NCBI GenBank assembly: GCA_037893245.1
Contig: JBAIAA010000608.1
Coordinates: forward strand, 1,240,001 to 1,304,000
Direction of reading: 5' to 3'
DNA: 64,000 nucleotides
Source of the DNA: Crossaster papposus
Lineage: Eukaryota > Echinodermata > Asteroidea > Velatida > Solasteridae
The translations under genes and the position numbers were made by a program. The stretch's first letter is position 1, and every line of letters begins with the position of its first letter. Shown here one piece after another: positions 1-64,000 of the stretch. The notes under the pieces are model-generated. The model was not told the origin of the DNA, did no database searches, and saw nothing but the letters and a program-made list of their open reading frames with translations.

Positions 1-1312
1 AAACGACAGATTCCAGGAGCTGGCTCCCAGACTATATCTAAAGAACGCAACCAACAAATAAAGGTATAGGTATAAGTATAAACGACTACGCTAAAACATA
101 ATAGGTTATTGAAACAAAATTTATTCAAATTCACCAACTCTCGCATTCAAGTTCGTGCGAGAAAAGATTTCGCACGCTTTTAATACAAAACTAGTTTAGT
201 TATTAATCATTCAATTTCAAAGTTTGGTCACTCTTTTTAAGCACCGGGTTGAGAATATTGTCTTCGGATGTGAATGGAAGTAGTGCAATGTTTATTCCTG
301 TCTGGGTTAAGCTGACACTTTCCCCTAGTCAATGTGACACGTTTACGGCTAAAACGACCTACAAAAGACTCTAAGTGAATCTGAACCGCAATATTTGGGC
401 CCTCATTGTCGCTGCTTGATTGATTTGTACTATACGTTCCGTTTACACCCATTGTCAAGATTTTAAAGGAACAAAAAGTATCCATTATTACTAATGCTTT
501 AAGGTTTGAGATGAATTGAGTGCATTTATTCAGTCTAGGCCTATACGAGCTACTGACTTGGGTATGTGAAAGATTTGCTCTGTCTGGTCTCAGTGTTGCG
601 TAACCAAACAATGGAATAAAGGTTGGGTTAAATAAGGGCGTTTTTAATGCACAGTACATTGGACATCGAAGTCATTTGCTGCCATACGTTCTTGCGCGTC
701 GGGTGTGTTTCTGCTATTAAACTCCGCCAAAGTGTCTCTTCCAGTGATTATGATCCGTACACATTTTTGAGTAAAAATACGTTGGAGATAATGTTGTGTG
801 ACCCTCAAGAACTGACCCGCAAATTTATTTTGATAGTGATTCAAACCAGTATTTTTCGGAAATATCCAATGAAGATTTTTACTCCGATGAGGATTTATAC
901 TAAAAGCGGCGGATTCGAAGGTGAATAAACTTCCTACATTCAGGATGATTTGGACCCCTTGTAACAGGAAATGATGGAAAATAAGAACAGGTAACAAGAA
1001 TTGTTTTCCTCTCAAATGTTGGCGTATATTTTAGCCGTCTGTGCATCTGGCATGGGCAGACCGAGCTACCAGAACAAAATATACTGTCATTTTTTTACAG
1101 GATCTTAAAGTATATGTTTAATTTACTTTGTTTCGTCTTACTAGATACGCTTCTGGGAGGTCAGTTCTGGCCACACTTGTTTTGCAAGATTGCAGTCAGA
1201 AGGAAAAGCGGGAGGGGGGTTACGTGTACAAGTTTCAAGAGAACCCCTCCGTATTATTTGTAATTTTTTTTGAAACGCGGAAAAGGTTCTGCTGACAAGT
1301 ATCATATGGATT
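1..1312. repeat. Duplicated block type X, copy 1
   Basis: Non-coding-looking block that recurs near 18.05-19.8, 23.1-25.8, 29.25-30.95, 50.99-52.7 and 62.64-64 kb. It starts with a short run of GGTATA-type hexamers. Next comes a segment with TTCGGATGTGAATG, the counterpart of a small palindrome (CACTTCGGAAGTG) seen in other copies. It ends with a region open on the minus strand (644-1015). This copy belongs to a subtype shared with the 29.2 and 62.6 kb copies and lacks the TGACGTCA and TATA segment of the 18, 24 and 52 kb copies. No known domain is recognised in its open frames. Confidence 0.8.
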
Positions 1313-1315
1313 GAA

Positions 1316-1512
1316 TTTGTGACTGGTCTACATAATTGTACGTTATCTAGTGGGTATGCCAGAGAGTGGTTGTTTGACTGGCCTCTCCAGAGCGTAATTC
1401 TTAAAAACTTAAATTAAGAATTACGCTCTGGGTAGTATAGTTACGCAACCACATTGCTGGCGTACCAGCAAATCATAAATATACAGATTTATCTCTGCAG
1501 ACCAGCCACAAA
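1316..1512. mobile_element. Foldback/MITE-like element of ~197 bp
   Basis: Ends are inverted: TTTGTGACTGGTCTAC at the left pairs with GCAGACCAGCCACAAA at the right. Inside lie a second inverted pair (1353-1371 with 1446-1465) and a perfect 17-bp pair (1387-1403 with 1415-1431) around a short AT loop. The whole can fold into a cruciform. It has no coding capacity. I infer a non-autonomous DNA element; no target duplication was confirmed. Confidence 0.6.
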
Positions 1513-1557
1513 CATAAAATCCTATGATACCTCACGCAGCCAAACCGTTTCAGTATC

Positions 1558-1665
1558 CCCCCCCAAAAAAAAAAATATATAAAAAAATATAAAAAAATAA
1601 AAATAAATAAAATTAAAAATAAATAAAATTAAAAATAAAATAAAATAAATAAATAACGAAACCGA
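1558..1665. repeat. A/T-rich low-complexity tract
   Basis: A C run is followed by about 100 bases made almost only of A and T in AAATAAATAAAA and TTAAAAATA patterns. It accounts for a low-complexity minus-strand open frame rich in Phe and Ile, which is not a gene. Confidence 0.85.
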
Positions 1666-1752
1666 TGAGAAACAGTTCTGGCTTGTGAAAACCCCCATAA
1701 ACACCCTTCCCTTCCCATTTTCTTGCAAAAACATTTCATATTTTACTAAAAA

Positions 1753-3425
1753 ACCTAATAGTCTCACAGAATAGGGAAAAAACATTCCACATAACCCAGC
1801 GTTACACGTCCTTCAATTTAATGTCCTTCCCATGTGACCGAGAATCGTTATAATAATTAAACAAAACCTATGAGCCGCATGTATGATTACGCTCCTTCCC
1901 AATAAACCCTTTAACTGAAAAACCTAATAGTCTCACAGAAACAAATACAAATAAAAAATCCGCATAACCCAGCGTTACACGTCCTTCAATTTAATCTCCT
2001 TCCCATGTGACCGAGAATCGTTCTAATAATAAAAAAAAAGTGAGCCGCATGTATGATTACGCTTCTTACCAATAAACACTTTAACTTAAAAACCTAATAG
2101 TCTCACAGAAAAGAGAGAAAAAATCAACATAACCCAGCGTTACACGTCCTTCAATTTAATGTCCTTCTCATGTAAAAGAGAATCGTTCTAATAATTACAA
2201 AAAACGTGAGCCGCATGTATGATTACGCTTCTTACCAATACACACTTAAACTTAAAAACCTAATAGTCTCACAGAAAAAAGAAAACAAAATTCACATAAC
2301 CCAGCGTTACACGTCCTTCAATTTAATGTCCTTCCCGTGTAAACGAGAATCGTTCTAATAAAAAAAACCACGTGAGCCGCATGTATGATTACGCTTCTTA
2401 CCAATAAACACTTAAACTTAAAAAGCTAATAGTCTCACAGAAAAAAAGAGAAAAAATACACATAACCCAGCGTTAAACGTCCTTCAATTTAATGACCTTC
2501 CCATGTGAATGGGAATCGTTTCAATAATTAAACAAAACCTGTGAGTCGCATGTATGATTACGCTCCTTCCCAATAAACACTTTAACTAAAGAAAACTAAT
2601 AGTCTCACAGAAAAAAAATATTTAAAAAATCCACATAACCGAGCGTTACACGTCCTTCAATTTAATGTCCTTCCCATGTAAAAGAGAATCGTTCTAATAA
2701 TTACAAAAAACGTGAGCCGCATGTATGATTACCCTTCTTACCAATAAACACTTAAACTTAAAAACCTAATAGTCTCACAGAAAAAAAGAGATAAAATACA
2801 CATAACCCAGCGTTAAACGTCCTCCAATTTAATGACCTTCCCATTTGACTGATAATCGTTTCAATAATTAAACAAAACCTGTGAGTCGCATGTATGATTA
2901 CGCTCCTTCCCAATAAACACTTTAACTAAAGAAAACTAATAGTCTCACAGAAAAAAAATATTTAAAAAATCCACATAACCGAGCGTTACACGTCCTTCAA
3001 TTTAATGTCCTTCCCATGTAAAAGAGAATCGTTCTAATAATTACAAAAAACGTGAGCCGCATGTATGATTACCCTTCTTACCAATAAACTCTTAAACTTA
3101 AAAACCTAATAGTCTCACAGAAAAAAAGAGATAAAATACACATAACCCAGCGTTAAACGTCCTCCAATTTAATGACCTTCCCATTTGACTGATAATCGTT
3201 TCAATAATTAAACAAAACCTGTGAGTCGCATGTATGATTACGCTCCTTCCCAATAAACACTTTAACTAAAGAAAACTAATAGTCTCACAGAAAAAAAATA
3301 TTTAAAAAATCCACATAACCGAGCGTTACACGTTCTTCAATTTAATGTCCTCCCAATGTGACCGAGAATCGTTCTAATAAAAACAAACGTGAGCCGCATG
3401 TATGATTACGCTTCTTCCCAATAAA
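1753..3425. repeat. Tandem satellite, ~170-bp monomer with 340-bp higher-order repeat
   Basis: Ten monomers are marked by the phrase AGTCTCACAG at 1760, 1929, 2099, 2264, 2431, 2601, 2771, 2941, 3111 and 3281, giving periods of 165-170. Each monomer also carries CATAACCCAGCGTTACACGT, CAATTTAATG and GCCGCATGTATGATTACG. From 2541 two alternating monomer types form a dimer that repeats almost exactly at 2881 and again from 3221, a 340-bp higher-order unit. The monomer length is close to a nucleosome repeat. The array is found once in the window, directly upstream of the gene A promoter unit. Confidence 0.93.
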
Positions 3426-3429
3426 CTCT

Positions 3430-4839
3430 AGGATTGATCAAACAGACACACACAAAATAAACCGATCTTCCCTTGAAGTATGCCTGCATAAAACCGGTTT
3501 CTCCTTGCTATTTTCTTGACAGAGAAAAAAATAATTTGACAGACTGTGAAACACTTTGATTCGAAAGACTGCCAATCGTTGAGAAATGTAATACAAAAAT
3601 ACCACTTTACTTGAACATATCAGCACACCAGAAGCCATGTTTTTTCATGATGTTTCAGGCTGTCATTCCTTAACAGTTCAGTAAAGTATTTCGTGATAAT
3701 TTAGTCATTTTAAAAACATATTATTGGCAAATGTTGTATACATAGACCGTACAAAAAATGTGATTTTGTTTTGTTTTAAGAATTGTTTTTTTAAAAGCGC
3801 GTGAAACTGAAGAAATTAAATGTGAGAGTTGCTATATGATAATAAATTGAATAAAAAATGTTTCAAAATAGCCGGGAAACCTATACAGGTTGAGTATTTT
3901 CCCCTCAAATGCACGACGTAGGGTATAATGTTGGGTACAACAAATTCTTCTAACTACACCGTGAGAATCTCATGAATTTGAGAGGCACAGAGTAATTTGT
4001 TGCACGCCATCTGACTTGCTGCTTTCGTTGCATCATCTTTAATTATTTCGACCCTCTGGGTACGTTTTGTTTTCTAAAGGTTAATTGTATACACGTTTGT
4101 GTGAATACCTGGACCAACCTTGATTGCTACTGAGGATAGAAGTCTTGTGTCATGCCGTTTGATAATGAATCGTGGCAGTGTTTAGGGCGGCGATGGGCTT
4201 CATTGTTCAATTTTAAAATTACATTTTTGTTCATTTCAAGATGGCGTTTTGTTTGAGCTACAAACTGTAATTCCTGGGGAATGCTCATTGGTTGTTACGT
4301 TACCCGCTTCCAGGATAAGCCCCGCCCATGCTGTGATCTTGCACCAATCCAAAATGTTTCTACTCTCCTTGCAAGCTCAAGCTCGGTTCTGATTGGCTGT
4401 AGGTTGGCTATGACGTCAACCTTGTCTGTGGTCTGCGGCTGCTTAGCTGATGTGGAAAACTATGTACGTTTGAGTACTTGCCGATATACGATGAACGCTA
4501 ACAGAGTGTTGCGCATTTCTTCTATAAGATACGGTTTCGAGCTACGATATTATTTAGTCTCACATCCGTCTGATCGTCGTTCAGTGCTCTTCATGCGTAT
4601 CTGCCTACTAAAGTCGCGTTGTGTCGCGTTGTGTATCGATCGTTGAAGTCGCTGATGAATAAATCCAAAACGAATTCTCGATCTTTGCATTATTCGGGCA
4701 AAGCTTCGGTTTAGTTTTAAGTTTAGGCCTTCCCGGTTGTTGTCGAGTTATATACGTGCGTATAATTGGCGTTGGCGTGTGAGTCGTTGATAAATACACC
4801 CAGCGGATTGGCGCTCGGAATTCACCGGAATCTTGAAGA
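3430..4839 (+). promoter_or_regulatory. Promoter/5' region of gene A (single copy of promoter unit P)
   Basis: This segment is the counterpart of the three tandem units at 31.1-35 kb. Conserved elements are CCAAT-box-like ATTGG motifs (near 4288 and 4392), a perfect CRE palindrome TGACGTCA at 4411-4418, a TATA-like TATTATTTAG near 4550, and an initiator-like TCAGTG at 4581. The start codon lies about 255 bases further on. Conservation of these motifs in all four units while surrounding bases drift supports a regulatory role. The factor assignments (CREB/ATF, NF-Y) are inferred from motif identity. Confidence 0.65.
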
Positions 4840-4885
4840 ATGGACGGAGCAGCAGCTTTGGTTCTAATGCTGTCGGGAATGGCAG
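4840..4885 (+). CDS. Gene A exon 1 (start codon and signal peptide)
   Basis: The first exon codes MDGAAALVLMLSGMA plus one base, then a strong donor GTAAGA. It is too short to stand alone. The same 46-base exon occurs at 34963-35008 with one residue changed (Gly13 to Thr). The joined codon GTG (Val16) continues the hydrophobic core of the signal peptide, which supports the pairing with exon 2. Confidence 0.82.
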
Positions 4886-7800
4886 GTAAGATTGAATATC
4901 TGTCACCTGTGGTATTTCCTCGAATCCTTGACCTGTTTGTGAGCATGTAGACAAGCTCCATCAGGATCAGGGACGTGTTATATACATCCTTCTCATTTTG
5001 TTGTCTGTTAACTTTTCGTTTCTAAAGCAATATTCATCAAAAATCAATTTAAAGATATGATACACCATTGGTAATTGCTTGAGTTATCAGGAATGGGTGG
5101 ATTTTGGAATAGTTTTCTATAGTAAATATCCGAAGTTTTACAATCATGGATGCCGAAACAAACAAAAAGGAAAACGGCGTTTGTTTTTAACCAGCGTCGG
5201 GAAGTTCTTGTTCTTTTCTTTTTGTTAGCAATCGCCGTCTGGCGATCGTGATTGTTTTAATCAAATTAATTTCGGAACAATTACGGGATATCTAGCGCAA
5301 TCATTTTGCTAAAATCATTATTTACTTTCAAATAAGTAAGATATTTCCTAATAATTCGGTTGTAAAATTGTTCGATATCTGCAAATGGTGTACCCTATAC
5401 CTTTTAAGGACTTTATTGCCAACAAGTGGGTAATTTACCCAAAGATGATCGCATTGTTCACAGTGTTGTAAGTCTAGAGACCTAGGCCGATATTCATAGA
5501 AGCCTGCTGAGCCTAGTTGGCTGCTAAAAAGGCCCCTATATGGCAGGTAAGCCTAGTTGGAAGCTAAGTGATATTCATACAACTTTGATAAGCGTATGGT
5601 TACTAAGTTGGCTACTATTTAGTGCTGAAGTTAGAGTTGATCTCGGGTGTCTCTAAGTCACTATAGTTGGCAACTAAATCACTCGTTACGGAACTTTTTA
5701 CATTTGACAACATGATTCTTGGATTCAGATTTGAGTTTTGAGAGCCTATTTCTTAGGTATGCCTATGTTCTATTGGTAGTGGGAAATTTAGCCCTATGCT
5801 AGGTGAGGATAATTTACCAAGCTACTTTCTTCTTGACATCTTTGTGTTTACTCTCAAGAACGTCTTTTAATTCATCAAACTTTTCCGCTATAAATACAGT
5901 GTTATTTTTCATCATTATAATTAGCTTCACGTTTCTTTCCTTTACCATGTTTTACCTTCCACATCGCCATGCCTGTGTAGATATCCATGCACACATAATA
6001 GGCCACATGTATCAGATTTACTGTTATAATTATAATTATCTAGCTGGGCCGATTTTCATAAAAGCCTGCTGAGCCCAGTTGTCTGCTAAAACGGCCCCTA
6101 GTTGACAACTAAGCCTAGTTGGAAGCTAAGTGATATTCATAAAACTTTGCTAAGCTTAGTTTGTTGCTAAGTGGGCTGCTATACGTTAGAGTTGATCTGG
6201 GGTGTCTACAAGTTACTAGTTAGCAACTAAATCGTTTGTTACGTAACCTTTTGACATTGGATAACATGGTTCTTGGATTCGAATCTAAGTTTTGAGAGAC
6301 AATTTGTTTATAAATCTCCCAATGTTATATTGGTTGTTGGGAATCTATCCCTGTTCTGGGTCAGGAACATTTCCCAAGCATCTTTCTTCTTGCGATTGGT
6401 GTTGACATCGTTGTGCTTAGTTCAAAAACGTTTTTCAATTCATCAAACCTGTCCGCTATAAAGAAGTTTTGTTTTTCATCACTCTAATTAGCTTTATACG
6501 TTTCTTTCCTTTGCCATGTTTACCTTCCGCATCGCCATGCTTGTGTAGATTTCAATGCATACATATAGGCCTCATGTGTCAGATTTACTGCTGTTCCTAA
6601 AGGTCATTTGACCCATCCAAACCACCACCCTACCCTATTGACATGCAAATTCAATTTTGTTGGTTTGAGGAACTGCCCAATGTCCTAGCTGAGTGCTTAA
6701 AATATCTAGCTGCCAACTAGCTGGCAATATTCTTAGCAAGGCTATATGAATAGAAAATTAGTTGGTAACCACAGAGAAGAAAACTACGGATTTAGCGGGC
6801 TGCCATTGCTTAGCTGGCTGCTAAGTTAACAGGCTTTTATGAATATCGGCCCTGTTCTCGGTCTCAAGGCCGTCTCGAGATCTTTTTTGAGGTCTCGGCC
6901 TTGGTCTCGGTCTCGTCCTAACAAAGTCTCGGGGTCTCGGAAGGCTTGGACCCGGACCCGGTCGCCTCGGTCTCGGCTCCGGTCGCCTTGCGGTCACGGT
7001 CTCGGTCGCCTCGGTCTCAGTCGCCTCGGTCTCCCCCGCCACGCGGTCTCAGTCTCGGTCGCCTTGCGGTCTCGCTCGCCTCGGTTTTGGTTTCGGTCGC
7101 CTCGCGGTCTTGGTCTCTGTCGCCTCGGTCTCGGTCGCCACGTACCCTCGGCCCCGGTCGCATCGGCCTCGGTCTCGGTCTCCTCGCGGTCTCAGTCGCC
7201 TTGGTCTCGGTCGCCACGCGGTCTCCGTCGCCTCGCGGTCCCGCTCGCCTCGGTTTTGGTTTCGGTCGCCTCGCGGTCTTTATCTCGGTCGCCTCAGTCT
7301 CGGTCGCCATGCGGTCTCGGCCCCTGTCGCCCCGGCCTCGGTCTCGGTCGCCTCGGTCTCAGTCGCCTCGCGGTCTTGGCCCCAATTGCCTTGGTCTCGG
7401 TCTCGGTCGCCTCGGTCTCGGTCTCGGTCTTGGTCTCGGCCCCGGTCGCCTCGGCCTCGGTCTTGGTCGCCTTTCGGTCTCGGTCGCCTCGGTCGCCTCG
7501 GTCTCGGTCTCGGTCCCCTCGGTTTTGGACATCAGGGTCTCTACTACAACACTGATTATTATCTGCCTACCCCGTTTGGTTGTTATTGCCCAACGGCAAT
7601 GTGCAATGATGTTTACTACTTTGTAGGGAAATATTCTTACTCAACAATTAGTTTTGCCGTTATCCGTCTATTTAGGTTATTAAAGATATTTACCACTTAT
7701 TGAGAAAATGTTTTTCACTCAACATTTGGTTATTGTGCCCGTTATTGCATAAATGTATAGGATTTTTTTTCTTTTGCAGATTCGTTAAGAATCTGCTTGC

Positions 7801-8610
7801 AATTATTTCTGCATTTAATAGGGGACTTTAAACAATAAAGAACAAAACGGTTCCATATATTACCAAACGCCCCCGATTGCCATTCGTGTACAAAACATAT
7901 GGGAGGTGTTCCGAAAATAATGTAAAGTACAAACAAACAAAACTGGGATAAATACACACTGTCGTGTTTTACATAACGACTGAGGATTCAATATTGTGTT
8001 TTCCTTTGTTGATGTACTGTAACTACCCAATTCACTTATCGTACATTTTAACGGTAGGATACACCATTGGTAATTGGTTGAATTATCAGGAATAGGTGGA
8101 TTTGGGGGGTTGTATTTTATAGTCAATATCGTTTTACTGTAGTAAATATCGTCTGAAGTTTGACAATCATGGATTATGAGACAATCAAGAAAAACGGCGT
8201 TCGTTTTCAACCGGCGTCGGGCAGTGGTTCCTATGTTGTACTTGGTGTTTTTTTGCGCGATCGCCGTCCGGCGATCGTAATTTTTGTTAAATAAAATTCA
8301 TTTTTGTTCGGAACAATTACAGAATATCTAGCGCAATATTTGTTCTGGATGCCTACAATCACTACCCGGACCCGGTCGCCTCGGTCTCGGCTCCGGTCGC
8401 CTTGTGGTCTTGGTCTCGGTCACCTCGGTCTCGGTCGCCACGCGGTCTCGGTCTCGGTCGCCTCGCGGTCTCGCTCGCCTCGGTTTTGGTTTCGGTCTCG
8501 GTCGCCACGTACCCTCGGCCCCGGTCGCCTTGGCCTCCGTCTCGGTCGCCTCGTGGTCTCGGTCTCGGTTGCCTCCGTCTCGGTCGCCTCTCGGTCTCGG
8601 TCTCGGTCGC

Positions 8611-8642
<32 letters not shown>

Positions 8643-8751
8643 AGGTCTAGGTCTCGGTCTAGGTCTCGGCCCCGGTCGCCTCGGCCTCGGTCTCGGTCGC
8701 CCCTCGGTCTCGTTCTCGGTCTCAGTCGCCTGGATCTCGGTCTCGGTCTCC

Positions 8752-8783
<32 letters not shown>

Positions 8784-8938
8784 CCCGGTCGCGTCGGCCT
8801 CGGTCTCGGTCGCCTCTCGGTCTCGGTCTCCGTCTCGGTCTCGGTCGCCTCGGTCGCCTCAGCCTCGGTCTCGGTCTCGGTCTCGGTCTAGGTCTCGGTC
8901 TAGGTCTCGGCCCCGGTCGCCTCGGCCTCGGTCTCGGT

Positions 8939-8974
<36 letters not shown>

Positions 8975-11900
8975 GCCTCGGTCTTGGTCTCGGTCTCGGT
9001 CGCCTCGGTCGCCTCGGTCGCCTCGGTCTCGGTCTCGGTCCCCTCGGTTTTGGACATCAGGGTCTCTACTACAACACTGATTATTATCTGCCTACCCCGT
9101 TTGGTTGTTATTGCCCAACGGCAATGTGCAATGATGTTTACTACTTTGTAGGGAAATATTCTTACTCAACAATTAGTTTTGCCGTTATCCGTCTATATAG
9201 GTTATTAAAGATATTTACCACTTATTGAGAAAATGTTTTTCACTCAACATTTGGTTATTGTGCCCGTTATTGCATAAATGTATAGGATTTGTTTTCTTCT
9301 GCAGATTCGTTAAGAATCTGCTTGCAATTATTTCTGCATTCAATAGGGGACTTTAAACAATAAAGAACAAAACGGTTCCATATATTACCAAACGCCCCCG
9401 ATTGCCATTCGTGTACAAAACATATGGGAGGTGTTCTGAAAATAATGTAAAGTACAAACAAAAAAGACTGGGATAAATTCACACAGTCGTGTTTTACATA
9501 ACGACTGAGGATTCAATATTGTGTTTTCCTTTGTTTATGTACTGTAACTTAACCCAATTCACTTATCGTACATTTTAACGGTAGGATACACCATTGGTAA
9601 TTGGTTGAATTATCAGGAATAGGTGGATTTGGGGGGTTGTATTTTATAGTCAATATCGTTTTACTATAGTAAATATCGTCTGAAGTTTGACAATCATGAA
9701 TTCTGAGACAATCTAGAAAAACAACGTTCGTTTTTAACCGGCGTCGGGCAGTGGTTCCTGTGTTGTACTTGGTGTTTTTTTGCGCGATCGCCGTCCGGCG
9801 ATCGTAATTTTTGTTAAATAAAATTCATTTTTGTTCGGAACAATTACAGGATATCTAGCGCAATATTTGTGCTGGATGCCTACAATTACTATTTACTTTC
9901 AATTAAAGATATTTCTTAATAATTCGGTAGTTAATATTTTCGATATCTGCAAATGGTATATCCTACAGAGGACAACATTCAACAAAAAGCGAACGCCCGC
10001 AAACTGAATCTCTTGTTCGTCTATTGTGCTTCTGTCCTCGAGAGTTGTGTACACACTTAGATTATATTAGATTAGATTGCTTTATTCAGCCAATGATTAA
10101 AAACAATCACAGAAATTTGTAATGTTAGACTCGCACAACAACAATAATAAACATATAATTACAAAAGTATACAAACAATTCTTTAAATTTAAATGAAAAA
10201 ACTCCCTCTGTTAAAGACCTACACAGCCGACGATATAAAATCTATTCCTGAAATGGTTGATTTATACAACATATTTTAAACATTAAAAACCCCATTGTTA
10301 AAAGACCCACACGGTCGATGATATAAAAACTATTTTTGAAACTGTTGGTTAATACATGTACATACATATTTTTTTACATTAAAAGTCCCCATTGTTAAAA
10401 ACCCGCACGGCCGATGGTATAAAACTATCTCTGAAACGGTTGGTTTTTGCACCTATTGATCTCATCCTTCTTCCTGAAGGCATCATGTGGAAGAACTCAT
10501 TTGTTGGATGATGCACATCCTTAACAATGTTTTCGACACGCTTTCTCATTCTCTTATCATAGATTGTCTTCATGTCATCCAACTTAAATCCAATTATGCG
10601 CGATGCGTTTCTGGCCACCCGATTCAGTTTATAAATTGCACACTCAGGAGTGACATTGAACCAGACAATAATAGAGCTGGTCAGGCAAGATTCAATTACA
10701 CATCTATAAAAATTAATCAAAATATGTTTGCTAACACCAAAGGATTTCAGTCTACGTAGAAAATACAAACGTTGTTGGGCCTTTTTCAAATTTTCAGATA
10801 CTTGATTTGACCAAGACAGGGTGTTCATTATGAATGTACCGAGAAACTTAAAACAATCTACAATGTCCACATCTCTTCCGTTAATGACAATTGGTTCAAT
10901 TTGACCTTTATTTTTACGAAAGTCAATTATCATTACCTTAGTTTTGTCAACGTTCAAGACAAGATTGTTCGATTCAGACCATTTTACAAGAGATGATACT
11001 TGACTTCTATAACTGGATTCGTCGCCATTACAAATTAAACCACTAAGGGTGGTATCATCCTGTGTGTAATGTGCATGTACATTGTAATTCCCAAAACGCT
11101 ACCTTCTTGTGTCATTATACTTTAATAAATACCTAGGAGAGTTGATGGCTTCTGATTGGTCGAGACTCGATCACGTGGAGTGGATTATCAGGTAGTAATA
11201 TCATGGGCTTTCAAGAAGAAGCGAATACACGTTCCCTGAAGCATAGATTAAGCATCATGTAAGCCAATGATTGGCCGAATGCAACAGTTCTACGGTAATT
11301 TGTAACAAGAACGCGACAAATCTTGATACTGCGCGCTATAAATGTACGCGTAGAACGTTTGTATCTATACGCGCGGTATTTTTCAAAATGCGCGTGTCGT
11401 CTGTTAACGCTAGCGCGTTGCTATGCACGGTGTACATCAGTGGTCAGCTAGTCTGGTCTCAAAGTATGGGTTATAATAACAACACATATTGAAGAGACAG
11501 GGTACCATGCATAAGCTAAAACATGGCCCCTAAACATGAACACAAAACGCTAGAAATGTTGCCGAAAAGAAAGACACGACATTTTGAGCATTTTGATCAT
11601 TTGTCTCGTTAAAAAGGTATTTATTAAAGGTAATAACAGTGCGAAGACCCGGTTATTACTGCGTGATAATGACCGGGTTGGGGGATGACCGCTGGTAATG
11701 GACCTCGCCTTCGGCTCGATTCATTACCGGCGGTCATCCCCCAACCCGGTCATTATCACGCAGTAATAACCGGGTCTTCGCACTGTTATTACCTATATAA
11801 ACATACGGAGACTACACTGTGCCCACATGGGGAAATTATTTGGAAGTTTCGTTTATGTTTTATTAAATTTAAAGTGTTCTTGACTGGTGTGGCGAGCGAG

Positions 11901-14521
11901 CAGAGGACGTGTTACTTCGGTCCCCCACCGGAACCCGATCCTGATAATCCCGATCACTGGATGAAGCAAGTCATGGGAGAGATACGGAAGCGTTGCCGGG
12001 GAAATAGTGAACCTAAACCAACCGGTAAGTCGCCTTACTAATGCTATCTCCCGTCACATCGACTGCGCAACATACTGTATTAATCGGCTTTCAAAACAAC
12101 AACAACAACAAAAAAAAAACCACCAATGTTCGTGCATGGTCTCATTCCCAAAAATATTCTCCCAAATGTTAAATATTACTTAAAGCCAAGTGTTTGTTGG
12201 CGGTTTGTTTGTTTGCTTATTTATTTATTATTTTTGTATGTATTTTATTTATTAATATTATTTGTATATAACAATATCGGTATCTTTTGACATAAACATC
12301 AATAACACTTTGGTTTGTTTTCTTGTTTGTTGCCAACAGAGTGTTTGAGTCCGCAGCCTCTCGGCATGGAAGACGGGACAATCCAAGATGATCGCATCAC
12401 AGCGTCCAGTAGTTATAGCTGTTGCCCTGCCAGGGAGGCACGCCTAAACAGTAACAATGGATGGGCTTCCCCGAGGTTGGTATCTAAATGAAATACCACA
12501 GCTGGCTCATACCATAACTGCAATTCCACATTATATTACAGCGCCACTAAACGCTCCTGAATGGTTTCTTGGTCATCTAATTGCCACCACGGCTTTGTTT
12601 TTTGTAGTTATATGTATTTTTTATTATAAAAACAAATCTAGCCCAATTCCTATGCGCCGCTCAATTATTGCACACTATAACGAGTTTCAATAATTGTGTT
12701 CGTTTTTCAAAATCATTCAAGCAACCGATTAAATCGCTTTGAGGTGTTACAATTTCATCAGTCTCGCATTGCACATTTTATTTATGAGATGTAATTAAGA
12801 TAAGTAGTTTGCGATAGCACTGTGCGGTAATTAGCTTTTGTGAGTTGTGTGTTTCTGAAGGGAACTGGAGAAACGTTACGTTTTGGATCATAGTAAGCTC
12901 TGCCCGTCGTCAGGAGACTAAGGGATTCCAACGATGAAGCGGGGTTATATTGAGCCTGGAAACGATGAAATGTACGAAGGATGTAACTGATGGGTACTCA
13001 TGCAGGACGCTTGATGATCACTGAGGCGTGTCAGTGTGAAGGAAGGGACCGAAATGAAAAGTTGCCAAGGGTATAGGAGATCCATAGGCTGGAGAACTAC
13101 GTGTCCTATAGTACATGGGACCCATCGGACTGGGAGGTGATGGTGGGTGGGGCGCCAAATGTTGCTTCACCGTTATAATCCCTCAGTCTCCTTACGAAGG
13201 GCAGGGCATTATGTCCGAGACGTTGAGATCCCTCCGTTTCTTGTTAGAACCACACAAATCACTAGACAGAATTTCCACATGGTGCTACCGCAAACTACTT
13301 ATCTTATTGCTATTTTGCCATGCAAGCTTTCAAACCTCTGGTTCTTTTTTGAACCACACAACTCACTACAGAGAATTACCACGTTTTGTTACATGTACAC
13401 GTTGTTATATGTATCAGCTGATATAACAACAATGGTGATTTACAGGCGATTTGTTTTCAAGCCACATACGTATTCTGTACGCGTATCTTATGGTTCCTAT
13501 TCATCCCTTCACTCTGTGCACATAGGCCCAATGGTTGCTGGATAGAGGTGGACCTCGTTGAGAGTACAGTGTTGACAGGAGTAATCACACAGGGATGGAG
13601 TACGTATTATGTGAAGCGGTACACGGTGGCGTATCAGAAGCAGCCCTCAACTGAATATGAACACGTGATTGATGGAAACGGAAAAAATAAGGTAAATGTT
13701 AATCTTAAATTAACAGGCTTTGCAGGTATTTACAGGACATGGGGCCATTTTCACGAGACACCAAGACGCGTCTTAGAAAAAAAGGAACTCGTCCTAACTC
13801 GCGACCAAAGTTAAGACGCTTTAAACTTCCATAGCAAAGCGGCTTAACTCGTCTTAACTTAAGATCGGTCCGAGGGTCGTCTTATTTCACGTGCGTTAAT
13901 CTATATGGTCTTGAAACCATTGCATTATCTTCTTGTTTTAGACAAAATGTCGGCCTAGAGTTATAGTTTCAAAGAAAACAAAATATTTTCAACAGTTTTT
14001 TTCTTCAGTCGCGTGTATCGTAAAAAAACAATATTTATACGCCAGCAACTAGTCGACTCTGTCGTATAGAACGTGCAGAGCTACCGTACGTGGTTATATT
14101 ACGCTGACTAGTTTGCGCGTTTCTTTTCAACGACTGTTTACTCTAGCGGTAAAAAACAAACACGAAACAGCTATCAAATTGATAGTTGCGATACGTCTTT
14201 CATAAAATAGGTTTATTGAAATAGATCTTGGGACACTCCTTCGTGCAGACTAGATAACTATTGTGCATGGGCTGCGGCGATGCGTTTCTGGGAAACAAAA
14301 TGTAATTGTTAAAAGTCTCCTCTTTGACGAATGATTATTGATACCGCTGAATGTAAACGTTTTGGTTTCAGGAGTTCGTCGGTAACACTGATGGCAACAC
14401 CCTGGTCACCAACCTGTTCGATGAGACCTTGGTGGCGAAGAAGGTGCGCATTCAGCCTACTGCCTGGGCGAATCATGGTGTTGGTTTGCGGTTGGAGTTG
14501 CTGGGATGTCGACTTGATTAG
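4840..14521 (+). CDS. Gene A: secreted single discoidin-domain protein, five exons (join 4840-4885, 11875-12024, 12340-12475, 13526-13691, 14372-14521)
   Basis: Spliced at GT-AG sites in phases 1, 1, 2 and 0, the five exons give one open frame of 215 residues. Residues 1-23 form a signal peptide (hydrophobic core ALVLML, likely cut near GVAS). Residues 24-66 are a short Pro/Asp-rich segment with Cys28 and Cys56. Residues 67-212 are an F5/8 type C domain: it opens with Cys67 and GMEDGTIQDDRITASSS, has a WIEVDL strand and TGVITQG, and closes with LRLELLGC. Cys67 and Cys212 are the family's usual terminal disulfide. Discoidin domains bind sugars, phospholipids or matrix proteins outside the cell; the ligand here cannot be read. 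Copy-specific oddity: two adjacent cysteines (SCC) where paralogue B has YWPP. Intron 1 is about 7 kb and filled with mobile DNA. I did not recognise a named orthologue. Confidence 0.85.
5055..5400. mobile_element. MITE family 1, divergent copy
   Basis: Starts GATATGATACACCATTGG and ends AATGGTGTACCCTATACC, an imperfect inverted pair. The centre holds ATCGCCGTCTGGCGAT, which forms a small hairpin. It aligns along its length with the clearer copies at 9580-9966 and 44105-44481. No coding capacity. Confidence 0.75.
5485..6851. mobile_element. MITE family 2, with a duplicated left end
   Basis: The left end GGCCGATATTCATAGAAGCC at 5485 is matched by the inverted right end GGCTTTTATGAATATCGGCC at 6832-6851. 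A second left end (GGCCGATTTTCATAAAAGCC) sits at 6047, and the sequence after 6047 repeats that after 5485, so two left halves share one right end. The inside has many short repeats of the CTAGTTGGCTGCTAA type. A truncated relative lies at 35583-36116. No transposase frame is visible. Confidence 0.75.
6852..7530. repeat. GC-rich minisatellite, GGTCTC/GGTCGCC type, block 1
   Basis: About 680 bases built from CGGTCTCGGTCGCCT and variants. Because the basic units are 6 or 9 bases, every frame stays open and yields Arg/Ser/Pro-rich translations on the plus strand and Glu/Thr/Arg-rich ones on the minus strand. These are repeat artefacts, not proteins. The block starts exactly where MITE family 2 ends. 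Confidence 0.93.
7524..8366. repeat. Direct duplication, left copy
   Basis: This segment repeats at 9043-9885 with few changes; the spacing is about 1,519 bases. It begins at the edge of minisatellite block 1 (CCCTCGGTTTTGGACATC) and runs into the left part of MITE family 1 at 8053. No gene is visible. The minus-strand open frames here reappear with different stops in the other copy. Confidence 0.88.
8053..8366. mobile_element. MITE family 1, left part, cut by minisatellite block 2
   Basis: Begins GGTAGGATACACCATTGG and contains the central hairpin GATCGCCGTCCGGCGATC. It then passes directly into minisatellite at 8367 and lacks its right end. The intact sister at 9580-9966 shows what is missing. 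Confidence 0.82.
8367..9050. repeat. GC-rich minisatellite, GGTCTC/GGTCGCC type, block 2
   Basis: Same composition as block 1 but with long pure runs of the hexamer CGGTCT, for example near 8620-8650 and 8735-8785. It ends with the same CCCTCGGTTTTGGACATC junction as block 1, so the junction was copied with the duplication. Confidence 0.93.
9043..9885. repeat. Direct duplication, right copy
   Basis: Counterpart of 7524-8366. It continues into the complete MITE family 1 copy at 9580. Small indels separate the two, such as an extra TTAA near 9548. Confidence 0.88.
9580..9966. mobile_element. MITE family 1, complete copy
   Basis: Inverted ends GGTAGGATACACCATT and AATGGTATATCCTAC flank about 387 bases. 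The middle holds a GC palindrome around GTCC. The sequence following it (9967-10058) is also found after the copy at 44105-44481, so both sit at the same place in paralogous introns and predate the A/B duplication. Confidence 0.85.
10201..10455. repeat. Three imperfect tandem repeats at the LINE 3' end
   Basis: The phrase TTGTTAAAAACCCGCACGG or a close variant, followed by CGATGGTATAAAA and GAAACGGTTGGTT, occurs at about 10201, 10290 and 10385. The third copy overlaps the stop codon of the RT frame. The 3' untranslated region therefore seems to have grown by duplicating the frame's end. Confidence 0.75.
10379..11059 (-). pseudogene. Truncated LINE reverse transcriptase, C-terminal part
   Basis: The minus-strand frame begins with DDTTLSGL, the two catalytic aspartates of the YxDD box, right at the break. 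It continues with LNVDKTKVMIIDFRKNK, FKFLGTFI, and the typical end MMPSGRRMRSIGAKTNRF and FIPSAVRVFNN before a stop. Everything upstream (endonuclease, RT fingers and palm) is missing, so it cannot be active. The C-terminal SGRR..TNR..SFIPSA pattern is known from CR1/Rex1 group elements. The frame is open over about 225 codons, which suggests a fairly recent insertion. Confidence 0.88.
11117..11802. mobile_element. Foldback element FB1 (family with conserved hairpin loop)
   Basis: The left end AATAAATACCTAG is inverted as AGGTATTTATT at 11616-11626. A 167-bp hairpin then follows. The element is absent from the matching site of gene B (near 44643). Its body shares an opening stretch (ATTGGTCGAGA followed by TCACGTGG) with the FB copies at 19.8, 25.8 and 52.7 kb. 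A plus-strand frame at 11271-11492 has no recognisable domain. Confidence 0.78.
11628..11794. repeat. 167-bp hairpin of FB1
   Basis: Two 75-base arms (11628-11702 and 11720-11794) are complementary with only two mismatches near the loop. The loop is CCTCGCCTTCGGCTCGA at 11703-11719. Each arm contains a further small inverted pair (ACCCGGTTATTA with ATAATGACCGGGT). The arm sequence is unrelated to the arms of the other FB copies, but the loop is the same. Confidence 0.95.
11875..12024 (+). CDS. Gene A exon 2
   Basis: The acceptor is TTAAATTTAAAG and the donor GTAAGT. It completes Val16 and codes the rest of the signal peptide (FLTGVAS) and the linker with TCYFGPPPEPDPDNPDHW and CRGN. The same exon in gene B has the same length. 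The acceptor was chosen because it is the one that matches the phase of exon 1 and is shared by both paralogues. Confidence 0.8.
12340..12475 (+). CDS. Gene A exon 3 (start of discoidin domain)
   Basis: The acceptor is TTTGTTGCCAACAG. The exon opens the domain with Cys67 and codes LGMEDGTIQDDRITASSS, then ARLNSNNGWASP. The donor GAG/GTTGGT is weak, but it is the only one that joins in frame to exon 4, and the same GTTGG occurs in all five copies. Without splicing the frame meets a stop ten bases on. Confidence 0.82.
12476..13525 (+). other. Gene A intron 3, no gene seen
   Basis: About 1,050 bases shared with the other four copies. Open frames at 13115-13426 and 13147-13545 are not conserved in length and have no recognised domain. 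A palindrome ATATGTATCAGCTGATAT lies near 13405. Nothing else can be supported here. Confidence 0.7.
13526..13691 (+). CDS. Gene A exon 4 (discoidin core strands)
   Basis: The acceptor is CTGTGCACATAG. It codes PNGCWIEVDLVESTVLTGV and ITQGW, then VKRYTVAYQ, the typical central strands of an F5/8 type C domain. The donor is AAG/GTAAAT. The length is 166 bases, against 169 in gene B and 148 in remnant C, all the same modulo three. Confidence 0.85.
14372..14521 (+). CDS. Gene A exon 5 (end of discoidin domain)
   Basis: The acceptor is TTTTGGTTTCAG. It codes EFVGNTDGNTLVTNLF, then AKKVRIQPTAW and LRLELLGCRLD followed by TAG. This is the classic C-terminal signature of F5/8 type C domains (FxGNxD, VRIxPxxW, ELLGC). 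Confidence 0.9.
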   Translation, partial: EFVGNTDGNTLVTNLFDETLVAKKVRIQPTAWANHGVGLRLELLGCRLD

Positions 14522-14820
14522 TTCTGTTAAAGAAACCAAAACGGAAAATTGACATTTGACAAAAATATAGAGAACCGCCAGCATATTAGTCCTCAACAAT
14601 AACACCGGGCTGGAAATATATTATATTCTGTAAATATAAAATATCGACAAAAAAATTGTGCTAGAATGTGTTGTTTTTTGCTGAAAATATCATTGTTTTG
14701 TATTCACCTTAGGTACTTTGGTATAAATGTCTATATTTATCTTAATTAATCTATATCGGCGAGTGGAGGATAAGATAACTAAACTTCTACGGCCGTGGAA
14801 ATTCAATTTTTTTTTTCTTT
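14522..14820 (+). other. Gene A 3' flank
   Basis: Probable 3' untranslated region, shared with gene B and remnant C (GGAAAATTGACATTTGAC, then AGAGAACCGCCAGC). I see no canonical AATAAA polyadenylation signal. Parts of this flank (AGAACCGCCAGC) recur in M blocks far from any gene. Confidence 0.5.
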
Positions 14821-15399
14821 AGGGGGGAAGACACATATAGCACTGTAGGAACACATGTTCATGACACAAAAGGTATGTCATATAAGGCAATATTGCGCAG
14901 TAACTTACACTACAGTGGTGCTTTTAAACCATTTGCAGTGTTCTTTTTAATACAGGTGAAGGATAGACACTTTTATTTTTATTCTTACCACCAAAATCTG
15001 GGGGATGATCTAAAAGCGGGGGGTAACGCACTCTTTCCCTGAAGTTAGTAAAACAATTTTAGAGTTTGGTATTTGGCGTCACTAAAATACACATTGCAAT
15101 ATCATTATCAATTCATTTAGTTGTACAGTGTGGAGTCTCGTAATAGAACATATATGTTTTCTCTGCTATTTTTAAGCAAATTTTCATTCAAAATCACCAA
15201 CTTTCGCATTCAATTTTGTCCGGAGAAATACACAAAATCACACGCTTTTACTAAACAAATTAAGTCATTTGCCATTCAATTGCAAATGTTTGGTCACTCT
15301 ATTTAAACATTGTCTCGCGAATAATCGTCACCACAGTCTAAGCTGTTGCTGTAACGCAACATACATCCAGGGGTCGAATTCGTATGATATCAATCAATT

Positions 15400-15480
15400 C
15401 TAAACTTATGTGAAATAAATTAGTCTGGTGTGTGCATGACTCACGCACATATCAGACTAATTTATTTAACATAAGTTTGA
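15400..15480. repeat. 80-bp hairpin in M block
   Basis: Arms with TAAACTTATGTGAAATAAAT and its near-complement, followed by TTAGTCTGGTGTGTGC pairing with ACGCACATATCAGACTAA, close on a six-base loop. The same hairpin recurs near 16930, 21738, 27744, 48203, 49898, 56584, 58412, 59914 and 61612. Confidence 0.9.
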
Positions 15481-15679
15481 CATTTGATCTGTGAATGCTG
15501 CCTTTCGGCAACAGCTTCAATGAATGTGATCAAAGGGTGACCAAACGTTGAAATTGAACCATAAACGACTAAATTGGTGTGGTAAAAGCGTTTGATTGTT
15601 TTAATAATGTCAAATTCGTTTAGGCTGTTGCCGAAGGGCAGCATTCACAGATCAAATTCGTCTTGATATTAATCAATAG

Positions 15680-15922
15680 GCCGTATTATTGAACGTAGAG
15701 GGCGCTGTGCTCACGGTATTTGGGGGTATAATTAAAAGTGATTAGGAGATAATTCACGTCAGTTTGAAATATTCTTACAGCTCCAAAATATATATTTTTT
15801 CTAATATTCAATTTTTAGATAAAAGTAAAGTTACTAAAACTACTTCAATAAACGCGATTTTGCATGTGTTAGTACTCGGAAAATGGCGTCTTACAGCGCC
15901 CTCATGCGGCCAAAAATACGGC
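15680..15922. mobile_element. MITE family 3
   Basis: Inverted ends are GCCGTATT followed by GAGGGCGCTG and, at the right, CAGCGCCCTC followed by AATACGGC. It is about 243 bp and non-coding. It is absent from the otherwise matching M blocks at 17211, 28018, 50170 and 61878, where the surrounding sequence runs straight through. Confidence 0.85.
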
Positions 15923-16223
15923 GGATGTCAAACTTAGGTTAAAAACATTAGTCTGATAATTATGTGCGTGATATATATATATATATTGTTTTAATTTTAA
16001 TTGGCAAGGTGGGTCAATGTCTTTGTTCACTTTGAAATGTATGCAAATTTACCTATTTGATTTACCATGTATATACCATTGAGTGATCACCACAATGTCG
16101 CTCCCCAGGTTGTATCTTAAAATTAGGCGTGATCCCTGGTCACACGGTATTCTGGTGTTTATGACTTATGACTAGCCCCCTCAAAGAAAAGATACTAACA
16201 ATTTGAAAGACCGCTCAACACAG

Positions 16224-16295
16224 GGCAAAATAGATCAGTTGGTAGAACGCCGGTCCAGTATTCCGGAGGTCGCAGGGTCGAGTCCCGCCTTGCCA
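16224..16295 (+). repeat. tRNA-like SINE unit 1
   Basis: The 72-base unit has an A box TAGATCAGTTGG and a B-box-like GGGTCGAGTCC. Acceptor pairing is GGCAA with TTGCC. The anticodon loop lacks U33, so it is not a working tRNA. Here the B box has a T to G change. Confidence 0.7.
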
Positions 16296-16345
16296 ATGTT
16301 TTTTGTTCACTTTGAACTTTCTGCAATTAAGTGTATGTATATTAA

Positions 16346-18044
16346 AATAGAGAACCGCCAGCATAATAGAACTAAAATATATTATATTCTGTAAATAAAA
16401 CAATATCGCATAACAAATCACGAAACACGAAAACACTATAGAAACCCATGTTCATGACACAAAAGGTACGTCATCTAAGACAATATTGCGCAGTAACTTA
16501 CACTACAGTTTTGCTCTTTAACCATTTGCAGTGTTCTCTAAAAGCGGGGGGTAACACACTCTTTCCTTGAAGTTAGTAAAACAATTTTAAAGTTTGGTAT
16601 TTGGCGTCACTAAAATACAAATTGCAATATCATCATAAATTTATTTAGTTGTACAGTGTGGAGTCTCGTAATAGAACATATATGTTTTCTCTGCTATTTT
16701 CTTAACAATTTTCATTTAAAATAACCAACTCTCGCATTCAATTTCGTCCAAAGAAATGCACAAAAATCACACGCTTTTACTAAACAAATTAAGTCATTTG
16801 CCATTTAATTGCAATTTGTTGGTCACTCTAATTAAACTTTGTCTCGCGAATATTCGTCACCACAGTCTAAGCTGTTGCTGAAAGGCAAACATACATACAG
16901 GAATCAAATTCGTATAATATCAATCAATTTCAAACTTATGTGAAATAAATTAGTCTGGTGTGTGCATGACTCACGCACATATCAGACTAATTTATTTAAC
17001 ATAAGTTTGACATTTGATCTGTGAATGCTGACTTTCGGTAACAGCTTCAACGAATTTGATCAAAGGGTGAGAAAGCGTTGAAATTGAACCATAAATGACT
17101 AAATTGGTTTGGTAAAAGCGTTTGATTGTTTTAATAATGTCAAATTCGTTTAGGCTGTTGCCGAAAGGCAGCATTCACAGATCAAATTCGTCTTGATATT
17201 AATCAATAGGTAAAATTATGTTAAATTTATTAGTCTGGTAATTATGTGCGTGATATATATATATTGTTTTAATTTTAATTGTCAAGGGGGGTCAATGTCT
17301 TTGTTCACTTTGAAATGTATGCAAATTGGACCTATTTGGTTTCACATTGTGGGATCACTCATTGAGTGATCCCACAATGTCGCTTCCCAGGTTGTATCTT
17401 AAAATTAGGCGTGATCCCTGGTCACACGGTATTCTGGTGTTTTATGACTTCTGACAAGCGCCCTCGAACAAAGATACTAACAATTTGGAAGACAGCTAAA
17501 CATAGGGCAAAATAGATCAGTTGGTAGAACGCCGGTCCGGTATTCCGGAGGTCGCAGGTTCGAGACCCGCCTTGCCATTTGTTTTTGTTCACTTTGAACT
17601 TTCTGCAATTAAGTGTATGTATATTAAAATGCACGCAAATAACAGAATATGGGTCGAATGCCGTGTTGCTGTGTAATCATTAATCATGTGTTTCAAAATG
17701 GGATTTTGAATTGAAATGAGTGGAGGAAACAATAACCAGGAGCTTACACAATCGCAATGTTTAGCTCCACAATAATGACATGTGAATGATCTATTCAGAA
17801 TAGCCGGACATTTTGGGCACACTTATTCTATTTCAAAAAATTGACTTTGATGTAATCGTTATTTTTACTCAGCCTATACTTTGTTTCTACAAAATAGAAA
17901 TTTGGGGAATGTAAGTAGCAAGGCGGGGGTACCTTGAGAGATTGGTGAATTAAAGTATCTTGCTGCCACCTTGGATGCTTACACCTGGTCTTAAACTACT
18001 TCAGAGACACCTCCCTTCCATATACAAGTGCCAAACCCTTTACC
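16346..18044. repeat. Composite repeat block M, copy 2
   Basis: As copy 1 but without MITE family 3; the sequence runs AATCAATAGG straight into TTAGTCTGG near 17211-17235. It ends with a stretch holding a minus-strand frame of Cys pairs (17589-17822) and the join to block X at 18045. Confidence 0.82.
17506..17577 (+). repeat. tRNA-like SINE unit 2
   Basis: A box TAGATCAGTTGG and B box GGTTCGAGACC. The anticodon stem CCGG/CCGG is intact, and the loop reads CCGGTAT with no U33. Confidence 0.7.
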
Positions 18045-19800
18045 CGAAACAAAACGACAGATTCCAGGAGCTGGCTCCCAGACTATATCACAAGAACGGC
18101 ACCAATAAATAAAGGTATAGGTATAGGTATAGGTATAGGTATAGGTATAGGTATAGGTATAGGTATAGGTATAGGTATAGGTATAGGTATAGGTATAGGT
18201 ATAGGTATAACTATAAACGACTACGCTAAAACATAATAGGTTATTGAAACAAAATTCATTCAAATTCACCAACTCTCGCATTCAAGTTCGCGCGAGATAA
18301 GATTTCGCACGCTTTTAATACCAAACTAGTTTAGTTATTAATCATTCAATTTCAAAGTCACTCTTTTTAAGCACCGGGTTGAGAATATTCACTTCGGAAG
18401 TGAATGAAGGTAGTGCAATGTTTATTCCTTTCTGGGTTAAGCTGACACTTGTTCCCTAGTCAGTGTGACACGTTTACGGCTAAAACAAAACAACCTAAAC
18501 AAAAAGACTCCCAAGTGAATCTAAACCGCAATATTTGAGTTCTCATTGTTGCCGCTTGATTGATTTATACTACGTTCCTTTTACATCCATTGTCAAGATT
18601 TCAAAGGAACAAAAAGTATCGATTCTTACTAATGCTTTAAGGTTTGAGATGAATTGAGTCCATGTATTCAGTGGTACCAGCTACTGACTTGGGTATGTGA
18701 AAGCTTTGCCCTGTCTGGTCTCAGTGTTGCGTAACCAAACAATGGAATAAAGGTTGGGTTAAATAAAGGCGCTTTTAATGCCCAGTACGTTGGGCACCGA
18801 AGTCATTTGCTGCCATACGTTCTTGCGCGTCGGGTGTGTTTCTGCTAACTCCGCCAAAGTGTCTCTTCCAGTTATGGTGATCCGTACACATTTTTGAGTA
18901 GAAATACATTGGAGATAATGTTGTGTGACCCTTAAGAACTGACCCGCCAATTTATTTCGATGGTGATTCAAACCAGTATTTTCGGACATTATCCGATGAG
19001 GATTGTTACTCCGATGATGATTTATACCAAAAGCGACAGATTTGAAGGTGAATAGACTTCCCACACTCATCATGGATGATTTGGACCCCTTGTAACAGAT
19101 CAGAAATGGATGGAAAATAGGAAAAGGTAACGATAATCTTGGCTTATATTTTAACCGTCGGTGCACACCTTTTGTCCGAAGCGTCAATTCGTCGATACGA
19201 ATCCACACTTTTAACAGTAGAGTGACGTCATAGCAATGGTTTATATAAACATAATTGGTAATTGGCGTGTTTCCCAAGCGCGATGGTAGATGTACTTTCT
19301 CCGTATTTTCAGTGTCTATCAACAAATCACAACCTGTAAAGTGTACGAAAACAGGCGTCGGACTTACGATACGCCCGATGTCTTAAACAAACGCGTACAT
19401 GAATTCCCACGCGTACATGTGGCAGAGGTTTTTTTTTAGAGATCGTTTATTTCACTTTTCTTAATGGAATAAACACTTAAGAAAATGATTTAGGCGATCA
19501 CTGTGTTAGAAAATAACAATATGAGGCAAACAAATTCTTTGCAATGACTCGACTAAAGATCTCAAAAAGAAAAAGGTATTCTTTACCTACGTTTTTCACG
19601 TGAATCATGTATGGCTATACATGTGTACACGGTTTGGGAAAGTAATGAACGGTCGGCCGTCACAGTTTGAATGGTTTTCAGTCCATAACAACAACAAAAA
19701 AGGTTACCAGTTAACACTGTATCAGGCATACTCGTATAATGCCCCTCGTTGGTACTAAGATCATAATTATAATAATACAGTGTACTTAGATGTCGTGTAT
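18045..19800. repeat. Duplicated block type X, copy 2
   Basis: Carries the expanded GGTATA array, the CACTTCGGAAGTG palindrome, and a region open on the minus strand (18759-19325, 188 codons, no recognised domain). A TGACGTCA at 19223-19230 is followed 10 bases later by TTTATATAAAC. That CRE plus TATA pair looks like a promoter but no gene follows it that I can identify. Confidence 0.8.
18111..18208. repeat. (GGTATA)n hexanucleotide microsatellite
   Basis: About 16 exact tandem hexamers. Sister X blocks have only two or three copies at this place (for example near 62705), and the 51-kb copy has about nine. The minus strand reads as a Tyr/Thr run, which is an artefact. Confidence 0.97.
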
Positions 19801-19831
19801 CTCTATTCCACTTGAATTAATGAATTAATGT

Positions 19832-20431
19832 GTATTCATAAATACCTGGGACAGTTTAGGCATTCCTATTGGTCGAGAGCCCGTCACGTGGCTGGTATTA
19901 AACGGACGATAAAGACATGGCTGGAAGTGTTCAAAATCAGCTGGCAACAAAACAATGTCACGCGATGTCGCATTATACCCGTCCCCAGGGCTCACTTTAT
20001 TTCCAACCGTACCTCGTGTCCAATAATAAGAGCGGGTATGGTTGGGCGGGTACAGCTCGACACCCTGGGAACGAGGTTGCCAATGGCAGTAATAGTCTGG
20101 TTCATAGTAAATACGTTTTAATTGCATGTATTGTGTAGAGCGACAGAGGCGGAAACATGTCATTTGACACACACAGAATGGCGAAACACCGAAATTTACT
20201 TGCGACAATTTTCCGAGATTTTCGGGGCTTTTTAGGCTGAATTTTACAAAAAAGGTATTTATGAATGGGAATAAATGTGTGTTCGGTTGGTATTAATCAC
20301 CCTGTTTAATGCCGCTTGGAGTCTGGGTGCTGATAATTACCCTCGCCTTCGGCTCGGGTAATTATCAGCACCCAGACTCCAAGCGGTAATAAACAGAGGG
20401 ATTAAAACCTCTCGAACACACGTTTATTCCC
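19832..20431. mobile_element. Foldback element FB2
   Basis: The left end ATTCATAAATACCT is inverted as AGGTATTTATGAAT at 20253-20266, followed by a 165-bp hairpin. About 435 bases of body lie between. Open frames on both strands (19825-20208 minus, 19828-20121 plus) are conserved with FB3 because the copies are young; no domain is recognised. Confidence 0.8.
20267..20431. repeat. 165-bp hairpin of FB2
   Basis: Arms run from GGGAATAAATGTGTGTTCG to the inverted CGAACACACGTTTATTCCC, and include a perfect inner stem CTTGGAGTCTGGGTGCTGAT. The loop is CCTCGCCTTCGGCTCG at 20341-20356, identical to FB1. Confidence 0.94.
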
Positions 20432-20727
20432 TTATTATAGTACGTCTGCATTATGAAGTCCATGTATGTTCTGGTTAATTAGTTTATTTATTACTATTGT
20501 ATTTGTTCAATATTTGTGTGTGAAAGCATGGAAATCAATAAATTAATAAAACAGTTGCGATCACACACGAACAAAAATATTAAGCAGTGTTAACTACATG
20601 TATAGCTTAAAGGGATTATATATACACCATTTACTGTAATGCTCGGAAATGGATGGGTTGCCTAGAAAATTCATGTTTTATAGAAAATATCTTGACTGCT
20701 GACCTATTTAAAGTGTCCACTAGTACG

Positions 20728-20786
20728 AGCTGTTGTCCTGCCAGTGCGGCACGCCTAAACAATAACAATGGATGGTTTCCCCAGAG
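20728..20786 (+). pseudogene. Partial exon 3 of discoidin gene, remnant D
   Basis: Codes SCCPASAARLNNNNGWFPQ up to the GTTGG donor. The first half of the exon (Cys and GMEDGTIQDD) is missing and replaced by unrelated sequence. Intron 3 follows until 21543, where the copy breaks into an M block, so exons 4 and 5 are gone. It cannot make a discoidin domain. Confidence 0.8.
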
Positions 20787-22014
20787 GTTGGTATCTAAAG
20801 GAAATACCACAGCTGGCTCATACCATTACTGCAATTCCACATTATTACAGCGCCATCAACGCTCCTGAATGGTTTCTTGGTCATCTAATTGCCACCACGG
20901 CTTTGTTTTTGTATTTATATATATTGTTTATTATAAAAACAAATCTAGCCGAATCCCTATGCGCCGCTCAATAATTGCACACTATAACGAGTTTCAATAA
21001 TTGTATTTGGTTTAATATGAGATGTAATTAAGATAAGTAGTTTGCGGCAGCATGTACATGTGGTAATTAGCTTTTGTTAGTTGTGTGGTTCTAAACGGAA
21101 CTGGAGGGAACGCGACGTTTTGGATAGTATGCTCTGCCCGTCGTCAGGAAACTAAGGATTACAAGGGTAAAGCGGGGTTATATGGAGCTTGGCAAACGAC
21201 AGATGCAACTGAGGGGTACTCATACATGACGCTGCATGATCACTGAGGCTTGTCAGTGTGAAGGAAGGGACCAAAATGAAAAGTTGCCAAGGATATAGAA
21301 AATCCATAGGCTGGAGAACTACGTGTCCGATAGAGTACATGGGACCCGTTGGACTTGGAGGTGATGGTGGGTGGGGCGCCATATGTCGCTTTACCGTTTA
21401 AATCCCACAGTCCCCTGACGACGGGCAGGGCATTCTGTCCGAAACGTTGAGATCCCTCCGTTTCTTTTTAGAACCACACAACTCGCCAAAAAGAATGTCA
21501 CATGGTGCTACCACAAACTACTTATCTTATTGTTTTTTTGCCATCAATTTCGTCCGGAGAAATACAACAAAAATTACACGCTTTTAATAAACAAATTAGG
21601 TCATTTGCCATTTATCTGCAAATTGTTGGTGACTCTATTTGGACTTTTTCTCTCGAATATTCGTCACCACAGTCTAAGCTGTTGCTGTAAGGCAACATAC
21701 ATCCAGGGGTCAAATTCGTATGATATCAATCGATTTCAAACTTGTGTGAAATAAATTAGTCTGATGTGTGCTTGACTCACGCACATATCAGACTAATTTA
21801 TTTAACATAAGTTTGAAATTGATCTGTGAATGCTGCCTTTCGGCAACAGCTTCAACAAATGTGATCAAAGGGTGAGAAAGCGTTGAAATTGAACCATAAA
21901 TTACTAAATTGGTTTGGTAAAAGCGTTTGATTGTTTTAATAATGTCAAATTCGTTTAGGCTGTTGCCGAAGGGCAGCATTCACAGATCAAATTCGTCTTG
22001 ATATTAATCAATAT

Positions 22015-22255
22015 GCCGTATTATTGAACGTAGAGGGCGCTGTGCTCACGGTATTTGGGGGTATAATTAAAAGTGATTAGGAGATAATTCACGTCAGTTT
22101 AAATATTCTTACAGCTCCAAAATATATTTTTTTCTAATATTCAATTTTTAGATAAAAGTAAAGTTACTAAAACTACTTCAATAAACGCGATTTTGCATGT
22201 GTTAGTACTCATAAAATGGCGTCTTACAGCGCCCTCATGCGGCCAAAAATACGGC
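22015..22255. mobile_element. MITE family 3, copy at 22 kb
   Basis: Same inverted ends as the copy at 15680 and very close in sequence. It lies at the same place in the M block, so it was copied with the block rather than inserted anew. Confidence 0.85.
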
Positions 22256-22553
22256 GGATTTCAAACTTAGGTTAAAAACATTAGTCTGATAATTATGTGC
22301 GTGATATATAGATATTGTTTTAATTTTAATTGGCAAGGTGGGTCAATGTCTTTGTTCACTTTGAAATGTATGCAAATTTACATATATGGTTTACCATGTA
22401 TATCCCCATTGAGTGATCACCACAATGTCGCTCCCCAGGTTGTATCTTACAATTAGGCGCGATCCCTGGTCACACGGTATTCTGGTGTTTATGACTTATG
22501 ACTAGCGCCCTCAAAGAAAAGATACTAACAATTTGGAAGACAGCTAAACATAG

Positions 22554-22625
22554 TGCAAAATAGATCAGTTGGTAGAACGCCGGTCCGGTATTCCTGAGGT
22601 CGCAGGTTCGAGTTCCGCCTTGCCA
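22554..22625 (+). repeat. tRNA-like SINE unit 3
   Basis: The A box is intact. The anticodon stem is weakened by TTCCTGAGG, and the B box reads GGTTCGAGTTC. Confidence 0.68.
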
Positions 22626-23094
22626 TTTGTTTTTGTTCACTTTGAACTTTCTGCAATTGAGTGTACGTATATTAAAATGCACGCAAATAACAGAATATGG
22701 GTCGATTGTCGTGTTGCTGTGGAATGATTAATCATTTGTTTCAAAATGGGATTTTGAATAGAAATGAGTGAATGAAATAATAACAGGAGCTTACACAATC
22801 GCAATGTTTAGCTCCACAATAATGACATGTGAATGATCTATTCAGAATAGCCGGACATTTTGGGCAAACTTATTCTATTTCTAAAAATTGACTTTGATGT
22901 AATCGTTTATTTTTACTCAGCCTATACTTTGGTTTCTACAAAATATAAATGTGGGGGATGTGAGTAGCAAGGCGGGGGTACCTTGAGAGATTGGTGAATT
23001 AAAGTATCTTGCTGCCACCTTGGATGCTTACACGCGGTCGTAAACTACTTCAGAGACACCTCTCTTCCATTTACAAGTGCCAAACCCTTTCCCC

Positions 23095-25780
23095 GAAACG
23101 AAACGACAGATTCCAGATGCTGGCTCCCAGACTATATCAAAAGAACGCCAACAACAAATAAAGGTATAGGTATAAGTTTAAACGATTACGCTAAAAACAT
23201 AATAGGTTATTGAAACAAAATGTATTCAAATTCACCAACTCTCGCATTCAAGTTCGTTCGAGAAACGATTTCGCACGCTTTTAATGCCAAACTAGTTTAG
23301 TCATTTATCATTCAATTTCAACATTTGGTCACCATTTTTAAGCACCGGGTTGAGAATATTCACTTCGGAAGTGAATGAAGGTAGTGCAATGTTTGTTCCT
23401 TTCTGGGTTAAGCTGACACTTGTCCCCTAGTCAGTGTGACACGTTTACGGCTAAAACAAAACAACCTAAACAAAAAGACTCCCAAGTGAATCTAAACCGC
23501 AATATTTGAGTTCTCATTGTCGCCGCTTGATTGATTTATACTACTTTCCTTTTACATCCATTGTCAAGATTTCAAAGGAACAAAAAGTATCGATTCTTAC
23601 TAATGCTTTAAGGTTTGAGATGAATTGAGTCCATTTATTCAGTGGTACGAGCTACTGACTTGGGTATGTGAAAGCTTTGCCCTGTCTGGTCTCAGTGTTT
23701 TGTAACCGAACAATGGAATAAAGGTTGGGTTTAAATAAGGGCGTTGTTAATGCCCAGTACGTTGGACATCGAAGTCATTTGCTGCCATACGTTCTTGGGC
23801 GTCGGGTGTGTTTCTGCTAACTCCGCCAAAGTGTCTCTTCAAGTGATGGTGATCCGTACACATTTTTGAGTAGAAATACATTGGAGATAATGTTGTGTGA
23901 CCCTTAAGAACTGACCCGCCAATTTGTTTCGATGGTGATTCAAACCAGTATTTTCGGACATTATCTGATGAGGATTGTTACTCCGATGATGATTTATACC
24001 AAGAGCGACAGATTTGAAGGTGAATAGACTTCCCACACTCATCATGGATGATTTGGACCCCTTGTAACAGATCAGAAATGGATGGAAAATAGGAAAAGGT
24101 AACGATAATCTTGGCTTATATTTTAACCGTCGGTGCACACCTTTTGTCCAAAGCGTCAATTCGTCGATACGAATCCACACTTTTAACAGTAGAGTGACGT
24201 CATAGCAATGGTTTATATAAACATAATTGGTCATTTACGTGTTGCCCAAGCGCGATGGTAGATGTAGTTTCTCCGTAATTTCAATAATAGATCTTGTGTA
24301 TATCAACAAATCACAACCTGTAAAGTTTACGAAAACAGGCGCCGGACGTGAGATACGGCCCGATGTCCTAAATAAACGCGTACATGAATTCCCACGCGTA
24401 CATGTGGCAGAGTTGTTTTTTTCAGAGATCGTTTATTTCACTTTTTTTCTTAATGGATTAAACACTTAAAAAATGATTTAGGCGACCACTGTGTTAGAAA
24501 ATAACAATATGAGGCAACAAACTTTCTTGCAATGACTGGACTAAAGATCTCAAAAAGAAAAAGGTATTCTTTACCTACGTTTTTCACGTGAATCATGTAT
24601 GGCTATACATGTGTACACGGTTTGGGAAAGTAATGAACGGTCGGCCGTCACAGTTTGAATGGTTTTCAGTGGTACGAGCTGATGACTTGGGTATGTGAAA
24701 GCTTTGCCCTGTCCGGTCTCAGTGTTTTGTAACCAAACAATGGAATAAAGGTTGGGTTAAATAAGGGCGTTTTTAATGCCCAGTACGTTGGGCATCGAAG
24801 TCATTTGCTGCCATACGTTCTTGCGCGTCGGGTGTGTTTCTGCCAACTCCGCCAAAGTGTCTCTTCCAGTGATGGTGATCCGTACACATTTTTGAGTAGA
24901 AATACATTGGAGATAATGTTGTGTGACCCTTAAGAACTGACACGCCAATTTATTTCGCTGGTGATTCAAACCAGTATTTTCGGACATTATCCGATGAGGA
25001 TTGTTACTCCGATGATGATTTATACCAAAAGCGACAGATTTGAAGGTGAATAGACTTCCCACACTCATCATGGATGATTTGGACCCCTTGTAACAGATCA
25101 GAAATGGATGGAAAATAGGAAAAGGTAACGATAATCTTGGCTTATATTTTAACCGTCGGTGCACACCTTTTGTCCGAAGCGTCAATTCGTCGATACGAAT
25201 CCACACTTTTAACAGTAGAGTGACGTCATAGCAATGGTTTATATAAACATAATTGGTCATTGACGTGTTTCCCAAGCGCGATGGTAGATGTAGTTTCTCT
25301 GTATTTTCAATAATCGATCTTGTGTCTATCAACAAATCACAAACTGTAAAGTGTACAAAAACAGGCGCCGGACTTACGATACGACCCGATGTCTTAAACA
25401 AACGCGTACATGAATTCCCACGCGTACATGTGGCAGTTTTTTTTCAGAGATCGTTTATTTCACTTTTTTTAATGGATTAAACACTTAAAAAATGATTTAG
25501 GCGACCACTGTGTTAGAAAATAACAATATGAGGCAAAAACCTTCTTTGCAATGACTCGACTAAAGATCTCAAAAAGAAAAAGGTATTCTTTACCTACGTT
25601 TTTCACGTGAATCATGTATGACTATACATGTGTACACGGTTTGGGAAAGTAATGAACGGTCGGTCGTCACAGTTTGAATGGTTTTCAGTTCATAACAACA
25701 AAAAACGGTTACCAGTTAACACTGTATCAGGCATACTCGTATAATGCCCCTCGTTGGTACTAAGATCATAATTATAATAA
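23095..25780. repeat. Duplicated block type X, copy 3, with an internal tandem duplication
   Basis: The segment starting at 23641 (AGTGGTACGAGCT) starts again at 24668, so about 1,027 bases are tandemly doubled. The break falls at a shared TTCAGTGGTACGAGCT. Both halves carry the TGACGTCA and TATATAAAC pair (24195 and 25221). The second half holds the longest minus-strand frame of this family (24757-25401, 214 codons), still without a recognised domain. Confidence 0.85.
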
Positions 25781-25836
25781 TACAGTGTACTTAGATGTCG
25801 TGTATCTCTATTCCACTTGAATTAATGAATTAATGT

Positions 25837-26436
25837 GTATTCATAAATACCTGGGACAGTTTAGGCATTCCTATTGGTCGAGAGCCCGTCACGTGGCTGG
25901 TATTAAACGGACGATAAAGACATGGCTGGAAGTGTTCAAAATCAGCTGGCAACAAAACAATGTCACGCGATGTCGCATTATACCCGTTCCCAGGGCTCAC
26001 TTTATTTCCAACCGTACCTCGTGTCCAATAATAAGAGCGGGTATGGTTGGGCGGGTACAGCTCGACACCCTGGGAACGAGGTTGCCAATGGCAGTAATAG
26101 TCTGGTTCATAGTAAATACGTTTTAATTGCATGTATTGTGTAGAGCGACAGAGGCGGAAACATGTCATTTGACACACACAGAATGGCGAAACACCGAAAT
26201 TTACTTGCGACAATTTTCCGGGATTTTCGGGGCTTTTTGGGCTGAATTTTACAAAAAAGGTATTTATGAATGGGAATAAATGTGTGTTCGGTTGGTATTA
26301 ATCACCCTGTTTAATACCGCTTGGAGTCTGGGTGCTGATAATTACCCTCGCCTTCGGCTCGGGTAATTATCAGCACCCAGACTCCAAGCGGTATTAAACA
26401 GAGTGATTAAAACCTCTCGAACACACATTTATTCCC
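25837..26436. mobile_element. Foldback element FB3
   Basis: Nearly identical to FB2, with the same ends and a 165-bp hairpin at 26272-26436 (loop CCTCGCCTTCGGCTCG at 26345-26360). One arm difference between FB2 and FB3 (AATGCCGC against AATACCGC) makes the FB3 stem better paired. Confidence 0.82.
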
Positions 26437-26732
26437 TTATTATAGTACGTCTGCATTATGAAGTCCATGTATGTTCTGGTTAATTAGTTTATTTATTACT
26501 ATTGTATTTGTTCAATATTTGTGTGTGAAAGCATGGAAATCAATAAATTAATAAAACAGTTGCGATCACACACGAACAAAAATATTAAGCAGTGTTAACT
26601 ACATGTATAGCTTAAAGGGATTATATATACACCATTTACTGTAATGCTCGGAAATGGATGGGTTGCCTAGAAAATTCATGTTTTATAGAAAATATCTTGA
26701 CTGCTGACCTATTTAAAGTGTCCACTAGTACG

Positions 26733-26791
26733 AGCTGTTGTCCTGCCAGTGCGGCACGCCTAAACAATAACAATGGATGGTTTCCCCAGAG
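26733..26791 (+). pseudogene. Partial exon 3 of discoidin gene, remnant E
   Basis: Same coding fragment as remnant D, with a small deletion just after the donor (GTTGGTAAATACC). Intron 3 breaks at 27551 at exactly the same base as in remnant D. Exons 1, 2, 4 and 5 are absent. Confidence 0.8.
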
Positions 26792-28288
26792 GTTGGTAAA
26801 TACCACAGCTGGCTCATACCATTACTGCAATTCCACATTATTACAGCGCCACAAACGCTCCCGAATGGTTTCTTGGTCATCTAATTGCCACCACGGCTTT
26901 GTTTTTGTAGTTATATATATGTTTTATTCTAAAAACAAATCTAGCCGAATCCCTATGCGCCCACCAATTATTGCACACTATAACGAGTTTCAATAATTGT
27001 GTTTGATTTAATATGAGATGTAATTAAAGTAAGTAGTTTGCGGTAGCATGTACATGTGGTAATTAGCTTTTGTGAGTTGTGTGGTTCTAAACGGAACTGG
27101 AGGGAACTCGACATTTTGGATAGTATGCTCTGCCCGTCGTCAGGAAACTAAGAATTCCAAGGGTGAAGCGGGGTTATATGGAGCTTGGCAAACGAAGGAT
27201 GCAACTGAAGGATGCAACTGAAGGGTTCTCATGCAGGACGCTGGATGATCACTGAGGCTTGTCAGTGTCACGGAAGAGACCGAAATAAAAAAAGTTGCCA
27301 AGGATATAGAAAATCCATAGGCTGGAGAACTACATGTCCTAGAGTACATAGGACCCATTTCACTGGGAGGTGATGGTGGGTGGGGCGCCAGATGTCGCTT
27401 TACCGTTTAAATCCCACAGTGTCCTGACGACGGGCAGGGCATTCTGTCCGAAACGTTGAGATCCCTCCTTTTTTTTTAGAACCACACAACTCGCCAAAAA
27501 GAATGTCACATGGTGCTACCACATACTACTTATCTTATTGATTTTTTGCCATCAATTTTGTCCGGAGAAATACAACAAAAATTACACGCTTTAAATAAAC
27601 AAATTAGGTCATTTGCCATTTAATTGCAAATTGTTGGTGACTCTATTTAAACTTTGTCTCGCGAATATTCGTCACCACAGTCTAAGCTGTTGCTGTAAGG
27701 CAACATACATCTAGGGGTCAAATTCGTATGATATCAATCAATTTCAAACTTATGTGAAATAAATTAGTCTGGTATGTGCTTGACTCACGCACATATCAGA
27801 CTAATTTATTTAACATAAGTTTGAAATTGATCTGTGAATGCTGACTTTCGGCAACAGCTTCAACGAATGTAATCAAAGGGTGAGCAAACGTTGAAATTGA
27901 ACCATAAATGACTAAATTGGTTTGGTAAAAGCGTATGATTGTTTTACTAATGTTAAATTCGTTTAGGCTGTTTCCGAAAGGTAGCATTCACAGATCAAAT
28001 TCGTCTTGATATCAATCAATTTTAAACTTATGTTAAATTTATTAGTCTGGTAATTATGTGCGTGATATATATATTGTTTTAATTTTAATTGGCAAGGCGG
28101 GTCAATTTCTTTGTTCACTTTGAAGTGTATGCAAATTTAACTAGTTGGTTTCCCATGTGTATCCTCGTTGAGTGATCCCTACAGTGTCGCTTCCCAGGTT
28201 GTATCTTAAACTTGGGCGTGATCCCTGGTGTTTATGACTAGCGACCTCGAACAAAGATACTAACAATTTGGGAGACCGCTAAACATAG

Positions 28289-28360
28289 GGCAAAACAGAT
28301 CAGTTGGTAGAACGCAGGTCCGGCATTCCGGAGGTCGCAGGTTTGAGTCCCGCCTTGCCA
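28289..28360 (+). repeat. tRNA-like SINE unit 4
   Basis: The A box reads CAGATCAGTTGG and the B box GGTTTGAGTCC. The anticodon stem is altered by CGCAGGTCC. Confidence 0.66.
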
Positions 28361-28714
28361 ATTTCTTTGTTCACTTTGAACTTTCTGCAATTAAGTTTAT
28401 GTATAATAAAATGCATGTAAATGAATAAAAATGGGTCGATTGTCGTGTTGCTGTGTAATCATTATTTCATGTGTTTCAAAATGGGATTTGGAATAGAAAT
28501 GATTGGAGGAAACAACAAACTGGTGCTTACACAATCGCAATGTTCAGCCCCACATTAATGCCATGTGATTGATCTATTCAGAATAGCCGGACATTTTGGG
28601 AACACTTATTTTTTATTTCTAAAAATTGACTTTGATGCAATCGTTTATTTTTACTCAGCCTATACTTTGTTTCTACAAAATAGAGATTTGGGTGATGTGA
28701 GTAGCAAGGCGGGG

Positions 28715-29113
28715 GGCGTGATTTTTGTCCCAGCATGGTAAAGGCCAATTGTCATAACTGGGCGTGTCTAGACCACACTGAATGGAAGATACTTAGGTTC
28801 TCGGAACCTTGCTTTCCCTTAAATTAAACTCATCCCACAATAAACTTCCAAAGATAATCAATGAAAAATGAGCACCATCCGAACTCAAACCCCAATCTTA
28901 CAATCTATAACCTAACCCATTATCTACTTGGCTACTGTGAGAGGTCGAAGGAAGCCGTTTTTCAAAGTGCTTTAATGTACCTCTGGGCCTACGTGTAACT
29001 AGTTTACTGAGCAATAACAATATATTTTAGTATTATTGTTGAAACTACTGAATAATCATGACGCGAGGGGTGTAGAAACGCCCATTTACCTTTACCATGC
29101 TGAAAAAATACGC
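28715..29113. mobile_element. hAT-like MITE with 8-bp target duplication
   Basis: Inverted ends share AGCATGGTAAAGG and GCGT plus a T run. The element is flanked by the direct repeat AGGCGGGG at 28707-28714 and 29114-29121. The sister M blocks have the single uninterrupted site (AAGGCGGGGGTACC). An 8-bp duplication is typical of hAT-superfamily transposition; the class call is inferred from that. It has no coding capacity. Confidence 0.85.
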
Positions 29114-29245
29114 AGGCGGGGATACCGTGAGAGATTGGTGACTTAAAGTATCTTGTTGCCACCTTGGATGCTTTTGTACACATGGTCTAAAATACTTCAA
29201 ATACACCTCTCTTCTATATACAAGTGCCAAACCCTTTCCCCGAAA

Positions 29246-30950
29246 CGAAACGACAGATTCCAGGAGCTGCCACCCAGACTATATCAAAAGAACGCCACCA
29301 ACAAATAAAAGTATGGGTATAAGTATAAACGGCGTATAAGTTATTGAAACAAATTTCATTCAAATTCACCAACTCTCGCATTCAAGTTCGTGCGAGACAA
29401 GATTTCGCACGCTTTTAATACCAAACTAGTCAATTATCATTCAATTTCAACATTTGGTCACCCTTTTTAAGCATCGGGTTGAGAATATTCACTTCGGAAG
29501 TGAATGAAAGGAGTGCAATGTTTATTCCTTTCTGGGTTAAGCTGACACTTGTCCCCTAGTCAGTGTGACACGTTTACGGCTAAAACGACCTAAAAAAAGA
29601 CTCCAAGTGAATCTGAACCGCAATATTTGGGCCCTCATTGTCGCTGCTTGGTTGATTTATACTATGTTCCTTTTACACCCTTTGTCAAGATTTCAAAGGA
29701 ACAAAACGTATCGATTCTTACTAATGCTTTAAGGTTTGAGATGAATTTAGTCCATTGTTCAGTGGTACAAGCTACTGACTTGGGTATGTGAAAGCTTTGT
29801 CTGGTCTCAGTGTTGCGTAATCAAACAATGGAATAAAGGTTGGGTTAAATAAGGGCGTTTTTAATGCACAGTACGTTGGACATCGAAGTCATTTGCTGCC
29901 ATACGTTCTTGCGCGTCGGGTGTGTTTCTGCTAACTCCGCCAAAGTGTCTCTTCAAGTGATGATGATCCGTACACATTTTTGAGTAGAAATACGTTGGAG
30001 ATAATGTTGTGTGACCCTCAAGAACTGACCCGCCAATTTATTTTGATAGTGATTCAAACCAGTATTTTTCGGACATATCCAATGAAGATGTTTACTCCGT
30101 GAGGATTTATACTAAAAGCGGCGGATTCGAAGGTGAATAAACTTCCTCCATTCACAGATGATTTGGACGTCTTGTAACAGATCAGGAAATGATGGAAAAT
30201 AAGAAAAGGTAACAAGAATTGTTTTCCTCTCAAAAGTTGGCTTATATTTCAGCTGTCGGTGTATCTGGCAAGGGCAGACCGAGCTACCGTAAAACAATTC
30301 TACTGTCATTTTTTTTACAGGATTTTGAAATATATGTTTAATATTTCATTTACCTATCAATTATATCCACAAATTGCTGATTAACACTGAGTATGAAGAA
30401 ACCCAAGCTAAAATTTGACCAACGCGTGTTCAAGACGTGCGTTGCTATTAATATGAAGCAAGAAATGAGACGGAGGGCCCCCTCCTTTGTGGTGGTAATT
30501 GCGCTTGCGGAATTGTGTTGTGGTTTCTTAGGAATGCTTCTAGGTTCTTAGGGGAGGTGGGGGAGGGGTGAGGTGGGGAGGTAACAATAGTCTAGCGAGT
30601 GTATGGGTATGGGGAGTCCTTCGGTCTCATATCGTGCTGGGTATATTTATATCAGGCGAAAAGGTTTAGTTACCCTTTAACGAAAATGACGTCAAGGCGA
30701 GTTTGCGCATGCGTGAGCGAAACATCACGTTGGCTTTACCCCAGCCTTTTGTTAATCCCTGAACGGTTTCATTATCACGTGTCAAACCAGACTCGGAACA
30801 AATTGTTCTTTATGCTCTGTTAAACGTCTGCCGTTTTGCAACACGGGTACGGCAGGAGTGTATGAGTTAGCGAATATATACAGTGCATGTACGTGTCGTA
30901 CGTGTATATACTGGTCCTTTTGAAGGAAAATTGCAATTATATTATATTAT
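29246..30950. repeat. Duplicated block type X, copy 4
   Basis: Subtype shared with the copies at 1 and 62.6 kb. Its 3' part (30400-30850) includes TGACGTCA at 30688-30695 followed by TGCGCATGCG at 30704-30713, a match to the NRF1 core. This looks like a promoter, but no coding sequence follows it that I can recognise. Confidence 0.78.
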
Positions 30951-31164
30951 TTTTGTGTTTTTGTTGTTGTTGTTTTTTGGGGTTTTTTTTTTTGGGGGGG
31001 GGGCGGGGTTAGTGTGTTGCATCAAATAACACTGACTTGTTCGACGCGTTGGGTTCGCGTTGACGCTGGAAAGTTCAGGAAAACCAATCATGTTCTTGTA
31101 GTCTGGTTCCCTGACTCTACATAAGATGGAACAGAACAATGTATAGATGATATTATATATGATG
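30951..31164. other. Low-complexity spacer
   Basis: Runs of T and G (near 30960-31010) followed by unremarkable sequence up to the first promoter unit. Nothing coding is supported. Confidence 0.6.
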
Positions 31165-32556
31165 AAATTAAATAAAAAATGTTTCAAAATAGCCGGGAAA
31201 ACCTATACAGGTTGGGTATTTTTCCCTCAAGTGCACGACGTAGGGTATAATCTTGGGTACAACGAATTCTTCTGACTACACCGTGGGGATCTCGTGAATT
31301 TGAGAGGCATAGATTATTTTCTTGCACGCCACCTGACTTGTTGCCTTTATTGCATCATCTTTAATTGTTTGGACCCTCTGGGCACGTTTCGTTTTCTAAA
31401 AAAATTGCTGTTTACACGTTTGTGTAATTGCCTAGACCTACCTTGATTGCTACTGAGGAGTCTGTGTTGTTACTAGAAGCCGAGTCCGTTTGTACGCGGT
31501 GCCGCGCTGTTTCATGACAATTTGCGACTAATTACGAACGAGATCCTATTCATTGTTCAGTTTCAAGGTGATATTTTCGTTAGTTTCAAGACGGTGTTTT
31601 GCTTTAGCTAAAAACTGCAATTACTAGGGAATGCTCATTGGCTGATACGTTGCTCGCTTCTAGCGTTAGCTCCGCCCATGTTGTAATCTTGCACCAATAA
31701 GAAATGTTTCTACGTTCCTCGCAAGCGCAAGCTCGTTCTTGATTGGATGTAGGTTGGCTATGACGTCAACCTGGTCTGTGGTCCGCGGCTGCTCAGCTGA
31801 CGTGGCAAACTATGTTCGTTTGAGTACTTGCCGATATACGATGAACGCTAACGAAGTGTTCAGCATTTCGTCTATCAGAGACGGTTTCGAGCTACGATAT
31901 ATTTAGTCTCTTTCCTGTCAGTCTGATCGTCGTTCGGTGCTCTATACATGTGTAGCTGCCTATTAAAGTCGCGTTATGTATCAATCGTTAAGGTCGCTGA
32001 TGAATGCATTCAAAACGAATTCTTAATCTTTGCATTAATCCGGAAAAGCTTGGGGGAATTGTAAGGTCGTGGAATCAGTCTAGCTGGCTTGTACCCTTCA
32101 CAAGTGTGTAATCAATTGCAAGGAAAATGTGGATTAACTAAATACAATGTAATTATAAATAATTAAGAGCAGTATTTGACAAATAAAACAAATACAAGCA
32201 TTACACAGAATAGAACTAACTAAACAAAAACCACCCAATTCAAGCTGGCCAAGATTGACAGACTGAAACACTGTGACTCGAAAGACTGCCAATAGTTGGG
32301 AAATGTAATACACAAATACAACTTTACTTGAAAATGTCAGCACACCAGGAGCCATGATTTTACATGATGTTTGAGACTGTCATTCCCTAACAGTTCAGTA
32401 AAGTATTTCGTGATAATTTTAGGCTTTTAAAAATATATATTGGCGAATGTTGTATACATTGACCGTTAACAAAAAATGTGATTTGTTTTTTTCAAGAATT
32501 GGTTTTGTGAAAGCGTGTGAAACTGAAGAAATTATGAGAGTTGCTCTATTATGAAT
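31165..32556 (+). promoter_or_regulatory. Tandem promoter unit P1 upstream of gene B
   Basis: First of three tandem units. It contains ATTGG boxes, TGACGTCA at 31761-31768 and ATATATTTAG near 31897. After TTTGCATTAATCCGG the sequence leaves the gene and shows no exon 1. It may act as an extra promoter or be inert. Confidence 0.7.
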
Positions 32557-33949
32557 TTGAATAACAAATGTTTCAAAATAGCCGAAAAAACCTATACAGG
32601 TTGAGTATTTTCCCCTCAAGTGCACGACGTAGGGTATCATGTCGGGTACAACGAATTCCTCTGACTACACCGTGGGGATCCCACGAATTTAAAAGACACA
32701 GAGTAATTCGTTTAACGCCAACTGACATGTTGCCTTCATTGCATCATCATTAATCATTTCGACCCTCTAGGTACGTTTCGTTTTCTAAAGGTTCGTTGTT
32801 TACACGTCTGTGTAATTGCCTAGACCAACCTTGATTGCTTCTGAGGGGTATGTGTTTGTTACTACAAGCCGAGTCCGTTTGTACGCGGTGCCGCGCTGTT
32901 TCATAACAATTCGCGACTGTTTACAAACGAGATGGTATTCATTGTTCAGTTTCATGGCGAGATTTTCGTTAGTTTCAAGACGTTGTTTTGCTTTAGCTAG
33001 AAACTGTAATTACTAGGGAATGCTCATTGGCTGTTACGTTGCTCGCTTCTAGCGTTAGCTCCGCCCATGTTGTAATCTTGCACCAATAAGCAATGTTTCT
33101 AAGTTCCTCGCAAGCGCAAGGTCGTTCTTGATTGGATGTAGGTTGGCTATGACGTCAGCCTGGTCTGTGGTCCGTGGCTGCTTAACTGACGTGGCAAACT
33201 ATGTTCGTTTGAGTACTTGCCGATATACGATGAACGCTAACGAAGTGTTCAGCATTTCGTCTATCAGAGACGGTTTCGAGCTACGATATATTTAGTCTCT
33301 TTCCTGTCAGTCGGATCGTCGTTCATTGTTCTACATGCGTAGCTGCCTATTAAAGTCGCGTTGTTTATCAATCGTTGAAGTCGCTGATGAATACATTCAA
33401 AACGAATTCTTAATCTTTGCATTAATCCGGAAAAGCTTAGGGGGAATTGTAAGGTCGTGGAATCAGTCTAGCTGGCTTGTACCCTTCACAAGTGTGTAAT
33501 CAATTGCAAGAACAATGTGGATTAACTAAATACAATGTAATTATAAATAAATAAGAGCAGTATTTGACAAATAAAACAAATACAAGCATTACACAGAATA
33601 AAACTAACTAAACAAAAACCAACCAATTCAAGTTGGCCAAGATTGACAGACTGAAACACTGTGATTCGAAAGACTGCCAATAGTTGGGAAATGTAATACA
33701 AAAATATAACTTTACTTGGAAATATCAGCACAACAGGAGCCATAATTTTTCACGATGTTTCATACCGTCATTATTTAACAGTTTAGTAAAGTATTTCGTG
33801 ATAATTTATGCATTTAAAAGACATATTACTGGCAAATGTTGTATACATTGACGGTTAACAAAAAATGTGATTTGGTTTTTTTAAGAATTGGTTTTGTAAA
33901 AGCGTGTGAAACTAAAGAAATTATATGTGAGAGTTGCTCTATTATGAAT
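32557..33949 (+). promoter_or_regulatory. Tandem promoter unit P2 upstream of gene B
   Basis: Repeats P1 with a spacing of 1,390 bases. TGACGTCA is at 33150-33157 and ATATATTTAG near 33287. Also without exon 1. All core motifs are kept. Confidence 0.7.
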
Positions 33950-34962
33950 TTGAATAACAAATGTTTCAAAATAGCCGAAAAAACCTATACAGGTTGAGTA
34001 TTTCCCCCTCAAGTGCACGACGTAGGGTATAATGTTGGGTACAACGAATTCCTCTGACTGCACCGTGGGGATCCCATGAATTTAAAAGGCATAGAGTAAT
34101 TTGTTTCACCCCAACTGACTTGTTGCCTTCATTGCATCATCTTTAATCATTTCGACCCTCTGAGTACGTTTCGTTTTCTAAAGAAATTGGTGTTTACACG
34201 TTTGTGTAATTGCCTAGACCTACCTTGATTGCTACTGAGGAGTCTGTGTTTGTTACTAGAAGCCGAGTCCGTTTGTACGCGGTGCCGCGCTGTTTCATAA
34301 CAATTCGCGACTGTTTACGAACGAGATGGAATTCATTGTTCAGTTTCAAGGTGATATTTTCAAGACGGTGTTTTGCTTTAGCTAGAAACTGTAATTACTA
34401 GGGAATGCTCATTGGCTGTTACGTTGCTCGCTTCTAGCGTTAGCTCCGCCCATGTTGTAATCTTGCCCCAATACGAAATGTTTCTACGTTCCTCGCAAGC
34501 GCAAGCTCGTTCTTGATTGGATGTAGGTTGCTATGACGTCAACCTGGTCTGTGGTCTGCGGCTGCTTTACTTGACGTGGCAAACTACGTACGTTTGAGTA
34601 CTTGCCGATATACGATGAACGCACACGAAGTGTTCAGCATTTCGTCTATAAGATACGGTTTCGAGCTACGATATATTTAGTCTCTTTCGTGTCAGTCTGA
34701 TCGTCGTTCAGTGATCTACATGCATAGCTGCCTATTTAAGTCGCGTCGGTGTGACTGTCCCGATCGTTGAAGTCGCTGATGAATAAATCCAAAACGATAT
34801 TTCGATCTTTGCATTAATCGGGCAAAGCTTCGGTTTACGCTTTCCGATTGTTGTCGAGTTATATACGTGCGTATAATAGGACTTTAGTTGGCTTTGGCGT
34901 GTGAGTCGTTGATAATTACATTCTAGCGGATTGGTGCTCAGAATTCACTTGAATCTAGGAGA
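33950..34962 (+). promoter_or_regulatory. Tandem promoter unit P3, promoter of gene B
   Basis: The third unit, spaced 1,393 bases from P2, is the one joined to exon 1. It has TGACGTCA at 34534-34541, ATATATTTAG at 34671-34680 and initiator-like TCAGT at 34692 and 34708. The sequence after the core promoter matches the gene A 5' untranslated region. Confidence 0.72.
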
Positions 34963-35008
34963 ATGGACGGAGCAGCAGCTTTGGTTCTGATGCTGTCAAC
35001 AATGGCAG
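34963..35008 (+). CDS. Gene B exon 1
   Basis: Codes MDGAAALVLMLSTMA plus one base, donor GTAAGA. It differs from gene A exon 1 in only a few bases. Confidence 0.83.
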
Positions 35009-38000
35009 GTAAGATTTATTATCTGTCACATGTGGTATTTCCTCGAATCCTTAACCTGTTTGTGAGCAATTGTAGACAATCTCCATCAGGATCAGGGACG
35101 TAGTGTATTACTATTATTAATTCTTTCTGGTAATGAAACTAAAGAATCCTCAAAAGCGCCCTTGGCACTGTAGCTCGCAAGCCTGAAGAAACCTGTAGAG
35201 AGAACACAAATGAGAAGAAGGTATAATTTTGGAGGTGGGAGACAAACCCACGAAATCTGGCAGGGACTGAAAACCCAATCCACATATTGGCCTAGGCCGG
35301 ATTCGAACCGGGGTCACAAGGGGGAAGGCGAGGAAAGAACGACCACGCCAACCTGATTCCCTCTTATTTTGTTGTGTGTGAACTTTTCGTTTCTAAAGCA
35401 ATATTCATCAAAAATCTATTAAAGGTAGGATACACCATTTGTAATTCAATTTTTCGGAACAATTACTATAGCGCAGTCATTTTGCTAGATGCCTGGAATC
35501 ATTATTTACTTTTAAATAAGTAAGACATTTACTAATTATTCGGTAGTAAAATTGTTCGATATATGTTAATGGTGTACCCTTACTTTAAGGACTTCACTGA
35601 CAGCTAAGCCTAGTTGAAAAGTGATATTCATAAAACTTTGCTAAGCTTATTTGGTTGCTAAGTTGACTGCTATTTAGTGTAAACGTAGAGTTGATCTTGG
35701 GTGTCTCCTAGTCACCAGTTGACAAATTATCCTCACCCAGCATAGAGCTAGATTCTCCACTAGAACCAATAGAACATTGGAATACTTAACAAATAGGCTT
35801 TCAAAACTTAAATCTGAATCCAAGAACCATGTTATCCAATGTAAAATATCCCGTAACAAATATTTTAGTTCCCAAGCATCTTTCTTCTTGCGATTGGTGT
35901 TGACATCATTATGCTTACTCTCAAGAACGTCTTTCAATATATCGAACCTTTCCGCTATAAATACGGTTTGTTTATCACTGTAATTAGCTTTACGTTGTTT
36001 ACCTTCCACATCGCCATGCTTTTGTAGATTTCAATGCACAAATTATGGGCCTCATGTCTCAGATTTGCTGTTGTTCATAAAGCCATTTGACCCATCCCCA
36101 AATCACCATACCCTATTGTAACGTAGAACCGTTTGCTGGGGTCGATACACACACAGGAAGGAGACTCAAGACAGGCATTTTCTGGTTTCTGTGGTTTATA
36201 GGCCGTATATTCTAACTACTTCTGTGGTAGAACACTGACATGTAGTTTACCGTTAAAACGCGGCACTAAAACTGCTCCAGCGCATGCGCCATCCGGAACA
36301 GGTTGCCTAGGCGTACTAGCAGGACTCCACTTAGCAGTTTCACCGTGGAACCGCTCTGGTGCCCTCTGGCACAGACGCTACACAGCCCCCTTCGAGGACC
36401 TTGTTTGTCTCAAAACAGGACGGCAGGCATCTACCGCCGCACACCCGGAATACCCGGACAGAAGACGCGAGACGCCCACAACAACACAACAACAAGAACA
36501 ATTAGTCAAAGTTCGTGTAGGATGTGGGAGGTGGCCGGTGACCGGCGCTGGAACTCGGTCTGCTTAAACAGCTGCTCCCAGAACTCAAGTGGGACGTCGT
36601 CAGGGTAGCGCGATGGTGGGGGCGCTTCAGGGGGAAGCAGTCCTTACAGGAAGGGCTGGCCTGCCACAGACGCGTTCACGAAGTGCTGGCCATACTGCTG
36701 CCATTCGGCAGGAGTCGCACCGTGACCTCGTATGAGTGGACCACGCGCGTCCGCAGAAGTCGGTGGTCATCCCCGTCGAGCCCGATCGGCGTTGTCTCCA
36801 GGCGCCACCTTCCGCCCGAGCTTGCGGGGAGGGTTTGGCGGGTCTGCTTCCCTTCGCGTGGCTGGAGCGGCGTCCGTGGTCGTGTCCCCGGTGCTCCGAC
36901 TGACGGGGCAGGTGTGGTCGAGGCCGCCCTTTCTGGCCCTGGTTTGGCTGACTGGCCGACTCGTCCCTCTACGAACAAAGAGGCTGGGAGGACTGCTCCT
37001 AATGAAGGTGGTCCCCCGGCTCCCCCGCCGAAACTGGGCCCCGTCGTCTCTTGGACGGGGGCTGCGTCAAAGGTCAGGCCGCTGCGGGGTGGTCCCGTCC
37101 GCCGTGGGGGAGGTCTAGGCTCCCCTGTCGGGAGAGGGGATGCGGAGAAGGTCCTCGGCCAGCGGGATTGTCGAGCTCCATCTCGTCGCCGCTGGGATGG
37201 ATCTCCAGCGCATCTATCTCTGCCATCACCCCGGCCACAAAACCTTCCCGGCGGAACCGATGATGTCGGCTGCTAATGTCCTCCCGATAAAACCGCAGAC
37301 CGCAGCCTTTTTCGCACGCGTACGGGCGCTCCGGTTGGAGCTGCTCGCACGCGGTGCGCATGTGCCTACCGCAGTTGCTGCTGCGGGTGAACGCCTTTCC
37401 ACAATGGAATCACATCAGGGGAGCCATCCTGGGGGGGGGGGGGGGGGGGGGGGGGTTGGAGTGGAGAGGGGGTTGGAGGGGAGAGGGAAGTTCGGTTAAT
37501 ACGAGACAATATCGGCGAGGCCAGGCTACCTTCTGGCCGACGCGAGTATACCTCCCGGTGTCCGGTTCTGTCGGTGGAGAAGGTGGCCGATCACACCCTA
37601 CCTCGGGCTCAACCAGCCCCGGATCTGCGCCCTTCTTCTCCTGCCTGTCAAAGGCGACATCCGCCTCCGCAATGGGTGGCGACGCCTCCGCCTCCGTCAC
37701 TCCCGGTGGTAGTTCCTCCCCACCCGACTGGTCACTCGATGTCCCCGGCGGCCCCGCAGAAGGAACCCCGGCGCTGGGCTGGATGCTAGTAATGCCTGCC
37801 AGTCTGGAGGCGGCTGTCCTTCTTCCGTAACTCAGTTGGGCTCCACCGGTTGGTCCCGTGCAGCGCGGCTCCACCAGTCCACCTGGGCGTCACCCAAGTA
37901 CGGTTTCAGCCGGTTGAAATGAACCACCTTGTCCTTGGCGCGAGGCGACTTCGGGATCCGGTAGGTGACGTCGTCGTTCCTCTTCAGCACCACGAAAAGC

Positions 38001-41000
38001 CCGTTCCACCAGCACTGCAGTTTGGGCGTGCGACCCACCTTATTGGAGGGGGTAGGGGGAGGGGGGAGGGGGAAAGGGGGGGGGGGGGAGGTGGGTAGAG
38101 TCACACGGCGCGTCTAGGCTCGTAGCTGGTACCCTCCGCCCGACGATCGTACTGTTGCTTTTAGTGCGTCTTGCCTTCCTTCAGGTGTTGCTGAGCGAAT
38201 TCGTGAGCGCGCTCCATCTTCTCTCAAACTCGTCCACATAATCCTGTTCCGTCGCCCCTGCCGTCGGCTCCCCCGGCTGACCCACCATCAAGTCCAACGG
38301 AAGTCGCACCTCCCGGCCGAGCATGAGCATGTTCGGCGTGAACTTGGTGATGTCGTGCTGGGAGGAACGGTACGCCATCAGGACAAATGGGAGGTGTTCG
38401 TCCCAGTCATACTGGTTCTCCTGCACGAACAGGCTCAACATCGTCTTGACGGTGCAGTTAAACCGCTCCACCATTCCGTCGGACTGAGGGTGGAACGGCG
38501 TAGTGCGGGTCTAGTATTTTGAACGCCCAGTAGACGACAGGTGTCCTGGAAGAGCCAGGCCTAGAACTTCCTCCCCTAATCCGTGTAGATCTCGAGGGGG
38601 CACCGAACCATGATGCTTGTATTCCTGGTCTTGTCTTCTGGAACTGGCACGTGAGGTCGAATGCGAGGCACTCCATCGGCGCACCCACCAAGTACTGCTG
38701 CAGTGGGGCCCGGAGGGGTCGAGTGGGTGGCCTTTTGGACCCACACTAGTGGCATTTCCGGCACCACTCTTCCACCCGAAGTCACATTCATTGGAAGTAT
38801 ACCGACGCCTGTTTCAGCCGAGCAACTGTCTGGGCAATTCCAAGTGCCCCGATATCCTGCCATCAAAGGTAAACCGTTGGACGTCCTTCACCCGCGTCCG
38901 CAGGACCACTATCTTTGAAGCCAGGGGTCCGCCATGAAGCTACTCCCACCTTATCTGCAATACGCCGTGAGACAGTCGCAGGGTCTTCCACTTCGCCCAC
39001 CAGAACTTCGTGCCCTCGACCAGGGCCGACAAGTCCGACCAGCCGGGTCTGGGAGCCCCATCCTCTAGCCACTGGGCAGTCCAGCCCAACTCCGGGTTGT
39101 CGCGCTGTTCCCGTTTCAGCTCATCGGGGTCCTAAGCCGCCAAGAGTTCCTCCACAGTGGTGGTCTCCCCCGCTCAGCTTCCCCAACTGCTCCCAGCAGG
39201 GTCCCCTTGGTATAGCACTCGTGGCTGATCTCGTCCGATCGCCAACACTGACCGCACGGATAATATATGCTAGGCCGGACTACCTTCCGGCCGGCGCGAG
39301 TATACCTCCCGGTGTCCAGTTCCGTCGGTAGAAAGGGTGGCCGATCGGACCCACCTCGGGCTCACCCAGCCCCGGATCTGTGCCCGTCTTCTCCTGCCAG
39401 TCGAAGGCGACATTCGCCTCTGTCACTTCCGGTGGCAGTTCCTCCCCATCCGACTGGTCACTCATGTCCGCCGGCAGCCCCGCAGAAGGAACCCCGGCGC
39501 TGGGCTAGATGCTGGCAATGCCTGCTAGTCTGGAGGCGGCTGTCCTTCCTCCGTAACTCGGATAGGCTCCACCGGTTGGTCCCGTGCAGCGTGGCTCCAC
39601 CAGTCCACCAGGGCGTCACCCAAGTACGGTTTCAGCCGGTTGAAATTTTGAACCACCTTGGCCTTGGCGCGAGGTGACTTCTGGATCCGGAATGTGACGT
39701 CGTCGGTCCTCTTCAGCACCACGAAGGGCCCATCCCACCAGCACTGCAGCTTGGCCGTACGACCCACCTTATTGGAGGGGGGAGGGGGGAAAAGGGGGGG
39801 GGGGGGGGTGGGGGTGGGGTGGGTAGAGTCACACGGCGCGTCTAGGCTCGTAGCTGGTACCCTCCGCCCGACGATCGTACTGTTGCTTCTGGAGCGTCTT
39901 GCCTTCCTACAGGTGTTGCCGAGCGAATTCGTGAGCGCGCTCCATCTTCTCTCCAACTCGTCCACATAATCCTGTTCCGTCGCCCCTGCCGTCGGCTCCT
40001 CCGGCTGACCCACCATCAAGTCCAACGGAAGTCGCATCTCCCGGCCGAGCATGAGCATGTTCGGCGTGAACTTGGTGATGTCGTGCTGGGAGGAACGGTA
40101 CGCCATCATGACGTATGGGAGGTGTTTGTCCCAGTCATACTGGTTCTCCTGCACGAACAGGCTCAACATCGTCTTGACGGTGCAGTTAAACCGCTCCACC
40201 ATTCCGTCGGACTGAGGGTGGAACGGCGTAGTTCGGGTCTTGTGGACGCCCAGTAGACGGCAGGTGTCCTGGAAGAGCTACGTCTCGAACTCCTTCCCCT
40301 GATCCGTGTGGATCTCGAGGGGGGGGGGGGGGGGGGGGGGGCGAACTATGATGCTTGTATTCCTGGTCTTGTCTTCAGGAACCGGGACATAAGGTCGATT
40401 GCAAGGCACTCCATTGGCGCACCCACCAAGTACTGCTGCAGTGAGGCCCGGAGGAGTCGAGTGGGTGGCTTTTTGAACCCACACTTGTGGCATTTCCGGG
40501 ACTACTCATCCGCCTGACCTCGCATTCATTGGAAGTACACTGACGCCTGTTTCAGCCGAGCAACCGTCCGGGCAACCCCAAGTGCCCCGATGTCCTGCCA
40601 TCATGGGTCAACCGCTAGACGACCTTTGCCCGCGTCCACAGGACCACTATTTTCAACGCCAGGGGTTCGCCATGGAGCTGCTTCCACCTTATCTGCAATA
40701 CGCCGTGAGACAGTCGCAGGCAGGGTCTTCCACTTACCAAAACTTCGTGCCCTCGTCCATAGCCGACGAGTCCGACCAGCCGGGTTCTTGGAGCCTCATC
40801 CTCTACACACTGGGTAATCCGGCCCAACACAGCGTTGTCGCGCTGTTCCCGTTTCATATCCTTGAGGTCCTAAGCCGCCAAAAGTCCCTCCACGAAGGTA
40901 GTTTCTCCCCCCCCCCCCCCCCCCCCCACCCCCCCCCCCCCCCCCCCCCCCCCCCGCTCAGCTTTCCCAACTGCTCCCAGCAGGGGCCCCTTGGTATAGC

Positions 41001-44000
41001 ACTCGTGGCTTATCTCGCCCGATCGCCAACATTGACTGCACGGATAATATCGGCTAGGCCCGACTACCTCCCGGCCGGCGCGAGTATACCTCCCGGTGTC
41101 CAGTTCCGTCTGTGGAAAGGGTGGCCGATCGCACCCACCTCGGGCTCACCCAGCCCCAGATCTGCGCCCGTCTTCTCCTGCCAGTCGAAGGCGACATTCG
41201 CCTCTGTCACTTCCAGTGGTAGTTCCTCCCCATCCGACTGGTCACTCATGTCCGACGGCGGCCCCGCAGAAGGAACCCCCGGCGCTGGGCTGGATGCTGG
41301 AAATGCCTGCTAGTCTGGAGGCGGCTGTCCTTTCTCCGTAACTCGGTTGGGCTCCACCGGTTGGCCCCGTGCAGCGCGGCTCCACTAGTCCACCTGGGCG
41401 TCACCGAAGTACGGTTTCAGCCGGTTGAAATTTTGAACCACCTTGGCCTTGGCGCGAGGTGACTTCTGGATCCGGAATGTGACGTCGTCGGTCCTCTTCA
41501 GCACCACGAAGGGCCCATCCCACCAGCACTGCAGCTTGGGCGTGCGACCCACCTTCTTGGGGGGGGGGGGGGGGGTAGAGCCACACAGCGCGTCTAGGTT
41601 CGTAGCCGGCATCCTCCGCCCGACGATTTTACTGTTGCTTCTAGTACGTCTTGCCTTCCTTCAGGTGTAGCCGAGCGAATTCGTGAGCGCGGAGGAAAGG
41701 AACTGGGAGGAACGGTACGCCATCATGACGTATGGAAAGTGTTCGTTCCATTACCAGTCATCCTGGTTCTCTTGCACGAACAGGCTCAACATCGTCTTGA
41801 CGGTGCGGTTAAACCGCTCCACCATTCCGTCGGACTGAGGTTGTAACGGCGTAGTGCGGGTCTTGTGGACGCCCCGTAGAAGACAGGTGTCCTGAGGGAG
41901 CCATTCCTCGAACTCCCTCCCCTGATCCGTGTAGATCTCGAGGGAGGCGCCGAACCATGATGCTTGTATTCCCGGTCTTGGTCTTCGGGAACCGACCCGT
42001 GAGGTCGATTGCATGGCGCTGCTTCGGCGCACCCACCAAGTACTGCTGCAGTGGAGCCAGGAGGGGTCGAGGGGGTGGCTTTTTGGACCCACACTCCTCT
42101 GCCTGACGTCGCATCCATTGGAAGTACACTGACGCCTGTTTCAGCCGAGCAACCGCTGGGGCGACCCCAAGTGCCCCGATGTCCTGCCATAATGGGTCAA
42201 CCGCAGGACGTTCTTCACCCGCGTCCGCGGGACCACTATCTTCCACGTCAGGGGTCCGCCATGGAGCTGCTCCCACCTTATCTGCAATACGCCGTGAGAC
42301 AGTCGCAGGGTCCCCAACTGTCCACACCAGAACTTCGTGCTCTTGTCCAGGGCCGACAAGTCCGACCAGCCGGGTCTGGGAGCCCCATTCTTTAGCCACT
42401 GGGTGATTCGTCCCAACCCTGGGTTGTCGCGCTGTTCTCGTTTTAGCTTCTCGGGGTCCCAAGCCGCCAGGAGTCCCTCCACAGTGTTGGTCTCTTCCCA
42501 CTCAGCTTCCCCAACTGCTCCCAGCAGGGGCCCCTTGGTATAGCGCTGGTGGCTGATCGCGCCTGATCGCCCACACTGACCGCACGGAATCATGGAGACG
42601 GCGTTAGCTTTCGTGTGCTTTTTGCCGCCCGGTGTTCCACGTCGAACTCGTAGCATCCCAGCCTCTGGATCCCCCTGGCCGTTTGCCCCTCCGGCTTACG
42701 ACAGATGAACAACCACCGCAGGGATTCACGGTCCGTTCGAAGCAGGAACCGTTCACCGAGGAGATAGTATTTGATAGTGCACGAAGTGGACCACAGCTAG
42801 GAACTCTCTCCGAGTGGTGCAGTAGTTGCGTTCGGACTTGGACAAGGTGCGGCTCCCGTAGGCGACCACCTGCTCGCCCTTTTCCCCTTCCTGTGTTAGC
42901 ACTGCTCCGATGGTGCAGTTTCTGGCGTCCGTATCCAGTGATCTGTGTCAGGGTAACGCAGCACCGGCGCTGTGGTCAACGCGTCCTTAAGATGTTCGAA
43001 CGCTGACTGGCAAGCACCCAACCAACAGGACGCTCTCTGGTTCTTGGTGGTCGGGGCATAAAGGGGGCGGGCGATTTCGGCAAAGTTCACGATTAACCAC
43101 CTATAGTAGGAGGCGAGGCCAAGGAAACTCCGGACTTCGGTCAGGCTACACTTCTTGGACTTGAGTCTCAACTCCGCGGCCCGGAACCGTTCCAGGACTA
43201 CTGCCAAACTCTGTTGGTTCTCCTCGAAGTCCGCCTCCACACGCTTACGTCACCCAGATAAACCACCGCCACCTGCCACTGCAGTCCCCTCAGCACTTGT
43301 TACATCAGGCGCTCGAAAGTCGCCGGGGCGTTAGACAGCCCGAACAGAATCACGGTGAATTGATACAGCCCGTTCTGCATGCCAGGGCAAGGGTGCTGAA
43401 CCACTTTGCCCCGCTATACGCGTCAAGGTTGTCCTCAATCCTGGGAATGGGATACGCGTCCTAGATTGTCACCTAGTTGACCCTCCAGGAGTCTACGCAG
43501 AAGCGGACGGTCCCGTTCTTCTTCCGAACCAGCACCACCGGCGTCGACTAAGGGCTACCTAGGGGTTCCACCACGCCACCCCGCAGCATCTGCTGGACCT
43601 GTTGGTCTGCCTCCTGTCGCTTATGGAGTGGCAACCTCCTCGCTTCTCCCGTGTTGATGGAGTGTCTGGTCAGCTCCGTGTGCCCAAAGCGACTGTCTGG
43701 GCCGGTGAACGCCCCGGCGAACTCCGTAAGTAACCCAACAAGCCGAAAAGAGTTAGGCCTGGTCGAGGCCCGCCGCCCCTCGTTCCAGGATGTCTTGTAG
43801 GTGAGGCGGAACCTCCGGTTGTGCGTCTCTTGGATGATGGCTAGCGGCAGACTCTCGCTGCTCTTCCTTCAGCTCTATCACGTCCAACTCTTCCACCGGC
43901 GAGAAGAAAGCCAAACGACTGCCCTGGTAGATCGTCACTGGGTCGGTCGTCGGGTTGAAGACTCTCACCGGCACGGTTTCCATTCTTGGTGTCAACCAGA

Positions 44001-47000
44001 TCGGTGACGACCGCAACCCGGCAGTTGTCCGTAGCCTCAAAGTTGGGTTACACCATCCCGACTCCCGCCTGCGACTCACTCCATATCTTGCCGTACATTT
44101 TAACGGTAGGATACACCATTGGTAATTGGTTGATTTATCGGGAATAGGTGGATTTGGGGGGTTGAAATTTACGTTTTACTATAGTAAATATCGTCTGAAG
44201 TTTGACAATCATGGATTCTGAGACAATCAAGAAAAACAGCGTTCTTTTTCAACCGGCGTCGGGCAGTGGTTCCTATGTTGTACTTGAGGTTTTTTTGCGC
44301 GATCGCCGTCCGGTGATCGTATTTGTTGTTAAATAAAATTCATTTTTGTTCGGAACAATTACAGGATATCTAGCGCAATATTTGTGCTGGATGCCTACAA
44401 TCACTATTTACTTTCAATTAAAGATATTTCTTAATAATTCGGTAGTTAATATTTTTGATATCTGAAAATGGTGTATCCTACAGAGGACAACATTCAACAA
44501 AAAGCGAACGCCCGCAAACTGAATCTCTTGTTCGTCTATTGTGCTTCTGTCCTCGAGAGTCATGTACACACTTGCATGTGGATGTGTGTAATGTACATGT
44601 ATATTGTAATTTCAAAAAACGCTACCTTCTTGTGTCATTATACTATGGACATATGGAGACTACATTGTGCCCACATGGGGAGATTATTTGGAAGTTTCGT
44701 TTATGTTTCATTAAATTTAAAGTGTTCTTGACCGGTGTGGCGAGCGAGTATAGGACGTGTTACTTCGGTCCCCCACCGGAACCTGATCCTGATAATCCCG
44801 ATCACTGGATGAAGCAAGCCATGCGAGAGATACGGAAGCGTTGCCGGGGAAATTGCGAACCTAAACCACCCGGTAAGTCGCCTTACTAATGCTATCTCCC
44901 GTCACATCGACTGCACAACATACTGTATTAATCGGCTTTCAAAACAAAACACAAATCAAAACAAAAACCACCATTGTTCGTGCATGGTCTCATTCCCTAA
45001 ATTTGTTTCCCAAATGTTAAATATCACTTAAAGCCAAGTGTTTGTTGGGGTTTGTTTGTTTGTTTATTTATTATTATTTGTATATAACAATATCGGTATC
45101 TTTTTACATAAACATCAGAAACACATTGGTTTGTTTTCTTGTTTGTTACCAACAGAGTGTTTAAGTACGCAGCCTCTCGGCATGGAGGACGGGACAATCC
45201 AAGATGATCGCATCACAGCGTCCAGTAGTAACAATTATTGGCCTCCACACCTGGCACGCCTCAACCTGCGCTCCGGCGCATGGGAAACCTTGAGGTTGGC
45301 ATTACGTTATTACAATGCCACAAAACGCGCCCAAATGGTTTAATAGTCATAGAAACGTGGAATCGGCTTTGTTTTCGTATACTTTTTTCTTTGTCTGTTT
45401 GTTTTTAATTCTAAACAAAATCTAGCCCAATCCCGATGCGCCGCTCAATTATTGCACACTATTATACAGTTTCAATAATTGTGTTTTAGTTTCAAATCCA
45501 TTTAAGCAATCGATTAAATCGCGTTGTTGTGTTATAATGTCACCAGTCTCGCATTACACATATAAACATTCGAATCTGATATGTAATTAAGATAAGTACA
45601 TGTAGTTTGCAGTACTAGCACCATGTGGCTATTATTGTTTGTGAGTTGTGTGGTTCTGAAAGGAACTGGAGGGAACTCGACATTTTGGATAGTATGCTCT
45701 GCCCGTCCTCAGGAAACTAAGGGATTCCGACGGTGAAGCAGGGTTATATTAAGCCTGGAAGCGATAAAGCGTACGAAGGATGTAACTGAGGGGTACTCAT
45801 GCAGGACGCTTGGTGATCACTGAGGCGTGTCAGTGTAAAGGAAGAGACTGAAATGAAAAGTTGCCAAGGGTATAGGAGATCCATAGGCTGAAGAACTACG
45901 TGTCCTAGAGTACATAGGACTCATCGGACTGGGAGGTGATGGTGGGTGGGGCGCCAGATGTTGCTTCGCCGTTTGAATCCCTCAGTCTCCTTACGAAGGG
46001 CAGGGCATTCTGTCCGAAACGTTGAGATCCCTCCGTTTCTTGTTAGAACCACACAACTCACTAGACAGAATGTCCACATGGTGCTACCGCAAACTACTTA
46101 TCTTATTTATATTTTGCAATGCAAACCTTCAAACCTCTGGTCCTTTTTAGAACCACACAACTCACTAAAGAGAATTACCACATGGTGTTACATGTACACG
46201 TTGTTATATGTATCAGCTGATATAACAACAATGGTGATTTACAGGCGATTTGTTTTCAAGCCACATACGTATCCCGTACGCGTATCTAATGGTTCCTATT
46301 CATCCCTTTACTCTGTGCACATAGCGCCATTGGTTCCTGGATAGAGGTGGACCTCGTTGAGAGTACAGTGTTGACAGGAGTAATCACACAGGGATGGGAT
46401 AGCTCACGCCATGTGAAGCGGTACACGGTGGCGTATCAGAAGCAGCCCTCATCTGCCTATGAACACGTGACAGATGGAAACGGAAACATCAAGGTAAATG
46501 CCTATCTTAACTTAACAGGCTTTGCAGGTATTTAAAGGGCATGGGGCAGATCGATTTCACGAAACGCCAAGACGGGTCTTAGAAAAAATAGTAACTCGTC
46601 CTAACTCGCGACCAAAGTTTAGACGCTTTAAACACGTCATAACCTCCATAGAAACGCGGCTTAACTCGTCTTAACTTGAGATCGGTCCGAGGGTCGTCTT
46701 ATCTCACGTGCGTTAATCTATATTATTATCTGGAAACCATTGCATTATCTTCTCGTTTTAGACAATGTCGGCCTAGAGTTAAAGTTTCGAAGAAAGACAA
46801 CTATTATCAACAGGTTTCTTTTCAGTCGCGTGTATCGTAAAAATATATATATTTATACGCCATCAACTAGTCGCCTCTGTCGTATAGAACGTGTAGAACT
46901 ACCGTACGTGGTTGTATTACGCTGACTAGTTTGCGCGTTTCTTTTCAACGATTGTTTACTCTAGCGGTAAAAAAACAAACATGAAACAGCTATCAAATTG

Positions 47001-47318
47001 GTAGTCGCGATGCGTCTTTCATAAGATGGGTTTATTGCAATCGATGTTAGGACACTTCTTCGTGCAGACTAGATAAATATTGTGCATGTGCTGCGGCGAT
47101 GCGTTTCTGTGAAACATTCTTCGCCGAATGATTATTAACACCGCTAAATGTAAACGTTTTGATTTCAGGAGTTCGTCGGTAACACTGATAGCAACACCCC
47201 GGTTACCAACCTGTTCGATAAGAGTGTAGTGACGAAGGCAGTGCGCATTCAGCCTACTGCCTGGGCCAGTTATAGTGTTGCTTTGCGGTTGGAGTTGCTT
47301 GGATGTCGACTTGATTAG
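34963..47318 (+). CDS. Gene B: secreted single discoidin-domain protein, five exons (join 34963-35008, 44723-44872, 45156-45294, 46325-46493, 47169-47318)
   Basis: Paralogue of gene A with the same intron phases; the spliced frame is open for 217 residues. Signal peptide (MDGAAALVLMLSTMA then VFLTGVAS), a Pro/Asp-rich linker with an extra Cys near residue 60 (RGNCEP), then the F5/8 type C domain. The domain opens with Cys and LGMEDGTIQDDRITASSS, has NYWPPHLARLN, WIEVDL and TGVITQGW, and ends LRLELLGCRLD. Compared with gene A it has the more canonical NYWPPHLARLN stretch, so it may be the better functional copy. Intron 1 is 9.7 kb and contains a SINE and an antisense Ty3/gypsy relic. The role is extracellular binding or adhesion by family; the ligand is unknown. 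Confidence 0.87.
35102..35360 (-). mobile_element. tRNA-derived SINE in gene B intron 1
   Basis: On the minus strand it begins with an A-box-like TTGGCGTGGTCG and a consensus B box GGTTCGAATCC (35299-35309). A longer body follows with GGGTTTTCAGTCCCTGCC and ends in an AT-rich tail. Gene A has the uninterrupted site (GGGACGTGTTATATAC to CTCATTTTGTTG near 4972-5001), so this inserted after the two genes split. Unlike the tRNA-like units in M blocks, it has the usual SINE head-body-tail layout. Confidence 0.78.
35425..35581. mobile_element. MITE family 1, internally deleted copy
   Basis: Starts GGTAGGATACACCATTTG and ends AATGGTGTACCC, with the middle missing. It corresponds in position to the copy at 5055-5400 in gene A. 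Confidence 0.72.
35583..36116. mobile_element. MITE family 2, truncated copy
   Basis: Matches 5500-6650 of gene A with large deletions (CTAAGCCTAGTTG, GATATTCATAAAACTTTGC). It stops at TACCCTATTG, where the gypsy-type DNA begins. Confidence 0.72.
36117..37498 (-). pseudogene. GC-rich segment with a decayed C2H2 zinc-finger frame
   Basis: The minus strand holds a finger-like stretch. HCGKAFTRSSNCGRHMRT (near 37350-37410) fits C-x12-H, with the expected first Cys codon replaced by a stop. A second unit, YACEKGCGLRFYREDISS, ends in RHH. Further along, with frameshifts, are HSYEVTVRLLP (about 36700-36760) and DDVPLEFWEQLF (about 36560-36610). It looks like a broken coding sequence. Whether it belongs to the gypsy element beside it or is a captured gene I cannot tell. 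Confidence 0.5.
37499..39257 (-). pseudogene. Gypsy integrase segment, third copy
   Basis: Minus-strand frames include EIYTDQG-type remains, MVERFNCTVKTMLSLFVQ (38474 downwards) with the third catalytic Glu, and the C-terminal module KVGRTPKLQCWWNGLFVVLK (about 38040). Frames are broken between these. It starts with the same ends as the 39.26 and 41.04 kb copies. Confidence 0.82.
39258..41037 (-). pseudogene. Gypsy integrase segment, second copy
   Basis: The best preserved copy: a 225-codon frame (39525-40202) runs from MVERFNCTVKTML through RSSQHDITKFTPNMLMLGRE to the GPF-type module WWDGPFVVLKRTDDVTFRIQ and NFNRLKPYLGDA. A run of about 21 G at 40319-40340 sits exactly where the core has lost the stretch between its first and second catalytic Asp. 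A long C run lies at 40907-40955. Confidence 0.85.
41038..42656 (-). pseudogene. Gypsy integrase segment, first copy, with zinc-binding region
   Basis: Begins with PCGQCGRSG, part of the HHCC zinc finger. It continues with AIDLTGRFPKTKTGNTSIMV (first catalytic Asp), LEIYTDQGREFEE (second Asp) and GMVERFNRT (Glu). About 50 residues are missing between NTSIMV and LEIYTDQG, and a further ~160 bp is lost near 41700. All these defects make it inactive. Confidence 0.85.
42657..43240 (-). pseudogene. Gypsy RT end and RNase H
   Basis: The frame 42896-43240 codes FLGLASYYRWLIVNFAEIAR and AFEHLKDALTTAPVLRYPD, the standard RT connection and RNase H entry of Ty3/gypsy. The rest of RNase H is frameshifted. 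Expected catalytic residues of RNase H are not all traceable. Confidence 0.82.
43241..43745 (-). pseudogene. Gypsy reverse transcriptase, inactivated
   Basis: Fragments STPVVLVRKKNGTVRFCVDS (near 43500-43560) and PIPRIEDNLDAYSGAKWFST are typical RT domains. The catalytic box reads YLGD instead of YLDD at 43249-43260, so the first catalytic Asp is lost. Several frameshifts are present. Confidence 0.83.
43746..44088 (-). pseudogene. Gypsy protease-RT linker
   Basis: The frame 43753-44079 codes VPVRVFNPTTDPVTIYQGSR and PPHLQDILERGAAGLDQ, the connector usually found between protease and RT. The upstream protease and gag are missing; the break at 44088 joins intron sequence. Confidence 0.75.
44105..44481. 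mobile_element. MITE family 1, gene B copy
   Basis: Ends GGTAGGATACACCATT and AATGGTGTATCCTAC. The central hairpin has one change (CCGGTGATCG). Allelic in position to 9580-9966, with matching flank on the right. Confidence 0.85.
44723..44872 (+). CDS. Gene B exon 2
   Basis: The acceptor is TTAAATTTAAAG and the donor GTAAGT. It codes FLTGVASEYRTCYFGPPPEP and CRGNCEPKPP. Same length as in gene A. Confidence 0.82.
45156..45294 (+). CDS. Gene B exon 3
   Basis: The acceptor is TTGTTACCAACAG. It codes CLSTQPLGMEDGTIQDDR and NYWPPHLARLNLRSGAWETL. The donor is GAG/GTTGGC. It is one codon longer than in gene A. Its 3' half differs strongly from gene A and from the remnants, which resemble each other. 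Confidence 0.84.
46325..46493 (+). CDS. Gene B exon 4
   Basis: The acceptor is CTGTGCACATAG. It codes AIGSWIEVDLVESTVLTGVI and VKRYTVAYQKQPSSAYEHV. The donor is AAG/GTAAAT. It is one codon longer than in gene A. Confidence 0.86.
47169..47318 (+). CDS. Gene B exon 5
   Basis: The acceptor is TTTTGATTTCAG. It codes EFVGNTDSNTPVTNLF, VRIQPTAWASYSVALRLE and LLGCRLD, then TAG. All family signature residues are kept. Confidence 0.9.
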   Translation, partial: EFVGNTDSNTPVTNLFDKSVVTKAVRIQPTAWASYSVALRLELLGCRLD

Positions 47319-48474
47319 TTCTGCTGAAGTTTATAAGCGCTGTTCGTATTCGCTACAAAACATTTTCCAAAGAAAACAAAACGGAAAATTGACATTTGAC
47401 AAAAATATAGAGAACCGCCAGCTTAATATACCTAAACAATAACACCGGGCTGGAAATATATTATATTCTGTAAATAGAAAATATCGCAACAAAACCAATT
47501 GTGCTAGAATGTTTTGCTTTTGCTGAAAATATAATTGCTTTGTATTCAACAATTATGGTATAAATTCCAGTGGCGTAAATCTATATCGGCGAGTGGAGGA
47601 TGGGATAACTGAAAATGTACGGCCGTGAAAAATCTAAAAACGGAGAAAATGGGGGTGGGGGAGGGCACATGTTTACATGTTTATGACACAAAAGGTACGT
47701 CATCTAAGGCAATATTGCGCAGTAACTTACACTACAGTGGTGCATTTAAACCATTTGCAGTGTTCTTTTTATTAAAGGTGAAGGATAGACACTTTATTTT
47801 TTATTCTTACCACCGAAATCTAGGGGATGATCCAAAAGCGGAGGGTAACATACTCTTCCCTTGAAGTTAGGCCCATAGTAAACACATTTAAACGTCTGGT
47901 ATTTGGCGTCACTAAAATACAAATTGCAATATCATCATACAATTATTTAGTTGTAAAGTAAATAGAGTCTCGTAATAGAACATATATGTTTTCTCTGCTA
48001 TTTTTAAACAATTTTCATTCAAAGTCACCAACTCTCGCATTCAATGCTTTTACTAAACAAATTAAGTCATTTGCCATTTAATTGCAAATTGTTGGTCACT
48101 CTATTTAGATATTGTCTCGCGAATATTCGTCACCACAGTCTAAGCTGTTGCTGTAAGGCAACGTACATCCAGGGGTCGAATTCGTATGGTATCAATCAAT
48201 TACAAACTTATGTGAAATACATTAGTCTGATGTGTGCTTGACTCACGCACATATCCGACTCATTTATTTAACATAAGTTTAAAATTGATCTGTGAACAGC
48301 TTCAATGAATGTGATCAAAGGGTGAGCAAACTTTGAAATTGAACCATAAATGACTAAATTGGTTTGGTAAAAGCGTATGGTTGTTTTAATAATGTCAAAT
48401 TCGTTTAGGCTGTTGCCGAAGGGCAGCATTCACAGATCAAATTCGTCTTGATATTAATCAATATGCCGTATTAT

Positions 48475-48714
48475 TGAACGTTGAGGGCGCTGTACTCACG
48501 GTATTTGGGGGTATAATTAAAAGTGATTAGGAGATAATTCACGTCAGTTTAAATATTCTTACAGCTCCAAAATATTTTTTTTCTAATATTCAATTTTTAG
48601 ATAAAAGTGAAGTTACTAAAACTACTTCAATAAACGCGATTTTGCATGTGTTAGTACTCAGAAAATGGCGTCTTACAGCGCCCTCATGCGGCCAAAAATA
48701 CGGCGGATTTCAAA
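48475..48714. mobile_element. MITE family 3, copy at 48 kb
   Basis: Inverted GCCGTATT and AATACGGC ends with GAGGGCGCTG inside, at the standard M-block position. Confidence 0.84.
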
Positions 48715-49007
48715 CTTAGGTTAAAAACATTAGTCTGATAATTATGTGCGTGAAATATATATATATATATTGTTTTAATTTTAATTGGCAAGGTGGGTCA
48801 ATGTCTTTGATCACTTTGAAATGTATGCAAATTTACGTATTTGGTTTACCATGTATATCCCCATTCAGTGATCACCACAATGTCGCTCCCCAGGTTGTAT
48901 CTTAAAATTGGGCGTGATCCATGGTCACACGTATTCTGGTGTTTATGACTTCTGACTAGCGCCCTCAAAGAAAAGATACTAACAATTTGGAAGACCGCTA
49001 AACATAG

Positions 49008-49079
49008 GGCAAAATAGGTCAGTTGGTAGAACGCCGGTCCGGTATTCCGGAGGACACAGGTTCGAGACCCGCCTTGCCA
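49008..49079 (+). repeat. tRNA-like SINE unit 5
   Basis: A box TAGGTCAGTTGG, B box GGTTCGAGACC. It shares GGACACAGG with the unit at 60725, showing common descent. Confidence 0.68.
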
Positions 49080-49689
49080 ATTTGTTTTGTTCACTTTGAA
49101 CTTTCTGCAATTAAGTGTATGTATATTAAAATGCACGCAAATAATAGAATATAGGTCGATTGTCGTGTTGCTGTGTAATAATTAATTTATGTGTATCAAA
49201 ATGGGATTTGGAATAGAAATGATTGGAGAAAACAATAAACAGGTGATTACACAATCGCAGTGTTTAGCCCCACATTAATGACATGTGAATGATCTATTCA
49301 GAATAGCCGGACATTTTGGGCACACTTATTTTCTATTTCTTAAAATTGACTTTGATGTAATCGTTTATTTTTACTCAGCCTATACCTTGTTTCTACAAAT
49401 TAGAAATTTGGGCGATGTAAGTAGCAAGGCGGAGGTACCTTGAGAGATTGGTGAATTAAAGTATCTTGCTGCCACTTTGGATGCTTACACCTGGTCTTAA
49501 AATACTCGAAAGACACCTCCCTTCCATATACAAGTGCCCAACCCTTTTCCCGAAACGAAACGACATATTCTAGGAGCTGGCTCCCAGACTATATCAACAG
49601 AACGCCACCAATAAATAAAGGTATAGGTATAAGTATAAACGATTACGCTAAAACATAATAGTTTATTGAAACAAAATTCATTCAAATTC

Positions 49690-50984
49690 ATCAACTCCTC
49701 TCGTATTCAATTTTGTCCGGAGAAATACAACAAAATCGCACGCTTTTACAGAACAAATTAAGTCATTTGCCATTTAATTGCAAATTGTTGGTCACTCTAT
49801 TTAGACATTGTCTCGCCAATATTCGTCACCACAGTCTAAGCTGTTGCTGTAAAGCAACATACATCCAGGGATCGAATTCGTATGATATCAATCAATTTCA
49901 AACTGATGTGAAATAAATTTGACTGGTGTGTGCACGACTCATGCACATATCCGACTAATTTATTTAACATAATTTTGAAATTGATCTGTGAATGCTGACT
50001 TTCGGCAACAGCTTCAACAAATGTGATCAAAGGGTGAGAAAGCGTTGAAATTGAACCATAAATGACTAAATTGGTTTGGTAAAAGCGTATGATTGTTTTA
50101 ATAATGTTAAATTCGTTTAGGCTGTTGCCAAATGGCAGCATTCACAGATCAAATGTGTCTTGATATCAATCAATTTTAAACTAATATGTTAAATTTAATA
50201 GTCTGGTAATTATGTGCGTAATATGTATATATTGTTTTAATTTTAATTGGCAAGGTGGGTCAATGTCTTTGATCACTTTGAAATGTATGCAAATGTACCT
50301 ATTTGGTTTACCATGTATATCCCCATTGAATGATCACCACAATGTCGCACCCCAGGTTGTATTCTGGTGTTTATGACTTCTGACTAGCGCCCTCAAAGAA
50401 AAGATACTAACAATTTGGAAGACCGCTAAACATAGGGCAAAACAGATCAGTTGGTAGAACACCGCTCCGGTATTCCGAAGGTCGCAGGTTCGAGTCCCGC
50501 CTTGCCAATTTGTTTTGTTCACTTTGAACTTTCTGCAAATGAGTGTACGTATATTAAAATGCACGCAAATAACAGAATATGGGTCGAGTGTCGTGTTGCT
50601 GTGGAATGATTAATCATTTGTTTCAAAATGGGATTTTGAATAGAAATGATTGGAGGAAACAATAACCAGGAGCTTACACAATCGCAATGTTTAGCTCCAC
50701 AGTAATGACATGTGAATGATCTATTCAGAATAGCCGGACATTTTGGGCACACTTATTCTATTTCAAAAAATTGACTTTGATGTAATCGTTATTTTTACTC
50801 AGCCTATACCTTGTTTCTGAAAATAGAAATGTGGGCGATGTAAGTAGCAAGGCGGGGGTACCTTGAGAGATTGGTGAATTAAAGTATCTTGCTGCCACCT
50901 TGGATGCTTACACCTGGTCTTAAACTACTTCAGAGACACCTCCCTTCCATATACAAGCGCCAAACCCTTTACCCGAAACAAAAC
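49690..50984. repeat. Composite repeat block M, copy 6
   Basis: Hairpin near 49898, inverted GATCTGTGAATGCTG pair, no MITE family 3 (near 50170), tRNA-like unit at 50436-50507, and a minus-strand Cys-pair frame at 50519-50752. It joins block X at about 50985. Confidence 0.8.
50436..50507 (+). repeat. tRNA-like SINE unit 6
   Basis: A box CAGATCAGTTGG, perfect B box GGTTCGAGTCC. The anticodon stem is changed by CACCGCTCC. Confidence 0.68.
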
Positions 50985-52700
50985 GACAGATTCCAGGAGC
51001 TGGCTCCCAGACTATATCACAAGAACGGCACCAATAAATAAAGGTATAGGTGTAGGTATAGGTATAGGTATAGGTATAGGTATAGGTATAGGTATAGGTA
51101 TAACTATAAACGACTACGCTAAAACATAATAGGTTATTGAAACAAAATTCATTCAAATTCACCAACTCTCGCATTCAAGTTCGCGCGAGATAAGATTTCG
51201 CACGCTTTTAATACCAAACTAGTTTAGTTATTAATCATTCAATTTCAAAGTCACTCTTTTTAAGCACCGGGTTGAGAATATTCACTTCGGAAGTGAATGA
51301 AGGTAGTGCAATGTTTATTCCTTTCTGGGTTAAGCTGACACTTGTCCTCTAGTCAGTGTGACACGTTTACGGCTAAAACAAAACAACCTAAACAAAAAGA
51401 CTCCCAAGTGAATCTAAACCGCAATATTTGAGTTCTCATTGTCGCCGCTTGATTGATTTATACTACGTTCCTTTTACATCCATTGTCAAGATTTCAAAGG
51501 AACAAAAAGTATCGATTCTTACTAATGCTTTAAGGTTTAAGATGAATTGAGCTCATTTATTCAGTGGTACTAGCTACTGACTTGGGTATGTGAAAGCTTT
51601 GCTCTGTCTGGTCTCAGTGTTGCGTAACCAAACAATGGAATAAAGGTTGGGTTATTAAATAAGGCCGTTTTTAATGCACAGTACGTTGGGCATCGAAGTC
51701 ATTTGCTGCCATACGTTCTTGCGCGTCGGGTGTGTTTCTGCTAACTCCGCCAAAGTGTCTCTTCCAGTGATGGTGATCCGTACACATTTTTGAGTAGAAA
51801 TACATTGGAGATAATGTTGTGTGACCCTTAAGAACTGACACGCCAATTTATTTCGCTGGTGATTCAAACCAGTATTTTCGGACATTATCCGATGAGGATT
51901 GTTACTCCGATGATGATTTATACCAAGAGCGACAGATTTGAAGGTGAATAGACTTCCCACACTCATCATGGATGATTTGGACCCCTTGTAACAGATCAGA
52001 AATGGATGGAAAATAGGAAAAGGTAACGATAATCTTGGCTTATATTTTAACCGTCGGTGCACACCTTTTGTCCGCAGCGTCAATTCGTCGATACGAATCC
52101 ACACTTTTAACAGTAGAGTGAAGTCATAGCAATGGTTTATATAAACATAATTGGTCATTGGCGTGTTTCCCAAGCGCGATGGTAGATGTACTTTCTCCGT
52201 ATTTTCAGTGTCTATCAACAAATCACAACCTGTAAAGTGTACGAAAACAGGCGTCGGACTTACGATACGCCCGATGTCTTAAACAAACGCGTACATGGAT
52301 TCCCACGCGTACATGTGGCAGAGGTTTTTTTTCAGAGATCGTTTATTTCACTTTTCTTAATGCATTAAACACTTTAAAAAATGATTTAGGCGATCACTGT
52401 GTTAGAAAATAACAATATGAGGCAAACAAATTCTTTGCAATGAAGCGACTAAAGATCTCAAAAAGAAAAAGGTATTCTTTACCTACGTTTTTCACGTGAA
52501 TCATGTATGGCTATACATGTGTACACGGTTTGGGAAAGTAATGAACGGTCGGCCGTCACAGGTTGAATGGTTTTCAGTTCATAACAACAAAAAACGGTTA
52601 CCAGTTAACACTGTATCAGGCATACTCGTATAATGCCCCTCATTGGTACTAAGATCATAATTATAACAATACAGTGTACTTAGATGTCGTGTATCTCTAT
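50985..52700. repeat. Duplicated block type X, copy 5
   Basis: Close to the 18-kb copy, with a shorter GGTATA array (about nine units, 51049-51102). The CRE is mutated to TGAAGTCA at 52119-52126, while the TATATAAAC that follows is kept. The minus-strand frame 51655-52221 has no known domain. Confidence 0.8.
51049..51102. repeat. (GGTATA)n microsatellite
   Basis: About nine hexamers, one of them GGTGTA, at the same place as the longer array at 18111. Confidence 0.95.
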
Positions 52701-52725
52701 TCCACTTGAATTAATGAATTAATGT

Positions 52726-53299
52726 GTATTCATAAATACCTGGGACAGTTTAGGCATTTCAATTGGTCGAGAGCCCGTCACGTGGCTGGTATTAAACGAA
52801 CGATAAAGACATGGCTGGAAGTGTTCAAAATCAGCTGGCAACAAAACAATGTCACGCGATGTCGCATTATACCCGTCCCCAGGGCTCACTTTATTTCCAA
52901 CCGTACCTCGTGTCCAATAATAAGAGCGGGTAGTGTTGGGAGCGAACAGCTCGACACCCTGGAAACGAGGTTGCCAATGGCAGTAATAGTCTGGTTCATA
53001 GTAAATACGCGTTATTGCATGTATTGTGTAGAGCGACAGAGGCGGAAACATGTCATTTGACACACACAGAATGGCGAAACACCGAAATTTACTTGCGACA
53101 ATTTTCCGGGATTTTCGGGACTTTTTTTGCTGAATTTTACAAAACAGGTATTTATGAATGGGAATAAATATGTGTTCGGTTGGTATTATTCACCCTGTTT
53201 AATACCGCTTGGAGTATGGGTGCTGATAATTATCAGCACCCAGACTCCAAGCGGTATTAAACAGAGTGATTAAAACCTCTCGAACACACATTTATTCCC
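52726..53299. mobile_element. Foldback element FB4, loop deleted
   Basis: Same family as FB2 and FB3. The hairpin spans 53160-53299, but the conserved loop and adjoining bases are gone, leaving the perfect palindrome GGTGCTGATAATTATCAGCA near 53219-53238 at the centre. Confidence 0.82.
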
Positions 53300-54689
53300 T
53301 TATTATAGTGCGTCTGAATTATGAGGTTCATTTATGTTCTGATTAATTAGTTTATTTATTACTATTGTATTTGTTCAATATTTGTGTGTGAAAGCATGGA
53401 AATCAATAAATCAACAAAACAGTGGTGATCACACACGAAACAAATATTAAGCAGCGTTAACTACATGTATAGCTTAAACGGATTATATATACACCATTTA
53501 CTGTAATGCTCGAAAATAGATGGGTTGCCTAGGAAATTCATGTTTTATAGTAAATATATTGACCGCTGACCTGTTTAATGTGTCCACTAGTACGAGCTGT
53601 TGCCCTGCCAGTGCGGCACGCCTAAACAATAACAATGGATGGTTTCCCCAGAGGTTGGTATCTAAAGGAAATACCACAGCTGGCTCATACCATTACTGCA
53701 AATCCACATTATTACAGCGCCACAAACGCTCCTGAATGGTTTCTTGGTCATCTAATTGCCACCACGGCTTTGTTTTGGTAGTTATATATATTTTTTATTA
53801 TAAAAACAAATCTAGCCGAATCCCTTTGCACCGCTCAATTATTGCACACTTTAACGAGTTTCAATAATTGTGTTCGGTTTTCAAATCCGTTCTCAAGCAA
53901 CCGATTAAATCGCTTTGTTGTGTTATACTTTCATCAGTCTAGCATTACACATTTTAATATGAGATGTAATTAAGATAAGTAGTTTGCGGTAGCACCATGT
54001 GCTAATTAGCTTTTGTGAGTTGTGGGGTTCTGAAGAGAACTTGAGGGAACTCGACATTTTTGGATAGTATGCTCTGCCCGTCGTCAGGAAACTAAGGGAT
54101 TCCAACGGTGAAGCGCGGTTATATTGAACCTGGAAGCGATGAAGCGTACAAAGGATGTAACTGAGGGGTACTCATGCATGACGCTTGATGATCACTGAGC
54201 CGTGTCGGTGTGAAGAAAGTGACCGAAATGGAAAGTTGCCAAGGGTATAGGCGACCCATAGGCTGGACAACTACGTGTCCTAAAGTACATGGGACCCATT
54301 GGACTGGGAGGTGATGGTGGGTGGGGCGCCAAATGTTGCCTCACCGTTATAATCCTTACGAAGGGCAGGGCATTCTGTCCGAGACGTTGAGATCCCTCTG
54401 TTTCTTGTTAGAACCACACAACTCACTAGACAGAATTTCCACATGGTGCTACCGCAAACTATTTATCTTATTGCTATTTTGCCATGCAAACTTTCAATCC
54501 TTTAGTCCTTTTTAGAACCACACAACTCACTAAAGATAATTACCACATGGTGTTACATGTACACGTTGTTATATGTATCAGCTGATATAACAACAATGGT
54601 GATTTACAGGCGATTTGTTTTCAAGCCACATACGTATCCCGTACGCGTATCTAATGGTTCCTATTCATCCCTTCACTCTGTGCACATAG

Positions 54690-54837
54690 CCCCAATGGTT
54701 GCTGGATAGAGGTGGACCTCGCTGAGAGTACAGTGTTGACAGGAGTAATCACACAGGGACAGAATAGTTATTACTATGTGAAGCGGTACACGGTGGCGTA
54801 TCAGAAGCAGCCTTCATCTGCGTATGAAAACATTAAG
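54690..54837 (+). pseudogene. Remnant C exon 4
   Basis: Acceptor CTGTGCACATAG, codes PNGCWIEVDLAESTVLTGVI and YYVKRYTVAYQKQPSSAYEN, donor AAG/GTAAAT. It lacks the loop coding HVTDGNGN-type residues. Confidence 0.8.
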
Positions 54838-55527
54838 GTAAATGTCCACCTTAACTTAACAGGCTTTGCAGGTATTTACAGGACATTGGGCCGATTTCAC
54901 GAAACGCCAAAACGAGTCTTAGAAAAAATAGTAACTCGTCCTAAATCGCGACCAAAGTTTAGACGCTTTAAACACGTCATAACCTCCATAGCAACGCGGC
55001 TTAACTCGTCTTAACTTAAGATCGGTCCGAGGGTCGTCTTTTCTCACATGCGTTAATCTATATATCGTCTGGAAACCATTGCGTTATCTTCTCGTTTTAG
55101 ACACAATATCGACCTAGAATTATAGTTTTGATGACGAAACAAATTTAAACAGTTTTGTTAGTCGTGTGTACAATTTTAAAAACAAATTATGTATACGCCA
55201 ACAACTAGACGACTCTGGGGTATAGAACGTGCAGAATTACCATACGTAATTGTATTGCGCAGAATAGTTTGCGCGGTTTTTTTTTAACGATTGTTTACCC
55301 TAGCGGTAAAAACAAACACGAAACAGCTATCAAATTGGTAGTTGCGATACGTCTTACATAAGATGGGTTTATTGAAATCGATCTTAGGACACGCCTTCGT
55401 ACAGACTAGATAAATATAGTGCATGTGCTGCGGCGATGCGTTTTGGGGAAACAACATGTAGTTGTTAAAAGTCTCCTCTTCGCCGAATGATTATTGATAC
55501 CGCTGAATGTAAACGTTTTGGTTTCAG

Positions 55528-55674
55528 GAGTTCGTCGGTAACACTGATGGCGACACCCCGGTCACCAACATGTTTGAAGAGAGTGTAGTGGCGAAGAAGG
55601 TGCGCATTCAGCCTACTGCCTGGGCTATTGGTGTTGCTTTGCGGTTGGAGTTGCTTGGATGTCGACTTGATTAG
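55528..55674 (+). pseudogene. Remnant C exon 5
   Basis: Acceptor TTTTGGTTTCAG, codes EFVGNTDGDTPVTNMF, AKKVRIQPTAWAIGVALR and LELLGCRLD, then TAG. One codon shorter than in genes A and B. Confidence 0.82.
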
Positions 55675-56866
55675 TTCTGCTCAAGCTTATAAGCGCTGTT
55701 CGTATTCGCTACAAAACATTTTCCAAAAAAACCAAAACGGAAAATTGACATTTGACAAAAGCATAGAGAACCGCCAGCATAACAGACCTGAACAATAACA
55801 CCGGGCTGGAAATATATTATGTTCAGTAAATAGGAAATATCGCAAAAAAACCAATTGTGCTAAAATGTTTTGCTTTTGCTGAAAATATAATTGTTTTGTA
55901 TTCAACAATTATGTTATAAATTCCAGTGGCGTAAATCTATATCGGCGAGTGGAGGATGGGATAACTGAAAATGTACGGCCGTGAAAAATCTAAAAACGGA
56001 GAAAATGGGGGTGGGGGGAGGGCACATGTTTACATGTTTATGACACAAAAGGTACGTCATCTAAGGCAATATTGCGCAGTAACTTACACTACAGTGGTGC
56101 ATTTAAACCATTTACAGTGTTCTTTTTATTAAAGGTGAAGGATAGACACTTTATTTTTTATTCTTACCACCGAAATCTAGGGGATGATCCAAAAGCGGAG
56201 GGTAACATACTCTTTCCTGGAAGTTAGGCCCATAGTAAACACATTTAAACGTCTGGTATTTGGCGTCACTAAAATACAAATTGCAATATCATCAAACAAT
56301 TATTTAGTTGTAAAGTAAATAGAGTCTCGTAATAGAACATATATGTTTTCTCTGCTATTTTTAAACAATTTTCATTCAAAGTCACCAACTCTCGCATTCA
56401 ATTGTGTCCGGAGAAATTCATAAAAGATTCCACGCTTTTACTAAACAAAGTCATTTGCCATTTAATTGCAAATTGTTGGTCACTCTAATTAAACTTTGTC
56501 TCTCGAATATTCGTAACCACAGTTTAAGCTGTTGCTGTAAGGCAACATACATCCAGGGATCGAATTCGTATGATATCAATCAATTTCAAACTTATGTGAA
56601 ATAAATTAGTTTGGTGTATGCACGACTCACGCACATATCCGACTATTTTTATTTAACATAAGTTTGACATTTGATCTGTGAATGCTGCCTTTGGGCAACA
56701 GCTTCAATGAATGTGATCAAAGGGTGAGCAAACGTTGAAATTGAACCATAAATGACTAAATTGGTTTGGTAAAAGCGTATGATTGTTTTAATAATGTCAA
56801 ATTCGTTTAGGTTGTTGCCGAAGGGCAGCATTCACAGATCAAATTCGTCTTGATATTAATCAATAG

Positions 56867-57109
56867 GCCGTATTATTTAACGTAGAGGGCGCTGTGCTCA
56901 CGGTATTTGGGGGTATAATTAAAAGTGATTAGGAGATAATTCACGTCAGTTTAAATATTCTTACAGCTCCAAAATATTTGTTTTCTTCTAATATTTAATT
57001 TTTAGATAAAAGTAAAGTTACTAAAACTACTTCAATAAACGCGATTTTGCATGTGTTAGTACTCATAAAATGGCGTCTTACAGCGCCCTCATGCGGCCAA
57101 AAATACGGC
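56867..57109. mobile_element. MITE family 3, copy at 56.9 kb
   Basis: Inverted GCCGTATT and AATACGGC ends at the standard M-block position. Confidence 0.84.
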
Positions 57110-57171
57110 GGATTTCAAATTTAAATTAAAAACATTAGTCTGATAATTCTGTGCGTTATATATATATATAT

Positions 57172-57460
57172 TATTGATAAACCATCATTAGCGCGACCGG
57201 TCCATAGAGACGCGCGCAAAATTTTAGGTTTTTATTTGTAACCTAACCCGTTTTTACCTAGAGCTTTTGCCACAAAATTAAAAATCCATTGGGTAATGTA
57301 GCCAAATCTATCGACATAATCAATAAAATTTAAAAAAATGAAATTTTATCGAGTACTTGGGCGCTCGGACGACCGGCAAACGGTCGTCCTAACGACGGTG
57401 GTCGTCGCAATACTGTAAAATTACTGCGAATGGTCGCTCTAAGCGCGCATAGTCAAAAAT
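57172..57460. mobile_element. Unclassified ~290-bp insertion at a TA-rich site
   Basis: Present only in this M block. Sister blocks run straight through the (TA)n stretch into TTGTTTTAATTTT. It is richer in CG dinucleotides than its surroundings and has a hairpin GGACGACCG (57367) with CGGTCGTCC (57381). Ends show no clear long inverted repeat. Its class is unknown. Confidence 0.65.
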
Positions 57461-57708
57461 ATGTATATATTGTTTAAATTTTAATTGGCAAGGTGGGTCA
57501 ATGTCTTTGTTCACTTTGAAATGTATGCAAATTTACGTATTTGGTTTACCATGTATATCCCCATTGAGTGATCACCACAATGTCGCTTCCCAGGTTGTAT
57601 CTTAAAATTAGGCGTGATCCCTGGTCACACGGTATTCTGGTGTTTATGACTTATGACTAGCGCCCTCAAAGAAAAGATACTAACAATTTGAAAGACCGCT
57701 AAACACAG

Positions 57709-57780
57709 GGCAAAATAGATCAGTTGGTAGAACGCCGGTCCGGAATTCCGGAGGTCGCATGGTCGAGTCCCGCCTTGCCA
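57709..57780 (+). repeat. tRNA-like SINE unit 7
   Basis: A box TAGATCAGTTGG. The B box is damaged (ATGGTCGAGTCC) and shares GGAATTCCGG in the anticodon stem with the unit at 59216. Confidence 0.68.
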
Positions 57781-58676
57781 ATTTTTTTTGTTCACTTTGA
57801 ACTTTCTGCAATTAAGTGTATGTATATTAAAATAGAGAACCGCCAGCATAATAGAACTAAAATATATTATATTCTGTAAATAAACAAATATCGCATAACA
57901 AAACACGAAACACGAAAACACTATAGAAACCCATGTTCATGACACAAAAGGTACGTCATCTAAGACAATATTGCGCAGTAACTTACACTACAGTGGTGCT
58001 TTTAAACCATTTGCAGTGTTCTCTAAAAGCGGGGGGTAACACACTCTTTCCTGGAAGTTAGTAAAACAATTTTAAAGTTTGGTATTTGGCGTCACTAAAA
58101 TACAAATTGCGATATCATTATAAATTTATTTAGTTGTACAGTGTGGAGTCTCGTAATAGAACATATATGTTTTCTCTGCTATTTTCTTAACAATTTTCAA
58201 TTAAAAATAACCAACTCTCGCATTCAATTTCGTCCAGAGAAATACAACAATATCACACTCTTTTACTAAACAAATTAAGTAATTTGCCATTTAATTGCAA
58301 ATTGTTGGTCACTCTATTTAAACACTGTTTGCCAATATTCGTCACCATAGTCTAAGCTGTTGCTATAAGGCAACATACATCCAGGGGTCAAATTCGTATG
58401 ATATCAATCGATTTCAAACTCATGTGAAATAAATTAGTCTGGTGTGTGCTTGACTCACGCACATATCCGACTAATTTATTTAACATAAGTTTGAAATTGA
58501 TCTGTGAACAGCTTCAATGAATGTGATCAAAGGGTGAGCAAACGTTGAAATTGAACCATAAATGACTAAATTGGTGTGGTAAAAGCGTTTGATTGTTTTA
58601 ATAATGTCGAATTCGTTTAGGCTGTTGCCGAAGGGCAGCATTCACAGATCAATTTCGTCTTGTTATTAATCAATAT

Positions 58677-58917
58677 GCCGTATTATTGATCGTAGAGGGC
58701 GCTGTGCTCACGGTATTTGGGGGTATAATTAAAAGTGATTATGATATAATTCACGTCAGTTTAAATATTCTTACAGCTCCAAAATATATTTTTTTATAAT
58801 ATTCAATTTTTAGATAAAAGTAAAGTTACTAAAACTACTTCAATAAACGCGATTTTGCATGTGTTTGTGCTCATAAAATGGCGTCTTACAGCGCCCTCAT
58901 GCGGCCAAAAATACGGC
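58677..58917. mobile_element. MITE family 3, copy at 58.7 kb
   Basis: Standard ends and position. It shares the shortened left inverted arm upstream with its neighbours. Confidence 0.84.
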
Positions 58918-59215
58918 GGATTTTAAACTTAGGTTGAAAAACATTAGTCTGATAATTATGTGCGTGATATATATATATTGTTTTATTTTAATTGGCAAGG
59001 TGGGTCAATGTCTTTGATCACTTTGAAATGTATGCAAATTTACATATTTGGTTTACCATGTATATCCTCATTGAGTGATCCCCACAATGTCGCTTCCCAG
59101 GTTGTATCTTAAAATTAGGCGTGATCCCTGGTCACACGGTATTCTGGTGTTTATGACTTATGACTAGCGCCCTCAAAGAAAAGATACTAACAATTTGAAA
59201 GACCGCTAAACACAG

Positions 59216-59287
59216 GGCAAAATAGATCAGTTGGTAGAACGCCGGTCCGGAATTCCGGAGGTCGCATGGTCAAGTCCCGCCTTGCCA
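59216..59287 (+). repeat. tRNA-like SINE unit 8
   Basis: As unit 7 with one more B-box change (ATGGTCAAGTCC). Confidence 0.66.
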
Positions 59288-60182
59288 ATTTGTTTTGTTC
59301 ACTTTGAACTTTCTGCAATTAAGTGTATGTATATTAAAATAGAGAACTGCCAGCATAATAGAACTAAAATATATTATATTCTGTAAATAAACAAGTATCG
59401 CATAACAAAACACGAAACACGAAAACACTATAGAAACCCATGTTCATGACACAAAAGGTACGTCATCTAAGACAATATTGCGCAGTAACTTACACTACAG
59501 TGGTGCTTTTAAACCATTTGCAATGTTCTCTAAAAGCGGGGGGTAACACACTCTTTCCTTGAAGTTAGTAAAACAATTTTAAAGTTTGGTATTTGGCGTC
59601 ACTAAAATACAAATTGCAATATCATCATAAATTTATTTAGTTGTACAGTGTGGAGTCTCGTAATAGAACATATATGTTTTCTCTGCTATTTTCCTAACAA
59701 TTTTCATTTATAATAACCAACTCTCGCATTCAATTTCGTCCGGAGAAATCCAACAATATCACACTCTTTTACTAAACAAATTAAGTAATTTGCCATTTAA
59801 TTGCAAATTGTTGGTCACTCTATTTAAACATTGTTTGCCAATATTCGTCACCATAGTCTAAGCTGTTGCTATAAGGCAACATACCTCCAGGTGTCAAATT
59901 CGTATGATATCAATCGATTTCAAACTCATGTGAAATAAATTAGTCTGGTGTGTGCTTGACTCACGCACATATCCGACTAATTTATTTAACATAAGTTTGA
60001 AATTGATCTGTGAACAGCTTCAATGAATGTGATCAAAGGGTGAGCAAACGTTAAAATTGAACCATAAATGACTAAATTGGTGTGGTAAAAGCGTATGGTT
60101 GTTTTAATAATGTCAAATTTGTTTAGGCTGTTGCCGAAGGGCAGCATTCACAGATCAAATTCGTCTTGATATTAATCAATAG

Positions 60183-60422
60183 GCCGTATTATTGAACGTT
60201 GAGGGCGCTGTGCTCACGGTATTTGGGGGTATAATTAAAAGTGATTAGGAGATAATTCACGTCAGTTTAAATATTCTTACAGCTCCAAAATATTTTTTTT
60301 CTAATATTAAATTTTTAGATAAAAGTGAAGTTACTAAAACTACTTCAATAAACGCGATTTTGCCTGTGTTGGTACTCAGAAAATGGCGTCTTACAGCGCC
60401 CTCAGGCGGCCAAAAATACGGC
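60183..60422. mobile_element. MITE family 3, copy at 60.2 kb
   Basis: Standard ends. Shares GAACGTTGAGGGCGC with the 48-kb copy, in line with the 48-50 to 60-62 kb duplication. Confidence 0.84.
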
Positions 60423-60724
60423 GGATTTCAAACTTAGGTTAAAAACATTAGTCTGATAATTATGTGCGTGAAATATATATATATATTGTTTTAATTTTAA
60501 TTGGCAAGGTGGGTCAATGTCTTTGTTCACTTTGAAATGTATGCACATTTACCTATTTGGTTTACCATGTATATCCCCATTCAGTGATCACCACAATGTC
60601 GCTCCCCAGGTTGTATCTTAAAATTGGGCGTGATCCATGGTCACACGGTATTCTGGTGTTTATGACTTCTGACTAGCGCCCTCAAAGAAAAGATACTAAC
60701 AATTTGGAAGACCGCTAAACATAG

Positions 60725-60796
60725 GGCAAAATAGGTCAGTTAGTAGAACGCCGGTCCGGTATTCCGGAGGACACAGGTTCGAGTCCCGCCTTGCCA
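60725..60796 (+). repeat. tRNA-like SINE unit 9
   Basis: A box TAGGTCAGTTAG (one G lost), perfect B box GGTTCGAGTCC. It matches unit 5 in GGACACAGG. Confidence 0.68.
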
Positions 60797-61415
60797 ATTT
60801 TTTTTGTTCACTTTGAACTTTCTGCAATTAAGTGTATGTATATTAAAATGCACGCAAATAATAGAATATAGGTCGATTGTCGTGTTGCTGTGTAATAATT
60901 AATTTATGTGTATCAAAATGGGATTTGGAATAGAAATGATTGGAGAAAACAATAAACAGGTGCTTACACAATCTCAATGTTTAGCCCCACACTAATGACA
61001 TGTGAATGATCTATTCAGAATAGCCGGACATTTTGGGCACACTTATTTTCTATTTCTTAAAATTGACTTTGATGTAATCGTTTATTTTTACTCAGCCTAT
61101 ACCTTGTTTCTACAAATTAGAAATTTGGGCGATGTAAGTAGCAAGGCGGGGGTACCTTGAGAGATTGGTGAATTAAAGTATCTTGCTGCCACTTTGGATG
61201 CTTACACCTGGTCTTAAAATACTCGAAAGACACCTCCCTTCCATATACAAGTGCCCAACCCTTTTCCCCAAACGAAACGACAGATTACAGGAGCTGGCTC
61301 CCAGACTATATCAACAGAACGCCACCAATAAATAAAGGTATAGGTATAAGTATAAACGATTACGCTAAAACATAATAGTTTATTGAAACAAAATTCATTC
61401 AAATTCATCAACTCC

Positions 61416-62639
61416 TCTCGTATTCAATGTTGTCCGGAGAAATACAACAAAATCGCACGCTTTTACAGAACAAATTAAGTCATTTGCCATTTAATTGCAA
61501 ATTGTTGGTCACTCTATTTAGACATTGTCTCGCCAATATTCGTCACCACAGTCTAAGCTGTTGCTGTAAGGCAACATACATCCAGGGATCGAATTCGTAT
61601 GATATCAATCAATTTCAAACTGATGTGAAATAAATTTGACTGGTGTGTGCACGACTCATGCACATATCCGACTAATTTATTTAACATAATTTTGAAATTG
61701 ATCTGTGAATGCTGACTTTCGGCAACAGCTTCAACAAATGTGATCAAAGGGTGAGAAAGCGTTGAAATTGAACCATAAATGACTAAATTGGTTTGGTAAA
61801 AGCGTATGATTGTTTTAATAATGTTAAATTCGTTTAGGCTGTTGCCAAAGGGCAGCATTCACAGATCAAATGTGTCTTGATATCAATCAATTTTAAACTA
61901 ATATGTTAAATTTATTAGTCTGGTAATTATGTGCGTGATATGTATATATTGTTTTAATTTTAATTGGCAAGGTGGGTCAATGTCTTTGATCACTTTGAAA
62001 TGTATGCAAATTTACCTATTTGGTTTACCATGTATATCCCCATTGAGTGATCACCACAATGTCGCTTCCCAGGTTGTATCTTAAAATTAGGCGTGATTCC
62101 TGGTAACAAGGTATTCTGGTGTTTATTACTTTTGACTAGCGCCCTCGAACAAAAATACTAACAATTTGAAAGACCGCTAAGCATATGGTAAAATAGATCA
62201 GTTGGTAGAACACCGCTCCGGTATTCCGGATGTCGCAGATTCGAGTCCCGCCTTGCCAATTTCTTTGTTCACTTTGAACTTTCTGCAAATGAGTGTACGT
62301 ATATTAAAATGCACGCAAATAACAGAATATGGGTCGAGTGTCGTGTTGCTGTGTAATGATTAATCATTTGTTTCAAAATGGGATTTTGAATATAAATGAG
62401 TGGAGGAAACAATAACCTGGAGCTTACATAATCGCAATGTTTAGCCCCACATTAATGATATGTGAATGATCTATTAAGAATAGCCGGACATTTTGGGCAC
62501 ACTTATTCTATTTCTAAAAATTGACTTTGATGTAATCGTTTATTTGTACTCGGCCTATACTTTATTTCTACAAAATATAAATTTGGGTGATGTCCAAAGA
62601 CACCTCCCTTCCATATACAAGGGCCAAACCCTTTCCCCG
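61416..62639. repeat. Composite repeat block M, copy 10
   Basis: Near copy of 49690-50760: hairpin near 61612, no MITE family 3 (61878), tRNA-like unit at 62187-62258. The minus-strand Cys-pair frame is destroyed here by stops. Confidence 0.82.
62187..62258 (+). repeat. tRNA-like SINE unit 10
   Basis: A box TAGATCAGTTGG and B box AGATTCGAGTCC. The acceptor 5' strand is altered (GGTAAAA), so pairing is poor. Confidence 0.64.
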
Positions 62640-64000
62640 AAACGAAACGACAGATTCCAGGAGCTGGCTCCCAGACTATATCACAAGAACACCACCAACA
62701 AATAAAGGTATAGGTATAAGTATACACGATTACGCTCAAACACATTGGTTATTGAAACAAAATTAATTAAAATTCACCATCTTTCGCATTCAAGTTCGTG
62801 CGAGAAAATATTTCGCACGCTTTTAATACAAAACTAGTTTAGTTATTTATCATTGAATTTCAACGTTTGGCCACCCTTTTTAAGCACCGGGTTGAGAATA
62901 TTCACTTCGGAAGTGAATGAAAGTAGTGCAATGTTTGTTCCTTTCTGGGTTAAGCTGACACCTTTTCACTAGTCAATGTGACACAGTTACGGCTAAAATG
63001 ACCTAAAAAAAGTCTCCTAAGTGAATCTGAACCGCAAAATTTGGGCCCTCATTGTCGCTGCTTGATTGATTTGTAATACGTTCCGTTTACACCCATTGTC
63101 AAGATTTCAAAGAAAAAAAAAGTATCGATTCTTACTAATGCTTTAAGGCTTGAGATGAATTGAGTCCATTGTTCAGTGGTACGAGCTACTGACTTGGGTA
63201 TGTGAAAGCTTTGCCCTGTCTGGTCTCAGTGTTGCGTAACCAAACAATGGAATAAAGGTTGGGTTTAAATAAGGGCGTTTTTAATGCCCAGTACGTTGGA
63301 CATCGAAGTCATTTTCTGCCATACGTTCTTGCGCGTCGGGTGTGTTTCTGCTAACTCCGCCAAAGTGTCTCTTCCAGTGATGATGATCTGTATACATTTT
63401 TGAGTAGAAATACGTTGGAGATAATGTTCTGTGACCCTCAAGAACTGACCCGCCAATTTATTTCGATGGTGATTCAAACCAGTATTTTTCGGACATATCT
63501 GATGAAGATTTTTACTCCGATGAGGATTTATACTAAAAGCGGCAGATTCGAAGGTGAATAAACTTCCTACATTCACGGATGATTTGGACCCCTTGTAACA
63601 GATCAGAAAATGATGGAAAATAAGAAAAGGTAACAAGAATTGTTTTCCTCTCAAAAGTTGGCTTATATTCCAGCCGTCGGTGTATCTGGCAAGGGCAGAC
63701 TGAGCTACCACAAAAACCCTCTACTGTCATTTTTGTTAAGGATTTTGAAATATATGTTTAATAGTTAATTTACCTATCAATAATTATATCAACAAATTGC
63801 TGATTTACACTGAGTATAAAGAAACCCAAGCTAAAAAATTGCCCAACGCGTGTTCAAGACGTGCGTTGCTATCCATATAAAGCAAGACATGAGACGGAGG
63901 GAACCCCCCTCTTATGTGGTGGTCATTGCGCTTGTGGAATGTTGTGGTTTCTCATGAATTCTTTTTAGGTTCTTAGGGGTGGAGGCGGGGGGGACAATAG
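62640..64000. repeat. Duplicated block type X, copy 6 (runs off the window)
   Basis: Subtype of the 1-kb and 29-kb copies. It begins with the same AAACGACAGATTCCAGGAGC that opens the window. A minus-strand frame at 63265-63711 has no recognised domain. The block is cut by the window end, so the tandem locus probably continues. Confidence 0.8.

Follow-up and report, generated by a model that had tools for sequence, protein, structure and literature searches.

How a rolling-circle transposase recognizes the 3′ end of its element is an open question, and to our knowledge the Helraiser transposon has provided the one experimental test of it. In the sections of that report cited here, exchanging the stem of the Helraiser hairpin while keeping its loop left approximately 90% of activity, and changing the loop while keeping the stem had an effect like that of deleting the hairpin (PMC4778049). 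The 3′ hairpin of elements derived from Helitron2 or Helentrons is thought, according to excerpts of the literature on them, to end rolling-circle strand transfer. As described in parts of one report, Helitron2 elements have asymmetric inverted repeats of 8–15 bp, with the 5′ copy 0–2 bp from the element end and with compensatory changes noted (PMC3627910). The 3′ stem of DINE-1 differs between species and still pairs, which the relevant passages attribute to compensatory change (PMC2374699), and the mite HINEs are described, in the excerpts cited, without the DINE-1 inverted repeat (PMC4067079). In rRNA hairpins, multiple paired corrections together with inverted loops have been recognized, in passages of a further report, as footprints of template switching (PMC8794818).

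Here we examine long foldback hairpins in a stretch of 64,000 nucleotides from Crossaster papposus (contig JBAIAA010000608.1, positions 1,240,001 to 1,304,000; hereafter the window) and across the genome. With a probability that we put at roughly two in three, these hairpins are the 3′ ends of two non-autonomous sister families of rolling-circle type that have a Helitron2/Helentron layout and work by the mechanism proposed below. We describe the anatomy, ends and target preference of the elements, show that the two families are homologous and that their arms have diverged in a matched way, and report inverted loops on several arm types; from these observations we propose how protein, strand and termination might fit together.

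Hairpins in the window

A preliminary description of the window had reported foldback elements (FB1, FB2 and FB3) of nearly complete self-complementarity that share one loop, and both observations are borne out. The FB1 palindrome occupies 165 nt at 11629–11793, where two arms of 75 nt flank the loop CTCGCCTTCGGCTCG, and the folding energy predicted for its single strand, −97 kcal/mol, is reached by 0 of 200 shuffles (z −24.8). Complementarity reaches 93% at 11625–11797, 86% at 20267–20431 and 91% at 26272–26436. When up to two mismatches were allowed, CTCGCCTTCGGCTCG matched the window three times, always exactly (chance expectation 0.03). The FB2 and FB3 hairpins carry the FB1 loop on arms that differ from those of FB1. 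Within the loop, GCC-TTC-GGC can form 3 bp, and the other strand reads GCC-GAA-GGC.

11122..11796, + strand: whole FB1 element of family 1 (675 nt), without target-site duplication; ends from the paralogous empty site, the 3′ end being uncertain by about 1 nt
11122..11134, + strand: FB1 5′ copy TTAATAAATACCT of the asymmetric terminal inverted repeat, at the very start of the element (read from sequence)
11615..11627, + strand: FB1 3′ inverted-repeat copy AGGTATTTATTAA, 1 nt upstream of the hairpin (read from sequence)
11629..11703, + strand: FB1 left hairpin arm, 75 nt (sequence and folding)
11704..11718, + strand: FB1 loop CTCGCCTTCGGCTCG, 15 nt (loop search)
11719..11793, + strand: FB1 right hairpin arm, 75 nt (sequence and folding)
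11647..11678, + strand: nested small palindrome in the left arm of FB1 (arm folding at z −2.5, reached by 4 of 500 shuffles)
11744–11775: mirror image of the nested palindrome, in the FB1 right arm
44583..44941, + strand: paralogous empty site of FB1, junction near 44644 (93% identity across the junction)
19835..20434, + strand: FB2 element, family 2; hairpin at 20267–20431
25840..26439, + strand: FB3 element, the FB2 insertion within a duplicated segment; hairpin at 26272–26436
52729..53302, + strand: fourth copy, family 2; palindrome at 53160–53299, loop deleted; identity of the insertion from flanks common with FB2 and FB3
15482–15657, 17012–17187, 27823–28002 and 56669–56844: examples of the many places of another repeat, with arms of 48–50 nt (palindrome search)

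Two other points of the preliminary description had to be revised. The feature at 11628..11794, taken there for a free-standing foldback element, is the last 170 nt or so of the 675-nt element at 11122–11796. FB2 and FB3 do not count as separate witnesses: they lie in one segmental duplication that is 95.6% identical over 3 kb; together with the copy at 52729–53302 they represent one insertion, and the window therefore contains two independent insertions, not three.

The copy at 52729–53302 has lost its loop, apparently through a deletion that ran from one AATTA repeat to another, and the same loop-less form recurs in two further copies (L108 and L123). The last repeat in the list above belongs to a different family, in which inverted arms of 48–50 nt surround an 80-nt spacer and adjoin 47-nt palindromes with a 1-nt spacer.

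Genome-wide census

The exact loop CTCGCCTTCGGCTCG occurs 2752 times in the 1.02-Gb genome, and a reversed control pattern once. We examined 73 loops, namely 70 of the first 100 listed (some of which duplicate one insertion, for example L063–L065, L043–L044 and L046–L047) and the three from the window. Both arms were of the FB1 type (family 1) in 29 and of the FB2 type (family 2) in 35, giving 64 in total; eight others had one recognisable arm and one had neither.

Element ends and target sites

In both families the hairpin is the 3′ end of a larger, predicted non-coding element, mostly of 0.6–1.2 kb, that runs from a 5′ inverted repeat through a variable body to a copy of the repeat, the hairpin, approximately 3 nt and the end. 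The inverted repeats are asymmetric and 13–14 nt long, and the 5′ copy (TTAATAAATACCT in family 1, TTCATAAATACCT in family 2) lies at the terminus in both families. The 3′ copy, AGGTATTTATTAA or AGGTATTTATGAA, ends 1 nt ahead of the first hairpin base, which in FB1 places it 169 nt from the element end. The termini read TTAAT or TTCAT and CCTAW or CCCTTA, and body sequence differs among copies. No 5′ hairpin was found in six copies, the folding energies of their first 45 nt ranging from 0 to −1.6 kcal/mol. Six different sites (L046, L048, L050, L057, L061 and L066) share an identical 165-nt hairpin of family 1, which points to recent movement.

The possibility that these are retrotransposon 3′ ends, suggested by copies that seemed 5′-truncated, was dropped given the recurrent 5′ ends and the empty sites. 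In one copy (L086, approximately 1029–1273), an insert with the ends CCAGTTCGCGCCGG...GGCGCGAACTGG lies between two TTAA and separates the 3′ repeat from the hairpin; we take it to resemble a miniature element of the piggyBac type.

Paralogous empty sites are present for eight insertions, and six of these (FB1, L007, L010, L048, L050 and L056) resolve the ends cleanly. The empty site of L046 is blurred by divergence. No target duplication was found in the six clean sites beyond 1–2 ambiguous bases, and among 23 + 24 loci no clear flank identity signalling such a duplication was seen by diagonal sums taken without a null comparison. At the eighth, a family 2 insertion (L042), about 9 nt of target seen in the empty copies are missing from the flanks.

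The preferred target is palindromic, TWA-N8-TAA, a motif picked after the flanks had been viewed: TWA and seven further host bases precede the insertion, and a single host base and TAA come after it. The left half-site, TTA or TAA at −10 to −8, is present at 14 of 24 sites in family 1 and at 16 of 25 in family 2 (background 4.6%), the right half-site, TAA at +2 to +4, at 17 of 24 and 14 of 25 (background 2.4%), and both together at 10 of 24 and 7 of 25. The last host base is T at 16 and A at 8 of the 24 family 1 sites and A at all 25 family 2 sites. Duplicate flanks had been removed from this set, and L016 and L062, both earlier counted under the two families, had been taken out of family 1 and family 2, respectively.

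These sites bear on an alternative in which a tyrosine recombinase recognizes the same elements as folded single strands and moves them much like integron cassettes, with the hairpin as the recombination site and the palindromic target as its half-sites. The target is indeed an inverted repeat with an 8-nt spacer, both families insert after seven of the eight positions without target duplication, and a folded apex that is strand-specific would be plausible for such an enzyme. However, asymmetric terminal inverted repeats combined with a 3′ hairpin form the layout of Helitron2 and are not known to be that of Cryptons. Moreover, the left spacer is host DNA in all six clean sites, whereas double-strand exchange should presumably leave it on either side. 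We consider movement by a tyrosine recombinase to be fairly unlikely.

How the arms stay paired

The two arms of family 1 hairpins change together. Among 17 hairpins (15 distinct ones of the 21 above a score threshold, plus L024 and L062 added by hand, from the 29 with two arms), nine pairs show paired change, with 26 cells altered on both sides; none of 500 shuffles did as well, and sliding the partners against each other yielded at most 3. The signal in family 2 is weak, with six pairs among 26 hairpins (the distinct ones among 32 above threshold, out of 35), a result reached by 7 of 500 shuffles for pairs and by 20 of 500 for cells paired.

Family 2 provides evidence of another kind, in the form of a mismatched block of three bases that reads GTC on the left arm and AGA on the right in 20 of the 29 copies for which both arms were scored, a set that includes duplicates of one insertion. 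The left block is found on the right arm in L032 and L052, and the right block on the left arm in L056. This suggests that blocks moved as units, one arm being copied from the other.

Inverted loops are a third feature of this kind. When the elements are oriented by their 3′ repeat, the loop runs the normal way in 1866 and is inverted in 40 (2.1%), in a count that requires both an exact repeat and an exact loop. The first example (G000:C52:445976) was noticed in the list for the loop-conservation test described below. Twenty of the 40 were fetched; in 12 the arms are paired along most of their length, and in eight the right arm is broken or shifted. Two asymmetric bases adjacent to the loop are inverted along with it in all eight family 1 copies fetched, and the outer arm block is unmoved in three family 2 copies (L089, L093 and L094), so that the inversion breakpoints lie inside the arms. 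The inverted copies are nearest to five different normal arm types, represented by L009, L055, L032, L006 and L018. Inverted L093 and L094 have arms identical to those of L009, as do inverted L090 and L103 to those of L055; the nearest normal copies are L032 for L092 and L099, L006 for L091 and L106, and L018 for L095 and L096. Judging from these arms, inversion has happened at least once in each family, and the events were probably more numerous than one per family, although not every inverted copy need be a separate event.

Inverted loops are the clearest sign in our data to suggest fold-back copying between arms, although the same pattern would result if the arms recombined and inverted the loop. 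They allow fold-back or inversion events to be counted directly at a long eukaryotic palindrome, and the dominance of one orientation is testable as a functional constraint. Hairpin transfer on each cycle, as is known from parvoviruses, was rejected as a model, because it would leave about half of the loops inverted and only 40 of 1906 were.

One could also suppose that selection for single compensatory substitutions is all that keeps the arms paired, and that neither arm is copied from the other. In favour of this view, the commonest paired changes in family 1 are from A-T to G-C, for which a route through a G-T intermediate is possible. This would not account for the blocks of three adjacent differences that are common to both arms in L032 and L052 (on the right arm) and in L056 (on the left arm), nor for the inverted loops, which require a fold-back or an inversion event. 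Hence, we find it improbable that selection of this kind has acted by itself.

Relationship of the two families

No hybrid of family 1 and family 2 arms was found among the 73 loops examined, and the base after the loop, which is typically A or G in the two families, is C or T at 26 of the 2752 loops. The arms are thus fixed family sequences. Consensus arms built from hand-picked copies, 20 of family 1 and 21 of family 2, are 75 nt long in each family, and the consensus loop is the same in both. Left arms of the two families are identical in 47 of 78 aligned columns (z 4.1, reached by 1 of 2000 dinucleotide shuffles) and right arms in 49 of 82 (z 4.8; 0 of 2000), and the middle of the left arm alone, with tip and base removed, still gives a z of 3.5 (4 of 2000). 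Likewise, 44 of the first 57 nt at the 5′ ends are identical in an ungapped comparison. On these alignments, the arms of both families are homologous, being about 60% identical, equally long and diverged in step, and families 1 and 2 are sister families separated by ordinary descent.

The preliminary description had called the arms of FB1 and of FB2/FB3 unrelated, and had proposed that arms are interchangeable modules, rebuilt by loop-primed copying of a new template. A constant loop on different arms is what prompted this proposal, but the column counts above contradict the lack of relationship. In addition, there are only two arm types and no hybrids in 73 loops, both types have arms of the same length and common origin, and the 5′ ends are homologous too. 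The expectation that an arm might match the DNA beside its own insertion found no support in the 54 elements whose two ends could be placed: in comparisons with 300 bp on either side, the sole match was a TTA microsatellite beside L034. The opposite picture that was sketched there, of two fixed arm sequences found genome-wide with an autonomous parent for each, holds for the arms; no such parent was found for either family among the matches described below. We therefore give very little credence to copying from a new template. What does persist is a weaker form of the idea, fold-back copying between existing arms, which is backed by the paired changes, the block transfers and the inverted loops. 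A constant loop with differing arms is tempting to misread, but it calls for no new template.

Movement of a classical foldback element or MITE by a DDE transposase, with the palindrome serving as terminal repeats, might explain the large inverted repeats and the high copy number but is scarcely credible, given that the palindrome lies wholly at one end, that the terminal repeats are asymmetric and not of the kind such elements carry at both ends, and that target duplication is absent from six clean empty sites.

Possible constraint on the loop, and instability of the hairpin

Greater conservation of the loop than of the arms was not found inside family 1, where loops deviated in 21 of 100 cases and an arm control in 23 of 100 (the first 100 listed of 658 and 637), or 79 versus 77 exact per 100 listed; this idea was rejected for that family. 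The loop constraint rests, therefore, on the comparison between the two families. Equal decay of loop and arm in family 1 is expected if most copies decay neutrally.

A smaller palindrome is present in the left arm of each family, at the corresponding place. In folding of the left arm, the number of shuffles as good out of 500 was 0 for the family 1 consensus, 4 for FB1 and 12 for family 2. For the left arm's reverse complement, which stood for the right arm in this test and is not an independent sequence, the numbers were 4, 27 and 5. These folding calculations are suggestive only, and the terminus might take either a rod or a three-lobed form. The notion that the loop is stronger in one strand was discarded, the two strands of the FB2 tip folding about equally under the parameters used (−6.4 and −6.8 kcal/mol). 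The minus-strand loop can presumably be read as tandem sheared G-A.

Instability is expected of long palindromes. Among 20 family 2 elements that were chosen by their 5′ end and have no listed exact loop nearby, five have changed loops (two of these being apparent duplicates), nine have central deletions, and six have no hairpin within the 1-kb stretch.

The exact loops are unevenly distributed over the contig strands, with 1127 on the plus and 1625 on the minus strand (p 2e-21), and loops tied to a repeat are uneven as well (718 and 1148). Contig orientation is arbitrary. The 5′ ends (803/820 and 668/622) and the family 1 tips (317/341) are even across strands. The imbalance points to family 2 and is perhaps an effect of assembly or polishing at palindromes. 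However, for the 68 listed family 2 5′ ends on contigs before C29, the contig in which the listed loops end, loop presence does not differ between the strands (17 of 33 versus 21 of 35, p 0.63), which counts against this reading.

Search for an autonomous partner

No element with FB ends that encodes a Rep/helicase was found among the matches listed, which represent part of the genome. Helitron Rep matches as such number at least 150 (150 of 273 candidates scored), many in frames of more than 3000 aa. The one frame checked, of 3049 aa, contains OTU, Helitron_like_N, PIF1 and endonuclease domains and is of the Helentron type. The abundant Helentron (L071, L072 and L080–L084) was considered as a partner and rejected on comparison of the 5′ end, which differs from that of the FB elements. 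As judged by eye among the matches listed, only two of the 25 Reps listed on contigs C1–C123 are no more than 50 kb from an FB place, and neither is a partner. One belongs to a 36-kb span on C17 that carries the Rep inside a family 1 element; this span is a nested insertion, with a TAGA microsatellite at its end. The other is 31 kb from a hairpin on C123 that belongs to an ordinary 1.2-kb element. A 3.3-kb family 2 copy (L055+L074) was set aside as well, being a nested insertion.

The Helentrons deserve mention in their own right. The copy at L080 12–9161 and its relatives contain many Helitron-type frames of more than 3000 aa, and two copies that are 99.9% identical over 5.6 kb suggest either recent activity or duplication.

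Proposed mechanism

We return to the reading that the hairpins are the 3′ ends of rolling-circle-type elements. A partner element would supply the Rep/helicase that displaces a single strand, the hairpin would fold at the 3′ end of this displaced strand, and its apex would be read as the termination signal. If the apex is read in this manner, then its sequence would be constrained across families, and the arms would need only to pair. By analogy with the Helraiser stem swaps, the loop is most likely the signal at rolling-circle termination, with a stem that must merely pair. Two processes could keep the arms alike, namely paired substitution and fold-back (template-switch) copying in which one arm serves as the template for the other, and the latter process would occasionally flip the loop.

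A more speculative extension, which we offer tentatively and think doubtful as it stands, is that the terminus copies itself. It would then be a 165-nt palindrome with a smaller one nested in each arm, at corresponding places in the two families, whose sole sequence-specific part is an orientation-biased apex of 15 nt and whose arms are continually re-templated. If the arms are re-templated from each other, such a terminus could drift to a new sequence and keep its function, and it would represent a natural Helraiser stem swap, carried out in thousands of copies within one genome.

Comparison with known systems

The elements resemble Helitron2, in which the inverted repeats are likewise asymmetric, with the 5′ copy at the terminus and the 3′ copy immediately before the hairpin, according to the parts of that report cited here (PMC3627910). 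Similarly, HINE, DINE-1 and the oyster Cg_HINE are non-coding, present in high copy number and equipped with a 3′ sub-terminal repeat before a palindrome, as excerpts of the respective reports describe them (PMC4067079, PMC2374699, PMC7492417). The absence of target-site duplication, seen here in six clean empty sites, is a feature of HINEs as well.

Nevertheless, the differences are considerable. The 3′ repeat lies about 170 nt from the element end, compared with 20–60 nt in Helitron2 and HINE elements generally and, in the passages cited, 38–60 nt in the mite HINEs (PMC4067079). Arms of 75 nt replace a short hairpin, the stem of 75 bp exceeding the 7–11 nt given for DINE-1 (PMC2374699) and the 5–10 bp given for mite HINEs (PMC4067079) in the relevant excerpts. 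Helitron2 has a 5′ hairpin with its 5′ repeat, which was not found here, as was the case for the partner protein, and its 3′ hairpin is much shorter. Insertion occurs at the AT-rich palindrome TWA-N8-TAA rather than at the TT or T-rich sites of Helitron2 and HINE elements, TT being the target reported for HINE and DINE-1 elements in the sources as excerpted. In the open-licence literature, we found no paper on the letters of the loop and, in the parts of it that were accessible, no described 3′ Helitron hairpin of comparable size, which is weak evidence of novelty. The tip of a 5′ hairpin in FoHeli1 of Fusarium, GCC-GAA-GGC in the passage cited, equals nine letters of the minus-strand loop, although this may be a coincidence (PMC5148889).

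From Helitron1 the elements differ in having no 5′ TC, no 3′ CTRR and no consistent AT target. They resemble Helitron1 and Helraiser in the use of a 3′ hairpin as the likely terminator, and in Helraiser, as far as the cited sections describe it, the loop matters and the stem is exchangeable (PMC4778049). The Helraiser palindrome is given there as 19 bp, in contrast to the 165-nt terminus reported here. Hairpins shaped by template switching, in the excerpts available, also combine paired corrections with inverted loops, and loop inversions are rare in both settings (PMC8794818); those cases are rRNA stems, whereas ours is a 165-nt transposon terminus with 2752 exact loops.

These elements are of a known kind, set apart by an unusually long 3′ hairpin with arms that are probably self-templated, and they illustrate in nature the constancy of the loop. 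The presence of one loop on two diverged stems in a single genome fits the Helraiser and DINE-1 precedents directly. Evolution has apparently repeated the Helraiser experiment, with one loop retained on two diverged stems that both still pair.
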